Origin: Collimonas humicola
GTDB taxonomy: Bacteria; Pseudomonadota; Gammaproteobacteria; Burkholderiales; Burkholderiaceae_D
Direction: 5' to 3'
Assembly (NCBI RefSeq): GCF_018304945.1
Contig: NZ_JAGQEE010000007.1
Coordinates: 124,001-188,000 of the forward strand
Length of the DNA: 64,000 nucleotides
The translations under genes and the position numbers were made by a program. The notes beneath the pieces are model-generated. The model saw nothing but the letters and a program-made list of their open reading frames with translations, did not search any database and had not been told where the DNA came from. Positions 1 through 64,000 of the stretch are shown piece by piece. Within the stretch, counting starts at the first letter, position 1. Each line of letters opens with the position of its first letter.

Positions 1-1038
1 GACGCTTCCGGCTCCATGCAGAACTGGGAAGAAGTGGCCAAGCAGGCCTTCAAGAACAAGGAAGTGATCGGCGCTGCCCCCTATGTCGATGCGCAAGCCA
101 TGCTGGTGCGCGACAGTGTCCTGCGCGGCGTGGCGGTGCGCGGCGTCTTGCCGGCCGAGGAGCCGAAGGTGTCGGACGTCGCCAAGAAGGTCAAGCAAGG
201 CAGTTTCAGCGACTTGAAGGCGGGCGAATTCAATATCGTGCTGGGGATCGAACTGGCGCATGCCTTGAGCGTCGGCATCGGCGACAAGGTGACGCTGATG
301 GCGGCGCAGGGACAGGTGACGCCGGCCGGCGTGATTCCGCGCTTGCGGCAATTTACCGTGGCCGGGATTTTCGAGGCCGGCCATTTTGAATACGATTCGA
401 CCCTGGCCTTCATCCACCTGGACGATGCGGAAAAGATGTTCCGCCAGGATTCGCCGTCCGGCGTGCGCCTGAAGGTGACCGACATGCTGGAAGCGCCGCA
501 GATCGTGCGGCAGCTGGCGACCACGCTGCCGCCGAACCTGTACCTGCGCGACTGGACCCAGCAGAACAGCAACTGGTTCGCCGCGGTCAAGACCGAGAAA
601 CGCATGATGTTCATCATCCTCACCCTGATCATCGCGGTGGCGGCGTTCAACCTGGTGTCGACGCTGGTGATGACGGTGACCGATAAGCAGGCTGACATCG
701 CGATCCTGCGCACCCTGGGCGCATCGCCCGGTTCGATCATGAAGATTTTCATGATCCAGGGTGCGCTGGTGGGCTTGATCGGCACCGCCATTGGCGTCGG
801 CGGCGGCGTGCTGATCGCCTTGAATATCGATGTCATCGTGCCGTTCATCGAAAACATGCTGCATGTGCAGTTCCTGCCGAAGAGCGTGTACGTGATCACC
901 GAATTGCCGTCAGACCTGCGCTGGCCGGACGTCTGGACCATCGGCAGCGTCGCCGTGGTGCTGGCCTTCCTGGCGACCCTGTACCCGAGCTGGTGGGCCG
1001 CCCGGGTGAAACCTGCCGAGGCATTGCGTTATGAGTAA
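1..1038 (+). CDS. lolC: Lipoprotein-releasing system permease LolC/LolE family (5' truncated by window edge)
   Basis: Inner-membrane subunit of the LolCDE complex, which extracts lipoproteins from the inner membrane and passes them to the periplasmic carrier LolA. The reading frame is already open at base 1, so the N-terminal membrane helix and the beginning of the periplasmic domain lie outside the window. What remains is most of the MacB/LolC-type periplasmic domain (about the first 195 visible residues) and the C-terminal three transmembrane helices. It carries the FtsX-type coupling stretch '[16 protein letters not shown]' and the family ending 'KPAEALRYE'. The stop codon overlaps the start of lolD by 8 nt, the usual lolC-lolD arrangement. 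LolC versus LolE cannot be told apart from the fragment; a single fused LolC/E-type subunit is common in betaproteobacteria. Confidence 0.93.
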
Positions 1039-1750
1039 TACAATCAATACAAATAATCAAAACAATAATCCGGTGGTGCTTTCCTGCCGCGGCCTGGGCA
1101 AGACCTTTACCCAGGGCAGTTATTCGGTCAAGGTCTTGAACGGCATCGATATCGATGTCGTCAAGGGCGAGCAGGTTGCCATCGTCGGCGCTTCCGGTTC
1201 CGGCAAGTCAACCCTGCTGCATTTGCTGGGCGGCCTGGATGCGCCGACCGCCGGCAATGTCAGCTTGCTCGGCAAGGACTTCACCACGCTGGGCGAAAAG
1301 ACCCGCGGCGACCTGCGCAACAACGCGCTCGGTTTCGTCTACCAGTTCCATCATCTGCTGCCGGAATTTTCGGCGCTGGACAACGTCGCCATGCCGCTCA
1401 TGATCCGCCGCCTCAAGCGCAGCGATGCGCAGCAGCAGGCGCGCGAAATCCTGACGCGGGTCGGCCTGGGCGAGCGCGTGATCCACGTGCCGGGCGAGCT
1501 GTCCGGCGGCGAACGCCAGCGGGTGGCGCTGGCGCGGGCGCTGGTGACCAGGCCGGCCTGCGTGCTGGCCGATGAGCCGACCGGCAACCTGGACCGCGCC
1601 ACCGCGCAAATGACTTTCGATCTGATGCTGGAATTGTCGCAGACGCTCGGCACCGCTTTCGTTATCGTCACCCACGACATCGAACTGGCGCGCCGCTGCG
1701 GCCGCATCCTGCACCTGTCGGACCGTGGGCTGGAGCCGTATCAGGACTAG
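1031..1750 (+). CDS. lolD: Lipoprotein-releasing system ATP-binding protein LolD
   Basis: Cytoplasmic ATPase that drives lipoprotein release by LolCDE. The 239-residue protein has all ABC motifs: Walker A 'GASGSGKST', Q-loop in '[14 protein letters not shown]', signature 'LSGGERQR', Walker B '[13 protein letters not shown]' and H-loop 'VTHD'. The 'FHHLLPEF' stretch is typical of LolD within the MacB/FtsE-like group. The ATG at 1031 lies inside the last codons of lolC, so the two are translationally coupled. It has a short Asn-rich N-terminus (residues 4-13), which is unusual but not damaging. Confidence 0.95.
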
Positions 1751-1769
1751 GGCTTGTTAAGCGGAGGAA

Positions 1770-1994
1770 TCAGGAAGCCGGCGTCGCCAGATTGCCGGCT
1801 TCTTTGTTTTGCAGGCTGCCGAAAAACGGCGCGTACTGGCGCGTGAACTGGGCGCCGAAGACCGCGCCGGCGATCGCGATCACCGGGATCAGCATCGGCG
1901 CCATCGAGAACAGCGTGTAGAAGGCCAGCGCCGCGCCTTTGCTGCAGGAGCGCCGCTTGAACCATTCGTTCAAGGATGCCTGTAGCTCTACATG
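1770..1994 (-). pseudogene. Remnant of a YihY/BrkB (UPF0761) family membrane protein
   Basis: The minus-strand frame encodes about 70 residues matching only the N-terminal part of YihY/virulence factor BrkB proteins: 'LNEWFKRRSCSKGAALAFYT' followed by one hydrophobic helix ending in 'IAIAGAVFG'. Family members are normally about 280-420 residues with six helices. Here the frame stops at 1770 after 'NLATPAS', and no downstream continuation is visible before lolD. There is no ATG; the first plausible start is TTG at 1973, inside the intact frame that runs back into the end of the neighbouring lipoprotein gene. I read it as a decayed gene cut off by a deletion, not as a functional small protein. 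Confidence 0.6.
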
Positions 1995-2485
1995 CCGAAG
2001 CGGGTATGCTCAAAGCGCGGATCGGGGCCGTTTTCCAGCTTGCGCACAATGCCGCTGTCGTCGAAATACACCGTCATTTCCGAGTTCCAGACGCCCGATT
2101 CCTTGTAGGCATAGTTCCAGCCGTTCAGCTTGACCCGGTCGTAGTAGACGGTTTCGAAAGGCTTGCCTATGGTGCGCAGCACATCGGCCTGGCTGAACTG
2201 GCCGACCTTGATGGTGGCGAATTTCTCCAGGGTCAGAACTTGCTCATAAGAAATCAATTTATGGTCAGGGCCGATTTTTGCCATGTATGTTGCCTGGCCG
2301 AACGGACCGCGCGCGTATTCCAATAGTACGTCATTGCCGTCTTGATAAGACCCCGTCGGCTTGCCCAGGCGCGCCAGCACCTGCGCTTCCGGCTCGCCCG
2401 GATTGACCGGCGGCGCCAGCAGCGAGGCGCAGCCGCCCAGGCTGAGCAGCAGGCCGGCTAACAGGGCGGGGTAGAGTTGCTTCAT
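1988..2485 (-). CDS. BamE/SmpA-OmlA-like outer-membrane lipoprotein
   Basis: Predicted lipoprotein of 165 residues. The signal peptide 'MKQLYPALLAGLLLSLGGCA' ends in the lipobox L-G-G-C, with Cys19 as lipidation site. The mature part has the BamE-like pattern: 'GEPEAQVLARLGKPTG' early and a second such turn 'FSQADVLRTIGKPFETVYY' later, each resembling the helix-loop 'xxxVxxxLGxP' of SmpA/OmlA folds. The conserved ending 'VYFDDSGIVRKLENGPDPRFE' is common in betaproteobacterial homologues of unknown function. It is not the main BamE, which normally has one such unit; the two pseudo-repeats suggest a paralogue. It is transcribed divergently from rpsO. Confidence 0.8.
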   Translation of the reverse strand: MKQLYPALLAGLLLSLGGCASLLAPPVNPGEPEAQVLARLGKPTGSYQDGNDVLLEYARGPFGQATYMAKIGPDHKLISYEQVLTLEKFATIKVGQFSQADVLRTIGKPFETVYYDRVKLNGWNYAYKESGVWNSEMTVYFDDSGIVRKLENGPDPRFEHTRFGM

Positions 2486-2529
2486 GGCTATGCTCCGAAA
2501 TAGATTATTGTTGGTCCGACGCTAAGTAT

Positions 2530-2558
2530 TTGAATCCGCAGGTTTTTTGCTATATACT
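2530..2558 (+). promoter_or_regulatory. Sigma70-type promoter of rpsO
   Basis: A -35 box TTGAAT (2530-2535) and a -10 box TATACT (2553-2558) are separated by exactly 17 nt, a near-consensus vegetative promoter. It lies about 90 nt upstream of the rpsO start codon in the divergent region with the BamE-like gene. Confidence 0.7.
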
Positions 2559-2650
2559 GCGCGTCTGGTCAAGTTTGACCGGATTTTTTAATTGTTTGTT
2601 CACGGTGCATAGGGTTGCGTACTCTGTACACCGCTTGTGAAAGGTAAAGC

Positions 2651-2920
2651 ATGACTATCGAAAAAACAGCCAAGGCCGCTATTATCACTGATAATGCGCG
2701 CGGTCAAAACGACACCGGCTCCCCGGAAGTGCAAGTTGCGCTGCTGACAGCCCGTATCAACGACCTGAACGGTCACTTCAAAGCCCACGCCAAGGATCAC
2801 CATTCCCGCCGCGGCCTGATCATGATGGTTAACCGTCGTAAAAGCCTGCTGTCCTACCTCAAAGGTAAGGACCTGAACCGTTACCGCTCGCTGATCGAAA
2901 AACTCGGCTTGCGTAAGTAA
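2651..2920 (+). CDS. rpsO: 30S ribosomal protein S15
   Basis: Primary 16S rRNA-binding protein of the small-subunit platform. The 89-residue length and the motifs '[17 protein letters not shown]', '[20 protein letters not shown]' and the ending '[12 protein letters not shown]' are diagnostic. A ribosome-binding site 'GAAAGG' precedes the ATG. As in most proteobacteria it sits directly upstream of pnp in the same direction, with a terminator and a long leader between them. Confidence 0.98.
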
Positions 2921-3016
2921 TAGTAAGTGCGCGACTCATCGTCGGCCGACGTTATTTTCTGCGACATCCTGTTTCGATATTTCGTGACGATGTCCTTGGT
3001 CCGTCGATAAGTTGAA

Positions 3017-3053
3017 AAAATGCCTGTATCAGTCTCTGATGCGGGCATTTTTG
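3017..3053 (+). terminator. Rho-independent terminator after rpsO
   Basis: A 13-bp stem (3020-3032 with 3036-3048, two G-T pairs) with a 3-nt loop is followed by a run of five T. It would end rpsO transcription or attenuate read-through into pnp. Confidence 0.75.
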
Positions 3054-3228
3054 CTTTTGGCAGCAGCTTTTGTGCAGCTTATCTGCGCAAGTATCAAGAA
3101 GTTAGTTCTACGCAAGGAGACGGCAATTCATTGGCAAGAGCCTGCGATGAGTCGTCTGTGGTGAGGTGAACGACAGCGCCTGAAAATCTGTCGGCAAATA
3201 AACAATTGCGGGAAAGAGTTTTAAGAGT

Positions 3229-3246
3229 CGCAAGCGTCAGCTTGCG
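3229..3246 (+). promoter_or_regulatory. Hairpin in the pnp leader
   Basis: Inverted repeat 'CGCAAG' (3229-3234) and 'CTTGCG' (3241-3246) with a 6-nt loop, about 40 nt upstream of the pnp start. A stem-loop here is the expected location of an RNase III/PNPase autoregulatory element. That function is inferred from position only. Confidence 0.4.
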
Positions 3247-3285
3247 GCGAATTGCTCTGCCCCCAACTGATGAGAGGGATATATT

Positions 3286-5421
3286 GTGTTTAATAAAGTT
3301 ACGAAGACATTCCAGTACGGACAACATCAAGTCACGCTGGAAACAGGCGAGATCGCTCGCCAAGCCTCCGGCGCAGTGCTGGTATCGATCGAAGATACCG
3401 TTGTGCTGGCTACCGTGGTGGCACGCAAAGATGCCAAGCCAGGTCAGGATTTTTTCCCTTTGACCGTTGATTACGTTGAAAAGACATACGCAGCTGGCCG
3501 TATCCCAGGCGGTTTCTTCAAGCGCGAAGGCCGTCCTTCCGAAAAAGAAACCCTGACATCGCGCCTGATCGATCGTCCGATCCGCCCGCTGTTCCCAGAA
3601 GGTTACCTGAATGAAGTGCAAGTCATCATTCACGTGTTGTCGGTCAATCCTGAAATCGATCCCGATATCGCTGCAATGATCGGCGCTTCGGCTGCCCTGT
3701 CGGTTGCCGGCATTCCTTTCGCCGGCCCGGTCGGCGCTGCACGCGTCGGTTATATCGACGGCCAGTACGTCTTGAACCCAACCACTTCGCAACTGACCAA
3801 GTCGGCCATGGACCTGGTGGTTGCCGGTACTGAAACCGCCGTGCTGATGGTGGAATCGGAAGCCAAGCAACTGTCGGAAGAAATCATGCTGGGCGCGGTT
3901 GTCTTCGGCCATGAGCAATCGAAGGCAGTGATCGATGCGATCCATGAACTGGTGCGCGACGGCGGCAAGCCTGAAGTCGAATGGAGCCCGGCGCCGAAGA
4001 ACGACGCCTTGATCGCGCGCGTTGCGCATTTCGGCGAAGCCAAGCTGCGCGAAGCTTACCAGACCAAAGACAAGCAAGCCCGCACCACCAAGTTGAAAGA
4101 CGCTTTTGCTGAAGTCAACACAGCACTGGCTGCTGAAGCTGCATCGATTGGCGCTGCCGCACCTGATTCTTCGGAAGTCAGCGGCATCCTGTTCGACCTG
4201 GAAGCCAAGATCGTCCGTTCGCAGATCCTCGAAGGCGAGCCGCGTATCGACGGCCGCGACACACGTACCGTGCGTCCGATCACGATCCGTACCGGCGTCC
4301 TGCCGCGTACCCACGGTTCGGCATTGTTCACCCGTGGCGAAACCCAAGCGCTGGTAGTCGCCACGCTGGGCACCGCACGCGACGAACAAAAGATCGACGC
4401 GCTGATGGGCGAGTACTCGGACCGCTTCATGCTGCATTACAACATGCCACCGTTCGCAACCGGCGAAACCGGCCGCGTCGGTACGCCAAAGCGCCGCGAA
4501 ATCGGCCACGGCCGTCTGGCCAAGCGTGCTCTGCAAGCGGCGCTGCCGGCACCGGAAGATTTCAGCTACTCGGTGCGCCTGGTATCGGAAATCACCGAAT
4601 CCAACGGTTCGTCGTCGATGGCTTCTGTCTGCGGCGGCTGCCTGGCGCTGATGGACGCAGGCGTGCCGATGCAGGCGCACGTTGCCGGCATCGCCATGGG
4701 CCTGATCAAGGAAGGCAGCAAGTTCGCCGTCCTGACCGACATCCTGGGCGATGAAGATCACCTCGGCGACATGGACTTTAAGGTAGCCGGCACCGCCAAC
4801 GGTATCACTGCGTTGCAGATGGATATCAAGATCCAGGGCATCACCAAGGAAATCATGCAGGTCGCTCTGGCGCAAGCCAAGGAAGGCCGTATCCATATCC
4901 TGGGCAAGATGCAGGAAGCGGTACCGCACGGTAAGACCGAGCTGTCCGATTTTGCTCCACGCCTGATCACCATCAAGATCAATCCGGAAAAAATCCGTGA
5001 CGTGATCGGCAAGGGCGGCGCTGTCATCCGCGCGTTGACCGAAGAAACCGGCACCCAGATCGATATCAGCGACGAAGGCGTCGTGACTATCGCTTCGGTG
5101 GATGCAGCTGCAGGCCAGGAAGCCAAGCGTCGCATCGAAGAACTGACGGCTTCGGTTGAAGTCGGCAAGGTCTACGAAGGCACTGTCCTGAAGCTGCTGG
5201 ACTTCGGCGCAATCGTGCAAGTGTTGCCGGGCAAAGACGGTCTGCTGCACATCAGCCAGATCGCCAATGAGCGCGTCAATGCTGTCGCCGACTACCTGAA
5301 AGAAGGCCAGCAAGTGCGCGTCAAGGTTCTCGAGACCGATGACCGCGGCCGTCTGAAGCTGTCGATGAAGGCTGCCCAGTCTGACGAAGGCGGCGAAGCT
5401 GCTCCGGCTGCAGCGCAGTAA
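3286..5421 (+). CDS. pnp: Polyribonucleotide nucleotidyltransferase (PNPase)
   Basis: 3'-to-5' phosphorolytic exoribonuclease of mRNA decay and a component of the degradosome. The 711-residue protein shows the full architecture: first RNase PH core (from '[20 protein letters not shown]'), alpha-helical linker, second RNase PH core (from about residue 310, with '[13 protein letters not shown]' and '[11 protein letters not shown]'), KH domain (about 556-615, '[15 protein letters not shown]') and S1 domain (about 622-690, '[20 protein letters not shown]'). The start codon is GTG, chosen because a 'GAGAGGGA' ribosome-binding site lies 7 nt upstream and because '[12 protein letters not shown]' is the family N-terminus. 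Two convergent terminators follow. Confidence 0.98.
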
Positions 5422-5436
5422 TAATCTAGCTGCATG

Positions 5437-5475
5437 AAAAACGCCCGGGATGCTGATGCATCCCGGGCGTTTTTA
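5437..5475 (+). terminator. Rho-independent terminator of pnp
   Basis: Perfect 10-bp stem 'ACGCCCGGGA' (5441-5450) with its complement at 5461-5470, extended by an inner TGC/GCA pair, flanked by AAAA and TTTTT. It can act in both directions. Confidence 0.9.
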
Positions 5476-5504
5476 CGTTTACCCAGCCCCAGCAGCGAGG
5501 CGAT

Positions 5505-5548
5505 AAAAAAGCCGCCCGAGAATCACTTCTCGGACGGCTTTTTATTTT
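5505..5548 (-). terminator. Rho-independent terminator of the convergent ferredoxin reductase gene
   Basis: Stem 5511-5520 with 5529-5538 (one mismatch), preceded by six A and followed by TTTTTATTTT. It sits just past the stop codon of the minus-strand reductase gene and is probably bidirectional. Confidence 0.85.
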
Positions 5549-5562
5549 ATTGAGGCAGGTTT

Positions 5563-6648
5563 TTAATCGAACACCGGCGATTCCACGCCAAGGATCTTGT
5601 GCAGCTTCGGCGATGTGGTGGTGTACTGCATGTGGATCTTCTTGTCCGGGAAGATGTAAGGCGCGGCGCCGAAGGCGGCCAGCGCGGCTTCATGGAAGCC
5701 AGACAGGATCAGCTTCTTCTTGCCTGGGTAAGTGTTGATGTCGCCCACGGCAAAGATGCCCGGCACATTGGTTTCAAACTTCTCGGTGTCGACCACGCGC
5801 AGTTGCTTGCGCTCGATATCCAGGCCCCATTCGGCGATCGGGCCGAGTTTTGGCGACAGGCCGAAGAACACCAGCAGCGTGTCCAGCGGCAGGCGGCGGG
5901 TGACGCCGTCCGGGCCGGTGACCTTGATTTCGCTCAGCTTGCCGTCCTTGGCTTCATGGCCGGTGACCTGGCCGACCAGGAATTGCATTTCATAGGCCTC
6001 GCACAGCGCCTTCATCTTGGCCACCGAAGCAGGCGCCGCGCGGAATTCTTCGCGACGGTGCAGCAGCACTACCGATTCAGCCTTGCCGACCAGATCCAGC
6101 GCCCAGTCCAGCGCGGAGTCGCCGCCGCCGCAGATCACCAGGTTCTTGCCGTGGAACTGGGCCGGATCCTTGACGCGGTAGAACAGCTGCGTATTGTCAT
6201 ACTGGTCGATGCCGTCGACCTTGATGGTGCGCGGCTGGAACGAGCCGACGCCGGCGGCGATGAAGATGGTCTTGGTGATGAAGCGGGCGCCGGCCGAGGT
6301 TTCCAGGTCGAAGCGGTTGTCTTCACGGCGCGCCACCAGCGTGACTTCCTGGTTCAAGTGGAAAGTCGGCTCGAACGGCTCGATCTGCTTGAGCAGGTTG
6401 TCGGTCAGCTCCTGGCCGGTGCAGACCGGCACTGCGGGAATGTCGTAGATCGGCTTGTCCGGATACAGCTCCACGCACTGACCGCCGACGACCGGCAGCG
6501 AGTCGATGACGTGGGCCTTGATTTCCAGCAGGCCGAGTTCAAAGACCTGGAACAGGCCGACCGGACCGGCGCCGACGATGACGGCATCGGTTTCGATCAC
6601 GCTGTTGGCAGAGGCGGGTGCGGGTGCAAGTTTGACGGTGGTATCCAT
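5563..6648 (-). CDS. Ferredoxin/flavodoxin-NADP+ reductase, thioredoxin reductase-like type
   Basis: FAD- and NADPH-binding flavoenzyme of 361 residues. Residues about 22-60 form the FAD Rossmann motif '[18 protein letters not shown]'. The NADPH site is '[18 protein letters not shown]', with '[12 protein letters not shown]' binding the 2'-phosphate. The C-terminal FAD motif is '[18 protein letters not shown]'. The redox CxxC of true thioredoxin reductases is absent, and the extended C-terminus (about 40 residues, ending 'LGVESPVFD') is that of the TrxR-like FNR family. It lies about 200 nt downstream of a 7Fe-type ferredoxin on the same strand, a plausible redox partner. Confidence 0.92.
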
Positions 6649-6855
6649 ACGACGATCTGATTCCTGTTTCAGTTGAGTCCCCCAAAACGCCGTGGCCGGA
6701 GTGCTTGCGATGGCTGCGACGGCGATTGGATGAAAGTTTCGCGTTGTTGTATCTGGGGCGATAGGTGCTGCGCTGTGGCTGGGGGCAATGGCCTGGCTTT
6801 ATTGAAGAATTTGCGCTGCCGGCGTCCTGGCCGCCGAGGGCGGCCCAAGGCTGGC

Positions 6856-7179
6856 TTAACGTTGCAAAAATTCCAATTTATCTTTGACATCCTTCCATTC
6901 CTCGGCTTCGGCCAGAGGGGCGATGGTCTTGGTGATCGACGGCCAGTGGCGCGACAGGTCTTCATTGAGCTTGATGAAATGCTGCTGGTCCGCCGGCACA
7001 TCTTCTTCAGCATAGATAGCGTTGACCGGACACTCGGCGACGCATACCGCGCAGTCGATGCACTCGTCAGGGTCGATCGACAGGAAATTCGGGCCTTGGC
7101 GGAAGCAATCAACCGGGCATACATCCACGCAGTCGGTATAGCGGCAGCGAATGCAAGATTCGGTCACAACGTGGGTCAT
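6856..7179 (-). CDS. fdxA: 7Fe ferredoxin, FdxA type
   Basis: Small electron carrier of 107 residues. The N-terminal half carries the [3Fe-4S]/[4Fe-4S] ligand pattern, with Cys in 'ESCIRCRYTDCVDVCPVDC' and 'CIDCAVCVAECPVNAIY'. The C-terminal extension with 'FIKLNEDLSRHWPSITKT' is typical of FdxA. The ATG at 7179 is chosen because all homologues begin 'MTHVVTE'; in-frame upstream codons would add an unrelated extension. It is divergent from a CDF transporter and upstream of the ferredoxin-NADP reductase. Confidence 0.93.
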   Translation of the reverse strand: MTHVVTESCIRCRYTDCVDVCPVDCFRQGPNFLSIDPDECIDCAVCVAECPVNAIYAEEDVPADQQHFIKLNEDLSRHWPSITKTIAPLAEAEEWKDVKDKLEFLQR

Positions 7180-7492
7180 AACAACAGTCCTATCTGTAAA
7201 TAATGGTCTTGATGCGGGTCTTGAGGCGGCGTCTGGATAGTGTGGGGCCATGCTTGCCCTGCTATATATTTACCCAGTCGCAAAGCCTTGTATTTTAAGG
7301 TAATTCGGGTTTTCTCACAAACTGCTGTTATATAGAATCCATATAAGCAAATGTGAAATTCACATTAGCGGAAAATCTCCCGATTCCGTAGTTTTACCAT
7401 ATCCGGCGCAATGGCTTTCCAGCGAGGACGGATTGCTTGCATGAACTTGCCAAACTGGCTATCGTTACTGCCTTTGTTGCTACGGATTAATT
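7180..7492 (+). other. Divergent promoter region fdxA / CDF transporter
   Basis: No gene in these 313 bases. It is AT-richer than the surroundings and contains two adjacent perfect inverted repeats (7328-7346 and 7350-7366), described separately, which look like regulator binding sites. Confidence 0.55.
7328..7366. promoter_or_regulatory. Two adjacent palindromes, candidate operators
   Basis: First palindrome: TTATAT - 7 nt - ATATAA (7328-7346). Second: AATGTGAA - A - TTCACATT (7350-7366), a perfect 17-nt inverted repeat. They lie 127-165 nt upstream of the CDF transporter start and 150-190 nt upstream of fdxA. The bound protein is unknown; a metal- or redox-sensing regulator would fit the neighbours. 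Confidence 0.45.
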
Positions 7493-8431
7493 ATGTCATC
7501 TTCCCATGAAGGCTCCACCAAGGCCATCTTTTATGCCTTGGGCGCCAATGGCGGCATCGCGCTGGCGAAATTCGCCGCGGCCGTCTACACCGGTTCGGGG
7601 GCGATGCTGGCGGAGGCGATCCATTCGCTGGCTGACTGCACCAACCAGGTGTTCCTGCTGATCGGCCTGAAGGAAGCCAGGCGGCCCGCCAATGCCGCCC
7701 ATCCCATGGGCTACGCGCGGGTCGTGTATTTTTGGGCGATGATGGTGGCCCTGCTGCTGTTTTTTGTCGGCGGCGCATTTTCAGTGATGGAAGGGATCGA
7801 GCACCTGAAGCATCCGCAGCCGATCAGCACTCCCTGGATCGCGCTCGGCGTGCTGGGCGTGTCGGTGGTGCTGGAGGCTTTCTCCCTGCGCGGCGCGCTG
7901 GTGGAAATCCGCAAGATTGCGCAGGGCAAGCCGTTCATGCAATGGTTCCGCGAAACCCGGCAGTCGGAACTGATGGTGGTGGCAGGGGAGGATATTGCCG
8001 CGCTGGCCGGGCTGGCGCTGGCCTTTGTCGCGGTTTCCCTGACCGTGATCACCGGCAATCCGCTATGGGATGCCTGCGGCACGATTGCGGTGGGCGTCTT
8101 GCTGATGATCGTCGCGGTGCTGGTGATCCGCGAAGTGAAAGCCATGGTCACCGGCGAGTCTGCAGCGCCCGAGGTGCATGCCGCCATCAAGGCGTACATC
8201 GAAGCCGATGCCGATGTCGCCGGCGTGCGCAACCTGATTTCCATGCAGTGGGGTGAGCAAGTCATGATCGCGGTGCAGGCCGTGATGCGGCCGCAGCCGT
8301 CCGACGTGGCGCTGGTGGACGCCATCAACCGTATCGAAGCCGGCATCCAGCAGCGCTGGCCGCAGGTGCATTGGTGCTTCTTCGAACCTGATCACGCGCT
8401 GCCGGCGCCGGACGCGGCGTCAGGCATATGA
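7493..8431 (+). CDS. Cation diffusion facilitator family transporter (SLC30A9-like)
   Basis: Predicted divalent metal/proton antiporter of 312 residues with an N-terminal membrane domain and a short cytoplasmic domain. Metal-site candidates are His44 and Asp48 in 'LAEAIHSLADCTNQ' and Glu166-Asp167 in 'VVAGEDIAALAG'. This H-x3-D plus E-D pattern, and the stretches 'ADCTNQVFLLIGLKEARRP' and 'HPMGYARVVYFW', are the signature of the SLC30A9/ZnT9-like branch rather than ZitB or FieF. That branch is linked to zinc, but the metal cannot be read from sequence. Start is ATG at 7493. It is not in an operon with the downstream pncB. Confidence 0.85.
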   Translation: MSSSHEGSTKAIFYALGANGGIALAKFAAAVYTGSGAMLAEAIHSLADCTNQVFLLIGLKEARRPANAAHPMGYARVVYFWAMMVALLLFFVGGAFSVMEGIEHLKHPQPISTPWIALGVLGVSVVLEAFSLRGALVEIRKIAQGKPFMQWFRETRQSELMVVAGEDIAALAGLALAFVAVSLTVITGNPLWDACGTIAVGVLLMIVAVLVIREVKAMVTGESAAPEVHAAIKAYIEADADVAGVRNLISMQWGEQVMIAVQAVMRPQPSDVALVDAINRIEAGIQQRWPQVHWCFFEPDHALPAPDAASGI

Positions 8432-8576
8432 AAAATGTGCGCGAGCGCGGCAAGCTGGGGGCGCGCTATCACGGCGAATGCAATAAATAAGGCCGCTGCT
8501 GTAAGATGCGGAATCGGCGCAGGCCGCGCCTTGCGTGCACTGGCCACCTTTCATCACCGCCTTGTATCCAGACACC

Positions 8577-9773
8577 ATGATCATTACTTCGCTGCTCGAC
8601 ACCGATCTGTATAAATTCACGATGATGCAGGTGGTCTTGCATCATTTCCCGGCGGCGGAAGTGGAGTATCGCTATAAATGCCGCAACCAGGGCGTCGACC
8701 TGCGGCCCTATGTCGATGAAATCCGCGACGAAATCGCGGGCCTGTGCCGTTTGCGCTTCCAGGAGCAGGAGCTGGCCTACCTCAGCAGCATGCGCTTCAT
8801 CAAGAACGACTTCATCGATTTCCTCAGCCTGTTCCATCTGCAGCAGAAATACATCAGCGTGCAGCCGTCGGCGGCCGACAACGGCGAGATCGACATCACG
8901 GTCAAAGGCCCCTGGCTGCATACCATCCTGTTTGAAGTGCCGGTGCTGGCGATCGTCAACGAAGTGTATTTCCGCGCTACCCAGGCCGCGCCGGACCATG
9001 CGGAAGGGCGGCGCCGCCTGCAAAGCAAGATGGCGCTGATCCGCGACGATCCTGCCATGGCCGGCTGCAAGGTGGCAGACTACGGCACACGCCGGCGTTT
9101 TTCACGCAGCTGGCACGAAGAAGTGGTGCAGACACTGCAACGCGATTTTTCCCGGCACCTGGTCGGCACCTCCAATGTTTATTTCGCCATGAAATACGGC
9201 ATGACGCCGCTCGGCACCATGGCCCATGAATACCTGCAGGCCTGCCAGTCGCTCGGCCCGCGGCTGCGCGATTCGCAGATCTACGGCTTTGAAATGTGGG
9301 CCAAGGAATACCGCGGCGATCTCGGCATCGCCTTGTCCGACGTCTACGGCATGGGCGCCTTCCTGCGCGACTTCGACCTGTATTTCTGCAAGCTGTTCGA
9401 CGGCGCCCGCCACGATTCCGGCGACCCCTTCGAATGGGGCGAGCGCCTGATCAAGCATTACCAGGACAACCGGGTCGATCCCTCGACCAAGACACTGGTG
9501 TTTTCCGACAGCCTGGATTTCGCCAAGGTCAACGAGCTGTACCTGCGTTTCAAGGATCGCACCCGGGTCGCTTTCGGGGTCGGCACCAACCTGACCAACG
9601 ATCTGGGCTATACACCCTTGCAAATCGTCATGAAGATGGTACGGTGCAATGGCCAGCCGGTGGCCAAGCTGTCCGATACGCCGTCCAAGAACATGTGCGA
9701 CGACCAGCCTTACCTGAACTACCTGCGCCAGGTTTTCGAGATCGCGGAGCCGCTCAAGGCGGCCGGCCAATAG
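8577..9773 (+). CDS. pncB: Nicotinate phosphoribosyltransferase
   Basis: Makes nicotinate mononucleotide from nicotinate and PRPP in the NAD salvage pathway. The 398-residue length matches the roughly 400-residue enterobacterial enzyme. Visible family motifs are '[13 protein letters not shown]' at the N-terminus, 'YGTRRRFS', '[19 protein letters not shown]', 'VFSDSLDF' and '[10 protein letters not shown]' (phosphate-binding region). The ATG at 8577 is preferred to the in-frame GTG at 8535 because the family starts immediately before '[13 protein letters not shown]'. Confidence 0.95.
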
Positions 9774-9857
9774 TGTTCGTTTGTTATTTATTCAACATCG
9801 GTTTCCGATTAAAATGGCCTGCGTTTTTTGTCCGTTCACCTCATCCGGAAGACTACA

Positions 9858-11267
9858 TTGCATAAAAAAATACTTGCCGTCCTGATCGCTTGCCTTCCCG
9901 TCGCGGCGCAAGCCGCGGAACTCGACGGCGCCCAGCTGTCCGCCTGGTGGGGCGTGCCGTTCATGGGCCTGCTGCTGTCGATTGCGCTTGGCCCCTTGCT
10001 GGCGCCGGCGTTCTGGCACGATCATTTCGGCAAGATTGCAGTGGCCTGGTCGCTGGCTTTCCTGGTTCCCTGCGCGCTCGGCTTCGGCGTGCCGACCGCC
10101 GCCGCCGGCGTGGTGCATGCTTTCCTGGCGGAATATTTCCCCTTCATCATCCTGCTGACCGCCTTGTTCGTGGTGGCCGGCGGCATCTGCCTGCGCGGCC
10201 ATTTGCGCGGCACGCCCGCCATGAATACCGGCCTTCTGGCGCTGGGCACCGTGCTGGCCAGCCTGATGGGCACCACCGGCGCCGCCATGCTGCTGATCCG
10301 GCCGGTGATCAACGCCAATGAAGACCGCAAGCACACGGTGCACATCGTCGTCTTCTTCATTTTCCTGGTGGCCAATGCCGGCGGCGCGCTGACGCCGCTG
10401 GGCGATCCGCCGCTGTTCCTGGGCTTCCTCAAGGGCGTGGATTTTTCCTGGACCTTCAAGAACATCTTCGGCCAGACCATGTTCATGTGGGGCACGCTGC
10501 TGGTGATTTTTTACCTGCTGGACAATTACTATTTCCGCACCAAGGGCGAGCAGCTGCCGCCCAAGCCGGACCCGTCCACGCCCGGCGTCAGGCTGCATTT
10601 CGAAGGCAAGTTCAATTTTGTCCTGCTGGCGGTAGTGGTGGGGCTGGTGCTGATGAGCGGCTTCTGGAAGCCGGGCGTCAGCTATGACATCTACGGCACC
10701 GTGGTCGAGCTGCAGAACCTGCTGCGCGACGGCCTGCTGCTGGTGGTGATCCTGCTGTCGCTGTGGCTGACGCCGAAGATCGCCCGCGAAGGCAATGACT
10801 TCACCTGGGGGCCGATCCTTGAAGTGGCCAAGCTGTTCGCCGGCATTTTTGTTACCATCGCGCCGGTGATCGCCATGCTGCGGGCCGGCGAGCTCGGTGC
10901 TTTCGGCATGGTGGTGCGCGCGGTCACCGGCGCCGATGGCCAACCCAACAACGCCATGTATTTCTGGGCTACCGGCGTCTTGTCGTCGTTCCTCGACAAT
11001 GCGCCTACCTACCTGGTGTTCTTCAATACGGCTTCCGGCGATGCGGCCGAGCTGATGACCAAGCTGGCGGCGACGCTGGCGGCGATTTCCTGCGGCGCGG
11101 TATTCATGGGCGCCAACAGCTATATCGGCAATGCGCCTAACCTGATGGTCAAGGCGATTGCGGAGGAGCGCGGCATCAAGATGCCATCCTTCTTCGGCTA
11201 CATGGCCTGGGCGTGCGTGGTGCTGCTGCCGCTGTTCGCGGTGATGACACTGATATTTTTCCGTTGA
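9858..11267 (+). CDS. Sodium:proton antiporter of the NhaD/CitMHS_2 type
   Basis: Polytopic inner-membrane protein of the ion transporter superfamily, about 469 residues and about 11-12 helices. A cleavable-looking N-terminus 'LAVLIACLPVAAQAAEL' precedes 'WWGVPFMGLLLSIALGPLL'. Conserved intramembrane stretches are 'MGTTGAAMLLIRPVI', 'GGALTPLGDPPLFLGFL', 'SSFLDNAPTYLVFFN' and 'GANSYIGNAPNLMVKAIA'. The G-D-P-P-L and D-N-A-P-T signatures define this family, usually annotated as sodium:proton antiporters. The start is taken as TTG at 9858 because 'CGGAAG' lies 6-7 nt upstream; an alternative TTG is at 9828. Substrate (Na+, Li+ or a carboxylate) is not certain. Confidence 0.82.
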   Translation: MHKKILAVLIACLPVAAQAAELDGAQLSAWWGVPFMGLLLSIALGPLLAPAFWHDHFGKIAVAWSLAFLVPCALGFGVPTAAAGVVHAFLAEYFPFIILLTALFVVAGGICLRGHLRGTPAMNTGLLALGTVLASLMGTTGAAMLLIRPVINANEDRKHTVHIVVFFIFLVANAGGALTPLGDPPLFLGFLKGVDFSWTFKNIFGQTMFMWGTLLVIFYLLDNYYFRTKGEQLPPKPDPSTPGVRLHFEGKFNFVLLAVVVGLVLMSGFWKPGVSYDIYGTVVELQNLLRDGLLLVVILLSLWLTPKIAREGNDFTWGPILEVAKLFAGIFVTIAPVIAMLRAGELGAFGMVVRAVTGADGQPNNAMYFWATGVLSSFLDNAPTYLVFFNTASGDAAELMTKLAATLAAISCGAVFMGANSYIGNAPNLMVKAIAEERGIKMPSFFGYMAWACVVLLPLFAVMTLIFFR

Positions 11268-11290
11268 ACCGAACTGACGTCGGATTGCAA

Positions 11291-12301
11291 ATGAAACCAA
11301 AGATATTGATGGCGCGGGCAGTGTTCCCGGAAGTGATCGACAGATTGGCGCAGTACTTCGAGGTGGAGAGCAACCAGGAAGACCGCATCTTCAGCGCCGC
11401 CGAACTGGCTGAAAAGCTGCGGGACAAGGATGGCGTCATCGCCACCGCCAGCGAAGGCATATCGGCCGAACTGCTGCAGTCCAGCCCGCGCCTGAAGGCG
11501 GTCTGCAATCAAGCCGTCGGCTACAACAATATCGACGTGGCTGCAGCCACCAAGGCAGGGGTGATGGTCACCAACACGCCGGACGTCCTCAACGAAACCA
11601 CGGCCGACTTCGGCTGGGCGCTGCTGATGGCGACTGCGCGCCGCGTCACCGAAGCCGAGCACTGGCTGCGCGCCGGCCACTGGAAGCAATGGCGCTACGA
11701 CAGCTTCCTGGGCGCGGACGTGCATGGTGCAACGCTGGGCATCATCGGCATGGGCCGCATCGGCCAGGCGATTGCGCGGCGTTCGATGGGTTTCGACATG
11801 CAGGTGCTGTACCACAACCGTTCGCGCCTGGCGCCTGAGCTGGAAGCGCGCGCCAACCAGGCGCGCTACGTCAGCAAGGAGGAATTGCTGGGCGCCGCCG
11901 ACCACGTGATCCTGGTGCTGCCGTATTCCAAAGAGTCGCACCACACCATCGGCAGCGCCGAACTGGCCATGATGAAACCGGGCGCGACCCTGGTCAACCT
12001 GGCGCGCGGCGGCATTGTCGACGACCTGGCGCTGATCGCCGCCTTGCGCGACAAGAGGATTGCCGCCGCCGGACTCGACGTGTTCGAGAACGAACCGGCA
12101 TTGCATCCGGACTTCCTGGGCCTGTCGAATGTGGTGCTGACGCCGCATATCGCCAGCGCTTCGGAGCCGACGCGGCGCGCCATGGCTGATTGCGCGGCAG
12201 ACAACCTGCTGGCGGCCTTGCTGCCGGATAAGGATAGGATGTATCCGCCCAACCTGCTCAATCCCGAAGTGCTGGGCAAGGTAACGCTGGCGAAGCCATA
12301 A
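11291..12301 (+). CDS. D-2-hydroxyacid dehydrogenase (glyoxylate/hydroxypyruvate reductase type)
   Basis: NAD(P)H-dependent oxidoreductase of 336 residues, probably interconverting glyoxylate/glycolate and hydroxypyruvate/D-glycerate. Nucleotide-binding motif 'LGIIGMGRIGQAIARR' (around residue 150), catalytic Arg in 'LVNLARGGIVDD', Glu in 'LDVFENEPALHPDF' and His in 'VLTPHIASASEPTR' are all present. The N-terminus 'MKPKILMARAVFPEVIDRL' resembles GhrB/TkrA proteins. Start ATG at 11291; the in-frame extension to 11213 overlaps the previous gene and is not conserved. A strong terminator follows. Confidence 0.9.
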   Translation: MKPKILMARAVFPEVIDRLAQYFEVESNQEDRIFSAAELAEKLRDKDGVIATASEGISAELLQSSPRLKAVCNQAVGYNNIDVAAATKAGVMVTNTPDVLNETTADFGWALLMATARRVTEAEHWLRAGHWKQWRYDSFLGADVHGATLGIIGMGRIGQAIARRSMGFDMQVLYHNRSRLAPELEARANQARYVSKEELLGAADHVILVLPYSKESHHTIGSAELAMMKPGATLVNLARGGIVDDLALIAALRDKRIAAAGLDVFENEPALHPDFLGLSNVVLTPHIASASEPTRRAMADCAADNLLAALLPDKDRMYPPNLLNPEVLGKVTLAKP

Positions 12302-12314
12302 AGTCCTTCAAAGC

Positions 12315-12354
12315 AAAAAAGGCGCGAAACAGAAATCTGTTTCGCGCCTTTCGT
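12315..12354 (+). terminator. Bidirectional terminator between dehydrogenase and ACBP genes
   Basis: Perfect 12-13-bp stem 'GGCGCGAAACAGA' (12321-12333) with its complement ending at 12348, loop about 2-4 nt. It is preceded by six A and followed by a T-rich stretch, between two convergent genes. Confidence 0.85.
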
Positions 12355-12373
12355 GCTTTTTGCGGAGCAGGAC

Positions 12374-12628
12374 TTAGTCTTTCAAGCCTTCGACCAGGTC
12401 GACGTACTGCTGCTGCGCCGCTTCCTGGCTAGTGCCTTTCAGTTCGTTCCAGGCATCCCATTTGGCGCGGCCGACAAAGTCGGTCATGCCAGGGCGTTCG
12501 CCTTGCACGTCGCCGCTGCTGCCTTGCTTGAACAGCGCGTACATCTTCAGCATGGTCATGTTGTCAGGACGCTCGCTGAGTGTCTTGGAGTCGGCCTGGG
12601 CTTGTGCGAATTGAGCTTGGAGTGTCAT
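12374..12628 (-). CDS. Acyl-CoA-binding protein
   Basis: Small cytoplasmic carrier of acyl-CoA esters (84 residues), the normal size of the ACBP fold. Signature residues are visible: 'MLKMYALFKQGSSGDV' (Tyr and Lys contacting the CoA), 'RPGMTDFVGRAKWDAWNEL' (Lys-Trp-x-x-Trp core) and the C-terminal helix 'QQQYVDLVEGL'. The ATG at 12628 gives the family N-terminus 'MTLQAQFAQAQ'; an 'ACGAGATTCT' sequence upstream contains only a weak ribosome-binding site. Known from eukaryotes and a subset of bacteria, mainly environmental proteobacteria. Confidence 0.92.
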   Translation of the reverse strand: MTLQAQFAQAQADSKTLSERPDNMTMLKMYALFKQGSSGDVQGERPGMTDFVGRAKWDAWNELKGTSQEAAQQQYVDLVEGLKD

Positions 12629-12662
12629 AAGAATCTCGTCGGGATGAAGGGAGAAAATCGGA

Positions 12663-12887
12663 TCAGTCGGGAGTGACGGCGTCGACCACGGCGGAGCCGG
12701 CTTTGACGCCGCCTTCCACCACGGTAGAGGCAACGCTGACAGCTGCGCTGCCGACGCTGACACCGGCGCTAACCACGCTGCCGGCCACGCTCACCACGGT
12801 GCAGCCGCCCAGCAGGGGCGCGGCCAGCAGCAGCGCTGCAATCCAGCGCGCCATCGGGGCGAGGTCAGGTGAATTGAAATGTTTCAT
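12663..12887 (-). CDS. Small predicted lipoprotein, Val/Ala/Ser-rich
   Basis: 74-residue protein with a signal peptide ending in the lipobox 'LLGGC' (Cys29). The mature part is a low-complexity alternation of Val, Ser, Ala and Gly, 'VAGSVVSAGVSVGSAAVSVA', finishing 'VVDAVTPD'. This matches a family of short betaproteobacterial lipoproteins annotated only by number. Function is unknown; it lies between the ACBP and FKBP genes on the same strand. Confidence 0.7.
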   Translation of the reverse strand: MKHFNSPDLAPMARWIAALLLAAPLLGGCTVVSVAGSVVSAGVSVGSAAVSVASTVVEGGVKAGSAVVDAVTPD

Positions 12888-12916
12888 CGGGCAGCAAGGT
12901 CAGGTTCTGGCCAGGC

Positions 12917-13273
12917 TTATACGCCCAGCAGTTCGACTTCAAAAATCAATGTGGCGTTTGGCGGAATCACGCCGCCGGCGCCGCGCGCGCCGTAGCCCAG
13001 CGCGGCCGGAATGATCAGCTTGCGCACGCCGCCGATTTTCATGCCTTGCACGCCTTCGTCCCAGCCCTTGATGACATGGCCGGCGCCCAGCGGAAACTCG
13101 AACGGGTCGCCGCGGTCCTTGCTGGAGTCGAATTTCTTGCCGGCGCTGCCGTCCGGATTCTGCAGCCAGCCGGTGTAATGCACGGTCACATGATTGCCGG
13201 CTTTTGCTTCAGCGCCGTCGCCAACGGTGATTTCCTCGTACTGCAGGCCGGAAACGGTAGTGGTGGTCGACAT
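12917..13273 (-). CDS. FKBP-type peptidyl-prolyl cis-trans isomerase
   Basis: Single-domain cytoplasmic FKBP of 118 residues that catalyses proline isomerisation. Conserved active-site stretches are 'HVTVHYTGWL', 'KFDSSKDRGDPFEFPLGAGHVIKGWDEG' (read in two parts: Asp-Ser-Ser and the V-I-x-G-W-D-E-G loop), 'IIPAALGYGARGAGGVIPPN' and 'LIFEVELL'. Nearly all canonical FKBP pocket residues are kept. The ATG at 13273 is preceded by 'AAAGGATTCCC', a good ribosome-binding site; no signal peptide is present. Confidence 0.95.
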   Translation of the reverse strand: MSTTTTVSGLQYEEITVGDGAEAKAGNHVTVHYTGWLQNPDGSAGKKFDSSKDRGDPFEFPLGAGHVIKGWDEGVQGMKIGGVRKLIIPAALGYGARGAGGVIPPNATLIFEVELLGV

Positions 13274-13485
13274 GGGAATCCTTTTCAAATGAGGTAAAGT
13301 TGTAAAATGATTAAATTTTGCGGATTGCTTTATCCGCAAAAAGCAACCGGGCGCAATCGAAGCGCCTGTGGTTCGTCAGGTAGTGCAGTGTAAACGAAAA
13401 TCCGGCCGGCAAGCGGTGTCCGCAGGCAATCTAGTGGGATGCCTCGCTATGGCGGTAAAGTCATTTAAATCTATAGGTGTCATTC

Positions 13486-14538
13486 ATGCGCGGTAAAATG
13501 CTTCCTTTTGCTTCTCAGAGTTTAGTCATGTCCGTTTTTGTACGTCGTTCCATGGTCGCCGCTTGCGGTTTGTTGACAGCATTTTCCACTTTCGCGGCAA
13601 CACCGCCGGCCGCTGCGCCGCAAGCATCGGCCGCCGGCAATACAGTGGTCATCCTGAATTCGCGCGACGCTACCATCACTTTGCTGGACCAGGCGACCTA
13701 CAAGGAAATCGGTACTTTCCCGGTTGGCAAGGAGCCGCACCACCTGATGCCGACGCCGGACAACAAATCGCTGATCGTGGCTGCGGCCACAGGCAATTCG
13801 CTGCTGTTCCTGGACCCGAAAAGCGGCCAGATCCAGAGCCAGGTCAAAGACATCGTCGATCCTTACCAGATCGGCTTTTCGCCCAACCAGAAATGGTTCA
13901 TCGCCAACGGCCTGCGCCTCGACCGCATCGATATCTACGGTTACGACGGCAAAAACCTGAAGATCGCAAAACGCCTGCCGCTGCCGTCCATGCCCAGCCA
14001 TATGGCGTTCACGGCGGACAGTTCGCTGGCCTTCATCAGCCTGCAGGGCAGCGATGAACTGGCGGCGGTCGACCTCGCCACGCAAAAAGTCAAATGGACC
14101 ATGCCGGTCGGCAAGCAGCCGGCCGGCGTCTACATGACGCCAGATAACAAATACCTGCTGGTGGGCGTGATGGGCAGCGACTATGTCGCCGTGATCGACT
14201 GGCGCACCCAGAAGATCGTCAAGAAGATCAAGACCGGCGACGGCGCCCACAATTTCCGTCCGCAGGGCGACAACCGCCATATTTTCGTTTCCAACCGCGT
14301 CGCCGGCACTATCAATGTGCTGGATTTGAGCACGCTGGAAAACGTCGGCAGCATCAGTGTCCCGGGCGGTCCGGACTGCATGGAAATCACGGCTGACGGC
14401 AAGACCATGTGGGTCACCCAGCGCTGGGTCAAGAAGGTGTCGGTGGTGGACCTGGCGACGCGCAAGGTGATCAAGTCGATTCCGGTGGGCCGTTCGCCGC
14501 ACGGCATCTATTTCAACAACCGCGCTTCGGAACTGTGA
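13486..14538 (+). CDS. Exported YncE-like beta-propeller protein
   Basis: Predicted periplasmic seven-bladed propeller of about 350 residues. After a signal peptide ('MVAACGLLTAFSTFAAT' region) come repeated YncE-type blades such as 'TVVILNSRDATITLLD', 'NSLLFLDPKSGQ', 'SLAFISLQGSDELAAVDLAT', 'YVAVIDWRTQKIV' and 'NVLDLSTLENVGSISVPGG'. Blade ends carry the P-x-G-x-x-P-H/P-D-G turns usual in the family. ATG 13486 is chosen because 'AGGTG' lies 7 nt upstream; ATG 13528 would give a shorter signal peptide. The stop overlaps the start of the polysaccharide deacetylase gene by 1 nt, so the pair is probably coupled. Confidence 0.85.
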   Translation: MRGKMLPFASQSLVMSVFVRRSMVAACGLLTAFSTFAATPPAAAPQASAAGNTVVILNSRDATITLLDQATYKEIGTFPVGKEPHHLMPTPDNKSLIVAAATGNSLLFLDPKSGQIQSQVKDIVDPYQIGFSPNQKWFIANGLRLDRIDIYGYDGKNLKIAKRLPLPSMPSHMAFTADSSLAFISLQGSDELAAVDLATQKVKWTMPVGKQPAGVYMTPDNKYLLVGVMGSDYVAVIDWRTQKIVKKIKTGDGAHNFRPQGDNRHIFVSNRVAGTINVLDLSTLENVGSISVPGGPDCMEITADGKTMWVTQRWVKKVSVVDLATRKVIKSIPVGRSPHGIYFNNRASEL

Positions 14539-15374
14539 TGCGTTTCCTGTCTCTGGTCAAACCTGGCCTGGCCGCCGCGGCGGCGCTGGCGGCCGGCCTG
14601 GCACCGGCGCAGCCGGCGACGCCACAGCAGGCCTGCGGCGCCGGCACCATCTACCTGACCTTCGACACCGGCAGCCAGTCGCAAGCCCAGTACATTGCCC
14701 AGACCTTGCGCCGGCATCATATCAAGGCCACGTTTTTCATGGCCAATGAAAAGACCGTGAACGGCGATTACACACTGGATCCGTCCTGGGCGCCGTTCTG
14801 GAAATCGCTGGTGGCCGACGGCCACGCATTCGGCAGCCATACCTTCGACCACGTCTACGCCAAGCGCGACCTGCCTGAAGGCAAGATCGAAGTGAAGCCG
14901 CAATTCGGCGCCAATGCCGGCAAGCTGGCGGCCTGGAGCCCTCAGCAATACTGCGACGAGATCAAGCGCGTCGACCAGCGTTTCTACGAACTGACCGGTA
15001 GCCATGTCGACCATTTCTGGCGCACCCCGGGCGGCCACACCACGCCGCATACGCTGGCGGCAGGAGGGGCTTGCGGCTACAAGCATGTGGCCTGGGCCGA
15101 CGCCGGTTTTTCCGGCGACGAACTGCCCAGCGACAAATGGCCGAACCAGATGCTGCTGGAACGCGCGCTGAAGAACCTGCGCGACGGCGATATCGTCATG
15201 GCCCATCTGGGGATCTGGTCGCGCAAGGATCCGTGGGCGCCGGCGGTGCTGGAACCCTTGATCAGCGGCCTGGAGAAAAAAGGCTTTTGTTTCGCCACCC
15301 TGCGCGACAACCCGGAGTACCTGCAGGGACAGGCGGACAAGCTGCATCGGCGCGGACTGAACGGCAAAGGCTAG
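14538..15374 (+). CDS. Secreted polysaccharide deacetylase family protein
   Basis: 278-residue predicted carbohydrate esterase 4 (NodB-homology) protein. Signal peptide 'MRFLSLVKPGLAAAAALAAG' is followed by 'GTIYLTFDTGSQSQAQYIAQ', equal to NodB motif 1 (T-F-D-D normally; here T-F-D-T, so the second Asp is replaced). Motif 2 is 'FGSHTFDHVY' (H-S/T-x-x-H metal ligands) and motif 3 resembles 'FWRTPGGHTTPHT'. The motif-1 substitution affects a residue that normally binds metal, so activity is uncertain. Coupled to the upstream propeller gene by a 1-nt overlap. It may act on peptidoglycan or an exopolysaccharide; the substrate is unknown. Confidence 0.82.
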   Translation: MRFLSLVKPGLAAAAALAAGLAPAQPATPQQACGAGTIYLTFDTGSQSQAQYIAQTLRRHHIKATFFMANEKTVNGDYTLDPSWAPFWKSLVADGHAFGSHTFDHVYAKRDLPEGKIEVKPQFGANAGKLAAWSPQQYCDEIKRVDQRFYELTGSHVDHFWRTPGGHTTPHTLAAGGACGYKHVAWADAGFSGDELPSDKWPNQMLLERALKNLRDGDIVMAHLGIWSRKDPWAPAVLEPLISGLEKKGFCFATLRDNPEYLQGQADKLHRRGLNGKG

Positions 15375-15383
15375 CGACAAATC

Positions 15384-16370
15384 ATGACCGATACCTTGAT
15401 AAACTGGTTTGCCGCCGTCCAGGCCTGGCTGTTCGAGACCGTGGTGCAGCCGCTGATGTTCCATGCCGGCCTCAGCGAATACCTGGAAGATGCCTTCGAT
15501 GGCACCGAATGGTTCCTGATCGGCGTCTGCGAGCTGATCCTCCTGTTCCTCATCCTGCGGCCGCTGGAAGCCTGGATCCCGGTGCATGCCTTCAACGACA
15601 GGCGCGCGCGCTGGATCGATTTCCTCTATACCGTGCTGTACCGCCTCGGCGCCTTTTCGGTGCTGGTGTTTTTCCTGATCGATCCTTTGATGGCCAAGGC
15701 CACCGAGCTGCTGCACCTGGAAGGGATCAATCCCATCAACCTGGAAAACCTGCTGCCCGGGATCAGCGACAAGCCGCTGATCACTTTCCTGCTCTATCTG
15801 CTGGTGCTGGACCTGTGCGAATACTGGTACCACCGCGCGCAGCACAGCTTCGGCTGGCTGTGGGGCTTGCACAGCCTGCATCACAGCCAGCAGGACTTGA
15901 ACCTGTGGAGCGACGACCGCAATCACCTGCTCGACGGCGTGATCCATGACGTCGTCATGGCGCTGGTGGCGCTGGCCATCGGCGTCGAACCGGCGCAATA
16001 CGTATTGCTGGTGTCGGTCACGCGCATGCTGCAAAGCCTGCAGCATGCCAACGTGCGTATCCATTTCGGCCGGCTGGGCGATGCGCTGCTGGTGTCGCCG
16101 CGCTTTCACCGCTGGCACCATGCCATCGGCATCGGCCACGAAAGCAAGGGCAAGGGAACGCTGGGCGGCCATAATTTCGGCGTGCTTTTTTCATTCTGGG
16201 ATATCTTGTTTCGCAGCGCCCATTTCGGCAAGAGCTTCGAGCATACCGGCATCCGCGACCAGCTTGCGACGGCCGGCAGGCCGGCGCGCGACTACGGCAA
16301 CGGTTTCTGGTCGCAGCAATGGCTGGGCTTGAAGCGCATGGTTGAATTTTCCAGAAAGGGGTCACGCTGA
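15384..16370 (+). CDS. Sterol desaturase/fatty acid hydroxylase family membrane protein
   Basis: Integral-membrane di-iron enzyme family member of 328 residues with about four helices. The eight-histidine motif set is visible: 'YWYHRAQHSFGWLWGLHSLHHS' (H-x3-H and H-x-x-H-H) and 'FHRWHHAIGIGHESKGKGT' (H-x-x-H-H). The real substrate is unknown; bacterial members act on lipids such as fatty acids, ornithine lipids or hopanoids, and no sterol pathway is implied. The start lies 9 nt after the deacetylase stop, and the stop overlaps the EI24 gene by 1 nt, so these genes form one operon. Confidence 0.85.
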   Translation: MTDTLINWFAAVQAWLFETVVQPLMFHAGLSEYLEDAFDGTEWFLIGVCELILLFLILRPLEAWIPVHAFNDRRARWIDFLYTVLYRLGAFSVLVFFLIDPLMAKATELLHLEGINPINLENLLPGISDKPLITFLLYLLVLDLCEYWYHRAQHSFGWLWGLHSLHHSQQDLNLWSDDRNHLLDGVIHDVVMALVALAIGVEPAQYVLLVSVTRMLQSLQHANVRIHFGRLGDALLVSPRFHRWHHAIGIGHESKGKGTLGGHNFGVLFSFWDILFRSAHFGKSFEHTGIRDQLATAGRPARDYGNGFWSQQWLGLKRMVEFSRKGSR

Positions 16371-17242
16371 TGCGCCCGGTACTGGTTGCCTTCGGCCGGG
16401 CGCTGCTGTCGCAGCTGCACTACCGCATGCTGATGCTGACCTTGTTGCCGTTCGTGTTGTCGGTGCTGCTGTGGGGGTTGGCGCTGTGGTGGGGTTTGCA
16501 GCCGATGATCGATTGGCTGCAAAAGAACTATTTTGCCGGCAACGACGGCCTCGGCATCGCCAGCTATATCCCGGCCTGGCTTGGCCTGGGCGTGCTCAAG
16601 ACGGTCATCATTCCCTGGCTGGCGCTGTGGGCCTTGCTGCCGCTGATGATCTTGACCGCCTTGCTGTTCGTCGGCGCCTTCGCCTTGCCGGCGACCGCGC
16701 GCCACATCGGCCGCCGCCACTTCGCCGCTCTTGAAATGCGCAAGGGCGGTTCGCTGCTCGGCAGCATCTGGATCTCCTTGTCGGCCTTCGTCATTTTCTG
16801 CGTGCTGTGGCTGCTGACCTTGCCCTTGTGGCTGATCCCGCCGTTCGCCTTCCTGATCCCGCTGGTGCTGTGGGGCTGGCTGACTTACCGCGTGTTCGCC
16901 TATGAAGCGCTGGCCGCGCATGCCGACAAGGATGAGCTGCGGGCGATCCTGAAGATCCACCGCTGGCCCTTGCTGCTGATCGGCGTCATCACCGGCGCGC
17001 TTGGCGCCGCGCCTACCATGCTGTGGCTGGGCGGTGCACTGTGGCTGGTGGTGTTCCCCTTGCTGGCGGCCGGCTCGATCTGGCTGTATGTGCTGGTATT
17101 CGTATTCACCGGCCTCTGGTTTGAGTATTATTGCCTGGCCGCACTGGCGAAATATCGGGCAGCGTCCGAGGCTGCTATCATTATGGCTAAGCGCGATGAC
17201 GGGCAGGCGATTCATCAACTGTCCGATACTTCGCAGCGTTAA
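16370..17242 (+). CDS. EI24 domain-containing (CysZ-like) membrane protein
   Basis: 290-residue membrane protein with about six hydrophobic segments, including 'LPFVLSVLLWGLALWWG', 'VIIPWLALWALLPLMILTA' and 'LWLGGALWLVVFPLLAAG'. The spacing and the cytoplasmic helix 'DKDELRAILKIHRWPLL' match EI24-domain proteins of betaproteobacteria. E. coli CysZ in this superfamily supports sulfate uptake, but this protein is not next to sulfur genes, so that role should not be transferred. Its ATG overlaps the previous stop codon (TGATG). Confidence 0.8.
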   Translation: MRPVLVAFGRALLSQLHYRMLMLTLLPFVLSVLLWGLALWWGLQPMIDWLQKNYFAGNDGLGIASYIPAWLGLGVLKTVIIPWLALWALLPLMILTALLFVGAFALPATARHIGRRHFAALEMRKGGSLLGSIWISLSAFVIFCVLWLLTLPLWLIPPFAFLIPLVLWGWLTYRVFAYEALAAHADKDELRAILKIHRWPLLLIGVITGALGAAPTMLWLGGALWLVVFPLLAAGSIWLYVLVFVFTGLWFEYYCLAALAKYRAASEAAIIMAKRDDGQAIHQLSDTSQR

Positions 17243-17281
17243 AGGTTTTTGTCATAATTTCATTCATCCTCAGGGATCCCC

Positions 17282-18082
17282 ATGGCAATCGGACTTATCA
17301 TCATCGGCGACGAAATCCTGTCAGGCAGGCGAGTCGATAAACACTTTCCGAAAATACTGGAAATGCTCACGGCGCGCGGTTTGACGCTGAGCTGGGCCGA
17401 ATACATAGGGGACGATCCGGCGCGCATCACCGCCACCCTGAAACGCACGCTGGACAGCGACGACATCGTATTTTGCACCGGCGGCATCGGCGCCACGCCG
17501 GACGACCACACCCGCCAATGCGCCGCCGCCGCGCTGGGCGTGCCGCTGGTATTGCATCCTGAAGCACGCGAAAAAATCCGCGAGCGCATCGCCGACACCG
17601 CGCGCGATGCCGGCGTCACGCTGGATTACGATACGCCCGACAACCTGCACCGGCTGAAGATGGGTGAATTCCCGCAGGGCGCCGACATCATTCCTAATCC
17701 TTTCAACAAAATCCCGGGTTTTACTATCCGCCACCAGGGCGCCGGTGCGCATCATTTCGCCCCGGGCTTTCCGGTCATGGCCTGGCCGATGTTCGAATGG
17801 GTGCTGGATACCTATTACGCCGACCAGTTCCATAAGAATCCGCAGCTGGAACAATCGGTGCTCGTGTTCGAAGCCATGGAGTCGACGCTGACGCCGCTGA
17901 TGGAAGCGATTGAAGCGGAGTTTCCCCTGGTGAAAGTATTCAGCCTGCCGCATGTGGGCGAGGGCGGCGTGCGCCGCCACATCGATCTCGGCGTCAAGGG
18001 CGAGCCGGTGCAGAGCGCGGCGGCGTTCGCCAAGATGCTGGCCGGACTCGACCAGTTGAAAGCCGAATACCGTCCCGCTTAA
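17282..18082 (+). CDS. CinA N-terminal/MoCF-domain protein (competence-damage-inducible A family)
   Basis: 266-residue cytoplasmic protein built from the MoaB/Mog-like (MoCF) domain found at the N-terminus of CinA. Motifs are 'LIIIGDEILSGRRVDKHFP', 'VFCTGGIGATPDDHTRQ' and 'PGFTIRHQGAGAHHFAPGFP'. The C-terminal amidase domain of full CinA (PncC, nicotinamide-nucleotide deamidase) is absent. Family members of this length may be ADP-ribose pyrophosphatase-like, but no catalytic claim can be made from the sequence. ATG at 17282. Confidence 0.82.
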   Translation: MAIGLIIIGDEILSGRRVDKHFPKILEMLTARGLTLSWAEYIGDDPARITATLKRTLDSDDIVFCTGGIGATPDDHTRQCAAAALGVPLVLHPEAREKIRERIADTARDAGVTLDYDTPDNLHRLKMGEFPQGADIIPNPFNKIPGFTIRHQGAGAHHFAPGFPVMAWPMFEWVLDTYYADQFHKNPQLEQSVLVFEAMESTLTPLMEAIEAEFPLVKVFSLPHVGEGGVRRHIDLGVKGEPVQSAAAFAKMLAGLDQLKAEYRPA

Positions 18083-18180
18083 GTTGCCCGGTAAATAATT
18101 CCTCCAATTCCTTCACCTAAACCACTGTGTAAAGCCGTTAGCGATTAACGGCGATCTGCACCCATCTGATTGAAAATCAC

Positions 18181-20727
18181 ATGTTCGGATTTCTTTTCAA
18201 GCGCACAGAGCGTGCCGCGCCCCAGCCCGCAGTTGCTCCTCAAACCGCGCTGCGCGCGGAAGCCAAGCAGGTTTCGGATCAGGCCCGGCAGCAAGCGCTG
18301 CAGCAGGCGCAAGCCTTGAGCGATGAGGCAGCCGCAGTGGCCTTCATCTTGCAATCGACGTTTGCCGACGCCCGCCTGGCGGCGGCGCAGCTGGTGCAGT
18401 CGCCGCCGGCGCTGGAGCAAGTGCTGCAAGCCTGCCGCAACACCGACCGCCGTGTCGCCAAATTGATGCAGGCGCGGCTGGACAGCGTGCGCCAGCAGCA
18501 AGCTATCGCCGGCAAGGCGGCTGCCTGCATCGTTCAGGCCCAGCATTTGCAGCAAGAGCGGCAACTGATGCCGAACCAGGTGGCGGAGCTGGACCGCAGC
18601 TGGGAAGGCAAGGATGTGCCGCCCGATTTGTTGCAGCAATTTACGCAGTTGCGGGCCGCGCTGGCCGAGCGGCTGAGCGCGCAAGCGGTGTTGCAGCACG
18701 ATGCCCTCGGTTTGCTGAGCCAGGTGCGCGCCATGCATCTGCAAGCCAAGGCCGGCCTGACCGATGCAGCCCCGGCGGCGCTGGATGCACTGGAGGCGCA
18801 GATGGCAAGTTGCATCAGTCATTCCGAGGCTTTGACCTTGCCGCGTCACCTGGCAAGCGATTTTGCCCAGGAAGCGCAGGCCCTGCGCAAGCTGCTGCAG
18901 GATCTGCAGCAACATCAGGCGGCGCTGCAGGCGCGCAATGAACTGCTATCCAACTGGGAAGCCGCGACCGACGCACTGCAGCCGGAAGCGTTGAAAAGCG
19001 CATGGTCCGCCTTGCCAAAATTGCCGGCGGCCTTGCTGGACGATGGCCTGGAGCAACGTTACCAGGTATTGCTGAAACAGCATGCTCCGGTGGTCGTGCA
19101 CAAGCCGCAAAAGATTCAGTCCGAAGCTAAAGTTGCCGAGGCTGGCGAGCGTCCGCAAATCGCAGAAGCGCTGGATGGCCTGGAAAAAGCACTGGAAGAC
19201 GGCGCGCTGCAGCAGGCAGTGGATTTTGACAAGGCCCTGCGGGCGATGGATTTCAAGCAGCACAAGCCAAGCGCCGCCCAGGCTAGCCGCCTGGCGCAGG
19301 CCCGTGGCGAACTGACTCGCTTGCAAGGCTGGGCGCGCTGGGGCGGCAACGTTTCGCGCGAAGAGTTGACCAAGGCAGCGCTGGAGCTGCCGGCGCAGGA
19401 ACTGGCGCCGGCGGAACTGGCAAAGAAGATCGGCAGCTTGCGGGCGCGCTGGAAATCGCTGGATGTCAGCTCCGGTTCGGCGCCCAAGGCCTTGTGGGAA
19501 GGTTTCGACGCTGCCTGCACCGCAGCCTATGCGCCGGTGGCTGCGCATTTCCAGCAGCAGGCTGAACAGCGCCAGGCCAACCAGGTCAACGCCCGCGCCT
19601 TGATCGACGAGGTCCGGCAGTATGCGCAAAGCGCGCTGGCGACCGATGCGGCAGGCGCAGCGCCGGACTGGAAAATCATTGCCCAGTTCTGCCAGCAAAA
19701 GCAGCAGGCCTGGAAAACCCTGGGGCCGATCAACCGCAGCGAGAAAAAATCGCTGGACGGCGCTTTTGCCGCCGCGCTGCAAAGCTTGCAGGGGCCGCTG
19801 GCGGAACAGCAAGGGATCGAAGTCGGCCGCCGGGAAAAACTGATCACCGAAGCCGCGCAGTTGCCGGCCAACCAGCGCGACACAGCGGATCGCGTAAAGG
19901 AATTGCAGGCGCGCTGGCAGGAGCAGGCCAAGGCCTTGCCCTTGCCGCGCCAGGAAGAGCAGGAACTGTGGCTGCGTTTCCGCAGCGCCTGCGACGCCAT
20001 CTTTGCCCAGCGCAAGGAAGCGGCCTCCAGCGCCGATGCCGAGCGGCGCGACAATCTGCGGCTGCGTGAAGAGCAATGCGCAGCGCTGGAAGCCGCCGTG
20101 GCCGAGCCCGCGGCCGGATTGGCGAAAATAGTGCAGCAGGCCCAGCAAGACTGGAACCGCGGCGGCCAGGTGCCGCGTGCGGCCGAGGCGCAAATCGATG
20201 CACGCTTCCAGGCCGCCGTAGCGGCAGCGCAGGCGATACTCGAACAGAACCGGCGCCAGGCAGCACTGGCGCAAGCCGATGCCTTGCGCGGCAAACTGGC
20301 CCTGTGCCAGAAAATTGAAACGGCAATCGCCGGCAGCGGCGCCAGTGAAAGCCCTGGCGAGTCCGACTGGCGCGGCGAGTGGCAAGCGCTGCCGGCGCTG
20401 GTTCCGGCATTTGAAAAAATCCTCGCTGCCCGCTTTGAACGTGCCATGCAAAACGACAGCGGCTATGCTGCCAGGCTGGAAGCCGGCCGTCCGCTGCTGC
20501 AACAGGAGCTGCTGCGCGCCGAAATCATGGCCGGCAGCGACAGCCCGCCAGCGCTGTCGCGCGAGCGCCTGCAGTTGCAGGTGGAAGTCTTGCAAGCGTC
20601 GCTCAAGGCCGGCGGCGCCGCGAAAAATATCGAACAGCAGCTGTTGCATATCTGCGACTTGCCGGCTTTGATGGACGACGCCGCGCTGCTGCGCCTGCTG
20701 AAACTGGTCGCCCTGGCCAAAGCGTGA
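18181..20727 (+). CDS. DUF349 domain-containing protein
   Basis: 848-residue cytoplasmic, highly helical protein, Ala/Gln/Leu-rich, with predicted coiled coils through most of its length. Several DUF349-type units can be seen as recurring 'W.....G.......LW..F..A....F' patterns, for example 'RARWKSLDVSSGSAPKALWE' and 'WKTLGPINRSEKKSLDGAF', then 'LWLRFRSACDAIFAQRKEA'. Proteins with this layout are widespread in betaproteobacteria. Function is not known with certainty; some DUF349 proteins are linked to ribosome or RNA biology. It has its own start 100 nt after the CinA-like gene. Confidence 0.85.
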   Translation: MFGFLFKRTERAAPQPAVAPQTALRAEAKQVSDQARQQALQQAQALSDEAAAVAFILQSTFADARLAAAQLVQSPPALEQVLQACRNTDRRVAKLMQARLDSVRQQQAIAGKAAACIVQAQHLQQERQLMPNQVAELDRSWEGKDVPPDLLQQFTQLRAALAERLSAQAVLQHDALGLLSQVRAMHLQAKAGLTDAAPAALDALEAQMASCISHSEALTLPRHLASDFAQEAQALRKLLQDLQQHQAALQARNELLSNWEAATDALQPEALKSAWSALPKLPAALLDDGLEQRYQVLLKQHAPVVVHKPQKIQSEAKVAEAGERPQIAEALDGLEKALEDGALQQAVDFDKALRAMDFKQHKPSAAQASRLAQARGELTRLQGWARWGGNVSREELTKAALELPAQELAPAELAKKIGSLRARWKSLDVSSGSAPKALWEGFDAACTAAYAPVAAHFQQQAEQRQANQVNARALIDEVRQYAQSALATDAAGAAPDWKIIAQFCQQKQQAWKTLGPINRSEKKSLDGAFAAALQSLQGPLAEQQGIEVGRREKLITEAAQLPANQRDTADRVKELQARWQEQAKALPLPRQEEQELWLRFRSACDAIFAQRKEAASSADAERRDNLRLREEQCAALEAAVAEPAAGLAKIVQQAQQDWNRGGQVPRAAEAQIDARFQAAVAAAQAILEQNRRQAALAQADALRGKLALCQKIETAIAGSGASESPGESDWRGEWQALPALVPAFEKILAARFERAMQNDSGYAARLEAGRPLLQQELLRAEIMAGSDSPPALSRERLQLQVEVLQASLKAGGAAKNIEQQLLHICDLPALMDDAALLRLLKLVALAKA

Positions 20728-20758
20728 TGCCGGCCCGGATCGCACAATGCGTCCGGGC

Positions 20759-20784
20759 AAAAAAATACCCCGGCGATCCGGGGT
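20759..20784 (-). terminator. Rho-independent terminator of the phasin gene
   Basis: Read on the minus strand: stem 'ACCCCGG' - loop - 'CCGGGGT' followed by ATTTTTTT, about 75 nt past the phasin stop. A second GC-rich hairpin (20733-20758) immediately beyond would serve the opposite strand but lacks a T tail on the plus strand. Confidence 0.85.
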
Positions 20785-20858
20785 AAGTAACGATACCAGC
20801 GTTGCAGGTACCGAGGAGACCAGAAGCCGGCACGCGCTAGCGCGCCGGCAAAGAAGAA

Positions 20859-21428
20859 TTACTTCTTGGCGGTAGTACGGGCAACGCTCTTGGTAGCAGC
20901 TTGCGACAGTTGGTCGACTGCGTTGTTGACGTTGGTTTCCAGTGTTTCGACAGCTTGCTTGGTGCTCTTGGCAAACTGTTCGTAACCGGCGTTGGCGCTG
21001 CCGATTGCCGATTTGACGAAAGCAACTGCGCCTTCTGCGCCAGGAGGAACCGATTTCGACGCCTGGTCAACGAATTCGATGACTTTACGCTTGGTTTCCG
21101 CAACCTGGGCTTCAGCAGCCTTGGCCAGTTCGGCTTGGGTGCTGGAAGCGATGCTGGCGAAATGACGGCCGTAAGCGATGGCTTTTTCAGTGTTTGGCTG
21201 GGCCAGCGCTGCGCTCAGCGAGAAGAATTCCTGTGGGTCTTTAGCCGCAAACAGTTTCTGGGTAGTAGCGTTCGAATCTTCCAGCGAAGCCTTGGCGGCG
21301 TTCAGGTTGAGGTCGATCAGTTTTTCCACGCCGGCAAATGCCTTGTTAGTGAAATCGGTGAACAGCGCCAGATTAGCTTCGAAATTGGCTTTGGTAGCGG
21401 CTGAAAATTGTTCTGCAACGGTAGACAT
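20859..21428 (-). CDS. Phasin family protein (polyhydroxyalkanoate granule-associated)
   Basis: 189-residue amphipathic helical protein with the phasin_2 pattern: N-terminal 'VAEQFSAATKANFEANLALF', 'FAGVEKLIDLNLNAAKASLED' and 'AKDPQEFFSLSAALAQPNTEK'. The end is Lys/Ala-rich (about 'AATKSVARTTAKK'). Phasins coat PHA granules and control their number and size. The ATG at 21428 is preceded by 'CTAGGAGAAG', a strong ribosome-binding site. It is a single-gene unit with its own terminator. Confidence 0.93.
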   Translation of the reverse strand: MSTVAEQFSAATKANFEANLALFTDFTNKAFAGVEKLIDLNLNAAKASLEDSNATTQKLFAAKDPQEFFSLSAALAQPNTEKAIAYGRHFASIASSTQAELAKAAEAQVAETKRKVIEFVDQASKSVPPGAEGAVAFVKSAIGSANAGYEQFAKSTKQAVETLETNVNNAVDQLSQAATKSVARTTAKK

Positions 21429-21760
21429 GGCTTCTCCTAGGATTCGATACGGTAAAAAAACGAAATTGGTAGGGCAACTAAGGGTGGCTAATCGCTAGCC
21501 GTTGATTACGTCTGCCAGTACATTCAATACGCATTGTGCGACGCAACAATTTGATTGTAAATTATTCTGAAACCGTGTCAAGCGAATTTTTGTGCGCTGC
21601 AATATAAATGTGAGATTATTTAAGACTAAGCTTATGAAAAGCGCTTGTTTAAGCCGTTTTTGCTTATTTATTTGTCATGTCGACTGTCAAATTTACCAGT
21701 AATGCCTGTCACATTTACCAGTGTTAGACTGTTGTTTTATTGCACCTCGTCAGGCCTGCC
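21429..21760 (+). other. Intergenic region phasin / HDAC-like gene
   Basis: About 330 bases, AT-rich relative to the window, with no gene seen. It contains the divergent promoters and a direct repeat of 17 nt at a 22-nt period (21684-21722) immediately before the deacylase gene. Confidence 0.5.
21684..21722 (+). promoter_or_regulatory. Direct repeat, candidate regulator binding site
   Basis: 'CTGTCAAATTTACCAGT' (21684-21700) and 'CTGTCACATTTACCAGT' (21706-21722) differ at one base and are offset by 22 nt, about two helical turns. The pair ends 18-39 nt before the possible TTG starts of the deacylase gene, so a bound protein would overlap the promoter. Confidence 0.5.
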
Positions 21761-22708
21761 TTGAAAGCCTTCTACAGCGATCATTTCGTCCTGCCCCTGC
21801 CGGCCGGCCATCGCTTCCCCATGCAGAAATACCGGCTGATCCACGAAGGCGCGCTGGCGACCGTCGCCGGCATCGACTTTCACGAAGCGCCCAGCGCCAG
21901 CGACGGCGTGCTGGCGCTGGCGCATCATCCGCGCTATATCGCCGAGGTCAGCAGCGGCACGCTGGCGGACAGCGTGCAGAAAGCCATCGGTTTTCCCTGG
22001 ACGCCCCAGATGGTGGAGCGTTCCAGGCGTTCCGCCGGCGCCACCATCGCCGCCTGCCGCGCAGCGCTGGCCGGGCCGGAACCGGTCGCGGTCAACCTGG
22101 CGGGCGGCACCCATCACGCCTTTGCCGACCAGGGCGCCGGCTTCTGCGTCTTCAACGATGCCGCCGTCGCTGCCAGGCTGATGCAGGCGGAGCGGCGGGT
22201 ACAGCGGGTCGCTATCGTCGACCTGGACGTCCATCAGGGCAACGGCACAGCGTCCATCCTGGCGCGCGACGACTCCATCTTTACCTTGTCGCTGCATGGC
22301 GCCCGCAACTATCCGTTCAGCAAGGAGCAGAGCGATCTCGATGTCGCGCTGGAGGATGGCACCGGCGACGAGGCCTACCTGGATGCCTTGCAGGGCGCGC
22401 TGGCAACCATGCTGGCGCGCTTTTCGCCGCAGCTGATCATTTTCCTGGCGGGCGCCGATCCGCACGAGGGCGACCGGCTGGGCCGGCTGAAGCTCAGCTT
22501 CGATGGCCTGGCCCGGCGCGACGCCATGGTGCTGGAGACCGCCGGCCGTCTGTCGATACCGGTGGCGATCAGCATGGCCGGAGGCTACGGCAAGAATATA
22601 CAAGACACGGTAGCGGTACACCTGCAAACTATCGCACTGGCGGCAAGCTTTGCCAAAGACTTCGCTCTGCAGCGCCCGGCTGCGGCGCCGCTCACCCAAC
22701 CCGGATAA
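21761..22708 (+). CDS. Histone deacetylase-like (class II/AcuC-type) amidohydrolase
   Basis: 315-residue zinc-dependent deacylase of the arginase/HDAC fold. Key positions are kept: tandem His in 'LAGGTHHAFADQGAGFCVFND', the zinc ligands Asp and His in 'VAIVDLDVHQGNGTASIL', the third ligand in 'FLAGADPHEGDRLGRLKLS' and a catalytic-region Tyr in 'ISMAGGYGKNI'. Bacterial members act on acetylated small molecules, polyamines or proteins. Start is uncertain: TTG 21761 gives the family N-terminus 'MKAFYSDHFVLPLPAGHRFP'; TTG 21740 is also possible. No ATG exists upstream of the domain. Confidence 0.88.
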   Translation: MKAFYSDHFVLPLPAGHRFPMQKYRLIHEGALATVAGIDFHEAPSASDGVLALAHHPRYIAEVSSGTLADSVQKAIGFPWTPQMVERSRRSAGATIAACRAALAGPEPVAVNLAGGTHHAFADQGAGFCVFNDAAVAARLMQAERRVQRVAIVDLDVHQGNGTASILARDDSIFTLSLHGARNYPFSKEQSDLDVALEDGTGDEAYLDALQGALATMLARFSPQLIIFLAGADPHEGDRLGRLKLSFDGLARRDAMVLETAGRLSIPVAISMAGGYGKNIQDTVAVHLQTIALAASFAKDFALQRPAAAPLTQPG

Positions 22709-22712
22709 TTCC

Positions 22713-23615
22713 ATGTCTTCAGCCAGTTCCTCGCCGGCGGCGCCTGTCGCCCATCCTTTGCTCGCGGCCATGCCGATGGTGTTCGTGGTGCTGTGGAGCA
22801 CCGGTTTCATCGTCGCCAAGTTCGGCTTGCCGTATGCGCCGCCGCTGACGTTCTTGCTGCTGCGCTTCGGCGGTGTGCTGCTGGTGCTGCTGCCTTTGGT
22901 GCTGTTGATGCGGGCTCCCTGGCCGCGTGGAAAAATTGCGCATATCGCGTTCGCGGGGATCTTGCTGCAGGGCGGCTACCTGGCGGGCGTCTGGTGCGCC
23001 ATCAAGCTGGGCATGCCGGCTGGCCTGTCGGCGCTGATCGTCGGCATGCAGCCGATCCTGACGGCGTTCGCCGCGCCTTTGATCGGCGAATCGGTCAGGC
23101 CGCGCCAATGGCTGGGCCTGGTGCTGGGGATTTGCGGAGTAGGGTTGGTGGTGGCCGCCAAGATCACCCTGGTCGGCCTGTCCTGGACCAGCATCGGCTT
23201 ATGCCTGATGGCGCTGCTGTCGATGACGGCCGGCACCCTGTACCAGAAGCGCCACTGTCCGCATTTCGATCTGCGCAGCGGCACCGTCATCCAGTTTGCC
23301 GCCTCGGTCGCGGTGCTGCTGCCATTTGCCATGTTCTATGAGCACCTGACGCCGGCGCTGGATACGGTGCAATGGACGCCGCGCTTCATCGGCGCCTTGC
23401 TGTGGTCGATCTTCGCCTTGTCGATCGGCGCCATCTTCCTGCTGTTCGCCCTGATACGCAAAAGCGCGGCCACCAGCGTCACCAGCTTGCTCTACCTGAC
23501 GCCGCCCACCACGGCGCTGATGGCCTGGCTGATGTTCGGCGAAGTCTTCAACCTGCTGGGCATCGCCGGCATGGTAGTGGCGATACTGGGCGTGGTCTTT
23601 GTCATGAAAAAATAA
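22713..23615 (+). CDS. EamA/DMT-family transporter
   Basis: Ten-helix drug/metabolite transporter of 300 residues with two EamA repeats. The first begins 'MVFVVLWSTGFIVAKFGLPY' and the second near 'WTSIGLCLMALLSMTAGTLYQKR'. It ends with the usual helix 'LLGIAGMVVAILGVVFVMKK'. Substrate is unknown; related proteins export amino acids or other metabolites. The ATG at 22713 follows the deacylase stop by 4 nt, so the two are probably co-transcribed. Confidence 0.88.
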   Translation: MSSASSSPAAPVAHPLLAAMPMVFVVLWSTGFIVAKFGLPYAPPLTFLLLRFGGVLLVLLPLVLLMRAPWPRGKIAHIAFAGILLQGGYLAGVWCAIKLGMPAGLSALIVGMQPILTAFAAPLIGESVRPRQWLGLVLGICGVGLVVAAKITLVGLSWTSIGLCLMALLSMTAGTLYQKRHCPHFDLRSGTVIQFAASVAVLLPFAMFYEHLTPALDTVQWTPRFIGALLWSIFALSIGAIFLLFALIRKSAATSVTSLLYLTPPTTALMAWLMFGEVFNLLGIAGMVVAILGVVFVMKK

Positions 23616-23624
23616 GCGCGGCCG

Positions 23625-24407
23625 TCAGACCGGCAGCAGCATCACCAGCTTCAGTTCAGGCCGGGTGGCGACCCGCAGGTTGACCTGGCGGTAAGCCAGC
23701 CGGCCTAGCGTCGGATGGGTGAAGCGGCGCTCGCCGCCTTCCTTTTCCACCACATCGTGCAGATTCCAGGCGCGCTGGAACGCCGCGCTGGCGCTGCTCA
23801 GGCGCGCCACCAGCCGGGCAATTTCCGGGTCGTCCAGATACATGCCGCAATCGGCGCGGAACTCCGCCGCCAGGCGGCTGGCGCGCTGCTCCCAATCGCT
23901 GATCAGGAGTGCCGCCTGCGGTGCGCAGTAGGTATATTCGAGCAGGTTCCTGCAGCTGTCTTTCTGGTCCAGCCAGCCGACGAACAAGGTCTTGGCGGCG
24001 CGGTTCCAGGCGACCGCGTTCCAGTGGCGGTCAAGCAGATAGGCCGGCGTCTTGATGCTGCCGGTGACGGCCAGGATTTCATCGGGAATGTCCGCGGCCT
24101 GCGGATCCTGCGCCTGCGGATCTTTTTTGCCGGACAGTTCAAACAGATAAGCACGCTTGGCGCGCGACAAGTGCAAGGCTTCAGCGATCCTTGCCAATGC
24201 GGCTGCCGAAACCGAGACGGTGCGCCCCTGTTCGATCCAGGTGTACCAGGTGACGCTGATATCGCACAGCTGCGCGACTTCTTCGCGCCGCAGGCCGGGC
24301 GTGCGGCGGCGGGTGCTGCCGCCCAGCCGCAGTTCGGCTGCCGAGAGCTGGGTGCGCTGGGTCTTGATGAATTCGCCCATTGCCTTGCGTTTGCCTGCTT
24401 CATCCAT
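23625..24407 (-). CDS. XRE-type transcriptional regulator with MmyB-like C-terminal domain
   Basis: 260-residue DNA-binding regulator. N-terminal helix-turn-helix (about residues 10-75): 'RTPGLRREEVAQLCDISVTW' and 'YTWIEQGRTVSVSAAALARIAEAL', the hallmark start of this family. The C-terminal half, 'LDRHWNAVAWNRAAKTLF' to 'LVMLLPV', is the PAS-like MmyB domain, which in a homologue binds fatty acids. It is divergent from a SAM-dependent methyltransferase gene, the usual kind of target for such regulators, so it may control that gene. Confidence 0.9.
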   Translation of the reverse strand: MDEAGKRKAMGEFIKTQRTQLSAAELRLGGSTRRRTPGLRREEVAQLCDISVTWYTWIEQGRTVSVSAAALARIAEALHLSRAKRAYLFELSGKKDPQAQDPQAADIPDEILAVTGSIKTPAYLLDRHWNAVAWNRAAKTLFVGWLDQKDSCRNLLEYTYCAPQAALLISDWEQRASRLAAEFRADCGMYLDDPEIARLVARLSSASAAFQRAWNLHDVVEKEGGERRFTHPTLGRLAYRQVNLRVATRPELKLVMLLPV

Positions 24408-24575
24408 GGCGCGGCTTATCCTGTTGGTGGAGGTAATAGTATAAGCACTAGACTTGTAACAGGATACGGAATAATTACACTGATGGCTCGCCTACAGTCC
24501 TGGCCGCAGAATCCAAGCTGCGGCCAGGGCTCGGGTTTGTATGAACGCCCGTTACCCATTTCTGAGGAGAAGCTT

Positions 24576-25343
24576 ATGAGCACTGTACGTAATCACGACA
24601 AGGTGGTGTCGGAACAATTCGGCAGCACTGCCGCCGCCTACCTGAGCAGCACCGTCCACGCCCAGGGCGCCGATCTGCAGCAGCTGGCGGCTTACGCCAA
24701 GCAGTTCCACCAGGGCAAGGCGCTGGACGTCGGCTGCGGCGCCGGGCACGCGGCGTTCGCCATGGCGCCGCATATCGGCACCGTGATCGCCTACGACCTG
24801 GCGGCGGAAATGCTGGAGGTGGTGCAGGGCGCTGCCGCCGAGCGCGGCCTGGGCAACCTGCATGTGCAGCAGGGCAGCGCAGACCAGCTGCCATTTGCCG
24901 ACGCTTCTTTCGAGCTGGTCTGCACCCGCTACAGCGCGCATCACTGGAAAGACTTGCCGCGGGCGCTGGCCGAGATGGCGCGGGTATTGAAGCCGGGCGG
25001 CAAATGCATCGTGATCGATACGGTGTCGCCGGAAGATATCCTGAGCGATACCTATTTGCAGTCGATAGAGCTGCTGCGTGACGCTTCGCACGTGCGTAAC
25101 CGCAGCGTCCCGGCCTGGCGTCAGCTGCTGGCCGACGCCGGTCTGCGGCCGGCAGCCGGCCAGAGCTGGAAGCTGCCGTTGCAGTTCGATGCCTGGGTCG
25201 CCCGCATGCGCACTCCGCCGGAGCGGGTGGCTGCGATCAAGTCCTTGTGGGGCAGCGCGCCGTCGGAAGTGTCGGCTTACTTCGACCTGCGGCAGGATTA
25301 TTCATTTAATATCGATGCAGCCCTTATCGAATGTTACAAATAG
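24576..25343 (+). CDS. Class I SAM-dependent methyltransferase (UbiE/YcgJ-like)
   Basis: 255-residue cytoplasmic methyltransferase. SAM-binding motif I 'KALDVGCGAGHAAFAMAP', acidic residue after strand 2 'VIAYDLAAEMLEVVQ', motif 'ADQLPFADASFELVCTRYS' and post-motif 'ALAEMARVLKPGGKCIVID' are all present. The family resembles YcgJ/UbiE; the methyl acceptor is unknown. ATG 24576 has the ribosome-binding site 'GAGGAGA' 6 nt upstream. It is divergent from the MmyB-type regulator. Confidence 0.9.
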   Translation: MSTVRNHDKVVSEQFGSTAAAYLSSTVHAQGADLQQLAAYAKQFHQGKALDVGCGAGHAAFAMAPHIGTVIAYDLAAEMLEVVQGAAAERGLGNLHVQQGSADQLPFADASFELVCTRYSAHHWKDLPRALAEMARVLKPGGKCIVIDTVSPEDILSDTYLQSIELLRDASHVRNRSVPAWRQLLADAGLRPAAGQSWKLPLQFDAWVARMRTPPERVAAIKSLWGSAPSEVSAYFDLRQDYSFNIDAALIECYK

Positions 25344-25521
25344 TCCTATGCTAAAGAAAATGTCTGGCCGTCGAGTTGCGGTAAAATCTAGCTCGCAAAT
25401 CGTCGCCCAGACATCGAAAGTCGTTTAATTTAGTGCGCTAACTATCTAATTCTCTTGCGATTTTTCTGGTATTTGCCTACACTGCCACAAAGTTATAGAT
25501 CGTCGCATATTGGAGCCGCAA

Positions 25522-26694
25522 ATGGGCAAATCCGCGTTAATTGTTTTTTTGTCGTTTTTCCTCGTGCTCGCGATTGCGCCCGCTGCTCCTGCTTCTGCCC
25601 AAACCAGTCAGTCCACTGCAAAGAAATCCGCGAAAAAAGCCGCGGCTGGCAAGGCTGCAGCTGCCAAAGCTACTTCCTCCCATAAGAAAGCGGTCGCCAA
25701 GGCCGGTTCCAGAAAACACACCGTGATTGCCGCCCGCGGGCGCAGCAGCACCGTGGCTTCGCTCAACAAGAACGAAAAGCTGGTGAAAAAAGTGGTGATG
25801 GTGCATGGCCGCCGCAAAGTGACTTACCAGCGCGTGGCGTTTGCGCCGGTGGTGCCGGCCTTGCCGCCGGTGTTGTCGGCTGGCGAACAAGCCGGCCTCA
25901 ACCTGACGCGCGATCCGCTGGAACTGAAATCCAGCGTGGCGCTGGTGCTGGACCAGAATAGCTCGGAAGTGCTGCTGGACAAGAATTCGCAGGTGGCATT
26001 GCCGATCGCCTCGCTGACCAAGCTGATGACCAGCATGGTGGTGGTCGAATCGAAACAAGACATGAACGAAGTGCTGGCGGTCACCGATGACGATATCGAC
26101 CGCGAAAAGCACAGCGGCTCGCGCCTGCGTGTCGGTTCGCAGTTGAGCCGGTCCGACATGCTGCACATCGCCCTGATGAGTTCCGAGAACCGCGCCGCAT
26201 CCGCGCTGGGCCGCAACTATCCGGGCGGCCTGCCAGCCTTTGTGGCGGCCATGAACGCCAAGGCCAAGGCGCTCGGCATGACTGAAACCCATTATGTCGA
26301 TTCAACCGGCCTGTCGCACCTGAACGTCGCCAGCGCGCGCGATCTGTCGCGCCTGGTGATGGCAGCCTACCAGCATCCGATCATCCGCCAATATTCAACC
26401 GATTCGAAATACGTGGTGGAGCCGGGCGGCCGTCCGCTGCAATATTCCACATCCAATCATCTGGTCGAAAATCCCGAGTGGCAGATCGGTTTGCAAAAGA
26501 CCGGCTACATCAATGAAGCAGGGCGCTGCATGGTCATGCAGACCACCATCGAAGGCCGCCAGATCGTCATGGTGTTCCTCGATTCGCGCGGCAAGTATTC
26601 GCGCCAGGCCGACGCTGACCGCGTCCGCAAATGGCTGGCCGATTCGCACCCTGCTACTTTGACGCGGGTGAAGATCGCCGACGGCCAAAGCTGA
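25522..26694 (+). CDS. pbpG: D-alanyl-D-alanine endopeptidase, PBP7 type
   Basis: Periplasmic serine peptidase (390 residues) acting on peptidoglycan cross-links. After a signal peptide ('LIVFLSFFLVLAIAPA' region) there is a basic Lys/Ala-rich linker of about 80 residues ('AKKSAKKAAAGKAAAAKA'), longer than in E. coli PBP7. The catalytic domain follows with S-x-x-K in 'LPIASLTKLMTSMVV', S-x-N in 'ALMSSENRAASALGR' and K-T-G in 'IGLQKTGYINEAGRCMV'. ATG 25522 has 'GGAG' 7 nt upstream. A strong terminator follows. Confidence 0.93.
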   Translation: MGKSALIVFLSFFLVLAIAPAAPASAQTSQSTAKKSAKKAAAGKAAAAKATSSHKKAVAKAGSRKHTVIAARGRSSTVASLNKNEKLVKKVVMVHGRRKVTYQRVAFAPVVPALPPVLSAGEQAGLNLTRDPLELKSSVALVLDQNSSEVLLDKNSQVALPIASLTKLMTSMVVVESKQDMNEVLAVTDDDIDREKHSGSRLRVGSQLSRSDMLHIALMSSENRAASALGRNYPGGLPAFVAAMNAKAKALGMTETHYVDSTGLSHLNVASARDLSRLVMAAYQHPIIRQYSTDSKYVVEPGGRPLQYSTSNHLVENPEWQIGLQKTGYINEAGRCMVMQTTIEGRQIVMVFLDSRGKYSRQADADRVRKWLADSHPATLTRVKIADGQS

Positions 26695-26733
26695 ATCTGA
26701 TTGTTCGCCGGCGCCAGCCGGCACCTGAAATTG

Positions 26734-26770
26734 AAAAAGAGTTTATTCATTGCTGAATAAACTCTTTTTT
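26734..26770. terminator. Bidirectional terminator between pbpG and the IclR-family gene
   Basis: A 16-bp perfect AT-rich stem (26734-26749 with 26754-26769), 4-nt loop, with A and T runs on both sides, between convergent genes. Confidence 0.9.
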
Positions 26771-26801
26771 TATGTGCTGCCGCCTGAGGATTGGCGCGCC
26801 G

Positions 26802-27587
26802 CTATTGCTGCTGCGACGCGTATCCCAGCACCGCGGAAATCTGGTTCGCGGTGCTGATCAGATCCTCCACCCATTCCTCTTGCAAACGGTCCGCCGGCGC
26901 CGAGATCGACAGGCCGGCGATCATCTTGCCGGAATCGTCGCGGATGCCGGCCGCCATGCAGCGCACGCCCAGTTCCAGTTCTTCATTGTCGCGCGCATAG
27001 CCTAGTGCGCGCACCAGGCTCAGCTCGCGTTCCAGCTTGCCGAGATCGGTGATGGAATTCTTGTTATGTCCTGCCAGGCCGGTGCGCGTGGCGTAGGCGC
27101 GGACCATCTTGGGGTCGTCGATGGAGAGGAACAGCTTGCCGGTCGAGGTCAGGTGCAAGGGCGCGCGGCCGCCGATGGCGCGCACCACCTGCATGCCGGA
27201 GCGCTCGGAAAACGCGCGGTCGATGTAGACGATTTCATCGCTCTGGCGCACCGAGAGATTGACGGTCTGGTTGGTCTTGCGATGCAGGCCGCGCATGAAA
27301 TCCAGCGCGGCTTCACGCACGTTGAGCCGGCTTTTCACCACATTGCCCAGTTCCAGCAGGCGCATGCCGAGCCGGTAGCTGCCGGGCTCGGAACGGTCGA
27401 CAAAGCGCTTGACCACCAGATCGTTGAGTATCCGGTGCGCCGTCGACGGATGCAAGCCGGTCACCGCCGACAGCTCTTTCAGGCTGACCGGATCGGGATA
27501 GAGCGCCAGCGTATCGAGCAGCGAGATCATGCGTTCGATAACCTGGATCGAAATCTTGTCGGCGTCGTCGGGAGTAGCTGTTTTCAT
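26802..27587 (-). CDS. IclR-family transcriptional regulator
   Basis: 261-residue regulator with an N-terminal winged helix ('ERMISLLDTLALYPDPVSLK', 'LSAVTGLHPSTAHRILNDLV') and a C-terminal effector-binding domain ('LHLTSTGKLFLS', 'DNEELELGVRCMAAGIRD', 'SISAPADRL'). Cys-containing 'GVRCMAAGI' and 'GLSISAP' are conserved in the family. Start ATG 27587 gives 'MKTATPDDADKISIQVIERM'. No enzyme gene that it obviously controls is adjacent, so the regulon is unknown. Confidence 0.9.
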   Translation of the reverse strand: MKTATPDDADKISIQVIERMISLLDTLALYPDPVSLKELSAVTGLHPSTAHRILNDLVVKRFVDRSEPGSYRLGMRLLELGNVVKSRLNVREAALDFMRGLHRKTNQTVNLSVRQSDEIVYIDRAFSERSGMQVVRAIGGRAPLHLTSTGKLFLSIDDPKMVRAYATRTGLAGHNKNSITDLGKLERELSLVRALGYARDNEELELGVRCMAAGIRDDSGKMIAGLSISAPADRLQEEWVEDLISTANQISAVLGYASQQQ

Positions 27588-27822
27588 TGATTTAATGGTG
27601 CATTGCAATGGAACGTTTATATCATAATGTGAAAAGCCGTGCATTGCTATTGTCATCGATTAGAGCGCTGCCACAATCGCATATCGTTGATAAACGGTAT
27701 AAAAAGAGCGGTGAAAGCGCAAGCGTGCAGTGCAGCAAGGCTGTTAAAATGCAAGGATTAAAGTGCAAGCAATCTGCATTTCCGTCATCGCAAGCCAGCC
27801 TTGCCTTCAAGATCAGCACAGC

Positions 27823-28254
27823 ATGAGCGAAAAACCGCAATCCACGCAGTCGCCGGCGCAGGAATCCCAGCCGCAACCGATTAGCGAATTCAAGAGCACC
27901 AGCGGCTTCAAGAGAATTTTCTCGGCTTTCTTTTATTCCGCCGAAGGTTTCCGTTCCGCCTGGAAGAACGAGCATGCATTCCGCCAGGAGCTGCTGATCG
28001 TCGTTCCCGGCATTATCGTTGCGCTGCTGCTGCCGGTGTCGGCGCTGCAAAAGCTGATGCTGATCGCGGTGCTGATCTGGATCATCATCATCGAACTGAT
28101 CAATTCGGCGATCGAAGCAGTGGTCGACCGGGTGTCGCTGGAGCGCAACCCTCTTTCCAAGAACGCCAAGGATTTCGGCAGCGCCGCAGTGCTGCTGACG
28201 TGCGTGCTGGCGGTTGCTACCTGGGCCGTGATTCTTTACCCCGTCCTGATGTAA
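27823..28254 (+). CDS. dgkA: Diacylglycerol kinase
   Basis: Small integral-membrane kinase (143 residues) that phosphorylates diacylglycerol released by membrane-derived oligosaccharide synthesis. Three helices and the signature 'ELINSAIEAVVDRVSLERNP' with 'KNAKDFGSAAVLL' (active-site Glu and Asn/Asp/Lys) are present. An N-terminal cytoplasmic extension of about 25 Gln/Ser/Pro-rich residues precedes the usual 'FKRIFSAFFYSAEGFRSAW'. ATG 27823 is chosen as the closest Met before this conserved start. Confidence 0.94.
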   Translation: MSEKPQSTQSPAQESQPQPISEFKSTSGFKRIFSAFFYSAEGFRSAWKNEHAFRQELLIVVPGIIVALLLPVSALQKLMLIAVLIWIIIIELINSAIEAVVDRVSLERNPLSKNAKDFGSAAVLLTCVLAVATWAVILYPVLM

Positions 28255-28382
28255 TCCCGAAGTAGTCCCAAGCGCAAGGCCGCTGCCGGAAAACAGTCCC
28301 GGCAGCGAATGCCCGCGATACGCTTGCCCATGTTTGCACGTTTGTGTATATTTATACGTGTTTATGCATGATGTGGACGCAT

Positions 28383-29159
28383 ATGAATACCGCGAATCTG
28401 CTGCTCAAGGAACGTCACGCCCTCATCCGGCAGCGGCTGCTGGCTGACGGCCGGGTGCTGGCGCTGGATCTGGCGCAGCAACTGAACGTTTCCGAAGACA
28501 CCATCCGGCGCGACTTGCGCGACCTGGCCGCGGCCGGCCTTTGCACCAGGGTTTATGGCGGCGCCTTGCCGCCGTCGCCCGCGGCCGCACCGCTTGCGGA
28601 ACGGCGCATGCAGGCGCCGTTCCGCAAGGCGCGGCTGGCGCAGGCGGCGGTGACGCTGGTGAGCGCCGGCGACGTGCTGTTCATCGATGCCGGTTCAACC
28701 AACCTGGCGATTGCGGAGGCGTTGCCGTGCTTGCCGCTGACGGTGGCGACCAACGCCGCGGCGGTCGCGCTGGCTTTGCTGGAGCGGCCGGAGATCGCGC
28801 TGATCATGGTCGGCGGCCGGGTCGATGCGCGCAGCGGCGCCAACCTCGGCGCCGCGGCACTGCGCGATGCCGAACGGATGCGGCCGGACATTTTCTTCCT
28901 CGGCGCTTGCGGCGTCGACGCGGAGGCGGGACTCAGCTGCTTCAACTACGAAGAGGCCGAATTCAAGCGCAGCCTGGCCGCTGCCAGCAAGGCGGTGCTG
29001 GTAGCCGCCACCCGGGAAAAATTCGGCACGGCGGCGCCGTTTGCGGTGCTGCCCGCCGCCCACCTGACGCATCTGGTGCTGGAGCATGACGCCGACAGCA
29101 AGCAGGCGGCGCAATTCGACCGCCAAGGCGTGCAGCTGCTTTACGCCGCCGCCGCGTGA
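28383..29159 (+). CDS. DeoR/GlpR-family transcriptional regulator
   Basis: 258-residue regulator of sugar or carbohydrate metabolism. The N-terminal HTH is 'LNVSEDTIRRDLRDLAAAG' and is followed by the DeoR C-terminal sensor domain with 'VLFIDAGSTNLAIAEALP', 'VATNAAAVALALLE' and 'DIFFLGACGVDAEAGLSCFN'. The stop codon overlaps the start of the MFS gene (TGATG, 1-nt overlap), so the two are coupled and the regulator probably controls that transporter. An AT-rich stretch with repeated ACG half-sites lies just upstream of the start. Confidence 0.9.
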   Translation: MNTANLLLKERHALIRQRLLADGRVLALDLAQQLNVSEDTIRRDLRDLAAAGLCTRVYGGALPPSPAAAPLAERRMQAPFRKARLAQAAVTLVSAGDVLFIDAGSTNLAIAEALPCLPLTVATNAAAVALALLERPEIALIMVGGRVDARSGANLGAAALRDAERMRPDIFFLGACGVDAEAGLSCFNYEEAEFKRSLAAASKAVLVAATREKFGTAAPFAVLPAAHLTHLVLEHDADSKQAAQFDRQGVQLLYAAAA

Positions 29160-30340
29160 TGAACGATCCTGAAAGCCATGCCATGAATCCTGTCGGTCCG
29201 AAACAGCGCTACGCTACCCGCCTCGCGTTTCTCTGCGCCGGTCTGGCGATGTCGGCCTGGGCGCCGCTGGTGCCGTATGTGAAGGCGCGCCTGGGGGTCG
29301 GCGAAGCCGAACTCGGACTGCTGTTGCTTTGCCTCGGCGTCGGTTCGCTGCTGTCCATGCCGGTGACCGGCATGCTGGCGGCGTGCCTCGGTTGCCGCCG
29401 CGTGATCCTGAGCGCTGGTGCGCTGGCCTGCCTGATCCTTCCAGGCCTGGCGCTCGCGGCCAGTCCGTTGCAACTCGGCATAGGCCTGTTCTTTTTCGGC
29501 GCCGCCATCGGTACGCTGGATGTCGCCATGAACGTGCAGGCGGTAATGGTGGAAAAAGCCAGCGGCGGCGCACTCATGTCCGGTTTCCATGGCTTGTTCA
29601 GCGTCGGCGGTTTTGTCGGCGCCGGCGGCATGGCGCTGCTGCTATGGCTGGGCTTGAATCCGCTGGCGGCCAGTGCCGTGACGGCGCTGGCAGTCGCCGC
29701 GGCACTGGCCGCGGCCGCTCCGCACTTGCTGCGCGAGCCGGAAGCGGCCGGACGCGGTGCGCTGTTCGTGCTGCCGCATGGCGCGGTGATCTTTATCGGC
29801 GTGCTGTGCTTTATCGTGTTCCTGGTGGAGGGGGCGGTCCTGGACTGGAGCGCCTTGTTCCTGACCGCCACGCGCGGGCTGGCTGCCAGCCAGGGCGGCC
29901 TCGGCTATGCCGCTTTCGCCATCGCCATGACCTGCGGCCGCCTGACCGGCGACCGCATCGTGCGCCGTTTCGGCGGCAAGCGCGTACTTCTGCTGGGAGG
30001 CCTGTGCGCCGCCGGCGGCTTCTTTGTCGCCGTCGCGGCGCCGAATGCCGCAGTGGCGCTTGCCGGCTTCGTGCTGATCGGCCTGGGCGCTTCCAATATC
30101 GTGCCTATCCTGTTCAGCGCCGCCGGCAAGCAGGTCGCGATGCCGGCCAGCCTGGCGATTGCGGCCATCACCACCATCGGCTATGCCGGCATCCTGGCCG
30201 GTCCGGCCTTGATCGGCTTCGTGGCGCATGCCAGCAGCCTGAACAGCGCTTTCGCCGGGCTCGGCTGCGCCTTGCTGCTGGTGGCGGCCAGCGCCCGCCT
30301 GGGCGCCGCCGGCCGAGCTAACGAAACTGCGCCGCACTGA
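29159..30340 (+). CDS. MFS transporter
   Basis: Twelve-helix major facilitator of 393 residues. It starts 'MNDPESHAMNPVGPKQRY', and the loop 2-3-like motif appears as 'GCRRVILSAGALACL'. The family of bacterial transporters with 'FFGAAIGTLDVAMNVQAVMV' and 'SGFHGLFSVGGFVGAGG' is related to sugar/drug:proton transporters such as YbjJ. ATG 29159 overlaps the DeoR stop. Substrate unknown; the regulator linkage suggests a carbohydrate. Confidence 0.88.
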   Translation: MNDPESHAMNPVGPKQRYATRLAFLCAGLAMSAWAPLVPYVKARLGVGEAELGLLLLCLGVGSLLSMPVTGMLAACLGCRRVILSAGALACLILPGLALAASPLQLGIGLFFFGAAIGTLDVAMNVQAVMVEKASGGALMSGFHGLFSVGGFVGAGGMALLLWLGLNPLAASAVTALAVAAALAAAAPHLLREPEAAGRGALFVLPHGAVIFIGVLCFIVFLVEGAVLDWSALFLTATRGLAASQGGLGYAAFAIAMTCGRLTGDRIVRRFGGKRVLLLGGLCAAGGFFVAVAAPNAAVALAGFVLIGLGASNIVPILFSAAGKQVAMPASLAIAAITTIGYAGILAGPALIGFVAHASSLNSAFAGLGCALLLVAASARLGAAGRANETAPH

Positions 30341-30791
30341 TGAACTGCGAGTAAGTCTCGCACCAGATCACCACGGTGTTGTAGCGTGACAGGTCGACCG
30401 GCTGCTGCGACATGTCGATGATGAAGCGCTCGAACGTCTTTACCTCGCCCACGCGCAGGGCCCGTTCCTTGATCTTCAGGAATTCTTCCTTGGTGCCGAC
30501 GTAGCCGGAAGTCAGGTACACCTTGTAGTCCGGACCGGGCGCGATTTTGCCCTCGAATGCGATTGTGTCTTCGCTGACGGCCACCGTTCCTTGCGCCCAA
30601 TGCAGGAAGTCGCTGCCCGGCAAATCCTTCTTGAACACTGCTGTGTATCTGGCTTTGCCGGCCGCTTGCGCCAGCTCTGCCGCGCTCGGGCCGTCGCCGG
30701 CGGTGAGTATCGGCAGGAAGTACACGCCGGCGCCAAAGCCGATGGCGAGCGCGAGCAAATGCGAGGCGAGATAGGCTAGGATTTTTTTCAT
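30318..30791 (-). CDS. DM13 domain-containing membrane-anchored protein
   Basis: 157-residue protein with an N-terminal membrane anchor ('ILAYLASHLLALAIGFGAGV') and one DM13 domain, with typical stretches 'DFLHWAQGTVAVSED', 'PGPDYKVYLTSGYV' and 'YNTVVIWCETYSQFISAAQ'. The conserved Cys in the V-I-W-C-E motif is kept. DM13 domains are proposed to bind cytochrome-like redox partners; the true function is unknown. Start ATG 30791 with 'GGAG' 5-8 nt upstream. Its 3' end overlaps the MFS gene end by 23 nt on the opposite strand. Confidence 0.85.
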   Translation of the reverse strand: MKKILAYLASHLLALAIGFGAGVYFLPILTAGDGPSAAELAQAAGKARYTAVFKKDLPGSDFLHWAQGTVAVSEDTIAFEGKIAPGPDYKVYLTSGYVGTKEEFLKIKERALRVGEVKTFERFIIDMSQQPVDLSRYNTVVIWCETYSQFISAAQFR

Positions 30792-30965
30792 GAGGTCTCC
30801 GATAGGGATCTGTTCAAGCGTGCTTGTCATTTCTAGTCGGCCCAGATAGTGATTCCTTACAGTCAGGGTTCCTGCTTTATGCCAAATCGGCTGGAATATC
30901 CCGTCTCCTTATTCCTCGGCCAGGTCCATGCATATCTGTTTTCTGCATAAGGAGAGAAGAAAGTA

Positions 30966-30973
30966 TTCGTTCT
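30966..30973 (+). promoter_or_regulatory. Motif shared by the sbp and cysT leaders
   Basis: 'TTCGTTCT' 67-74 nt upstream of the sbp start codon, preceded by an A-rich stretch. The same 8-mer occurs at 49250-49257 before cysT. Both operons belong to sulfur acquisition, so it is a candidate binding site for the CysB-type regulator. Identity is inference. Confidence 0.35.
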
Positions 30974-31039
30974 GTTTTCCAGGCCGCCTCATTAATCTGT
31001 ATTCCTCAAAACAAAAAACGTTCACAAGGGAAGAGGAAT

Positions 31040-32056
31040 ATGTTGAAGAAAATCGTCAGATCGGTCATCGCCATCGCCCTGCTGGCCCAGGGCGCGCAAC
31101 TGGCGCACGCAGCGGATGTGTCGCTGCTGAACGTTTCATATGATCCAACGCGCGAGCTGTACCAGGAGTACAACAAGGCCTTTGCCAAGTACTGGAAGGA
31201 AAAGAGCGGCGACAACGTCACGCTCAAGGCATCGCATGGCGGCTCGGGCAAGCAGGGCCGCTCGGTGATCGACGGCCTCGAAGCCGACGTGGTGACTCTG
31301 GCGCTGGCTTACGATATCGACGAGATTTCCGAAAAAGCCAAATTGTTGCCGGCCGACTGGCAAAAGCGTCTGCCGCATAACAGCACGCCCTACACCTCGA
31401 CCATCGTGCTGCTGGTGCGCAAGGGCAATCCCAAGGGCATCAAGGACTGGGACGACCTGGTCAAGCCTGGCGTCTCGGTGGTGGTGGCCAATCCCAAGAC
31501 TTCCGGCGGCGCGCGCTGGGCCTATCTGGCTGCCTACGGCTATGCGCTGAAGAAGAACAATAACGACGACGCCAAGGCGCGCGATTTCATCACGCGGCTG
31601 TACAAGAACGTGCCGGTGCTCGATTCCGGCGCCCGCGGTTCGACCGTGACCTTTGCCGAGCGCGGCGTCGGCGATGTCTTGCTGTCGTGGGAAAACGAGG
31701 CCTATCTGGTGGAAGCGGAATTCGGCAAGGGCAAGTTCGACACCGTGTTCCCGTCCCTGAGCATCCTGGCGGAACCGCCGGTGGCAGTGGTCGACAAGGT
31801 AGTCGACAAGCGCGGCACGCGCAAGGTGGCGCAGGCTTACCTGGAGTATCTGTATTCGCCGGAAGGGCAGGAAATCGCCGCCCACAACTACTACCGTCCT
31901 ATCGATCCCAAAGTCGCCGCCAAATACGCCACCAAGTTTCCCAAGCTGAGCCTGTTCACCATCGACGATACATTCGGCGGCTGGAAGAATGCACAGAAGA
32001 CTCACTTCAGCGACGGCGGCGTGTTCGACAAGATTTACCAGCCTGGCGCGAAATAA
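31040..32056 (+). CDS. sbp: Sulfate-binding periplasmic protein
   Basis: Periplasmic solute-binding protein for the sulfate/thiosulfate ABC transporter (338 residues). The signal peptide '[17 protein letters not shown]' ends near 'AHAADV'. Sulfate-site residues are visible: '[20 protein letters not shown]', '[11 protein letters not shown]', '[14 protein letters not shown]' and '[20 protein letters not shown]'. The ATG 31040 has 'AGAGGA' upstream. It heads the sulfur operon with ssuE-ssuA and others downstream, while its permeases (cysTWA) lie 18 kb away. Confidence 0.94.
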
Positions 32057-32118
32057 GTCGCCAGACCGTATTCACCTGACGGCTCTGCGCGGCGGAGCTG
32101 GCTTCAAGATTGCATCAA

Positions 32119-32709
32119 ATGACTATTCTGTTGTTGGCCGGTAGCCCGTCGGCACCATCGCGTTCCACCAGGCTGTTGCATTACACCGGCGAAAAGCTGG
32201 CGCTGCTGGGACACCGCTACAGCAAGCTGGACGTGCGTGACCTGCCGGGCGACGCCTTGCTGCGCGCCGATTTCGCCCACCCGGCGATCCAGGCGGCGCT
32301 GGCCCAGGTAGCGCAAGCCCGCGCGGTAGTGGTGGCGACGCCGGTCTACAAGGCAGCCTACAGCGGCGCGCTGAAAGCGTTTCTCGATGTGCTGCCGCAG
32401 TTTGGCCTGACCGATAAGCTGGTGCTGCCGCTGGCCACCGGCGGCAGCCAGTCGCACATGCTGGCGCTGGACTACGCCTTGCGGCCGGTATTGTCGTCGC
32501 TGGCGGCGCGCCATGTCCTGCCCAGCATTTACGCCACCGAGGCGCAGGTGCAGTGGTCGGAGCAGGAAGGCTTGAGCCTGGACCAGGATGTTTTTCAGCG
32601 CATAGACGAGGGCGTGCAACAGTTGTCGGACAGCTTGCTGGTGTTGCAAAAGGCCGGCGCCCATGAGTTCAACCCGATTCCATTTTCACAGCTGCGATGT
32701 AGCGTGTAG
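32119..32709 (+). CDS. ssuE: NADPH-dependent FMN reductase SsuE
   Basis: 196-residue flavin reductase that supplies FMNH2 to the alkanesulfonate monooxygenase SsuD. Flavodoxin-like fold with the phosphate loop 'LLLAGSPSAPSRSTRLLHY' and the family segment 'VVVATPVYKAAYSGALKAFL', including 'LPQFGLTDKLVLPLATGGS'. ATG 32119 is preferred over the TTG at 32110. It lies 62 nt after sbp and about 100 nt before ssuA on the same strand. Confidence 0.94.
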   Translation: MTILLLAGSPSAPSRSTRLLHYTGEKLALLGHRYSKLDVRDLPGDALLRADFAHPAIQAALAQVAQARAVVVATPVYKAAYSGALKAFLDVLPQFGLTDKLVLPLATGGSQSHMLALDYALRPVLSSLAARHVLPSIYATEAQVQWSEQEGLSLDQDVFQRIDEGVQQLSDSLLVLQKAGAHEFNPIPFSQLRCSV

Positions 32710-32815
32710 CGCATCCGGCTGGTTTAGATCCCGCTCCCGCTTGATTGAAATCCGCTTTAGCCAGCGGAGGGGGAGCGCTTTGCCCAAAGAACAGCTATCC
32801 ATCAGAAAGCCAGCA

Positions 32816-33799
32816 ATGACCGATACGATCAAGAACAGACACACCAGGCGCCACGTGCTCGCCATGCTCTCCGCAGTCGCGGCTGGCGCACTAGTGGCAG
32901 GCGCGCCGCAGCTGGCGCGAGCTGAAAGCAGGCAGCAGCTGCGCATCGGCTATCAGAAGGCTGCCAGCACGCTGGTGCTGCTGAAGGCCCACGGCACCCT
33001 GGAAAAGCGGCTGGCGGCGCAAGGCATTGAAGTGAAATGGGCCGAGTTTGCAGCTGGTCCGCAATTGCTGGAAGCCTTGAATGTCGGCTCGGTCGATTTC
33101 GGCTATGTCGGCGAAGCGCCGCCTATCGTCGCCCAGGCGGCCGGCGCCGATTTTGTCTACAGTGCCTACGAGATCCCGACGCCGGAAGCGGAAAGCATCC
33201 TGGTGCCGAAACATTCCGCCATCACATCGCTGGCGGAATTGAAGGGCAAGAAGATCGCTTTCAACAAGGGCTCGGACGTGCATTGGCTTGTGATCAGCCT
33301 GTTGCAGAAGGGCGGCGTCGGCTACAGCGAATTCCAACCCATCTATCTGGCCCCGGCCGATGCGCGCGCCGCATTTGAACGCGGCGCGGTGGACGGCTGG
33401 GCGATCTGGGATCCGTTCCAGTCCGCGGCGATCAGGCAGATCGATGCCCGCGTGCTGGCCAGCGGCAGCGGCGTGGTGAATCATCACCAGTTTTTCCTGA
33501 GCGCGCGCAAGTACGCCGAGAAAAACCAGGCGGTGGTGAATGCGATCCTGGAAGAGGTCGGCAAGGAAGGGCAATGGATACGCGCCAACTACAAGGAAGC
33601 GGCGGCACAGCTGGCGCCTATCCAGGGACTGGATCCGGAAGTGATCGAAACCGGCCTGCGGCATTATGCCCACATCTACAAGCCGGTCGACAGCAAGGTG
33701 CTGGACGAGCAGCAAAAGATCGCCGACACCTTCTATGAGCTGAAGCTGATTCCAAAGAAAATCTCGACGCACGACGCCGTGCTGTCCAACAAGACCTGA
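32816..33799 (+). CDS. ssuA: Aliphatic sulfonate-binding periplasmic protein SsuA (paralogue 1)
   Basis: 327-residue periplasmic receptor for alkanesulfonates. A twin-Arg/Arg-rich signal 'RHTRRHVLAMLSAVAAG' is followed by 'LRIGYQKAASTLVLLKAHG'. The NMT1/SsuA family motifs are '[20 protein letters not shown]', 'GEAPPIVAQAAGADFVY', 'KGKKIAFNKGSDVHWLVI' and '[20 protein letters not shown]' (in parts). ATG 32816 is used because the signal peptide starts there. The next gene is a second, clearly homologous receptor. Confidence 0.93.
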   Translation: MTDTIKNRHTRRHVLAMLSAVAAGALVAGAPQLARAESRQQLRIGYQKAASTLVLLKAHGTLEKRLAAQGIEVKWAEFAAGPQLLEALNVGSVDFGYVGEAPPIVAQAAGADFVYSAYEIPTPEAESILVPKHSAITSLAELKGKKIAFNKGSDVHWLVISLLQKGGVGYSEFQPIYLAPADARAAFERGAVDGWAIWDPFQSAAIRQIDARVLASGSGVVNHHQFFLSARKYAEKNQAVVNAILEEVGKEGQWIRANYKEAAAQLAPIQGLDPEVIETGLRHYAHIYKPVDSKVLDEQQKIADTFYELKLIPKKISTHDAVLSNKT

Positions 33800-33810
33800 G
33801 GCAGCGCATC

Positions 33811-34824
33811 ATGACAAGCAGATTGATTTTCCGTCGCCGGTTCCTGCAAAAACTCCACCTGGCGTTGTTGCTGGCCGTTGCCCTTGCTGCGCCGGCCCGC
33901 CTTGTGCATGCCCAGCCGGCAGCGGACAAGAAGGAACCGGAACAGATACGCATAGGTTTCCAGAAAAGTGCAGTCAACCTGGTGGTGCTGAAACAGCGCA
34001 GCACGCTGGAGCAGCGCTTCAAGAACAGCAAGATCGTCTGGCTGGAATTTCCCGCCGGGCCGCAGCTGCTGGAAGCGCTGTCGGCCGGCAGCCTGGATTT
34101 CGGCCTGACCGGCGACAGCCCGCCGGTGTTTGCTCAAGCCGCCAGCAAGGATTTGCTGTACGTCGGCGCGGAGCCGCCGAAGCCGGAAAGCTCCGCCATC
34201 CTGGTGCAGGCGGCGTCATCGATCAAGACGCTGGCCGGCCTGAAGGGCAAGCGGATCGCCGTGCAAAAAGGCTCCAGCACCCATTTCCTGCTGCTGCAGG
34301 CAGTGAAGAAGGGCGGCCTGGCGTGGAGCGATATCCAGCCTGTCTACCTGGCGCCGGCCGATGCCCGCGCCGCATTTGAGCGCGGCAGCGTCGATGCCTG
34401 GGCCATCTGGGATCCGTATTACAGCGCCGCCGAACTGGGTTTCAAGCCACACGTGCTGAGCACCGGACGCGGCCTGTCGAACAATAATTCTTTCTATCTG
34501 GCCTCGCGCGCCTTTGCCGAGAACCACCCGGCCACTATCCTGACGCTGCTGGATGAACTGGCCGGGGCCGATCGTTATGTACAGCAGAACCGCAAGGAAG
34601 CGACCCAGCTGATCGCCGCTGTCAGCGGCCTTGATCCGGTTACCGTACAGCTGTTCCTGAGCCGCCGCGCCAGTCCCTCGCCGGCCACCGTGATCGACGC
34701 CGTCATGGTGGCGGACCAGCAGCGCGTGGCCGACAGCTTCAAGGAAATCGGCCTTATTCCGCGCGCCATCAAGGTTTCCGACATCGTCTGGCAGCCGAAG
34801 GCCACAGCGGTCGCCAGGCAGTAG
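33811..34824 (+). CDS. Aliphatic sulfonate-binding periplasmic protein SsuA (paralogue 2)
   Basis: 337-residue homologue of the preceding receptor, 11 nt downstream. Shared segments include '[19 protein letters not shown]', '[20 protein letters not shown]' and '[20 protein letters not shown]'. Differences are concentrated at the ligand side ('[20 protein letters not shown]', '[12 protein letters not shown]'), suggesting a different sulfonate specificity, by inference. The signal peptide is '[19 protein letters not shown]'. Tandem duplication of the receptor gene within one operon is a known way to widen substrate range. Confidence 0.9.
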
Positions 34825-34856
34825 ATCCGCCCATTCATCCACACATGGAAGCAGTC

Positions 34857-36005
34857 ATGAACGTTTTCTGGTTTATCCCGACTCACGGCGACAGCCGTTA
34901 CCTGGGCACCTCGCAGGGCGCGCGTCCTGTCAATTTCGATTACATGAAGCAGATCGCGGTGGCGGCCGACACCCTCGGCTACGACGGCGTGCTGCTGCCG
35001 ACCGGCCGCTCCTGCGAGGATGCCTGGGTGGTGGCCTCCAGCCTGCTGGGCTTTACCCAGCGCCTGAAATTCCTGGTGGCGATCCGTCCCGGCCTGAGTA
35101 CGCCGGGCCTGGCGATCCGCATGGCGTCGACCTTCGACCGCCTCTCCAACGGCCGTCTGCTGATCAACGTCGTCACCGGCGGCGACCAGGCGGAACTGGA
35201 AGCTGACGGTCTGTTTGCCGAGCATGCCGAGCGCTACGAGATTTCCTCGGAATTCCTCAAGGTCTGGCGCGGCGCCTTGTCCGGCGAAGGCGGCGAGGGT
35301 GGCTACAACTTCATCGGCAAGCATATCAAGGTAAAGGGCGCGAAGACCTTGTACCCGCCGGTACAGAAACCCTATCCGCCCTTGTATTTCGGCGGTTCTT
35401 CGGAACCGGCGCATGCGCTGGCGGCAGAGCAGGTCGATGTCTACCTGACCTGGGGCGAGCCGCCGGCAGCCGTCGCTGAAAAGATTGCCGACATCCGCGC
35501 CCGCGCCGCCAGGCACGGCCGTACGGTGCGCTTCGGCATCCGCCTGCACGTGATCGTGCGCGAGACCAGCCAGGCTGCCTGGGCGGCTGCCGAAGACTTG
35601 ATCAGCCATGTCGATGACGATGTCATCGCTCGTGCGCAGGCGGCATTTTCCAAGATGGATTCCGAGGGCCAGCGGCGCATGGCGGCGCTGCACGGCGGCC
35701 GCCGCGACAAGCTGGAAGTCTCGCCCAACCTGTGGGCCGGGGTCGGTCTGGTGCGCGGCGGCGCCGGCACTGCGCTGGTGGGTGATGCGGAAACCGTGGC
35801 GGCGCGCATGCAGGAATATGCCGACCTGGGCATCGATACTTTCATCCTGTCCGGCTATCCGCACCTGGAGGAATCCTATCGCTTCGCCGAACTGGTGTTT
35901 CCGCTGCTGGGCAAGGGCCGGGCAGCGACCGGCGAGCAAGCCCTGACCGGGCCGTTCGGCGAAGTCATCGCCAACGGCTTGCTGCCGAAAGCATCGCAAA
36001 GTTGA
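34857..36005 (+). CDS. ssuD: FMNH2-dependent alkanesulfonate monooxygenase
   Basis: 382-residue flavin-dependent monooxygenase that cleaves C1-C14 alkanesulfonates to aldehyde and sulfite using FMNH2 from SsuE. Luciferase-like fold; the N-terminus '[20 protein letters not shown]' and the stretches '[20 protein letters not shown]', '[20 protein letters not shown]', '[19 protein letters not shown]' and '[18 protein letters not shown]' are diagnostic. ATG 34857 has 'GGAAG' 5 nt upstream; the alternative ATG 34845 adds four residues not found in the family. Confidence 0.97.
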
Positions 36006-36014
36006 GGAGGCCGT

Positions 36015-36860
36015 ATGAGCGCAGTCATTCATAACACGGCGGCCACACCCGCGCTGACGAAAAAGCCACAAGCCGGCGGCGCCCGCAAGGGCAGCGCGCT
36101 GCACATCTGGAAAGAACGGCTGCTGCCATGGCTGCTGCCCTTGCTCCTGATCCTGGGCTGGGAGTTTGCCGCCAAGGCCGGCTGGCTGTCGAGCCGGATC
36201 TTGCCTGAGCCATGGGCGGTGGCGCGCGCGGCCTGGTCGCTGACGGTTTCCGGCGAGTTGTGGACCCATGTCCGCATCAGCGCCTGGCGGGCGATGTCCG
36301 GCTTTGCGGTGGGCGGCGGCCTGGGTTTGCTGCTGGGTTTGCTGACCGGGACTTTCAAGCGGGCGGAAACCCTGCTCGACACCAGTATCCAGATGATTCG
36401 CAATATTCCGGCGCTGGCGCTGATTCCGCTGGTGATCCTGTGGTTCGGCATCGACGAGTCTTCCAAGCTGTTCCTGGTGTCGATCGGCGTGTTTTTCCCG
36501 GTGTACCTGAATACCTTCCACGGCATCCGTTCGGTCGACAAGGGGTTGATCGAGATGGCCAGGAGTTACGGCCTGTCCGGCTGGCCCTTGTACCGCGATG
36601 TCATCTTGCCGGGCGCCTTGCCGTCGATCCTGGTGGGCGTGCGTTTTGCGCTGGGACTGGTGTGGGTCTTGCTGATCGTCGCCGAAACTATTTCAGCGCA
36701 GGCCGGCATCGGCTACATGACCATGAATGCGCGCGAATTCCTGCAAACCGACGTGGTGCTGGTCGGCATCCTGCTGTATGCCTTGCTGGGCAAGCTGGCC
36801 GACATGCTGGCGCGCGGCCTGGAGCGTTACTGGCTGCGCTGGCATCCCGGCTATCGATAA
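36015..36860 (+). CDS. ssuC: Aliphatic sulfonate ABC transporter permease SsuC
   Basis: 281-residue inner-membrane permease of the SsuABC importer with about six helices. Helices include '[18 protein letters not shown]', '[20 protein letters not shown]' and '[17 protein letters not shown]'. The ATPase-contact EAA-type loop is '[20 protein letters not shown]' followed by '[17 protein letters not shown]'. A strong 'GAGGAGG' ribosome-binding site precedes ATG 36015, 9 nt after ssuD. Confidence 0.95.
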
Positions 36861-36918
36861 GCAGCTTGCAGCCAGCACCATGTATTACGAACGAATCTTG
36901 TCTAGGGTGGACGCCAAC

Positions 36919-37773
36919 ATGCAAATTGATCTTGTGGAACGTGCGGAAGTAGCAAGCGCTGCCCGGAATGGCACGCGCGGCATAGCCATCCAGGTACGCG
37001 CCGTCTCCAAAGCGTATGGCGAGCGCGAAGTACTGAAGAGCCTGGATGTCGACATCGCGGCAGGCGAATTCGTCGCCATAGTCGGCCGCAGCGGCTGCGG
37101 CAAGAGCACTTTGCTGCGCCTGGTCGCCGGGCTGGAAGCAGTCAGCCAGGGCCGCATCGGTTTTGAACGCGCCGGGCAGCGCAGCGGACAGCACGACGTG
37201 GCACCGGAGATCCGCATCATGTTCCAGGATTCGCGGCTGCTGCCGTGGAAACGCGTGCTGGACAATGTCGGCCTGGGTTTGCCGCGCGCCTCGCAGGCTT
37301 CGGTCAAGGCCTTGGCGCAGGTTGGCCTGGAAGAGCGCGCCCGCGAATGGCCCGCGGTCCTGTCCGGCGGCCAGAGGCAGCGGGTGGCGCTGGCGCGGGC
37401 GCTGGTGCATGAACCGGAATTGCTGCTGCTGGATGAACCGCTGGGCGCACTGGATGCCTTGACCCGCATCGAGATGCAGCAGCTGATCGAATCGCTGTGG
37501 AAGAGCCGTGGCTTTACCGCGGTGCTGGTGACGCATGACGTGCAGGAAGCGATTGCGCTGGCCGACCGCGTGCTGCTGATCGAGGATGGCGAGATCACGC
37601 TGGATGAACGGATCAGCCTGGCGCGTCCGCGGGCGCGCGGCAACCTGGCTTTCGCGCAGCTGGAGGAGCGGATCCTGGCGCGCGTGCTGAAACATCCAGC
37701 GGCGCAGCCCGATTCGGTGCTCGGCGACCTGTCCTTGCAACGTACTTTCAGCCAGGTCGGCTGGGCTGTTTAG
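36919..37773 (+). CDS. ssuB: Aliphatic sulfonate ABC transporter ATP-binding protein SsuB
   Basis: 284-residue ATPase of the sulfonate importer. Walker A '[20 protein letters not shown]', Q-loop '[19 protein letters not shown]', signature '[18 protein letters not shown]', Walker B '[14 protein letters not shown]' and H-loop '[15 protein letters not shown]' are intact. ATG 36919 is preceded by 'AGGGTGG' (36904-36910) at suitable spacing; ATG 36880 is an alternative. It follows ssuC by 58 nt. Confidence 0.95.
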
Positions 37774-37810
37774 ATTTTTTTGACGTAACCGCATGACCAA
37801 AGGAGAAACC

Positions 37811-38026
37811 ATGAGCATCCAGGCAATTAACGTCCGCAACCAGTTCCGCGGCAAGATCCACACCATCACCGAGGATGAGGTTTTGTCCCTGCTCGATATT
37901 GAAACCCCGTCCGGCATCGTGTCGTCGGTGATCACCACGCGCTCGGTGCGCGATCTCGGGCTGGTGGTCGGGTCGGAAGTGGTGGCGCTGGTGAAAGCCA
38001 CCGAAGTGTCGATCGCCAAACTCTGA
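37811..38026 (+). CDS. ssuF: Mop/TOBE-type molbindin, SsuF-like (copy 1)
   Basis: 71-residue single-domain TOBE (Mop) protein: 'MSIQAINVRNQFRGKIHTIT' then 'SVITTRSVRDLGLVVGSEVV' and 'ALVKATEVSIAKL', the canonical molbindin pattern. Proteins of this size follow ssuB in Pseudomonas putida (ssuF), where they are needed for sulfonate growth. Start ATG 37811 has 'GGAG' upstream; an in-frame ATG at 37793 would add six residues. Molybdate or another oxyanion may bind. Confidence 0.85.
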   Translation: MSIQAINVRNQFRGKIHTITEDEVLSLLDIETPSGIVSSVITTRSVRDLGLVVGSEVVALVKATEVSIAKL

Positions 38027-38084
38027 TTTTCACCGTTCGCCGGCAGTATCCGTTTATTTCATTTCACCTTTTCAGGAAAATATC

Positions 38085-38300
38085 ATGACTATCCAGGCCA
38101 TCAATGTACGCAACCAGTTCAAGGGCAAGATCAAAGCCATCATCGAGGGCACCGTGGTGTCGGAAGTCGATGTCGAAACGCCGGCCGGCATCGTCACGTC
38201 GGTGATCACCACCCGTTCGGTCAAGGACCTGGGGCTGGTGATCGGCACCGAGGTCGTCGCGCTGGTGAAGGCGACCGAAGTTTCGATCGCCAAGATCTGA
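38085..38300 (+). CDS. Mop/TOBE-type molbindin, SsuF-like (copy 2)
   Basis: Second 71-residue TOBE protein, 58 nt after the first and clearly its tandem duplicate: 'MTIQAINVRNQFKGKIKAII', 'SVITTRSVKDLGLVIGTEVV' and 'ALVKATEVSIAKI'. Divergence is concentrated in the middle loop ('EGTVVSEVDVETPAGI' versus 'EDEVLSLLDIETPSGI'). The duplicate has its own 'AGGA' ribosome-binding site. Molbindins work as hexamers, so the two could form mixed oligomers; that is inference. Confidence 0.87.
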   Translation: MTIQAINVRNQFKGKIKAIIEGTVVSEVDVETPAGIVTSVITTRSVKDLGLVIGTEVVALVKATEVSIAKI

Positions 38301-38327
38301 TGTCCCTGTCTTGACCACGGAGATGCC

Positions 38328-39230
38328 ATGACCTTTCCCGCCCTGGAGCAATATCTCGCCCGCCTGCATAGCGTCAATCACGGCGGCGCGCACGAGGAAG
38401 TCCGCAGCGATTGCCGGGTCTGGCTGGATGCCGACGGCCGGGCCCAGGGCCGGTATTTCAACACCACGCTGACCAGCGTGTTCCAGCCTGTGCGGCAGAT
38501 CGATGCGCTGGCGGGCAAGGGCGCCATCATCGGCCATGAAGGCTTTGCCCACAGCTATTCCGCCAGCGACAACGGCCTGTATCTGTGGAAGCTGCTGGAC
38601 CATGCCGCCAGCGACGACGAATCGATAGAGCTGGACCGGCTGTGCCGCATGCTGCATTCGATCAATTTCTATCGGCAGCCCGAGGCCGCGGCGGGCGATC
38701 TGTACCTGAGCGTGCATGCGCGCTTGCTGGCGGCGGTCGACAGCAACCATGGCATGGCGTTTCGGCGTATCCTGAACCTGCTGCAGCTGCCGCATGAAAA
38801 AATCGTGCTGCAGCTGCCGACCATTACGGAAAACCAGGGCTGGCTGCTGAACTATGTGCTGGACAATTACCGGCGCAACCACTTCCGCCTGGCGGTGAAT
38901 GCCGATGATGTAACCCAGGCCGCCGCTTTGCTGGAGAAGGTGAGGCCGGACGTGATCAAGATCGATGCGCGCGGCGTCACCCATGACGAACAAACCACGC
39001 GCCTGCTGGAGCAATGCGCGGCGCGCGGCATCCAGGTGATTTTCAAGCGCCTGGAAAAGGCGCGCGACCTGGAGGTGCTGCAGCAACTGGCAAGGATCGC
39101 CGCGCTGCCTTTGCAGGCGCAGGGATTCCTGTGGGACCTGCCGCAGGCTGCGTTGCGTGCTTTCGCTGTATCCGCCGAAACGCCGCCGAATGGCTTTTCG
39201 ACGGCAGGTGCGGACCTTGGAGGTGCTTGA
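38328..39230 (+). CDS. Degenerate EAL-domain protein in the sulfonate operon
   Basis: 300-residue cytoplasmic protein. The segment from about residue 45 to 280 follows the EAL fold order: 'FQPVRQIDALAGKGAIIGHE' where the E-A-L motif should be (here E-G-F), 'YLSVHARLL' where V-N-x-S normally lies, 'IVLQLPTITEN' for the L-E-x-T-E strand (Glu replaced by Gln), 'RPDVIKIDARGV' (Lys-Ile-Asp kept) and 'RLEKARDLEVLQQL' then 'QAQGFLWDLP' (Q-G kept). Several metal and catalytic Glu/Asn positions are changed, so c-di-GMP hydrolysis is unlikely; binding or a protein-interaction role is possible. ATG 38328 has 'GGAG' upstream. It ends 2 nt before the hydrolase gene. Confidence 0.8.
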   Translation: MTFPALEQYLARLHSVNHGGAHEEVRSDCRVWLDADGRAQGRYFNTTLTSVFQPVRQIDALAGKGAIIGHEGFAHSYSASDNGLYLWKLLDHAASDDESIELDRLCRMLHSINFYRQPEAAAGDLYLSVHARLLAAVDSNHGMAFRRILNLLQLPHEKIVLQLPTITENQGWLLNYVLDNYRRNHFRLAVNADDVTQAAALLEKVRPDVIKIDARGVTHDEQTTRLLEQCAARGIQVIFKRLEKARDLEVLQQLARIAALPLQAQGFLWDLPQAALRAFAVSAETPPNGFSTAGADLGGA

Positions 39231-39232
39231 CC

Positions 39233-39808
39233 ATGGCGACGTTGTCTTCATTTCGTGTGCTGGTGGTGCCCGGGCTGTATAACAGCGGCCCGCAGCATTG
39301 GCAATCGCGCTGGCAGCGGCTGTATCCGAACTTCGAGCGGGTCGAGCAGGCGCACTGGGATGCACCGGTGCTGGAAGTCTGGTCGCAGCGCTTGCAGCAG
39401 CAGTTGCGCGGCACGGACCAGCCGACCCTGGCGATCGCCCACAGCTTCGGCTGCCTGACGACCATCCACAGCGCCTTGCACGATGTGCCGAACCTGGCCG
39501 GCGCGCTGCTGGTGGCGCCGGCCGATCCCGACAAGTTCGATGTCAGCGCAGAAGTCAATGGCCGGCTGCCGGTGCCGGCGATCGTGGTCGGCAGCCTCAA
39601 CGACCCGTGGATGGAAAGCGGCCGCGCCCGCCATTGGGCCCGGACCTGGGGCGCAGACTATGTCGATGCCGGCGCGCTGGGACATATCAACGCCGAATCC
39701 AACCTGGGCGACTGGCTCTACGGCCAGTCCTTATTGCAACGACTGGTGGCCTTGTCCAGCGAGCCGCAACGGCAAGCGCGTGAAGCGCTTCCCATCGCTA
39801 CCCGCTAA
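39233..39808 (+). CDS. RBBP9/YdeN-family serine hydrolase
   Basis: 191-residue alpha/beta hydrolase. Typical family motifs: 'VLVVPGLYNSGPQHWQSRWQ' (oxyanion region and start), nucleophile in 'LAIAHSFGCLTT' (G-x-S-x-G variant H-S-F-G), Asp in 'VGSLNDPWM' and catalytic His in 'GALGHINAESNLGDW'. The ribosome-binding site 'GGAGG' lies inside the end of the EAL gene, 2 nt before which it starts, so the pair is coupled. Its role with sulfonate genes is unknown; homologues often follow EAL-like genes in Burkholderiales sulfur operons, by recollection only. Confidence 0.85.
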   Translation: MATLSSFRVLVVPGLYNSGPQHWQSRWQRLYPNFERVEQAHWDAPVLEVWSQRLQQQLRGTDQPTLAIAHSFGCLTTIHSALHDVPNLAGALLVAPADPDKFDVSAEVNGRLPVPAIVVGSLNDPWMESGRARHWARTWGADYVDAGALGHINAESNLGDWLYGQSLLQRLVALSSEPQRQAREALPIATR

Positions 39809-39831
39809 TCTGCAGAAACTGGATAAATTAT

Positions 39832-39956
39832 CTGGGTCAGAGTCGAATTTCGCGGTGCTTTTTCGCGAAATTCGACTCCCCCACATGACGGATTCGGAGA
39901 GAGATAGAACGCACTGCATGGTTTTTCTAGCGATGCGGCATGCACTCCGACCCCAG
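39832..39956. repeat. REP-like palindromic element (nested inverted repeats)
   Basis: An inner hairpin, 'AGTCGAATTTCGCG' (39841-39854) with its perfect complement at 39864-39877, is nested in an outer inverted repeat: CTGGGTCAGAGT at 39832-39843 and ACTCCGACCCCAG at 39944-39956 (one base insertion and one substitution). The G-G-G-T-C-A-G-A-G-T core is of the kind flanking REP-associated tyrosine transposases in this bacterial group. No transposase is present, so this is a solitary non-autonomous copy in the convergent spacer. Confidence 0.6.
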
Positions 39957-39996
39957 TTAGCTGCATATGTCAGGCGCGATCAGAAAAGCCGGAAGA

Positions 39997-41628
39997 TCAG
40001 GCAAATGCGCCGATCTGCTTGACCACCGCATTGCGCACCGAACCGCTCACCACAAACGACTGCGCCGCCGCGATATCGTTGTGGAACCAGCGGTCGCCTT
40101 CCAGGCAAGCCGGAATCTGGCGGCGGATTTCCTGGTAGGCCGCCTGCGTACCTGTGCCCAGTACAAAGCCCGGCAGCAGGTCTTCCGTCATGGTCAGCGC
40201 CTGCGCCGCCAGCAGCATCTCGACGCCGATGATGTACTGCGTGTTGGCCACCACCGTGGCCGCCTTGCGCGCGCACCAGGTCGAGTTCGAGACGTGGTCT
40301 TCGCTGTTGCCCTTGGCCGGGATGCTGTCGACGCTGCCCGGCATGCACAGCGTGCGGTTTTCCATCACCAGCGAACTCATCGAGCATTGCACCACCGGAT
40401 AGCCGGTATTGACGCCGCGCACGCCGCTCATCAGGTTGCGCGGCAAGCCCCACGACAGGGTCGGGTCGATCAGGCGGGCGATGCGGCGTTCGCAGATGCT
40501 GCCCAGATCGGTGATCGCCATCGCCAGCAAATCCATCGCCTGCGCCAGGTACTGGCCGTGGAAATTACCGCCGGAGATGATCTCGAAGCCGCCGCCCTCC
40601 TTGTCGAAAATCAGCGGGTTGTCGGTCGCCGAATTGATTTCCTTGTCGACGATATTGTCGATATAGTCCAGCGCATCGAACACCGGGCCGTAGACTTGCG
40701 GCGCGCAGCGTAGCGAGTAGACGTCTTGGATGCGCGAGCTGTAAGGGATGTCGGTGCGGCGCGACTCTTCCGGAAACTGCACCGAACGCGCTTCATGCGT
40801 GGTGCGGGTCGAACCCGACAGCAGCTTGCGGATGATGGCGGCGGTCTTGATCTGGCCGGCATGCGGACGGGCTTGCTGGATGCGGTGGTCGAACGCCGCC
40901 ATTTCGGCGCGCATCGCTTCCAGCGTCAGGCCCAGCGACAGGCAGGCGTCGCTCAGCAGGTTGCGCGCATCGTGCGCCACCAGCACCGCCACCGCCAGCG
41001 AAGCGGTACAGCCGTTGATCAGGGCCGATGCATCTTTCGCCTTGAGGTCGAACTTGACCGGACCGACGCCGGACTTGGCGATCGCCTCCGGCGCGCTCAT
41101 GCGCTGGCCCTGGTACATCACTTCGGCTTCGTCGAAGCCGGCGATTGCCGCCGCCAGATAGGACAGAGGTGCGAGGTCGCCGGAAGCGCCGACCGAGCCT
41201 TTTTGCGGCATGATCGGATGGATGCCGGCGTTCAGGAAAGCCAGCAGGCGGTCCACCACTTCCACCCGCGGCGCGGAATAATTGCTGGCGAAGGCGTTGG
41301 CGCGCAACAGCATGGTGGCGCGGCTGACTTCTTCCGAGAACGGCTCGCCGATGCCGGCGCAATGGGCCTTGATCAGCTGGGTCTGGAACAGCTCGATGTG
41401 CTCGACCTTGATGCGGGTGTCTTTCAGCAGGCCGACGCCGGTGTTGAAGCTGTACATCATCGGCGCTTCGTCGTGCATCCAGGTCGATTCGATGTAGTCG
41501 CGGCTCTCCTTCAGCGCAGCGCGCGAGGAGTCGGCCAGGGTAACCGCCAGGTGCGGCGCGCGGGCGACGGCTATCACTTGCTGGGCGCTCAGGTTGAAGC
41601 CGTCGATGGTGATGGTGTTGGTAGTCAT
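39997..41628 (-). CDS. hutH: Histidine ammonia-lyase family protein (aromatic amino acid lyase)
   Basis: 543-residue MIO-containing lyase. The prosthetic-group triad is Ala148-Ser149-Gly150 in 'KGSVGASGDLAPLSYLAAA'; active-site Tyr59 in 'MMYSFNTGVGLLKDTR', Asn205 in 'ALINGCTAS' and 'QDVYSLRCAPQVYG' (301-314) are conserved. His89 ('LIKAHCAGIG') and Glu443 in 'NSEDHVS' match histidine lyases rather than PAL/TAL (which have Leu/Phe and Gln). But the family segment is 'GGNFHGQYLAQAMDLLAMA' instead of the usual HutH 'GNFHAEPVAFAADN', so specificity may differ. It is downstream of an AllC-type hydrolase by 18 nt, with no hutU, hutI or hutG nearby. Confidence 0.82.
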   Translation of the reverse strand: MTTNTITIDGFNLSAQQVIAVARAPHLAVTLADSSRAALKESRDYIESTWMHDEAPMMYSFNTGVGLLKDTRIKVEHIELFQTQLIKAHCAGIGEPFSEEVSRATMLLRANAFASNYSAPRVEVVDRLLAFLNAGIHPIMPQKGSVGASGDLAPLSYLAAAIAGFDEAEVMYQGQRMSAPEAIAKSGVGPVKFDLKAKDASALINGCTASLAVAVLVAHDARNLLSDACLSLGLTLEAMRAEMAAFDHRIQQARPHAGQIKTAAIIRKLLSGSTRTTHEARSVQFPEESRRTDIPYSSRIQDVYSLRCAPQVYGPVFDALDYIDNIVDKEINSATDNPLIFDKEGGGFEIISGGNFHGQYLAQAMDLLAMAITDLGSICERRIARLIDPTLSWGLPRNLMSGVRGVNTGYPVVQCSMSSLVMENRTLCMPGSVDSIPAKGNSEDHVSNSTWCARKAATVVANTQYIIGVEMLLAAQALTMTEDLLPGFVLGTGTQAAYQEIRRQIPACLEGDRWFHNDIAAAQSFVVSGSVRNAVVKQIGAFA

Positions 41629-41646
41629 GTGCAGATCCAATGCTAG

Positions 41647-42885
41647 TCAGTGTTTAAAATTTTCAACGAAACGGCTGAAGACGCGGGCGCCGAGCGCGGC
41701 GTCGGCGGCGCTCATGATTTCATCCGGATGGTGGCTGATGCCGCCATTGCCGCAGCGGACGAACAGCATGGCGACGTCGGTGATGGCGGCCATCGCCATG
41801 GCGTCATGGCCGGCCCCCGAAGGCAGGTGGCGCAGCGCTAACCCGCACTCTTCAATGGCGCTTGCCAGCTGCTGTTGCAGCCGGGGCGCGCAGGGTACGC
41901 TGGCGGCCTCGTGGGTCTTGCGGGCCTGGATCGCGACATGGCGGCGCGCGGCGACCTGTTCGATCCGCGCCAGCACATCGCTTACCGCTGCCTGGCGTAT
42001 CGGGTCCTGTTCGGCACGGATATCGATAGAGAAGACGGCTTTTCCGGGTACGACGTTGGCGGCGCCGTTCGGCACATTGAACTGGCCGACGGTGCCGACC
42101 AGTCCGCGCGTGCCGCCGCAGCGCTGTTCTATATACAAGCCGATTTCGGCCGCCGCCATGGCGGCATCGCGCCGCATTTCCATCGGCACCGTGCCGGCAT
42201 GGCCGGCCAGGCCTTCCACTTCCACCATGAAGCGCGAGGCGCCGGAAATGGCGCTCACCACGCCCAGCGGCAAATCGTTATTGAGCAGCACCGGGCCTTG
42301 TTCGATATGCACTTCGACAAAGGCCAGCACGGCTGCCGGCGCATAGGCCGCCTTGCCCAGTCCGCTGGCGTGGAAGCCGGAAGCTGCCATGACGTCGCGC
42401 ATGCTCTGGCCGCTGTCGTCCAGGTTGTCCAGCACGCTGAGGTCGAAGGTGCCGGCGGCGGCGCGGCTGCCGAGCAGGGTGGCTTTGAAGCGCACTCCTT
42501 CTTCCTCGGCAAAGCCGATCACTTCGAGCGCGAACGGGAAGCGCTTGCCGGCCGCATGCCATTGCCCGATGCAGGCGATCGGCAGCAGGATGCCAAGGTT
42601 GCCGTCGTATTTGCCGCCGTTGCGCACCGAGTCGAAATGCGAGCCGGTGACCAGCGCCGGAGCGTCGGGCGCCAAGCCTTCGTAGCGGCCGATGACATTG
42701 CCGGCCATGTCGCGCCGCACGCTCATGCCGGCGGCGCACATCCATTCCGCCAGCTGCGCTGCAGCCGCGTGGTGCGCCGCGGTGAGATAGGTGCGGGTGA
42801 GCATGCCGGGCGCTTCGCTGTGCTGCGCCAGTGCGTCGGCCCAGGCCATGATTTGCTCGCCGCAGCCGTTCCAGGGTTCTTGCAT
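41647..42885 (-). CDS. AllC-type Zn-dependent hydrolase (allantoate amidohydrolase/N-carbamoylase family)
   Basis: 412-residue M20-family amidohydrolase. Metal-binding motifs: 'ALVTGSHFDSVRNGGKYDGN' (H, D), 'IGFAEEEGVRF' (E-E), 'FVEVHIEQGPVLLN' (H), and C-terminal 'HLPSGAGHDAMAMAAI' and 'SHHPDE' (H). Members hydrolyse allantoate, ureidoglycolate, N-carbamoyl amino acids or formimino/ureido compounds. Paired here with a histidine-lyase-type enzyme, a ureido- or N-formimino acid substrate is attractive, but the context does not decide. Start ATG 42885 has 'AGGAGACAACC' upstream. Transcribed away from the DctA-like gene. Confidence 0.83.
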   Translation of the reverse strand: MQEPWNGCGEQIMAWADALAQHSEAPGMLTRTYLTAAHHAAAAQLAEWMCAAGMSVRRDMAGNVIGRYEGLAPDAPALVTGSHFDSVRNGGKYDGNLGILLPIACIGQWHAAGKRFPFALEVIGFAEEEGVRFKATLLGSRAAAGTFDLSVLDNLDDSGQSMRDVMAASGFHASGLGKAAYAPAAVLAFVEVHIEQGPVLLNNDLPLGVVSAISGASRFMVEVEGLAGHAGTVPMEMRRDAAMAAAEIGLYIEQRCGGTRGLVGTVGQFNVPNGAANVVPGKAVFSIDIRAEQDPIRQAAVSDVLARIEQVAARRHVAIQARKTHEAASVPCAPRLQQQLASAIEECGLALRHLPSGAGHDAMAMAAITDVAMLFVRCGNGGISHHPDEIMSAADAALGARVFSRFVENFKH

Positions 42886-42981
42886 GGTTGTCTCCTTGCT
42901 AAGTGATTGTTTTTTTACTGCCGATCAGCCCGCTGTTATTGGTTTTTTTGCGATCATACGCTCAAATTAAGTTGAATTCAA

Positions 42982-42997
42982 TTATTGCATACAATAA
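42982..42997. promoter_or_regulatory. Perfect palindrome, candidate GntR/FCD operator
   Basis: 'TTATTGCATACAATAA' is a 6-bp arm inverted repeat with a 4-nt centre. Its core A-T-T-G-C-A-T-A-C-A-A-T resembles the T-T-G-T-A-T-A-C-A-A style operators of FCD-type GntR regulators. It lies in the divergent region between the AllC gene (96 nt to its start) and the DctA-like gene (about 100 nt), in an AT-rich patch. Confidence 0.55.
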
Positions 42998-43094
42998 GTG
43001 AATGCATTATATTGAATCCGGGATGCAGGCTATTTCATCCAGGCCTGACAGACCAAAATTGGTATAAACCAAACAAAACAATCAGGAGACAGAC

Positions 43095-44417
43095 GTGCGG
43101 CGCTTTTATAAATCACTGTTTGGCCAGGTGCTGATAGCACTTGTGATCGGTATTGCGGTTGGGGTGCTGTTCCCCAAATTCGGAGAAAGCCTGAAACCGT
43201 TGGGGGATGGCTTTATCAAGCTGGTCAAGATGATCATCCCGATGATCGTGTTCTGCGTCGTGGTGCATGGCATCTACGGCGCGGGCGAGCTGAAGAAGGT
43301 AGGGCGGGTCGGCCTCAAGGCCCTGATCTATTTTGAAGTGGTCACTACCGTGGCCCTGGTGCTGGGGCTGCTGCTGGCGTTTGTCTTCCATCCCGGGGTC
43401 GGCATGAACATCAATCCCGATACGCTCGACGCGAATGCCTTGTCAGGCTATGTCGAGACCGCCAAGCAGGTCAAGGGCATGGGTTTCGCCGACTTTGTCA
43501 TGAAAATCATCCCGAATACCGTGGTGAGCGCGTTTACATCCGGCGATGTGCTGCAAGTGCTGCTGTTTTCCGTCATTTTCGGTTCCGCCCTGTCGCTCAT
43601 CGGCGAGAAGGCGGCGCCGATCGTCACCGTCGTGCACAGCATGTCGGAAGCCTTCTTCAAGTGCATGTCCTTCATCATCCGGCTGGCGCCGCTGGGCGTG
43701 TTCGGCGCGATTGCTTTCACTGTCGGCAAGTACGGCGTCGGTTCGCTGCAGCAGCTGGGCTTCCTGGTGCTGCTTTATTTCTTCGCGGTAGTGGTTTTCG
43801 TGTTTGCCATACTCGGCACGATCTTGCGCCTGGCCGGTTTCAGCATCTTCAAGTTAATCAAGTACTTGCGCGCGGAATTGCTGGTGGTGCTGGCGACGGC
43901 CTCTTCCGACAGCGTGCTGCCGCAGATCATGCGCAAGCTGGAGTACATGGGCATCAAGGGTTCCACCGTCGGCCTGGTGATTCCGACCGGCTACTCGTTC
44001 AACCTGGACGCCTTTTCGATCTACCTGACCCTGGCAGCCGTATTTATTGCGCAGGCCACCAATACGCCGCTCTCGATCACCGATCTGCTGGCGATCCTGG
44101 CCGTCGCCCTGATCACCTCCAAGGGGGCGCATGGCGTACCGGGTTCGGCCATTGTGATCCTGGCGGCGACCTTGTCGGCGATCCCGGCGATTCCGGTGGT
44201 CGGGCTGGTGCTGGTGCTGTCGATCGACTGGTTCATGGGGATTGCCCGTGCGCTCGGTAACCTGCTCGGCAACTGCGTCGCCACCGTGGTGGTGGCGGTA
44301 TGGGAAAAGGATATCGACCGCGCCCGCGCCCATGCGGTGCTCAATGGCGCACGGCCGCCGCTGGAAGACGACCTGCCGGCAACGCTGCATGTGGCGGGCG
44401 ACAGCCGGCCGGCATGA
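43095..44417 (+). CDS. Dicarboxylate/amino acid:cation symporter, DctA-like
   Basis: 440-residue membrane transporter of the DAACS family. Key segments are 'LVKMIIPMIVFCVVVHGIY' (TM2), 'LATASSDSVLPQIMRKLE' (the serine-rich re-entrant loop), 'IPTGYSFNLDAFSIYLTLAA' and 'GAHGVPGSAIVILAATLSAI', with C-terminal 'NCVATVVVAVWEKDIDRARA'. The pattern is DctA/GltP-like; with the lyase/amidohydrolase neighbours it probably imports an acidic or basic amino acid or a catabolite. Start is GTG 43095 with 'CAGGAGAC' upstream. Confidence 0.87.
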   Translation: MRRFYKSLFGQVLIALVIGIAVGVLFPKFGESLKPLGDGFIKLVKMIIPMIVFCVVVHGIYGAGELKKVGRVGLKALIYFEVVTTVALVLGLLLAFVFHPGVGMNINPDTLDANALSGYVETAKQVKGMGFADFVMKIIPNTVVSAFTSGDVLQVLLFSVIFGSALSLIGEKAAPIVTVVHSMSEAFFKCMSFIIRLAPLGVFGAIAFTVGKYGVGSLQQLGFLVLLYFFAVVVFVFAILGTILRLAGFSIFKLIKYLRAELLVVLATASSDSVLPQIMRKLEYMGIKGSTVGLVIPTGYSFNLDAFSIYLTLAAVFIAQATNTPLSITDLLAILAVALITSKGAHGVPGSAIVILAATLSAIPAIPVVGLVLVLSIDWFMGIARALGNLLGNCVATVVVAVWEKDIDRARAHAVLNGARPPLEDDLPATLHVAGDSRPA

Positions 44418-44539
44418 CAGGAAAGCGGGACGGCCGGCGGCGCTTGCCGCCGGCCGCATCGGATTCATATTTTTATAATATGAGGTGTCGCATAGTACAA
44501 TTTTGGACTTTAGAACCACGCTTCAAGGAAATCGAGAAC

Positions 44540-45235
44540 ATGAGCCTGTCTTCCAGCCCACCCGGCGCCGACAGTTCTGACGATATCGCCGCCGACATCA
44601 CGACCGCGATTGCCGAGCAGCGCCTGCCGCCGGGCACCAAGCTGCGGGAAGAAGCGCTGGCGCGCCTGTACTCCGTCAGCCGCACCAAGATCCGGGCAGC
44701 GCTGGTGATGCTGGCCAAGGACAAGCTGATCGACCTGGTGCCCGACAAGGGCGCCTTCGTCAGCCGCCCGACCGAAGAAGAAGCGCGCCAGATATTTTTC
44801 GTGCGGCGCGTGCTGGAAGCCGCGCTGGTGCGCGAATTCGTCGCCAAGGCGAGCGCTGCCGATTATGCGACGCTGGAGCAGCACCTTCAGCAGGAGCGCG
44901 AGGCGCTGTCCAAGGAAAACCCGCAAATCCGCTCGCGCCTGCTGAGCGATTTCCACATCCTGCTGGCGCAGATCGTCGGCAATCAGGTGCTGACCGAGGT
45001 GCTGACCAAGCTGGCCGGACGCAGTTCGCTGATCACGATGCTGTATCAATCCACCCGCGATGCCACCTGCTCATCCAACGAGCACGCCGAATTCATCGAG
45101 GCGGCGAAAACCGGCGATACCGAAAGGGCGGTTGAGCTGATGATGCATCACTTGCACCATGTCGAATCCGCGCTGCAATTCGAAATTCCGCCTCAGGGCA
45201 ACAAGAAAGATTTCGTGAAAGCGCTGCTGGCCTGA
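44540..45235 (+). CDS. GntR-family transcriptional regulator, FadR/FCD subfamily
   Basis: 231-residue regulator. The N-terminal winged helix is 'LPPGTKLREEALARLYSVS' and 'RTKIRAALVMLAKDKLIDLV'. The FCD domain has metal-site candidates Asp in 'LLSDFHILLAQIVGN', His in 'SSNEHAEFIEAA' and the His cluster 'MMHHLHHVESAL'. ATG 44540 follows 'CAAGGAAATCGAGAAC'. It lies 120 nt after the DctA-like gene and is the obvious candidate to bind the palindrome at 42982-42997 in response to the transported or catabolised compound. Confidence 0.88.
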   Translation: MSLSSSPPGADSSDDIAADITTAIAEQRLPPGTKLREEALARLYSVSRTKIRAALVMLAKDKLIDLVPDKGAFVSRPTEEEARQIFFVRRVLEAALVREFVAKASAADYATLEQHLQQEREALSKENPQIRSRLLSDFHILLAQIVGNQVLTEVLTKLAGRSSLITMLYQSTRDATCSSNEHAEFIEAAKTGDTERAVELMMHHLHHVESALQFEIPPQGNKKDFVKALLA

Positions 45236-45246
45236 GAGGCTGCGGA

Positions 45247-46005
45247 CTACATCTGCTTGAACAGATGGATGAAGCTGCGGCTCACTTCCAGCTTTTCCGT
45301 ATGTCCCTTGACCAGCACCTGATGGCGGCCGCGCATGTCGCGCGTGATGCCGTCGATGGCGTTGACGTTCACCAGCGTGGCGCGGTGGATCTGCCAGAAC
45401 AGGTCGGGATCGAGTTCCTCCGCCAGGTCGCGCACCGGCTTGCGGATCAGTGCTTCGTAGGTGGCGGTCTGGACGCTGGTGTATTTTTCGTCGGAACGGA
45501 AAAACAGGATTTCCTGCACCGGAATCAGGCGCAGCTGCTGGCCGATGCTGGCCTGTATCCATTGCAGGTAGACCGGCTTGGCGGCGATTCCCATCTGCTT
45601 GGCCAGCTGGGTCAGCATCGAGCTCATGTCGGTCGGCGCCGTACTCGTGCTCAGGCGTGCCTTGAGGCGCGTTACTGTCAACCCCAGGCGTTCCGCTTCG
45701 GCCGGTTTCAGGATGTAGTCGACGGCGCCGTGTTCGAAGGCTTCGATGGCGTATTCGTCGTATGCCGTGATGAAAACGATATGGCTTTTTCCGCCGATTT
45801 CCTGCGCTGCCTGCAAGCCGGTCTTGCCGGGCATGCGGATGTCGAGGAAGGTGAAGTCGGGTTCCAGCTGGTCGACCAGTTCGATGGCTTCATCGCCATT
45901 CTTGGCTTCGCCGACGATCTCCAGTTCCGGCCATGCCTGGCTCAGGCGCAGGCGGATCTGGTCGCGCATCAGGCGCTCGTCATCGGCAATGATTGCAGTA
46001 GGCAT
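45247..46005 (-). CDS. LytTR-family response regulator
   Basis: 252-residue two-component regulator. Receiver domain (about 1-120): acidic pocket 'AIIADDERLMRDQIRLRLSQ', phosphorylated Asp in 'DFTFLDIRMPGKTGLQAAQE' and switch Thr/Lys in 'VFITAYDEYAIEAFEHGAVD' and 'ILKPAEA'. Output LytTR domain (about 155-250) with 'ILFFRSDEKYTSVQTAT' and 'FWQIHRATLVNVNAIDGIT'. It is the last gene of a same-strand run starting with two small secreted proteins and the histidine kinase, and is the likely partner of that kinase. LytTR proteins bind direct repeats about 21 bp apart. Confidence 0.93.
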   Translation of the reverse strand: MPTAIIADDERLMRDQIRLRLSQAWPELEIVGEAKNGDEAIELVDQLEPDFTFLDIRMPGKTGLQAAQEIGGKSHIVFITAYDEYAIEAFEHGAVDYILKPAEAERLGLTVTRLKARLSTSTAPTDMSSMLTQLAKQMGIAAKPVYLQWIQASIGQQLRLIPVQEILFFRSDEKYTSVQTATYEALIRKPVRDLAEELDPDLFWQIHRATLVNVNAIDGITRDMRGRHQVLVKGHTEKLEVSRSFIHLFKQM

Positions 46006-46025
46006 GGGCGGATTTTAACAAGTAA

Positions 46026-46733
46026 TTAGCGTTTCTTGACGGAGCCGGAACCCATGATGCTGGAACGCACCTGCGGGTCGCCGAGATAGGATACATCGCC
46101 CGAGCCGGCGGTGGAAACCGACAGCTGCTTGCTGGCATAAACATGGGCGTCGCCGCTGCCGACGATCGACACATGGGTGTTTTCCGCCATCAGGTCGAAG
46201 CCGTCGTAGTCGCCGCTGCCGGCGATCGAGACGCGCAGGTCGCGGGTCTTGCCCTTGACCTTGATATCGCCGGCGCCGGCGATGGAGGCATTGACGTTGG
46301 GCGAATTGAGTTCGCCGCTGACGGAGCCGGAACCGGCGATCGAGATCTTGACGACGTCCTTTGCGCTCAGCTTGCCGACCACCTTGAGATCGCCAGAGCC
46401 AAAGATGCTGAGGCCGTTGACGTCAGGGGCGGTGAGGTAGACGTTGATGTCGTGGTGGCTGCTGCCGCTGAAAATCACTTTCAGCACCGAACCGCTGACA
46501 TCGAGCCGGACCCGCGAAGCGAGCCCGTTTTCTGCTTCGATCACGGCTGGCTTGGCCGGCCCCTGGGTCAGGTAGACGTTCACTGCGTCCATGATTTCGA
46601 CCTGCTGGAAACTGCCTACCTGGCGTTCCGTCCTGGTCACGTCCGCAGCCGCGCTGGAGCTGTAGCCGAGCAATGGAATCATTGCGGCGGCGGCCAGCGC
46701 AAAAAAGAGGGCAAAACGTGATGGCGCTTTCAT
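46026..46733 (-). CDS. Exported DUF2807 (head-GIN-like) protein
   Basis: 235-residue protein with a signal peptide ('FALFFALAAAAMIPLLG' region). The mature part is a beta-helix-like array of DUF2807 turns, with repeated G-S-G-D/G-S-G-S corners: 'IFGSGDLKVVG', 'IAGSGSVSGEL', 'IAGAGDIKVKG', 'IAGSGDYDGFD', 'IVGSGDAHVYA', 'TAGSGDVSYLG' and 'IMGSGSVKKR'. The spacing (about 18-20 residues) suggests a right-handed helix. It sits between the kinase and the regulator genes, 20 nt from the latter. Its function is unknown; envelope location and placement suggest it takes part in sensing or is a target. Confidence 0.85.
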   Translation of the reverse strand: MKAPSRFALFFALAAAAMIPLLGYSSSAAADVTRTERQVGSFQQVEIMDAVNVYLTQGPAKPAVIEAENGLASRVRLDVSGSVLKVIFSGSSHHDINVYLTAPDVNGLSIFGSGDLKVVGKLSAKDVVKISIAGSGSVSGELNSPNVNASIAGAGDIKVKGKTRDLRVSIAGSGDYDGFDLMAENTHVSIVGSGDAHVYASKQLSVSTAGSGDVSYLGDPQVRSSIMGSGSVKKR

Positions 46734-46774
46734 ATGTGCTCCTGTTACTTCTGTGGCGAATTTGAGCTGTGGGC

Positions 46775-48175
46775 TTAGGCTTTCTTGCCGTTGCCGACGA
46801 CCTGGTAAGGCACTTCAATCGTCGAACATACGCCGCTCGGCGTGTTGGGTGCAATCTCCAGCTGTGCGGCGTTGCCGTGCAGCAGTTTGAGGCGATCGCG
46901 GATACTTTGCAATCCCAGGCCGGTGCCGTTGCTGGTGACGGCGCCGAAACCGAGGCCGTCATCCGTCACGCTGACGCGCAGCTTATTGTCGGCCACTTCG
47001 GCCTTGATGCGCAAGGTGCCGCCGTCAGTCTTGCTTTCCAGCCCGTGCTTGATGGCGTTTTCCGCCAGCGACTGCAGCATCATCGGCGGGAAGGCGGCGC
47101 TGCGCAGCCCGTCGGAAACCTGGATGTCGACGACCAGGCGTTCTTCCATGCGCATCTTCAGCAAGTCCAGGTAAGCCCGCACGATGTCGACTTCGCGGCC
47201 GAGCGAGGTGACGGTGGCGGTTTCCCGCATTTGCGGCAGCACAGCCCGCAGGTACTGGATCAGGCGTTTTTGCATGGCCGAGGCGCGCGGCGGATCGGTT
47301 TCGATCAGGTAGTCGACCGAGGCCAGGGTGTTGAACAGGAAATGCGGTTCCACCTGGGCCTGGATCATCTGCATCTTGGCTTCCGATACTTCGCGCTGCA
47401 GGTTGGCGTGCTCGGCGGCGGCGTTGGCCGCCTGGGCGCGCGCTTCGGCGCGCTTCTTGCCGCCCATCAGAGCCTTGGTGCCGAACAGGCCGATCAACAG
47501 CAGCAGCACAAAATTCACAAACCATTCCGATGATTTCTTCTGGTAGCGGGCGACCTGCTGCTCTGCTTTTTCGGCGGCGGCTTCATGGATCGCGGCCACG
47601 GCGTCGTTGATTGCCTGGTTCACATCCTGGGCGGCGTCCGGCGGCAGTTTCAGGTCCAGGCTGGCGGCGTTGGGAGTGGCCGGCGCAGGTGCGGCTGGCG
47701 CGGCCGGCGGCGCAGGCGGTTCCTTGGGTTCCGGCATGGAGTCGGAAGCCAGCGGCGCTGCCGGCGGCGCCACCTTGCTGCCGGCGTTGCCGTTTTCGTC
47801 GGATGCGGCGCTGGCGGCTGTTGCAGCCGAGGCCGGTGTGCTGGCGGCGTCGTTACTGTCGTCGTAGGTATAGGCCTTGATATGGACGCCGCTGCCGTCG
47901 ATGCGGATGTCGGCATTGCCCTTGCCGGCCTTGGCCGCTTTGTTGGCCTTGCTGTCGTGCCGGCTGACGCGGTCGATGATCACCACGTTTTCATTCGAAG
48001 AGAACAGCGTTTCCTGCAGAATGCTGGCGCCGATCATGACCAGTATCGCAAACAGGAAAAACTTCCACCATGAGAGTTGTGTAACCCAGCCCGCTATCTT
48101 GTCGAAGGTCTGCGACAGATAGACTGTGGCAGTGGAAGCATTTTTCTTCAGTGAGTCTAGCGATTCAGGAGTCAT
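46775..48175 (-). CDS. LytS/YpdA-type membrane histidine kinase
   Basis: 466-residue sensor kinase of the His_kinase (PF06580) family. One N-terminal helix ('WWKFFLFAILVMIGASIL') precedes a periplasmic region of about 190 residues that is Ala/Pro-rich ('PEPKEPPAPPAAPAAPAP'). A second helix ('WFVNFVLLLLIGLFGTKAL') leads to the phospho-acceptor His in 'MIQAQVEPHFLFNTLASV' and the ATP-binding lobe with 'LAENAIKHGLESKTDGG', 'VTDDGLGFGAVTSNGTG' and 'GLGLQSIRDRLKLLHG'. ATG 48175 gives 'MTPESLDSLKKNA'. Paired with the LytTR regulator downstream. Confidence 0.92.
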   Translation of the reverse strand: MTPESLDSLKKNASTATVYLSQTFDKIAGWVTQLSWWKFFLFAILVMIGASILQETLFSSNENVVIIDRVSRHDSKANKAAKAGKGNADIRIDGSGVHIKAYTYDDSNDAASTPASAATAASAASDENGNAGSKVAPPAAPLASDSMPEPKEPPAPPAAPAAPAPATPNAASLDLKLPPDAAQDVNQAINDAVAAIHEAAAEKAEQQVARYQKKSSEWFVNFVLLLLIGLFGTKALMGGKKRAEARAQAANAAAEHANLQREVSEAKMQMIQAQVEPHFLFNTLASVDYLIETDPPRASAMQKRLIQYLRAVLPQMRETATVTSLGREVDIVRAYLDLLKMRMEERLVVDIQVSDGLRSAAFPPMMLQSLAENAIKHGLESKTDGGTLRIKAEVADNKLRVSVTDDGLGFGAVTSNGTGLGLQSIRDRLKLLHGNAAQLEIAPNTPSGVCSTIEVPYQVVGNGKKA

Positions 48176-48196
48176 AGGGTGGCAAGCCAGGTTGTG

Positions 48197-48217
48197 CGGC
48201 AACTTTCAAAGTTGCCG
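48197..48217. promoter_or_regulatory. Perfect 21-nt palindrome between small secreted protein and kinase genes
   Basis: 'CGGCAACTTT' - C - 'AAAGTTGCCG' forms a perfect inverted repeat 22 nt upstream of the kinase start codon. Each arm contains G-C-A-A-C-T-T, also found in the direct repeat at 49006-49036. It may be a hairpin between genes of one operon or an operator. There is no T tail on the minus strand, so it is not a standard terminator. Confidence 0.5.
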
Positions 48218-48274
48218 TCATTTTAAACGGAACCGACACGGCAGTCTGGTCGTTTTGCTATACGGAATTAGGTG

Positions 48275-48547
48275 TCAAAGCGCGCTGAGCGCTGCTGTCG
48301 CGGTGGTCGCGTTTTTCTTGCGTGCTATTTTTTTCATGTTCTGCGCGCGGTCCTGCGCCGCGTACATGGCTTTTTCTTCCGGCGTCAGGCGCTTGCCGAT
48401 GATGACGATGGGCGGCATCAGCAGCGGGATGTCGTCCGATTTAACGGCGCCTTGCCTGGCTGCTCCGGCGGCCATGGCTGGTGCTGCGCTCATGCCAAGG
48501 GTCGCTAACAGGGCGGCGGCGGCCAGCAATCTAGATGATGTGTTCAT
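48275..48547 (-). CDS. Small secreted protein with one V-I-I-G-K-R-L motif
   Basis: 90-residue protein (start ATG 48547). Signal peptide of about 27 residues ('LLAAAALLATLGMSAAPAMA', cleavage near A-M-A-A). The mature part has a single copy of the motif 'PPIVIIGKRLTPEEKAMYAA' (residues 45-64), then a basic, Ala-rich tail. It shares signal, leader (C-G-G-A-G-A-A-T-R-C-A-A upstream of the ATG), motif and Gln/Asp-rich spacer with the 106-residue neighbour upstream, so the two are paralogues. It does not match a family I can name. Confidence 0.75.
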   Translation of the reverse strand: MNTSSRLLAAAALLATLGMSAAPAMAAGAARQGAVKSDDIPLLMPPIVIIGKRLTPEEKAMYAAQDRAQNMKKIARKKNATTATAALSAL

Positions 48548-48605
48548 TTGCATTCTCCGGGGATGGATCTGCGACTAAACGATGCTTAAGTGGCGGATAA
48601 AGGTC

Positions 48606-48926
48606 TTAGATGACCGCTTTCTTGCGATTGCCTTCTTGCTGCGCCATGACTTTCGGTTCGCGGTTCAGGCGTTTGCCGATGATGGTGACGGTTGGCAGGC
48701 AGTCGTCCTGTTGCGCCAGGGCCAGCTTTTCTTGCACTGTCAGGCGCTTGCCGACGATGGTCACGGTTGCCAGCAGGTCGCTGTGGACTGGACGCTTGCC
48801 GACGATGGTGATGGTTGGCAGTGTCGAGACTTCCGCTTGCTGCGGTGCCGCCTGTGCCGAGCTGACGCCGAAAGCCAGGGTAGCGATGGACAGGGCGGCG
48901 ATCAGGGCTTTGTTTGCTGTGTTCAT
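48606..48926 (-). CDS. Small secreted protein with three V-T-I-V-G-K-R repeats
   Basis: 106-residue protein, ATG 48926 with 'GGAG' 7-8 nt upstream. After a signal peptide ('ALIAALSIATLAFGVSSAQA') there are three copies of one unit: 'LPTITIVGKRPVHSD' (36-50), 'LATVTIVGKRLTVQEK' (52-67) and 'LPTVTIIGKRLNRE' (77-90). Each has the beta-strand-like core T-x-T-I-V/I-G-K-R. A lone Cys76 precedes the third. The basic G-K-R core could be a protease site, and the core also resembles TonB-box sequences of outer-membrane receptors. Not recognised as a named family. Function is inferred only from the operon with the LytS/LytTR pair. Confidence 0.75.
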   Translation of the reverse strand: MNTANKALIAALSIATLAFGVSSAQAAPQQAEVSTLPTITIVGKRPVHSDLLATVTIVGKRLTVQEKLALAQQDDCLPTVTIIGKRLNREPKVMAQQEGNRKKAVI

Positions 48927-49005
48927 TTGTATTCTCCGTTAAGTGACTTGATGACTTGTTTAGGTGGCTGACGTTGTTGCATGTCGTCACTTTAGGGAGG
49001 GGCAG

Positions 49006-49036
49006 GACAAGTCGCCAGCTGCTTGCGACAAGTTGC
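49006..49036 (-). promoter_or_regulatory. 21-bp-period direct repeat, candidate LytTR binding site
   Basis: 'GACAAGTCGC' (49006-49015) and 'GACAAGTTGC' (49027-49036) are the same 10-mer offset by 21 bp. On the coding strand of the small-protein operon this reads G-C-R-A-C-T-T-G-T-C, whose end resembles the C-C-G-T-T-x-G-T-C half-site of AlgR. The site lies 80-110 nt upstream of the start codon, a typical activator position. The regulator gene is in the same operon. Confidence 0.5.
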
Positions 49037-49120
49037 AGGAAATGCGGGACAGAATACAAAAAAGCGGGACTGGGCTGCATCGGGTTTTTCGCGCTTTTGG
49101 CAGCCTGAGGGGCGGCTAGC

Positions 49121-49143
49121 CCCGCAAAAGGCGGTTTTGCGGG
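49121..49143. other. Perfect hairpin in the intergenic region
   Basis: Stem 'CCCGCAAAA' (49121-49129) with its complement (49135-49143), 5-nt loop, flanked by an A-rich stretch on the right. It has a 9-bp stem but no T run on either strand that would make it a standard terminator. Confidence 0.4.
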
Positions 49144-49249
49144 AAAATTCGGGCGATTTTGAATTGCCTCAAAAGCAATGAAATATGTGCTGAACTGCGA
49201 TATCCGGTATTTCTCTTATGCAAATTGATTCTATGTACATGCAAAAAAG

Positions 49250-49257
49250 TTCGTTCT
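49250..49257 (+). promoter_or_regulatory. Motif shared by the sbp and cysT leaders
   Basis: 'TTCGTTCT' 65-72 nt upstream of the cysT start codon, again preceded by an A-rich stretch. It equals the motif at 30966-30973 in the sbp leader. Possible CysB-type site; see the matching entry. Confidence 0.35.
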
Positions 49258-49321
49258 CTTTATAACAATCCGATGCGAATATCATCGTTCTTTAGCCGTA
49301 TTTGTAATAAGAGGACGATGC

Positions 49322-50194
49322 ATGACCGCCGCCGCTTTTCCAGTTAACAACCTTGCCAGGCCCGCCGCGCCGTTTCGCGTGATGCCCGGGTTTCGCCTGT
49401 CGCTCGGGTTTACGCTGTTCTACCTGGCCCTGATCGTCTTGATCCCCTTGTCGGCCGTATTCCTCAAAACCTTCACCCTGAGCTGGGATGGTTTTATCTC
49501 CGCGGTCACTTCGCCGCGGGTGATGGCTTCCTATCGCCTGACTTTCGGCGCCTCTTTATTGGCAGCGCTGCTGAATGCATTCTTCGGCGGCATCGTGGCC
49601 TGGGTGCTGGTGCGCTATGAATTCCCCGGCAAGAAGCTGATCGACGCCCTGGTCGACCTGCCGTTTGCCTTGCCGACGGCGGTGGCCGGCATCGCCCTGA
49701 CCGCGCTGTACTCCAGCAACGGCTGGATCGGCCGGTATCTGGAACCGCTCGGCATCAAGGTCGCGTTTACCCCGCTCGGGGTGCTGGTAGCGCTGACCTT
49801 CATCGGTTTGCCGTTCGTGGTGCGTACCGTTCAGCCGGTGCTGGAAGATGCCGAGAAAGAGCTGGAAGAAGCGGCCGCCAGCCTCGGCGCCAATCATTGG
49901 CAGACTTTTACCCGGGTGATTTTTCCAACGATCTTTCCGGCCTTGCTGACCGGCTTCGCCCTGTCTTTCGCTCGCGCCACCGGCGAATACGGCTCAGTGA
50001 TTTTCATCGCCGGCAACATGCCGATGGTGTCGGAGATTACCCCCTTGTTCATCGTTACCAAGCTGGAGCAGTACGATTACGCCGGCGCCACCGCGATCGC
50101 CGTTGTCATGCTGACAGTGTCGTTCCTGCTGCTGCTGGCGATCAATGTCTTGCAAGCCTGGACCCGCAAGCGCGGCCAGTCTGCGCAAGCATAG
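49322..50194 (+). CDS. cysT: Sulfate/thiosulfate ABC transporter permease CysT (CysU)
   Basis: 290-residue membrane permease of the CysTWA importer. Family segments are 'FTLFYLALIVLIPLSAVFLK', 'ALVDLPFALPTAVAGIALTA', 'LEDAEKELEEAAASLGANHW' (EAA loop contacting CysA) and 'GFALSFARATGEYGSVIFIA'. It is followed by cysW with 9 nt between the stop and the next start and by cysA and a CysB-type gene in the same direction. Start ATG 49322 follows 'AAGAGGACG'. Confidence 0.95.
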   Translation: MTAAAFPVNNLARPAAPFRVMPGFRLSLGFTLFYLALIVLIPLSAVFLKTFTLSWDGFISAVTSPRVMASYRLTFGASLLAALLNAFFGGIVAWVLVRYEFPGKKLIDALVDLPFALPTAVAGIALTALYSSNGWIGRYLEPLGIKVAFTPLGVLVALTFIGLPFVVRTVQPVLEDAEKELEEAAASLGANHWQTFTRVIFPTIFPALLTGFALSFARATGEYGSVIFIAGNMPMVSEITPLFIVTKLEQYDYAGATAIAVVMLTVSFLLLLAINVLQAWTRKRGQSAQA

Positions 50195-50203
50195 GAGCTT
50201 GAC

Positions 50204-51184
50204 ATGAGCGCAAGCGCCAGCAATTTCAATCCAGCCGCCGCTACCGTCGTCAATGCGCAGGCAGCGCCGAGCGCCAGGCTGCAGCCGCGCGGCGAACCTG
50301 TTCATGTGCCGAACGCAACGCTGGAACCGCTGTGGGTGCGCGCGCTGCTGATGAGCGTGGCGCTGCTGTTCCTCACCCTGTTCCTGGTGGTGCCGCTGCT
50401 GTCGGTATTTGCCGAGGCCTTCAAGAAGGGCTGGGAAGCGTATCTGGCGGCGATCGTCGAGCCGGACGCGGTCAGCGCCATCAAGCTGACCTTGCTGACG
50501 GCGGCGATTGCCGTGCCGCTCAACCTGGTGTTCGGCATCGCCGCTTCCTGGACCATCGCCAAGTTCGAATTCCGCGGCAAGAACATTCTGCTGACCCTGA
50601 TCGATCTGCCGTTCTCGGTATCGCCGGTGATTTCCGGCCTGATCTATGTCTTGCTGTTCGGCGCCCAAGGCTGGTTCGGCCCATGGCTGCGCGAGCATGA
50701 CATCAAGATCCTGTTTGCCGTGCCGGGCATCGTGCTGGCCACCGTGTTCGTGACCTTTCCGTTTGTCGCCCGCGAACTGATTCCGCTGATGCAGGCGCAG
50801 GGCAGCGAAGAGGAAGAGGCTGCGCTGGTGCTGGGTGCATCCGGCTGGAAGACCTTCCGCCATGTGACCTTGCCTAATATTAAGTGGGGCCTGCTGTACG
50901 GCGTGATCCTGTGCAATGCGCGCGCCATGGGCGAGTTCGGCGCGGTGTCGGTGGTGTCCGGCCATATCCGAGGCGAGACCAACACTATTCCTTTGCAGGT
51001 CGAGATCCTTTACAACGAATACAACTTCCAGGCCGCCTTTGCGGTGGCTTCATTGCTGGCGTTCCTGGCGCTGCTGACGCTGGCGCTGAAATCGTTCATC
51101 GAATGGCGTTTGCGGGAAACGGTGCCGTTGTTGCATCAGCCGCTGCATCAGCCGGCACAACAATCAGGACAGGAGCAGGCATGA
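50204..51184 (+). CDS. cysW: Sulfate/thiosulfate ABC transporter permease CysW
   Basis: 326-residue permease with a cytoplasmic N-terminal tail of about 45 Ala/Pro-rich residues before the first helix. Family segments are '[20 protein letters not shown]', '[20 protein letters not shown]' (EAA loop), '[20 protein letters not shown]' and '[20 protein letters not shown]'. 'AGGAG' lies 7 nt upstream of ATG 50204. Its last codons overlap the cysA start (ATGA, 4-nt overlap), which indicates translational coupling. Confidence 0.95.
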
Positions 51185-52269
51185 GCATCCAGGTAAGCAA
51201 TATCAACAAGCGTTTCGGCGAATTTGTCGCGCTCAACAATGTGTCGCTGGAGTTCCCGACCGGCGAACTGACCGCGCTGCTGGGGCCGTCCGGCTGCGGC
51301 AAGACCACTTTGCTGCGGATTATCGCCGGCCTCGAAGCGCAGGACAGCGGCCAGGTCTTGCTGGAGGGCGAAGACGCTTCCTCGCGCCATGTACGCGAGC
51401 GCCAGGTCGGCTTTGTGTTCCAGCATTACGCCTTGTTCAAGCACATGACCGTCTTTGAAAACATCGCCTTCGGCCTGCGCGTCAAGCCGCGCCCCCAGCG
51501 CCCTAGCGAAAGCGCGATCCGCGACAAGGTGACGCGCCTGCTGGAACTGGTACAGCTGGACTGGCTGGCCGACCGCTATCCGCCGCAGCTGTCCGGCGGC
51601 CAGCGCCAGCGCATCGCCCTGGCGCGCGCGCTGGCGGTGGAGCCGCGCGTGCTGCTGCTGGACGAGCCGTTCGGCGCGCTCGACGCCAAGGTGCGCAAGG
51701 AACTGCGGCGCTGGCTGCGCCGCTTGCATGACGAGCTGCATGTCACCAGCATCTTCGTCACCCACGATCAGGAAGAAGCGCTGGAAGTGGCGGACCGGAT
51801 CGTGCTGATGAACAAGGGCAATGTGGAGCAGACAGGGGCGCCGCAGCAGGTCTACGACAATCCGGCTTCGCCTTTCGTGTATGGATTCCTGGGCAACGTC
51901 AACCTGTTTCACGGCCGTGTGCACCAGGGCGTGCTGGACAGCGGCGGCATGCGTTTCGCCGCGCCCGACCATGCCGAGGCAGACGATGCGCAAGGCATCG
52001 GCTATGTGCGCCCGCATGACCTGGAGATCGACCGCTACAGCGCAGGCGGCGAGGGCATCGTGGTGCAGCTCAAGCGCGCCCACGCCATCGGTCCGCTGGC
52101 GCAGCTGGAACTGCAGCGCCGCGATCGCAGCGACAACGGCGACGCCGGCCTGATCGAAGCCGTGATTTCCAGCGAACGCTTCCAGCAACTCAATTTGAAA
52201 GATGGCGAAACCCTGCTGGTGCGTCCGCGCCGCCTGCAGGTGTTCGTCGATCAGCCTTCCATCCGCTAA
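51181..52269 (+). CDS. cysA: Sulfate/thiosulfate import ATP-binding protein CysA
   Basis: 362-residue ATPase. Walker A '[19 protein letters not shown]', Q-loop '[20 protein letters not shown]', signature '[15 protein letters not shown]', Walker B '[19 protein letters not shown]' and H-loop '[15 protein letters not shown]' are intact. The extra C-terminal domain of about 120 residues (after '[13 protein letters not shown]') is the CysA/TOBE-type regulatory extension. ATG 51181 overlaps the stop of cysW by 4 nt. Confidence 0.97.
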
Positions 52270-52279
52270 GGAGAATAGA

Positions 52280-53269
52280 ATGAATTTCCAGCAATTACGC
52301 TCGATCCGCGAAGCCGCCCGTTGCGGCTTCAACCTGACTGAAGTGGCGAATGTCTTGTTTACTTCGCAACCCGGCGTCAGCCGCCAGATCCGCGAACTGG
52401 AAGAAGAGCTCGGCGTCGATATCTTCATCCGCAACGGCAAGCGCCTGATCGGCCTGACCGATCCCGGCAAGGGCATCCTGAAGATCGTCGAACGGCTGCT
52501 GCAGGAAGCAGAAAACCTGCGCCAGGCCAGCCAGGAATATTCCGGCGAAACCAGCGGCACCCTGACCATCGCCGCCACCCATACCCAGGCGCGCTACGCC
52601 TTGCCGCGCGTGGTGCAGGGCTTCCGCGCCAGTTTCCCGGATGTCCGCATCGCCTTGCAGCAAAGCTCGCCGGAACATATCGCCGACTGGGTCATCTCGG
52701 GCAAGGCCGATGTCGGCATCGCCACCGAGGGGCTGACCCAGTTCAAGGAGCTGATTTCCTTCCCTTGCTATGAATGGAGCCACGTGCTGGTGGTGCCGGA
52801 AGGCCATCAGCTGCTGGCGGTCGAAGGGCCGATCAGCCTGGCGGACCTCGCTGCCTACCCCTTGATCACCTATGACGTCGGTTTCACCGGCCGCGGCCAT
52901 ATCGACGATGCCTTCCGCACCGCAGGCATCACGCCGGACATCGTCCTGACGGCGATGGATTCCGACGTCATCCAGCAGTATGTGGCCCTGGGGCTGGGGA
53001 TCGGCCTGGTGGCGTCGATGGCGACCGAGCACAGCAGCCAGAACGGCTTGCGCACGATCGATGTATCGCATCTGCTGGCCTCCAACGTGACGCGGCTGGC
53101 AGTGCGGCGCGGCGCCTACCTGCGGTCGTATACCTACGATTTCATCTTGCAGTTTGCGCCGCAGCTGAAGCGCGAGGACATCATCGAAGCGCTGCATGCG
53201 GAGCCGCACGGCGCCGGCAGCAGCGTGCACAAGGTGGATTTTGAAGAGCGCGTCCTGAAGATCGCCTGA
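52280..53269 (+). CDS. cysB: CysB/Cbl-type LysR regulator of sulfur assimilation
   Basis: 329-residue LysR-type regulator. The N-terminus 'MNFQQLRSIREAARCGFNLT' and helix-turn-helix 'VANVLFTSQPGVSRQIRELE' are the CysB/Cbl signature. The effector domain has 'LTIAATHTQARYALPRVV' and 'LQQSSPEHIADWVISGKADV' (sulfate/acetylserine pocket region). It ends the cysTWA operon and is likely the activator of both sulfur operons in the window. CysB and Cbl are close; which one this is cannot be settled from sequence alone. The ATG follows 'AAGGAGAATAGA'. Confidence 0.92.
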   Translation: MNFQQLRSIREAARCGFNLTEVANVLFTSQPGVSRQIRELEEELGVDIFIRNGKRLIGLTDPGKGILKIVERLLQEAENLRQASQEYSGETSGTLTIAATHTQARYALPRVVQGFRASFPDVRIALQQSSPEHIADWVISGKADVGIATEGLTQFKELISFPCYEWSHVLVVPEGHQLLAVEGPISLADLAAYPLITYDVGFTGRGHIDDAFRTAGITPDIVLTAMDSDVIQQYVALGLGIGLVASMATEHSSQNGLRTIDVSHLLASNVTRLAVRRGAYLRSYTYDFILQFAPQLKREDIIEALHAEPHGAGSSVHKVDFEERVLKIA

Positions 53270-53379
53270 TCCGAGAACCTGCTCTAAACAACGGCCGGCG
53301 GCGCCCAGGTCACGCTGCCGTCATATTGGGGCGCTACGATTCGTCTGTCTCCTCCGAATCCCTCTCTAGGTTCGGATTC

Positions 53380-53415
53380 AGCCCGCTGCCGCAAGGCCTG
53401 GCGGGCTTTTTTTTG
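53380..53415 (+). terminator. Rho-independent terminator of the cysTWA-cysB operon
   Basis: Stem 'AGCCCGC' (53380-53386) with 'GCGGGCT' (53401-53407), containing an inner G-C-C/G-G-C hairpin, followed by TTTTTTTT. Confidence 0.85.
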
Positions 53416-53478
53416 CGTGTTTCCGTACCAGCGGCAGAAAACTCATATAGATCAATGACTTGATCGTCAGGCGATGGA

Positions 53479-53515
53479 GTTATCCACAGGCATGTTCACA
53501 ATTTCTGTGGGTAAC
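53479..53515. promoter_or_regulatory. Inverted pair of DnaA-box-like 9-mers
   Basis: 'TTATCCACA' (53480-53488), the exact DnaA-box consensus, faces 'TGTGGGTAA' (53506-53514), which reads TTACCCACA (one mismatch) on the other strand. The two form an 11-bp stem with one G-T pair. They lie about 165-200 nt upstream of the NYN gene. An origin is not claimed: dnaA, parAB and rpmH are not in the window. Confidence 0.5.
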
Positions 53516-53681
53516 TCGTACAGGGCGCCTGCCGCCTGCCGCAGCTCATCTGCCCTGCATTGTTGGCTATAATCGATGGCTTGGATGTCCGCTGTAGCGC
53601 ATGATGATCAAGCCAACCCTCAAGCCCAGCCCGTCAAGCCCAGCCCCTCAAGCCCGCCCCTCATTGGAAAACAATAAATTT

Positions 53682-54896
53682 ATGGCCTCATCCCCGGAAA
53701 ACCTCAGCATGGCAGTGTTCTGCGACTTCGAAAACGTCGCGCTCGGCGTGCGCGATGCAAAATACGAAAAATTCGACATCAAGCCGGTGCTGGAACGGCT
53801 CCTGCTCAAGGGCAGCATCGTCGTCAAGAAGGCTTATTGCGACTGGGAGCGCTACAAGGAATTCAAGGCCACCATGCACGAGGCCAATTTCGAGCTGATC
53901 GAAATCCCGCATGTGCGCCAGTCAGGCAAGAATTCAGCCGATATTCGCCTGGTGGTGGACGCACTCGATCTTTGCTACATGAAGTCGCACGTCAATACCT
54001 TCGTCATCATCAGCGGCGATTCCGATTTCTCGCCGCTGGTCTCCAAGCTGCGGGAGAACGCCAAGCAAGTGATCGGCGTCGGCGTCAAGCAATCGACTTC
54101 CGACCTGCTGGTCGCCAATTGCGATGAATTCATTTTTTATGACGACCTGGTCCGTGAAAGCCGGCGCACAGCCGCCAGGCGCGGTACACGGGAAACGCAG
54201 CCGGCAGCCAAGCGTTCGCCAGATGAAGAAAAGCGCCGCAAGGCAGAGCTGGAGGCGCGCAAGAACCAGGCGATCGACATGGCGGTCGAGACTTTCGATG
54301 CCTTGGTATCCGAGCGCGGCGACAGCGGCAAGATCTGGGCTTCCGTGCTGAAAGAGGCGATCAAGCGGCGCAAGCCCGATTTCAGCGAGTCATACTACGG
54401 CTTCCGCGCCTTCGGCAATTTGCTGGAAGAAGCGCAGGCACGCGGTCTGCTCGAATTCGGCCGTGATGAGAAATCAGGGACTTACGTGTATCGGAGTAGT
54501 GGCGGCAGTAGCAGCAATGGTGGCAGCAATAGCGGCGCCACGATTGCCGGCGAAGTCGCGGCGGAACAGCCGGCGGAAGCGCCGCAACCCACAATGCCTG
54601 AAGCCACAGCAGTCGTGGCGACAGCGGCTGCGGTTGAAGCTGAAGAGAACGGCGCCAAACCGGAAGCCCGCCGCAAGGGACGCGGAGGCCGCAAGCCAGC
54701 TGAAAAGAAAATCGCAGCGGCTGTGCCGCAAATCGTCGCGCAGGATCTCAATATTGCGCCGGAGGCGCCGGCAGCTGTCGAAGCGCCGCTTCAGCCACCG
54801 GAGGAAACACCGGTCAAGCCGGTAAAAGCGCCCCGCAAGCCCGCCGCGCGCAGCCGCCGCCCGCGTAAATCGGAAGTGAAGCCGGACGATGCCTGA
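53682..54896 (+). CDS. NYN-domain protein with OST-HTH/LOTUS domain
   Basis: 404-residue predicted RNA-processing protein. The NYN (PIN-like) nuclease domain (about residues 8-140) shows 'AVFCDFENVALGVRDAKYEK' (first Asp pair), 'RQSGKNSADIRLVVDALDLC' and 'VIISGDSDFSPLVSKLRENA' (metal-binding Asp). A LOTUS/OST-HTH domain (about 220-295) follows: 'IWASVLKEAIKRRKPDFSES' and 'LLEEAQARGLLEFGRDEKSG'. The C-terminus is a long Ala/Pro/Lys low-complexity tail. ATG 53682 gives 'MASSPENLSMAVFCDFENV'; ATG 53601 would add a Pro/Ser-rich stretch. Such LabA/YacP-like proteins are RNA-related; the exact target is unknown. Confidence 0.85.
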   Translation: MASSPENLSMAVFCDFENVALGVRDAKYEKFDIKPVLERLLLKGSIVVKKAYCDWERYKEFKATMHEANFELIEIPHVRQSGKNSADIRLVVDALDLCYMKSHVNTFVIISGDSDFSPLVSKLRENAKQVIGVGVKQSTSDLLVANCDEFIFYDDLVRESRRTAARRGTRETQPAAKRSPDEEKRRKAELEARKNQAIDMAVETFDALVSERGDSGKIWASVLKEAIKRRKPDFSESYYGFRAFGNLLEEAQARGLLEFGRDEKSGTYVYRSSGGSSSNGGSNSGATIAGEVAAEQPAEAPQPTMPEATAVVATAAAVEAEENGAKPEARRKGRGGRKPAEKKIAAAVPQIVAQDLNIAPEAPAAVEAPLQPPEETPVKPVKAPRKPAARSRRPRKSEVKPDDA

Positions 54897-54956
54897 TGAG
54901 GGACGGCGGCGATTTTATGTTTCTCCGGTAGCGCTCAGAGCGCTACCTCGCTGGCG

Positions 54957-56000
54957 TCAGCTTTTCTGGCGCAGCGCCGCCGCGCATTCGCGCACCAGTG
55001 CAGGGCCGCGATAGATCAAGCCGCTATACAGTTGCACCAGCGATGCTCCCGCAGCGATCTTGGCCTGGGCATCGTCGCCGCTGAAAATCCCGCCGACGCC
55101 GATGATAGGCAGGGCGTCGCCCAGTTCGCCGTGCAGCTGCCGCACCACGCTGGTGGACAGGGCCAGCACCGGCGCGCCGGACAGGCCGCCGGCTTCGTTT
55201 TCGTGCTGCAGGCCGCGCACGGCGTCGCGGCTGATGGTGGTGTTGGTGGCGATGACGCCGTCGATCTTATGCCGCAGCAAGGCGTCGGCAATGGTCTTGA
55301 TCTGCTCGGCATCGATATCCGGCGCGATCTTCAGCGCGATCGGCACGTAGCGCTTGTGCAGGTCCGCCAGCCGTTGCTGGGTTTCCTTCAGCTGCGCCAG
55401 CAGGGCATCGAGTTCGGATGCGCCTTGCAGCTGGCGCAGGTTCTTGGTGTTGGGCGAGGAAATGTTCACCGTCACGTAGCTGGCGTAGGGATAGACCTTT
55501 GCCAGGCAATACAGATAGTCTTCCGCGGCCCGTTCGATCGGCGTGTCGGCATTCTTGCCGATGTTCAGCCCGAGCACGCCCTGGCGTTCCTGGTAAAAGC
55601 GCGAGGCCTGGACATTGGCGATGAAGGCGTCGACGCCGCCATTGTTGAAACCCATGCGGTTGATGATGGCGTTGGCGGCAGGCAGGCGGAACATGCGCGG
55701 CTTCGGATTGCCGGGCTGGGCGCGCGGCGTCACCGTGCCGATTTCAATCGAGCCGAAGCCGAGCGCCGCCAGGCCGTCGATGTAGGCGCCATCCTTGTCC
55801 AGCCCAGCCGCCAGTCCGACCGGATTGGGGAAGGTGACCCCCATCACGGTGCGCGGATCGGCCGCGGGCTTGCCCAGCAGCGAGGTCAGCCCCAGCGCGG
55901 CAGCGCGGCGCAGGGCCGGCAAGGTCAGATTATGGGCGGCTTCCGGATCGAGGGAGAACAGGGCGGGGCGGGCAAAGGCGTACAGGAGTTTGGCGGGCAC
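54957..56000 (-). CDS. pyrD: Dihydroorotate dehydrogenase (quinone), class 2
   Basis: 347-residue FMN enzyme of pyrimidine biosynthesis that passes electrons to quinones. Family motifs: '[20 protein letters not shown]' (membrane-associated N-terminal helices), '[20 protein letters not shown]', '[20 protein letters not shown]', '[19 protein letters not shown]' (active-site loop with the catalytic Ser), '[11 protein letters not shown]' and '[20 protein letters not shown]'. Start is GTG 56000; no ATG is available in this frame upstream, and the GTG gives the family-typical start before the membrane helix. Convergent with the NYN gene. Confidence 0.95.
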
Positions 56001-56096
56001 GATAGGGGCAGCTGTAAAAAAGGGTGCGGATTGAGGGGAAATTAGCGAAAAGACAGCGCCGCAAGCCAAGCTTGCGCGCGCCGCGATCCGCGGCGG

Positions 56097-56822
56097 CTAT
56101 TCTAACGCACTCCATTGCCCTTGCTGTAGCGCTTCCAGCGGCTGGAAGTTGACCTTGTAGGCCATTTTCGGGCTTTCCTCTATCCAGTAGCCGAGGTAGA
56201 CATAGGGCATGCCCAGCTGTTTTGCCTGGCCGATCTGCCACAAGACGTTGTAGGTGCCGTAGGAAGCGCCGGGGACGTCGGGATCGTAAAAGGTATAAAC
56301 CGATGACAGGCCGTCATTCAGGACATCGATGATGCTGACCATGCGCAAGGTGCCGTCGGCTTCGCGGAATTCCACCAGCCGGGTGTTTACCTTGCTTTGC
56401 AGCAGAAACTGCGCGTACTGGTCGCGGCTGTCCTGGTCCATGCCCCCGCCGCTGTGGCGTGCGGTCTGGTAGCGCAGGTAGAGGTCGTAGTGTTCGTTGA
56501 CGTAGGCCAGGTTGGTGACCAGCGTGGTCAGGTTGCTGTGGCGCTCCCAGGCGCGGCGCTGGCTGCGGTTGGGCTGGAACGAGGCCACCAGCGTGCGCAC
56601 CGGCGTGCACGCCTGGCAGCCGTCGCAATAGGGGCGGTAGGTGAAAATGCCGCTGCGGCGGAAACCGTTCTTCACCAATTCGGAATAGACATCGGCGTTG
56701 ATCAGGTGCGACGGCGTCGCCACCTGCGAGCGCGCCTGGCGGTGCTCCAGGTAGCTGCACGGATAGGGCGCTGTGGCGTAAAACTGCAGCGTTGAAAATG
56801 GCAGATCTTTTAAGTGCGTCAT
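56097..56822 (-). CDS. bpt: Aspartate/glutamate leucyltransferase (Bpt)
   Basis: 241-residue aminoacyl-tRNA-protein transferase that adds Leu to N-terminal Asp or Glu of proteins, marking them for the ClpS/ClpAP N-degron pathway. Family motifs: '[20 protein letters not shown]' (Cys of the C-P-Y/C pattern), '[20 protein letters not shown]', and '[20 protein letters not shown]', with '[20 protein letters not shown]'. ATG 56822 has a 'CGGA' 6 nt upstream; ATG 56828 is an alternative. It lies just upstream of pyrD and downstream of aat on the same strand. Confidence 0.95.
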
Positions 56823-56963
56823 ATGCATTCCGGCTGATCTGAATCTTTAGTGTTCATCTCGTTTGGATGTCTCGCTGGATAAACGTAAAGTAGCACTTTC
56901 ATTGCGGTACTGACACTAGTAATTTACACCGTAATTCCAGTTTGCATAAGGACTTGCAATTGA

Positions 56964-57701
56964 TTAATCGTGAAACAGCGGCAGCGGCTGCCAGTGGTGG
57001 ATTTGCGGATGGTTGGTGGCCTGCCGCAAGTGCTGCAGAAACTCGCTGCGCGGGATCGGCAGCGCGCCTAGCGACGCCAGGTGGCCGGTCTCCTGCTGGC
57101 AATCGATCATGCCGACTTCATGCCGGCGCAGGAAATGCACCAGATAGGCGAGGGCGATCTTGGAGGCGTCGCTGACCCGGGTAAACATCGATTCCCCGTA
57201 GAACATGCGGCCGATGCTGACGCCGTAAGCACCGCCGACCAGTTTGCCGTCCAGCCACACTTCCGAGGAGTGGGCGTAGCCGAGTTTGTGCAAGCCGCGG
57301 TAGCCGGTCACGATATCTTCCGAAATCCAGGTGCCGGCGCCGTCGCGCCGCGGCGCTGCGCAGGCGCGCATCACCTGCTCGAAGGCAAAGTCGAAACGCA
57401 CTTGCCAGCGGCGGTCGCCATGGGGAGAGTGCATGCTGCGATGCACCTTGCGCAAGGTCTTGTGCAGGCTGGCGGAGATGGCGAAGCGTTCGGTCCACAG
57501 CACCATGCGCGGATCGGTGCTCCACCAGAGAATCGGCTGGTTTTCCGAGAACCAGGGGAAAATGCCATGGCGATAGGCATCCAGCAGGCGCCGTGGCGAC
57601 AGGTCGCCGCCCGCCGCCAGCAAGCCGCTGGCGCCGTCCTCCTCGGTGAGGGCAGTGCTGACGTCGGGAAATGGGCTGTCCAGCTCAAGCCAGGGGATCA
57701 T
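56964..57701 (-). CDS. aat: Leucyl/phenylalanyl-tRNA-protein transferase (Aat)
   Basis: 245-residue enzyme that attaches Leu or Phe to N-terminal Lys or Arg of proteins, the other arm of the bacterial N-degron pathway. Motifs: '[20 protein letters not shown]', '[13 protein letters not shown]', '[20 protein letters not shown]', '[20 protein letters not shown]' and '[20 protein letters not shown]'. ATG 57701 gives '[14 protein letters not shown]'; the longer reading frame upstream overlaps the NUDIX gene and is not conserved. Confidence 0.96.
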
Positions 57702-57721
57702 GGCGGCTCCAGCAGTATGCG

Positions 57722-58306
57722 TTATTTCGGCGCCAGGCCTGGGCGCATGGGTTTGAAAATATCCTGCGTATGCAAGCTGAAATGACCGCCTTCCTGGCGG
57801 ATTTTTTTGAGGTCGGCGAAGAAGGCGCGCAAGGTGATCTCGACGGTCGGAAAGGCGATATCGTCCCACGGGATTTCAGCTTCCGTGAACAGGGCGACTT
57901 CCAGGCTTTCGGTGCCGGCGGCGTAATCGGTATCGAGCAAAGTGGCGCGGTAGAACAGGTGCACCTGGTGCACATGCGGCACGTTCAGCAGGGAGAACAG
58001 TTCGTGCAGCTGAATGCGCGCACCGGCTTCCTCCTCGGTTTCGCGCTGCGCCGCGGCGCCGGTGGTCTCGCCGTTTTCCATGAAGCCGGCGGGCAAGGTC
58101 CAGAAACCGTATTGCGGTTCGATCGCGCGTTTGCACAGCAGCACGCGCAATTCGCCATTCCGTTCCCAGACCGGAATCGAGCCGATCACCATTTTCGGGT
58201 TTTGATAATGAATGGCGCCGCAATTGCCGCAGACATAACGCATGCGGTTGTCGTCCGGCGGGATTTGCAGGCTGACGGGATGCGCGCATTCGGAACAGAA
58301 TTTCAT
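57722..58306 (-). CDS. NUDIX hydrolase with zinc ribbon (NudC-like)
   Basis: 194-residue protein. An N-terminal zinc ribbon has '[19 protein letters not shown]' and '[20 protein letters not shown]' (C-x2-C twice). The NUDIX box is '[20 protein letters not shown]', matching G-x5-E-x5-[UA]-x-R-E-x2-E-E. A truncated or reduced NudC-type fold is suggested; substrate unknown (NAD(P)H, capped RNA or another dinucleotide). ATG 58306 is preferred over the GTG at 58312. Upstream of aat on the same strand, 20 nt apart. Confidence 0.88.
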
Positions 58307-58491
58307 AGACACCGGTAATTAGTTTGAACGGTCGGGAAGCGGGTTCCTGATCGGGTTGATTGGGAATAATGTCTAGCATAACAGGGTAGTTGAGGAGTTT
58401 AGCATCGGCCAATCCCCATATGCTTTCTTAATGCAATTGTCGGTATCTGTTGCATTGCAGTGCAATACGTTATATACTTTCATTCTTCAGA

Positions 58492-58568
<77 letters not shown>

Positions 58569-58611
58569 GTTACAGTAAGAAGGCAAGCAGTCAAAGCCAT
58601 TCTTACGCATG

Positions 58612-58644
58612 AAGCCTTAAGTGGAATACGCTTAAGGCTTTTTA
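58612..58644 (+). terminator. Terminator between the two fMet tRNAs
   Basis: Stem 'AAGCCTTAAG' (58612-58621) with 'CTTAAGGCTT' (58631-58640), 9-nt loop, followed by TTTTAT. Confidence 0.7.
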
Positions 58645-58652
58645 TATTCAGA

Positions 58653-58728
<76 letters not shown>

Positions 58729-58729
<1 letters not shown>

Positions 58730-58768
58730 AAAAAAGACGGACCAGCTACTTGCTTAGTAGTTGGTCCG
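58729..58768 (-). terminator. Terminator hairpin at the end of recombinase remnant 1
   Basis: 'CGGACCAGCTAC' (58738-58749) pairs with 58757-58768, 7-nt loop, with a run of A on its left (T on the minus strand). The stop codon of the recombinase frame lies inside the stem. The same hairpin is at 60860-60899 and 63754-63792. Confidence 0.65.
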
Positions 58769-58952
58769 TTTTCATTTTGGCCCAGACTTCATCGCCTCGC
58801 AGTTCAATTTGCATTTTCCCGAAGGTACTCCGCAAAATAACATGGGCGGCTGGCCTGTTGTCTTGTAGCGCGCTAGATAGGTCCATTAGCATTTCATTGA
58901 ACAGGCGGGCAATATCTGGTGCCACTAGCCCGCCGACCTCAGACAGCGTGAA
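58746..58952 (-). pseudogene. Large serine recombinase C-terminus, remnant 1
   Basis: The frame is closed only by a TGA at 58953-58955; the remaining 68 residues end in 'KMKTDQLLSK'. The part 'VAPDIARLFNEMLMDLSSAL' and 'HVILRSTFGKMQIELRGDE' matches the C-terminal helical end of large serine recombinases. The N-terminal catalytic and recombinase domains are absent. It is about 90 percent identical by eye to remnant 2. Confidence 0.65.
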
Positions 58953-59061
58953 TCATTAGTTGAAATTGAGAGCCAGTTTTAGCTAATTGCAAGGCTATCT
59001 GCCTAACAAAGTGAAAATCAATGTTTGCCGACCAAGGGATTTGGGGCGCTCTCTGAGAGCG

Positions 59062-59733
59062 TTACTCAGAAAAATCCGTCGGCATCTGCTCTGGTGTGTC
59101 CTTATCAAATCTGAAGCGGCAAGCATTCGCGCCCTTCACCATACATGTTTCATGCACGACTTTGCTGTCGGTAAAGGTGGAGAGCAGGGCGAGGTCAAAC
59201 CGGCACACTTGAGGGTGTTTGCTTGCCAGATCGTGGAACACGCAATTGTCGGCTTCGATAATCGGAATGCCTTTTATATTGGCCTGGGCATTGCGATTGA
59301 CCCTGTAACCAAGCTCTTCCATGATCGCAGCCAGATTCTGCACTTTGGCGGACAGGTTTTCTCCTTCTGCGTGGTTGGCGCGCAATTGTTCCGCAACTTT
59401 CCCACCCATCGCGGCCAGGCGTTCGCCGACCATTTTTTCGCCGATTTCCTGTTCCAGCATGCCGATCAGTAATTGCGCAAACCAGGAATATTGGCGAGGA
59501 AAAGAGCTATTTCCCTTGTCGGTCAGCACATACAGCTGCTCCGGACGTCCTCCCGAAGGCCGGGTAGTGCTCTTCGCTACAAGCGTGCTTGCTTCCAGCG
59601 TGGCCAGGTGCTGCCTGACCGCTGTGCGCGTGATGCCCAGCGCCTTGGATAAATTATCAACCGTCAGGCCCGCTTTGTTTTTGATCAGCAGCTCAAGGAA
59701 CTCCCTGTGCCGCACTCCTATCATGTCAATCAT
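59062..59733 (-). CDS. SufR-like HTH transcriptional regulator with Fe-S-type cysteines
   Basis: 223-residue regulator. N-terminal HTH: 'LTVDNLSKALGITRTAVRQ' and 'HLATLEASTLVAKSTTRPSG' (wing with 'GRPEQLYVLTDKG'). The C-terminal half carries four Cys (164, 177, 197, 205) in 'NCVFHDLASKHPQVCRFD' and 'CMVKGANACRFRFD', matching the SufR pattern of Fe-S binding repressors. SufR controls the suf operon in cyanobacteria and actinobacteria; here no suf gene is adjacent, so the target may be island genes or oxidative-stress genes. ATG 59733 has 'AAGGA' 6 nt upstream. Confidence 0.87.
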   Translation of the reverse strand: MIDMIGVRHREFLELLIKNKAGLTVDNLSKALGITRTAVRQHLATLEASTLVAKSTTRPSGGRPEQLYVLTDKGNSSFPRQYSWFAQLLIGMLEQEIGEKMVGERLAAMGGKVAEQLRANHAEGENLSAKVQNLAAIMEELGYRVNRNAQANIKGIPIIEADNCVFHDLASKHPQVCRFDLALLSTFTDSKVVHETCMVKGANACRFRFDKDTPEQMPTDFSE

Positions 59734-59859
59734 TTGCGTCCTTCAACTTGCATCCGCGAAACTCATCTTTATTATGCCAGACCTACTTAAAACATAAAAG
59801 GCTTTACAAAGTGTTTAATATAGCTATTCTGAAGTTTTAACCTGACGATGAGGTTTCAA

Positions 59860-60384
59860 ATGAACACAATAATGAACGCCTTGGTCGCAAGCATATTGAC
59901 GTTGGGAGCTGCGGTAGCCATAGCGCAGTCGGCGGCGCCGAACGATGCGCAGATTGCCGGGATCGTGGTGGCGGCCAATACAGTGGACATCAATGCCGGC
60001 ATGGTGGCCAAATCGAAATCGCATGACAAGGAAGTCAAAGAATTTGCGCAGCGCATGATCACCGATCATACCGGTGTCAATAAGCAAGCCACGGCTTTGG
60101 TCACCAAGCTGCATGTCACGCCGGAAGAGAGCGCGACCAGCAAGAGCTTGAAAGACGGCGGCGTGGCGAACCTGAAGCATCTCGGTACGCTAAGCGGAAA
60201 AGCGTTCGACAAGGCCTATGTCGACAATGAAGTTACTTATCACCAGGCGGTCCTGGATGCGATTGACAAGACTCTCCTGCCCAGCGCCCAGAATGCCGAG
60301 CTGAAAGATCTGATCACGAAAGTCCGGCCGGCAATCGATGCCCATTTGCAGCACGCTAAAGAAATTCAAGCGTATATGAAATAG
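59860..60384 (+). CDS. DUF4142 protein with signal peptide
   Basis: 174-residue exported protein. Signal peptide of about 24 residues ('ALVASILTLGAAVAIAQS'). DUF4142 motifs: 'AQIAGIVVAANTVDINAGMV', 'AKSKSHDKEVKEFAQRMITD', 'HTGVNKQA' and 'YVDNEVTYHQAVLDAIDKTL', forming a ferritin-like helical bundle in homologues. Function is unknown, but DUF4142 proteins are frequent in soil bacteria and often clustered with stress or envelope genes. ATG 59860 has 'GAGG' 6 nt upstream. Directly followed by a cupredoxin gene, 9 nt away. Confidence 0.9.
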   Translation: MNTIMNALVASILTLGAAVAIAQSAAPNDAQIAGIVVAANTVDINAGMVAKSKSHDKEVKEFAQRMITDHTGVNKQATALVTKLHVTPEESATSKSLKDGGVANLKHLGTLSGKAFDKAYVDNEVTYHQAVLDAIDKTLLPSAQNAELKDLITKVRPAIDAHLQHAKEIQAYMK

Positions 60385-60393
60385 AGGCTCGAT

Positions 60394-60753
60394 ATGTCTA
60401 TCTTCTCAAATTGCGCCGGCGGACGAGGCCGGCGGATTGCTTTAGCGTTGCTGCTTTGCGCATGCGCCGGCGCGGTTTTGGGGGCAGATGCCGGGGCCCA
60501 ACCCGTGCACCATGCTATCGTCATCGAGGGCATGAAATTCTCGCCGGAGGTCATCGAAGTCAATGTAGGCGACACGGTTGCATGGACCAACAAAGATGCC
60601 TTTCCTCATACGGTGACGGCGGAAAATCACAGTTTCGATTCGAAGGAAATTGCTTCCGGTCGCTCTTGGAAATTCAAGGCGACTGAGAGAGGTGTGTTCC
60701 CTTACGTTTGCTCTTTCCATCCGACGATGAGAGGAAAGGTGGTGGTGAAATAG
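60394..60753 (+). CDS. Plastocyanin/azurin-like cupredoxin
   Basis: 119-residue exported blue-copper-type protein. Signal peptide 'IALALLLCACAGAVLG' with a possible lipobox Cys24 ('LLCAC'). Copper ligands are present: His72 in 'AFPHTVTAENHSF', Cys106, His109 and Met112 in 'YVCSFHPTMRGKVVV'. The family is typical of small periplasmic electron carriers or copper-binding proteins. It follows DUF4142 by 9 nt on the same strand and is likely in its operon. Confidence 0.92.
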   Translation: MSIFSNCAGGRGRRIALALLLCACAGAVLGADAGAQPVHHAIVIEGMKFSPEVIEVNVGDTVAWTNKDAFPHTVTAENHSFDSKEIASGRSWKFKATERGVFPYVCSFHPTMRGKVVVK

Positions 60754-60838
60754 AAGATAGAAAATTAAAATTTTGGAATTCGAATGCCACTGCGCCCGTA
60801 GGGCAGCGCGTTACTTTAGCCGGATAGGTAGATAACGT

Positions 60839-60860
60839 ACAAATCCCGCTCCCGCAACCA
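60839..60860. repeat. Attachment-like site 2 (degenerate tRNA-fMet 3' end)
   Basis: Matches the 3' end of tRNA-fMet: 'ACAAATCCCGCTCCCGCAAC' differs from 'TCAAATCCTGCCCCCGCAAC' at three of 20 positions. It sits between the cupredoxin gene and the second recombinase remnant. The preceding 50 nt (from about 60791) also resemble a decayed tRNA and align with the region before site 3. Confidence 0.6.
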
Positions 60861-60899
60861 AAAAAAGACGGACCAGCTACTTGCTTAGTAGTTGGTCCG
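60860..60899 (-). terminator. Terminator hairpin at the end of recombinase remnant 2
   Basis: Same hairpin as at 58738-58768: 'CGGACCAGCTAC' (60869-60880) with 60888-60899, A run to the left. Contains the stop codon of the remnant frame. Confidence 0.65.
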
Positions 60900-61317
60900 T
60901 TTTCATTTTGGCGCAGATTTCATCGCCTCGCAGTTCGATTTGCATTTTTCCGAAGATGCTCCGCAAAATAACATGGGCGGCTAGCCCGTTGTCTTGTAGC
61001 GCGCTAGATAGGTCCATTAGCATTTCATTGAACAGGCGAGCAATATCCGGTGCCAGTGCTTTTTGACCTTTAGCATCAGTTTCAATGGATTGCTGAACCG
61101 CGACGCGCTCTTTTTCAGCTAGCTTTAGGCGAGATGCGAGGGCCGGTGAGATGCCAGCGGGTGCAATTGCTTCCACCATTCGTTTTATTTCTTCCCCCAA
61201 CTGTGCCAGCCTTTCTTGGTTGAATGAAAGCGCTTGTTTGCCTTGAAGTGAATCCCTGCGACTGGACCTGGGAAGTAAAGACTCAAGCTGCTTGTTGTTG
61301 CGCGCGTTGTGCCTCAC
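60877..61317 (-). pseudogene. Large serine recombinase C-terminus, remnant 2 (147 residues)
   Basis: The longest of the three. The 146-residue frame starts at a GTG, and a stop lies upstream of it in the same frame. It has the helical coiled-coil end of large serine recombinases, 'LAQLGEEIKRMVEAIAPAG', 'SPALASRLKLAEKERVAVQ', 'ILRSIFGKMQIELRGDEI'. The catalytic N-terminal domain and zinc ribbon are absent. It is the only piece with the full helical part and so the reference for the other two copies. Confidence 0.65.
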
Positions 61318-61383
61318 GTCAGATACGAGCGCGCTTATTGTGACGCCTTGGATAGATCAGTTCGAATCCATACCACCCTCCTA

Positions 61384-63372
61384 TCAATGCGTGACCCAGC
61401 TGGCAATCGGATTGACCAGATTGGCCGCATTGACTGCACTAAAGGCAGGTTTGGCGCCAAACTCCGTCACATACAAATCCAGTCGCGCCAGGCTTTTGGC
61501 AGCGCTGAAGTTGACGGCGAATCGGATGAAACTTGCGCCGTTAAGCGGGTTGCCCGAATTCGGATTCACGGTATTGCTGTTGTTTTGATGATAGCCCTTT
61601 GGCAGCAATACATTTTGCGTGCTTCCATCGGCAAACGTCGCGCGCAGCGTATAGTCGCATCCTGTATTTTGGCAGTAGTTCGCGTACTTCAACTTCATTT
61701 GATCCCAATCAGACTGGCTGGTCGGATCAAAGGTGTGAGGTATATTTCCCTGGCCTGCCGTGCTTACCGCCAGGCGATTCAGAGTGGCGTCGGTTTTGGA
61801 GATGTTGCCCATCACGGTGACTACCTGTTGGTTGCCTAGCATATCTCGTTGCAACTGACTTACTGTGGAGCTGGCGTCGACGTATGCGCCTTGGGCTGCC
61901 GACCAGCTGCTAAAGCGGAATGCACCGCTAGCCGCGGCCGGATCATAAACGATACGACTGCTCATCCATCCCTGTATCAGCGCACTACTGTAATCGGCAA
62001 ACATGCTCCAGCGATAGCCCGCTGGATGGTCGCCGCTGCCGCCTTGCATCGGGTCTTGCCGATAACAGTGTCCCGCAGCATCCAGCTGGCGGCCGCTGGA
62101 TTTGCATGGCAAGGCCGGCAGCACTGGAGACAGCAGCTGATTGCGAATTGCGTCATAACCCCAGCTTGATCCCGACAAACTGCCGCCAGGATAGGGAAAC
62201 GTGCCGCTGTTGTACATGTCGCCTGCGTGCGACATGCCGTAGCCATGGCCCATCTCATGGACGAAGATGCCGCCATAATTGTCGGAATCGCCATCGGCAT
62301 TTCCGGCGCCCACGCTGGTCAGGCCGCCGCCCATGCCGATGAGTTTTCCGGTGAGAGGATCTTCCAGCACCATTGGCGCCCAATAGGCGACATTCAGATT
62401 GCCGTCATTGTTTGCAGTCACGCTGCGCAATTCGGGAAGGACGCTGAGCATCTGCCCCATCAGCACATAACCGTCCGCGCCAGGAGAACTCCTCGCCGCC
62501 GCGAAAGAAGAATAGGCTTGCGCAGCCGCAGTGCCGGTGGGAGGCAGGACGAAATCCATGAACGGCAGATCCCCTGAAGTTACGCCTTCCACTGTTGCCG
62601 CAGGAATTTCCTGGGCATAGTCCAGGGCGATGCTGCTCCCATCCATCCCTAATTGTTCGTGATTTGCGTCTGTCATAGCGCGAGTAGCGCCGAAGAAAAA
62701 GACCGGTACGGTTCTCACTTTCAGATTGACGCCGGCGGTTACGGTCAATGGCACTGTGCTCACCTCATTACCGCGGGTGATCTTCAACGTGGTTCCCGGT
62801 TGTATCCACTCTTTAGGCAACAGCACGCTGTATTTGCTGGATGAATAGCTGGGCATGCCGTTATCCGTTGCCGGCAATTTGTCAGGCGTATTCAGAACGA
62901 GGCTGCCGAGGTTGCCGCCTGCTATCTCGACTTGAATGCTGCCGCCTGCCGTGGTCGGCTCGACCATCAGCAACGCGGCTCGGTTGGCGAGCAAATTCAA
63001 GGTCCGGCTTTTGCCATTGGCGGTATTGATCGTACGGCCCGCTGGGGGAATGACATGCGTTTGGGCCAATTCAATGCTGTTCAGTGACAGCGTACCGCTA
63101 GCAACGGGCGTGGTCGGCGTCGTCGCTGTACCAGGTGGCGCAACTGGCGGAGTCGGCGTGGTCGCAGTGCCGGGTGGCGCAGCCGGCGGAGTCGGTGTCG
63201 TTGCAGTGCCGGGGGGTGTCGGTACGGTCGACGTTCCCGGGTTGGGAGCCACGGCTGTGCTGGACGTGCTGGAACTATTGGCGCCGTCGCCGCCGCCGCA
63301 GGCGGACAACAGCAATGAGAGGGCGGCGGCAGCCAGTGAATGACGCTTAGTTAGAAGAGGGGAGAAAGGCAT
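61384..63372 (-). CDS. M66-like (StcE/TagA type) secreted zinc metallopeptidase lipoprotein
   Basis: 662-residue exported protein. N-terminal signal peptide ends in the lipobox 'LLSAC' (Cys25). A Pro/Thr-rich linker of about 55 residues follows with near-identical 'PPGTATTPTPP' repeats. The catalytic motif 'GIFVHEMGHGYGMSHAGDMY' has His372, Glu373, His376, Gly379 and His382 (H-E-x2-H-x2-G-x2-H metzincin pattern), with 'GSSWGYDAIRNQLLSP' downstream, as in M66 peptidases. M66 enzymes such as StcE cleave mucin-type glycoproteins; the real substrate here is unknown. No other gene is convincingly coupled to it. Confidence 0.82.
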   Translation of the reverse strand: MPFSPLLTKRHSLAAAALSLLLSACGGGDGANSSSTSSTAVAPNPGTSTVPTPPGTATTPTPPAAPPGTATTPTPPVAPPGTATTPTTPVASGTLSLNSIELAQTHVIPPAGRTINTANGKSRTLNLLANRAALLMVEPTTAGGSIQVEIAGGNLGSLVLNTPDKLPATDNGMPSYSSSKYSVLLPKEWIQPGTTLKITRGNEVSTVPLTVTAGVNLKVRTVPVFFFGATRAMTDANHEQLGMDGSSIALDYAQEIPAATVEGVTSGDLPFMDFVLPPTGTAAAQAYSSFAAARSSPGADGYVLMGQMLSVLPELRSVTANNDGNLNVAYWAPMVLEDPLTGKLIGMGGGLTSVGAGNADGDSDNYGGIFVHEMGHGYGMSHAGDMYNSGTFPYPGGSLSGSSWGYDAIRNQLLSPVLPALPCKSSGRQLDAAGHCYRQDPMQGGSGDHPAGYRWSMFADYSSALIQGWMSSRIVYDPAAASGAFRFSSWSAAQGAYVDASSTVSQLQRDMLGNQQVVTVMGNISKTDATLNRLAVSTAGQGNIPHTFDPTSQSDWDQMKLKYANYCQNTGCDYTLRATFADGSTQNVLLPKGYHQNNSNTVNPNSGNPLNGASFIRFAVNFSAAKSLARLDLYVTEFGAKPAFSAVNAANLVNPIASWVTH

Positions 63373-63730
63373 TGCTCGTGTCCGTCGAAAATAAAAAATT
63401 CCTTAAGGCAACATTTGTGCCACGACCAGAAAGCACCGTTGCGCTTACAAAGTCAAAAACAGATACTACAAATAAATGTTCGTCGGCGGTCAAAAATTGT
63501 CACTTTAAGAACGGCTTCATTTTTTGAAATAGCGACGACGGGTTGTGAGGGCGCAAAATACTAAAGTTTACGAGCTATTGGCCTACGAGCTGAGAAATTT
63601 TGAATGCATGCATGGCCCCGACACCTTTTGCAAGTGTCCTTGTAATTTGAACGGTTTGCGCGCAAATCAATAACTGTGGCAGCATCGCAGTGAGCACAGT
63701 CATCATTTAAGTCGTATCGGTATATAACGG
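63373..63730. other. Intergenic region before the third island copy
   Basis: About 360 AT-rich bases with no gene that can be supported. It carries the upstream region of the metallopeptidase gene on the minus strand, and the beginning of the decayed tRNA-like stretch before site 3. Confidence 0.5.
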
Positions 63731-63752
63731 ACGAATCCTACCCTCGCAACCA
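63731..63752. repeat. Attachment-like site 3 (degenerate tRNA-fMet 3' end)
   Basis: 'ACGAATCCTACCCTCGCAAC' aligns with the tRNA-fMet 3' end with four differences over 20 positions. The 40-50 nt before it also align with the region before site 2. Confidence 0.55.
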
Positions 63753-63753
63753 A

Positions 63754-63792
63754 TAAAAAGACGGACCAGCTACTTGCTTAGTAGCTGGTCCG
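63754..63792 (-). terminator. Terminator hairpin at the end of recombinase remnant 3
   Basis: 'CGGACCAGCTAC' (63762-63773) forms a perfect inverted repeat with 63781-63792; in the other two copies one pair is G-T. A run lies to the left. Confidence 0.65.
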
Positions 63793-63985
63793 TTTTCATT
63801 TTGGCGCAGACTTCATCGCCTTGCAGTTCGATTTGCCTTTTTCCGAAGACGGAGATACCGCCAAAAATAGCATGAGCCGCTTGCCTGTTGTCTTGCAGCG
63901 CGCCAGATAGGTCCGCTGGCATTTCTTTGTCAAACACACCTCTGAGAACAAAAATTCCCAGAGGTTTTTTCATCAATACAAACAA
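63770..63985 (-). pseudogene. Large serine recombinase C-terminus, remnant 3
   Basis: 71 residues ending 'VCAKMKTDQLLSK', preceded by 'DLSGALQDNRQAAHAIFGG'. It has a two-residue insertion relative to remnant 2 and is the most diverged copy. Residues before 'DLSGALQDN' have no match to the family, so the true homologous part is about 63770-63930. The window ends 15 nt beyond. Confidence 0.55.
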
Positions 63986-64000
63986 CGATCAATCAAATCG

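Follow-up and report, generated by a model that had tools for sequence, protein, structure and literature searches.

LytS/LytTR two-component systems such as BtsSR, YpdAB and AlgZR combine a PF06580 kinase with a LytTR regulator and a direct-repeat site, and AgrCA and ComDE, whose AgrC/ComD sensors are polytopic, likewise couple a kinase to a LytTR regulator. The account of the PSP/Lia toastrack envelope-stress systems, as far as its available part goes, defines the toastrack as DUF2807, ties toastrack and HAAS genes to a two-component system and reports LytTR together with toastrack in Firmicutes (PMC11237479). TonB boxes, for their part, bind TonB by beta augmentation and, according to the accessible part of PMC11658791, are found in group B colicins and in TonB-dependent receptors, in the latter as a short strand motif after the export leader.

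Something of each of these systems can be recognized in five genes, all on the minus strand, of the window (the whole 64,000-nt stretch of Collimonas humicola DNA that was analyzed), namely, S1 (48606..48926; an exported small protein of 106 aa, its leader identified by eye, with three TonB-box-like units), its paralogue S2 (48275..48553; 92 aa, or 90 aa if started at 48547; one unit), a LytS-type sensor kinase (46775..48175), an exported DUF2807 (toastrack) protein (46026..46733) and a LytTR response regulator (45247..46005). The five-gene same-strand operon of the original prediction, with gaps of 58, 99, 41 and 20 nt, is right when S2 is read from 48547 and the kinase from its ATG at 48175 (the ORF tool had called an alternative TTG start at 48202). 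The domain matches, all above the Pfam cut-offs, are those of a LytS/LytTR pair (PF06580 His_kinase and HATPase_c in the kinase, Response_reg and LytTR in the regulator), along with DUF2807. What sets the operon apart from BtsSR, YpdAB and AlgZR is a kinase with two hydrophobic stretches (residues 34-59 and 218-240, counting from the ATG) and a low-complexity loop, a regulator that scores 140 bits against the NCBIfam BtsR equivalog cut-off of 246, and a candidate regulon that comprises toastrack, efflux, peptidase and S genes; from AgrCA and ComDE it differs in having no polytopic sensor (the AlphaFold model agrees with only two hydrophobic stretches in the kinase), no processing gene and no conserved cleavage context. 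Neither PspA nor LiaI-LiaF-TM is encoded among the five operon genes, and the S proteins, in turn, do not figure in the available part of the PSP/Lia account (PMC11237479). The “large periplasmic region” earlier attributed to the kinase stands as far as its length is concerned, but the AlphaFold model there is of low confidence and offers a single beta-hairpin, the conserved IxIDxxGIHI.

The repeated units that had been claimed, three in S1 and one in S2, are borne out by the sequence: LPTITIVGKR (48792..48821, residues 36-45), LATVTIVGKR (48744..48773, residues 52-61) and LPTVTIIGKR (48669..48698, residues 77-86) in S1, and MPPIVIIGKR (48389..48418, residues 46-55 of the 92-aa form) in S2, all on the minus strand. 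They are not a product of chance, since the complete five-gene set is retained in 10 of the 11 other Collimonas genomes sampled. The claim that the small proteins belong to no named family also held, Pfam giving nothing for S1 or S2 and NCBIfam nothing over cut-off, and there was no PHROG or PDB match either (the PDB profile search being uninformative). Pfam finds no plug or barrel domain in S1 or S2, which, together with up to three copies of the unit and the look of regulon outputs, distinguishes the S proteins from TonB-dependent receptors. The AlphaFold model of S1, with an alignment of six sequences, is uninformative (pLDDT 47); the exported S proteins are probably disordered, and the LTxEQK part of the unit may bear some likeness to the LTxxQ of Spy/CpxP. 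Among the open papers matched, titles and abstracts contained no description of a TonB-box small protein or of the candidate regulon, and PMC5552118, PMC4690342, PMC8929069 and PMC13384398, in their accessible parts, had no bearing on the S proteins. These appear, as judged from sequence, to be an undescribed family of small exported proteins of soil and freshwater bacteria.

A promoter element lies upstream (5') of S1: two AlgR-like half-sites form a direct repeat of 21 bp, and a -10-like box follows at fixed spacing. The pattern TGCANNNNGTCGCA-N29-TWMAGTG is matched exactly at 48988..49037, the distal half-site TGTCCCGC (49044..49051) lying 21 nt upstream of the proximal half-site TGTCGCAA (49023..49030) and the -10-like TAAAGT (48989..48994) at a fixed distance from the repeat, all on the minus strand; the half-sites TTCGTC/TTCATC are similar to the AlgR sites CCGTTCGTC and CCGTTCATC found in the available part of PMC4064291. 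A direct repeat of GACAAGT (at 49006 and 49027, 21 nt apart), proposed earlier, is indeed present, but conservation across genera applies to a different pair, which overlaps only the right copy of GACAAGT, and it is this TGTCCCGC/TGTCGCAA pair that replaces the former as the candidate regulator site. Identity at offset 21 amounts to 4.14 of 10; most other offsets give about 2-3, although offset 10 reaches 4.5. Flanking bases outside the selection pattern are conserved as well (C 88% at -9, 80% at -8 and 91% at +55).

Kinase promoters from loci that have no linked S gene, thinned to 43, served to train a matrix which, with 500 upstream regions as the control, scored 46 of the 47 S promoters higher than the control 99th percentile, or 40 of 41 once the six S promoters discovered via the element are set aside, at least 21 of these 41 S genes lying away from the kinase. 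Because the core pattern used to pick the training sites had itself been derived from S promoters, the test was repeated after blanking the 17 columns concerned, and 38 of the 41 promoters then exceeded the control 95th percentile (L063, L065 and L071 fell below it) and 26 the 99th. The promoter set counts both members of the near-identical pairs L057/L063 and L066/L067 and omits the L053 S gene, whose start is unsettled, and the control set retains the high-scoring L179 and L180, whose coordinates overlap the kinase ORF. One S gene (L072) is without the element, and in two Massilia-like genera four of six S genes match the short pattern only at more than two mismatches, the full matrix passing all six.

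Across genomes, the site was found in 88 of the 92 Oxalobacteraceae genomes with a kinase orthologue (the exceptions being G027, G071, G106 and G188; 289 sites versus 12 in the reversed control) and in 11 of the 103 without one (13 sites versus 20 in the control), a co-occurrence with a Fisher p of 2e-37, kinship uncorrected; outside Oxalobacteraceae, 14 of 386 genomes had it (16 sites versus 32 in the control). Beyond the family's kinase group, it stands 5' of the kinase or of its S gene at four (L315, L323, L324 and L338) of 31 loci (L308-L339 minus L322), with up to two mismatches allowed. As for the host's own genome, an initial pattern with a 9-N spacer was discarded, as it missed the site at the operon itself and gave 253 sites versus 401 in the control, i.e., no excess; the corrected pattern at up to three mismatches gave 33 versus 61, again no excess, which is why the whole-genome scans were limited to zero or one mismatch. 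At up to one mismatch the genome has three sites, located at the operon, at an OMF-MFP-RND efflux operon (an exact site) and within a putative fimbrial usher gene (the latter by eye). As the element is common to linked and unlinked S genes and tracks the kinase, control of the small-protein genes by the regulator is very probable, much as had been predicted.

Also under the element are genes for efflux pumps, for peptidases, for ABC transporters and for toastrack (DUF2807)/HAAS proteins (families DUF2807, HAAS, OEP, HlyD, ABC, M1, M13, S9 and Rce1), as seen among 30 hand-chosen proteins, some of them products of second genes, scanned downstream of 79 examined sites. Within this scanned set the co-regulated genes are mostly of the envelope-defence type, the envelope-stress label being based on family names, and, as in toastrack/PSP-like systems, a DUF2807/DUF4097 protein is part of the system, its control being read from the element. 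The regulon is well supported from sequence, and a cell-envelope defence regulon is probably what it is. It predicts a promoter code and autoregulation for a LytS/LytTR pair across a large family of environmental bacteria (Collimonas, Janthinobacterium, Massilia, Duganella and Undibacterium), and would place toastrack proteins, efflux and exported peptidases under a single regulator. Given that the element stands at S genes, that the other genes under it are of these kinds and that S genes adjoin DUF2807 genes elsewhere too, the S proteins look like outputs of this regulon, and it seems fairly likely that they are periplasmic effectors rather than signals.

The reading we lean towards, with somewhat better than even confidence, is that an Oxalobacteraceae envelope-defence regulon has its control centre, and at the same time one of its outputs, in this operon, the S proteins most likely working in the periplasm by beta-strand addition. 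The LytS kinase would sense envelope disturbance; the phosphorylated LytTR regulator would bind the 21-bp direct repeat of AlgR-like half-sites immediately 5' of a weak -10 box and, as suggested by the phylogenetic tracking of the shared promoter element, would activate its own operon and the S genes as well as genes for RND/TolC efflux, ABC transporters, exported peptidases and toastrack (DUF2807)/HAAS proteins. The S proteins, once exported, would present one to three TonB-box-like strands to a partner, for which the first candidate would be the TonB C-terminal domain, with TonB-dependent uptake being damped under stress, and the second the toastrack protein encoded next door.

The original prediction had instead cast S1 and S2 as precursors of secreted peptide signals, released and read by the kinase and the DUF2807 protein in the Agr/Com style, which now looks improbable, even though the units are repeated, the leaders are of the Sec type (by eye), autoregulation is likely, and an S gene stands immediately 5' of the kinase in Collimonas as well as six further Oxalobacteraceae genera and close to it in Iodobacter. 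The Gly of GKR varies, 7 of the 11 Collimonas S1 proteins having AKR in unit 2 and the same place outside Collimonas being occupied by G, A, S, T or H (variants include AKR, SAKR and TAQR), so there is no conserved processing site per unit, and the idea that GKR marks prohormone-like amidation and cleavage was rejected because the Gly is not conserved. Moreover, no processing exporter or protease is encoded among the five genes, the kinase, with its two hydrophobic stretches and low-confidence loop, is not polytopic, and the regulon genes identified point mostly to envelope defence. The outcome set beforehand as refuting the prediction, small-protein homologues lying mostly apart from LytS/LytTR genes, is borne out in part: linkage holds in Collimonas and the six genera, but in Undibacterium, Janthinobacterium and Massilia S genes occur at other genomic places than the kinase, at least 21 S genes have no kinase in the surrounding ~8-11 kb, and one Undibacterium genome has several diverged S paralogues, unlinked to the kinase, with the element. 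Possible, although rather unlikely, is a feedback role, whereby the S proteins would modulate the kinase or the toastrack protein (CpxP-/LiaF-like) through beta-addition, either to DUF2807 or to the IxIDxxGIHI hairpin of the kinase, quenching or tuning the signalling: S-kinase and S-DUF2807 neighbourhoods recur (the latter at L343, L354, L368 and L392), the hairpin in the kinase loop is conserved, and a docking-surface role for toastrack is proposed in the available part of PMC11237479, yet 31 of 40 kinase loci from other genera are without an S gene immediately 5', a DUF2807 gene was detected at none of the 40, and the Iodobacter kinase is without the hairpin (by eye) despite an S protein being present.

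The TonB-box likeness is to be weighed against plain coincidence, i.e., the units being generic short beta strands (e.g., envelope-binding basic motifs), to which we would give a substantial chance, somewhat short of even. The resemblance to TonB boxes was spotted post hoc, the motif is short, degenerate and beta-strand-like, Collimonas units frequently have V/I before the Gly/Ala, a position mostly taken by T in TonB boxes, and some second units score low (1.5 in L055 and 5.1 in L056). However, with a matrix made from 24 own-genome receptor boxes picked by eye, the 10-residue core scores like the host receptors' own TonB boxes (14.7, 12.1 and 12.7 for S1 units 1, 2 and 3; 9.0 for the S2 unit), the best unit per relative (n = 25) ranges from 7.3 to 22.1, and only 23 of 542,656 windows in other ORFs (~4 in 100,000) reach 12 or more, some of these being receptors or S proteins themselves (by eye); the residues in front (LPT/LPP/IQT) and the alternation of Gly and Ala fit TonB boxes too. 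TonB as the partner is a tentative and rather doubtful proposal, the TonB step being offered as a hypothesis, and slightly more speculative still is the idea that the S proteins may be TonB decoys or adaptors of a new class, made in response to stress and acting in the periplasm, which would carry one to three copies of the host box and keep TonB off receptors exploited by toxins or drugs. Should the units bind TonB, this would mean that bacteria regulate outer-membrane uptake by making TonB boxes in soluble form. In a comparison of units and boxes by lineage, a weak test, units from Collimonas and from Iodobacter agreed best with the boxes of their own lineage, and Undibacterium gave a tie.

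On the minus strand, the number (five), order, orientation and gaps of the genes put forward in the original prediction, namely S1 (48926-48606), S2, a LytS kinase, a DUF2807 protein and a LytTR regulator ending at 45247, were all borne out in the window, and Pfam upheld the identities of the latter three products. For the small exported proteins S1 and S2, Pfam and PHROGs gave no family and NCBIfam none over the cut-off, and a profile of the S family found no PDB match at E <= 0.1. Among named genomes, the kinase has its best relative (75% identity, in a scan perhaps not including the window's own genome) in Collimonas sp. OK307, where the same five genes are present.

Across many genera, S genes have in common an upstream architecture that starts with a distal TTCATCCC-like half-site followed by TGCA, places a proximal TTCGTCGCA-like half-site at a distance of 21 nt from the distal one, and continues, after 29 nt, with a -10-like TWMAGTG box and CATC; its core is matched exactly at 48988-49037 of the window, and flanking bases that were unused in the selection are also conserved. 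The half-sites, TTCATC/TTCGTC, resemble the AlgR sites CCGTTCATC/CCGTTCGTC described in PMC4064291. When the core pattern was counted at 0-1 mismatch, with the reversed pattern as the control, 302 sites were seen in 99 of 195 genomes of the family (control: 32). Genomes with a kinase orthologue (best E <= 1e-109) have such sites in 88 of 92 cases (289 sites vs. 12 in the control), those without one in 11 of 103 (13 vs. 20), and 14 of the 386 genomes sampled order-wide from outside the family hold 16 sites vs. 32 for the control.

A promoter matrix was built from 43 thinned kinase promoters, all from loci without an S gene. Of 47 S promoters, 46 scored higher with it than the 99th percentile of 500 control regions (40 of 41 after removal of six S genes discovered via the element). 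The test is circular in part, since its training sites had been chosen with a core pattern derived from S promoters. After blanking of the 17 core columns, the 95th percentile of the controls was still surpassed by 38 of 41 S promoters, and the 99th by 26 of 41. Of the 47 named Oxalobacteraceae-type loci (L262-L307, L322), 39 also have the element (<=2 mismatches) in front of the kinase, which implies a kinase operon that would be autoregulated.

As judged from sequence, the LytTR regulator is most probably an activator both of its own operon and, acting in trans, of further S genes as well as of efflux, peptidase, ABC and toastrack genes, together making up an envelope-defence regulon, of which the S proteins would be outputs. 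ORFs downstream of 79 element sites were inspected, and among 30 chosen proteins scanned with Pfam (some encoded by second genes) DUF2807 was found in eight, an outer-membrane efflux protein in four, an HlyD-type adaptor, an ABC ATPase, an M1 peptidase and an S9-type peptidase in two each, and M13, M61, HAAS, Rce1, DUF493 and WXXGXW in one each, with four having nothing over the Pfam cut-off. In the own genome, a second exact site (within L340, C19:323500-331100) precedes an OMF-MFP-RND efflux operon (MFP and RND assigned by eye), and the other ten full-size Collimonas genomes carry a near-identical copy of it (0-1 mismatch). A DUF2807 gene follows the S gene in four fetched loci (L343, L354 and L368 by Pfam, L392 by phmmer). 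Toastrack comprises DUF2807, DUF4097 and DUF2154, and HAAS overlaps DUF1700, according to an envelope-stress survey that also reports LytTR with toastrack in Firmicutes (PMC11237479). HAAS (DUF1700-like) genes were seen under the element in L342 (Pfam) and, by eye, in L349, L352, L358 (then followed by DUF2807), L371 and L380. Membrane proteins of ~125 residues (by eye) stand under it in L345, L355, L364, L365, L369 and L383, the two scanned (L345 and L364) showing no Pfam family over the cut-off, and in two genomes belonging to a single genus a DUF493 (YbeD-like) gene comes after it (L346 by Pfam, L351 by eye).

That the repeated units are secreted signal peptides read by the kinase, as originally proposed, is possible but poorly supported. 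The complete gene order is kept in 10 of 11 other same-genus genomes among the 195; in the eleventh (G102, 1.7 Mb) all that is left is a kinase remnant interrupted by stops, and neither an S gene nor an element site was found there. Kinase matches at E <= 1e-40 occur in 131 of the 195 genomes. Among 40 kinase loci fetched from genera other than Collimonas, the regulator is close to the kinase in all 40, an S gene lies immediately upstream in nine (L163, L165, L168, L188, L190-L194; with L045, six genera besides Collimonas), and no DUF2807 gene was detected at any of the 40 (phmmer, E <= 1e-5). Among 79 named loci, a three-copy protein (LPRIEVxGKR) is encoded upstream of the kinase in an Iodobacter genome, where a cupin-like gene (by eye) separates the two, and in one MAG. 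Several Undibacterium S genes lie at a distance from the kinase, and for 21 S genes of the promoter test the kinase is absent from the fetched stretches. The S profile matched 10 genomes in an even sample of 399 from the order: 9 of the 13 family genomes sampled, plus one 785-aa frame elsewhere.

The distant S-family members are small proteins in which an export leader or a TM anchor can be made out by eye; their units, between one and three per protein and ~25 residues long, consist of a core (for instance IQTVVISAKR) and then LTxEQKLAFD; those observed in Janthinobacterium, Massilia and relatives are single-unit proteins of ~64-105 residues as called. Against a matrix of 24 TonB boxes, picked by eye from the own genome's 27 plug-domain receptors, the S1 units score 14.7, 12.1 and 12.7 and the S2 unit 9.0, and the best units of 25 relatives 7.3-22.1, some second units being far lower. 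Just 1 of 37,854 windows from ORFs of the window reaches >= 10, and 23 of 542,656 from 1526 ORFs of other loci reach >= 12, some being receptors or S proteins (by eye). Gly/Ala alternation preceding basic residues is seen in S units and TonB boxes alike, and the Iodobacter units (LPRIEVVGKR) are akin to its own boxes (VERVEVVGSS), the lineage test being only suggestive. TonB boxes, which attach to the C-terminal domain of TonB through beta augmentation, are also present outside receptors, in colicins (PMC11658791). As regulon outputs, the S proteins would, we infer, act by strand docking, on TonB or toastrack.

The structure of S1 could not be modelled with confidence (pLDDT 47; six sequences). 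In the model of the kinase (pLDDT 57), two long helices at the N terminus are followed by a low-confidence stretch that contains a single hairpin (IxIDxxGIHI, residues 89-100 counted from the ATG), by a long helix, within which the second hydrophobic stretch lies, and by the catalytic part. In the periplasmic loop (residues 98-109 of the kinase protein P0003), this conserved hairpin is reminiscent, on visual inspection, of a repeat turn of DUF2807; it is apparently doubled in the G014 kinase (L045, 5205-6617) and some Undibacterium kinases, and appears absent from that of Iodobacter. Divergent from S1, 49322-53269 likely holds an ABC transporter operon for sulfate/thiosulfate (an ATPase and two permeases, by eye) followed by a CysB-like LysR regulator (by eye), and a block within the S1/transporter intergenic region, on the side closer to the transporter, is almost invariant across 11 aligned Collimonas genomes.
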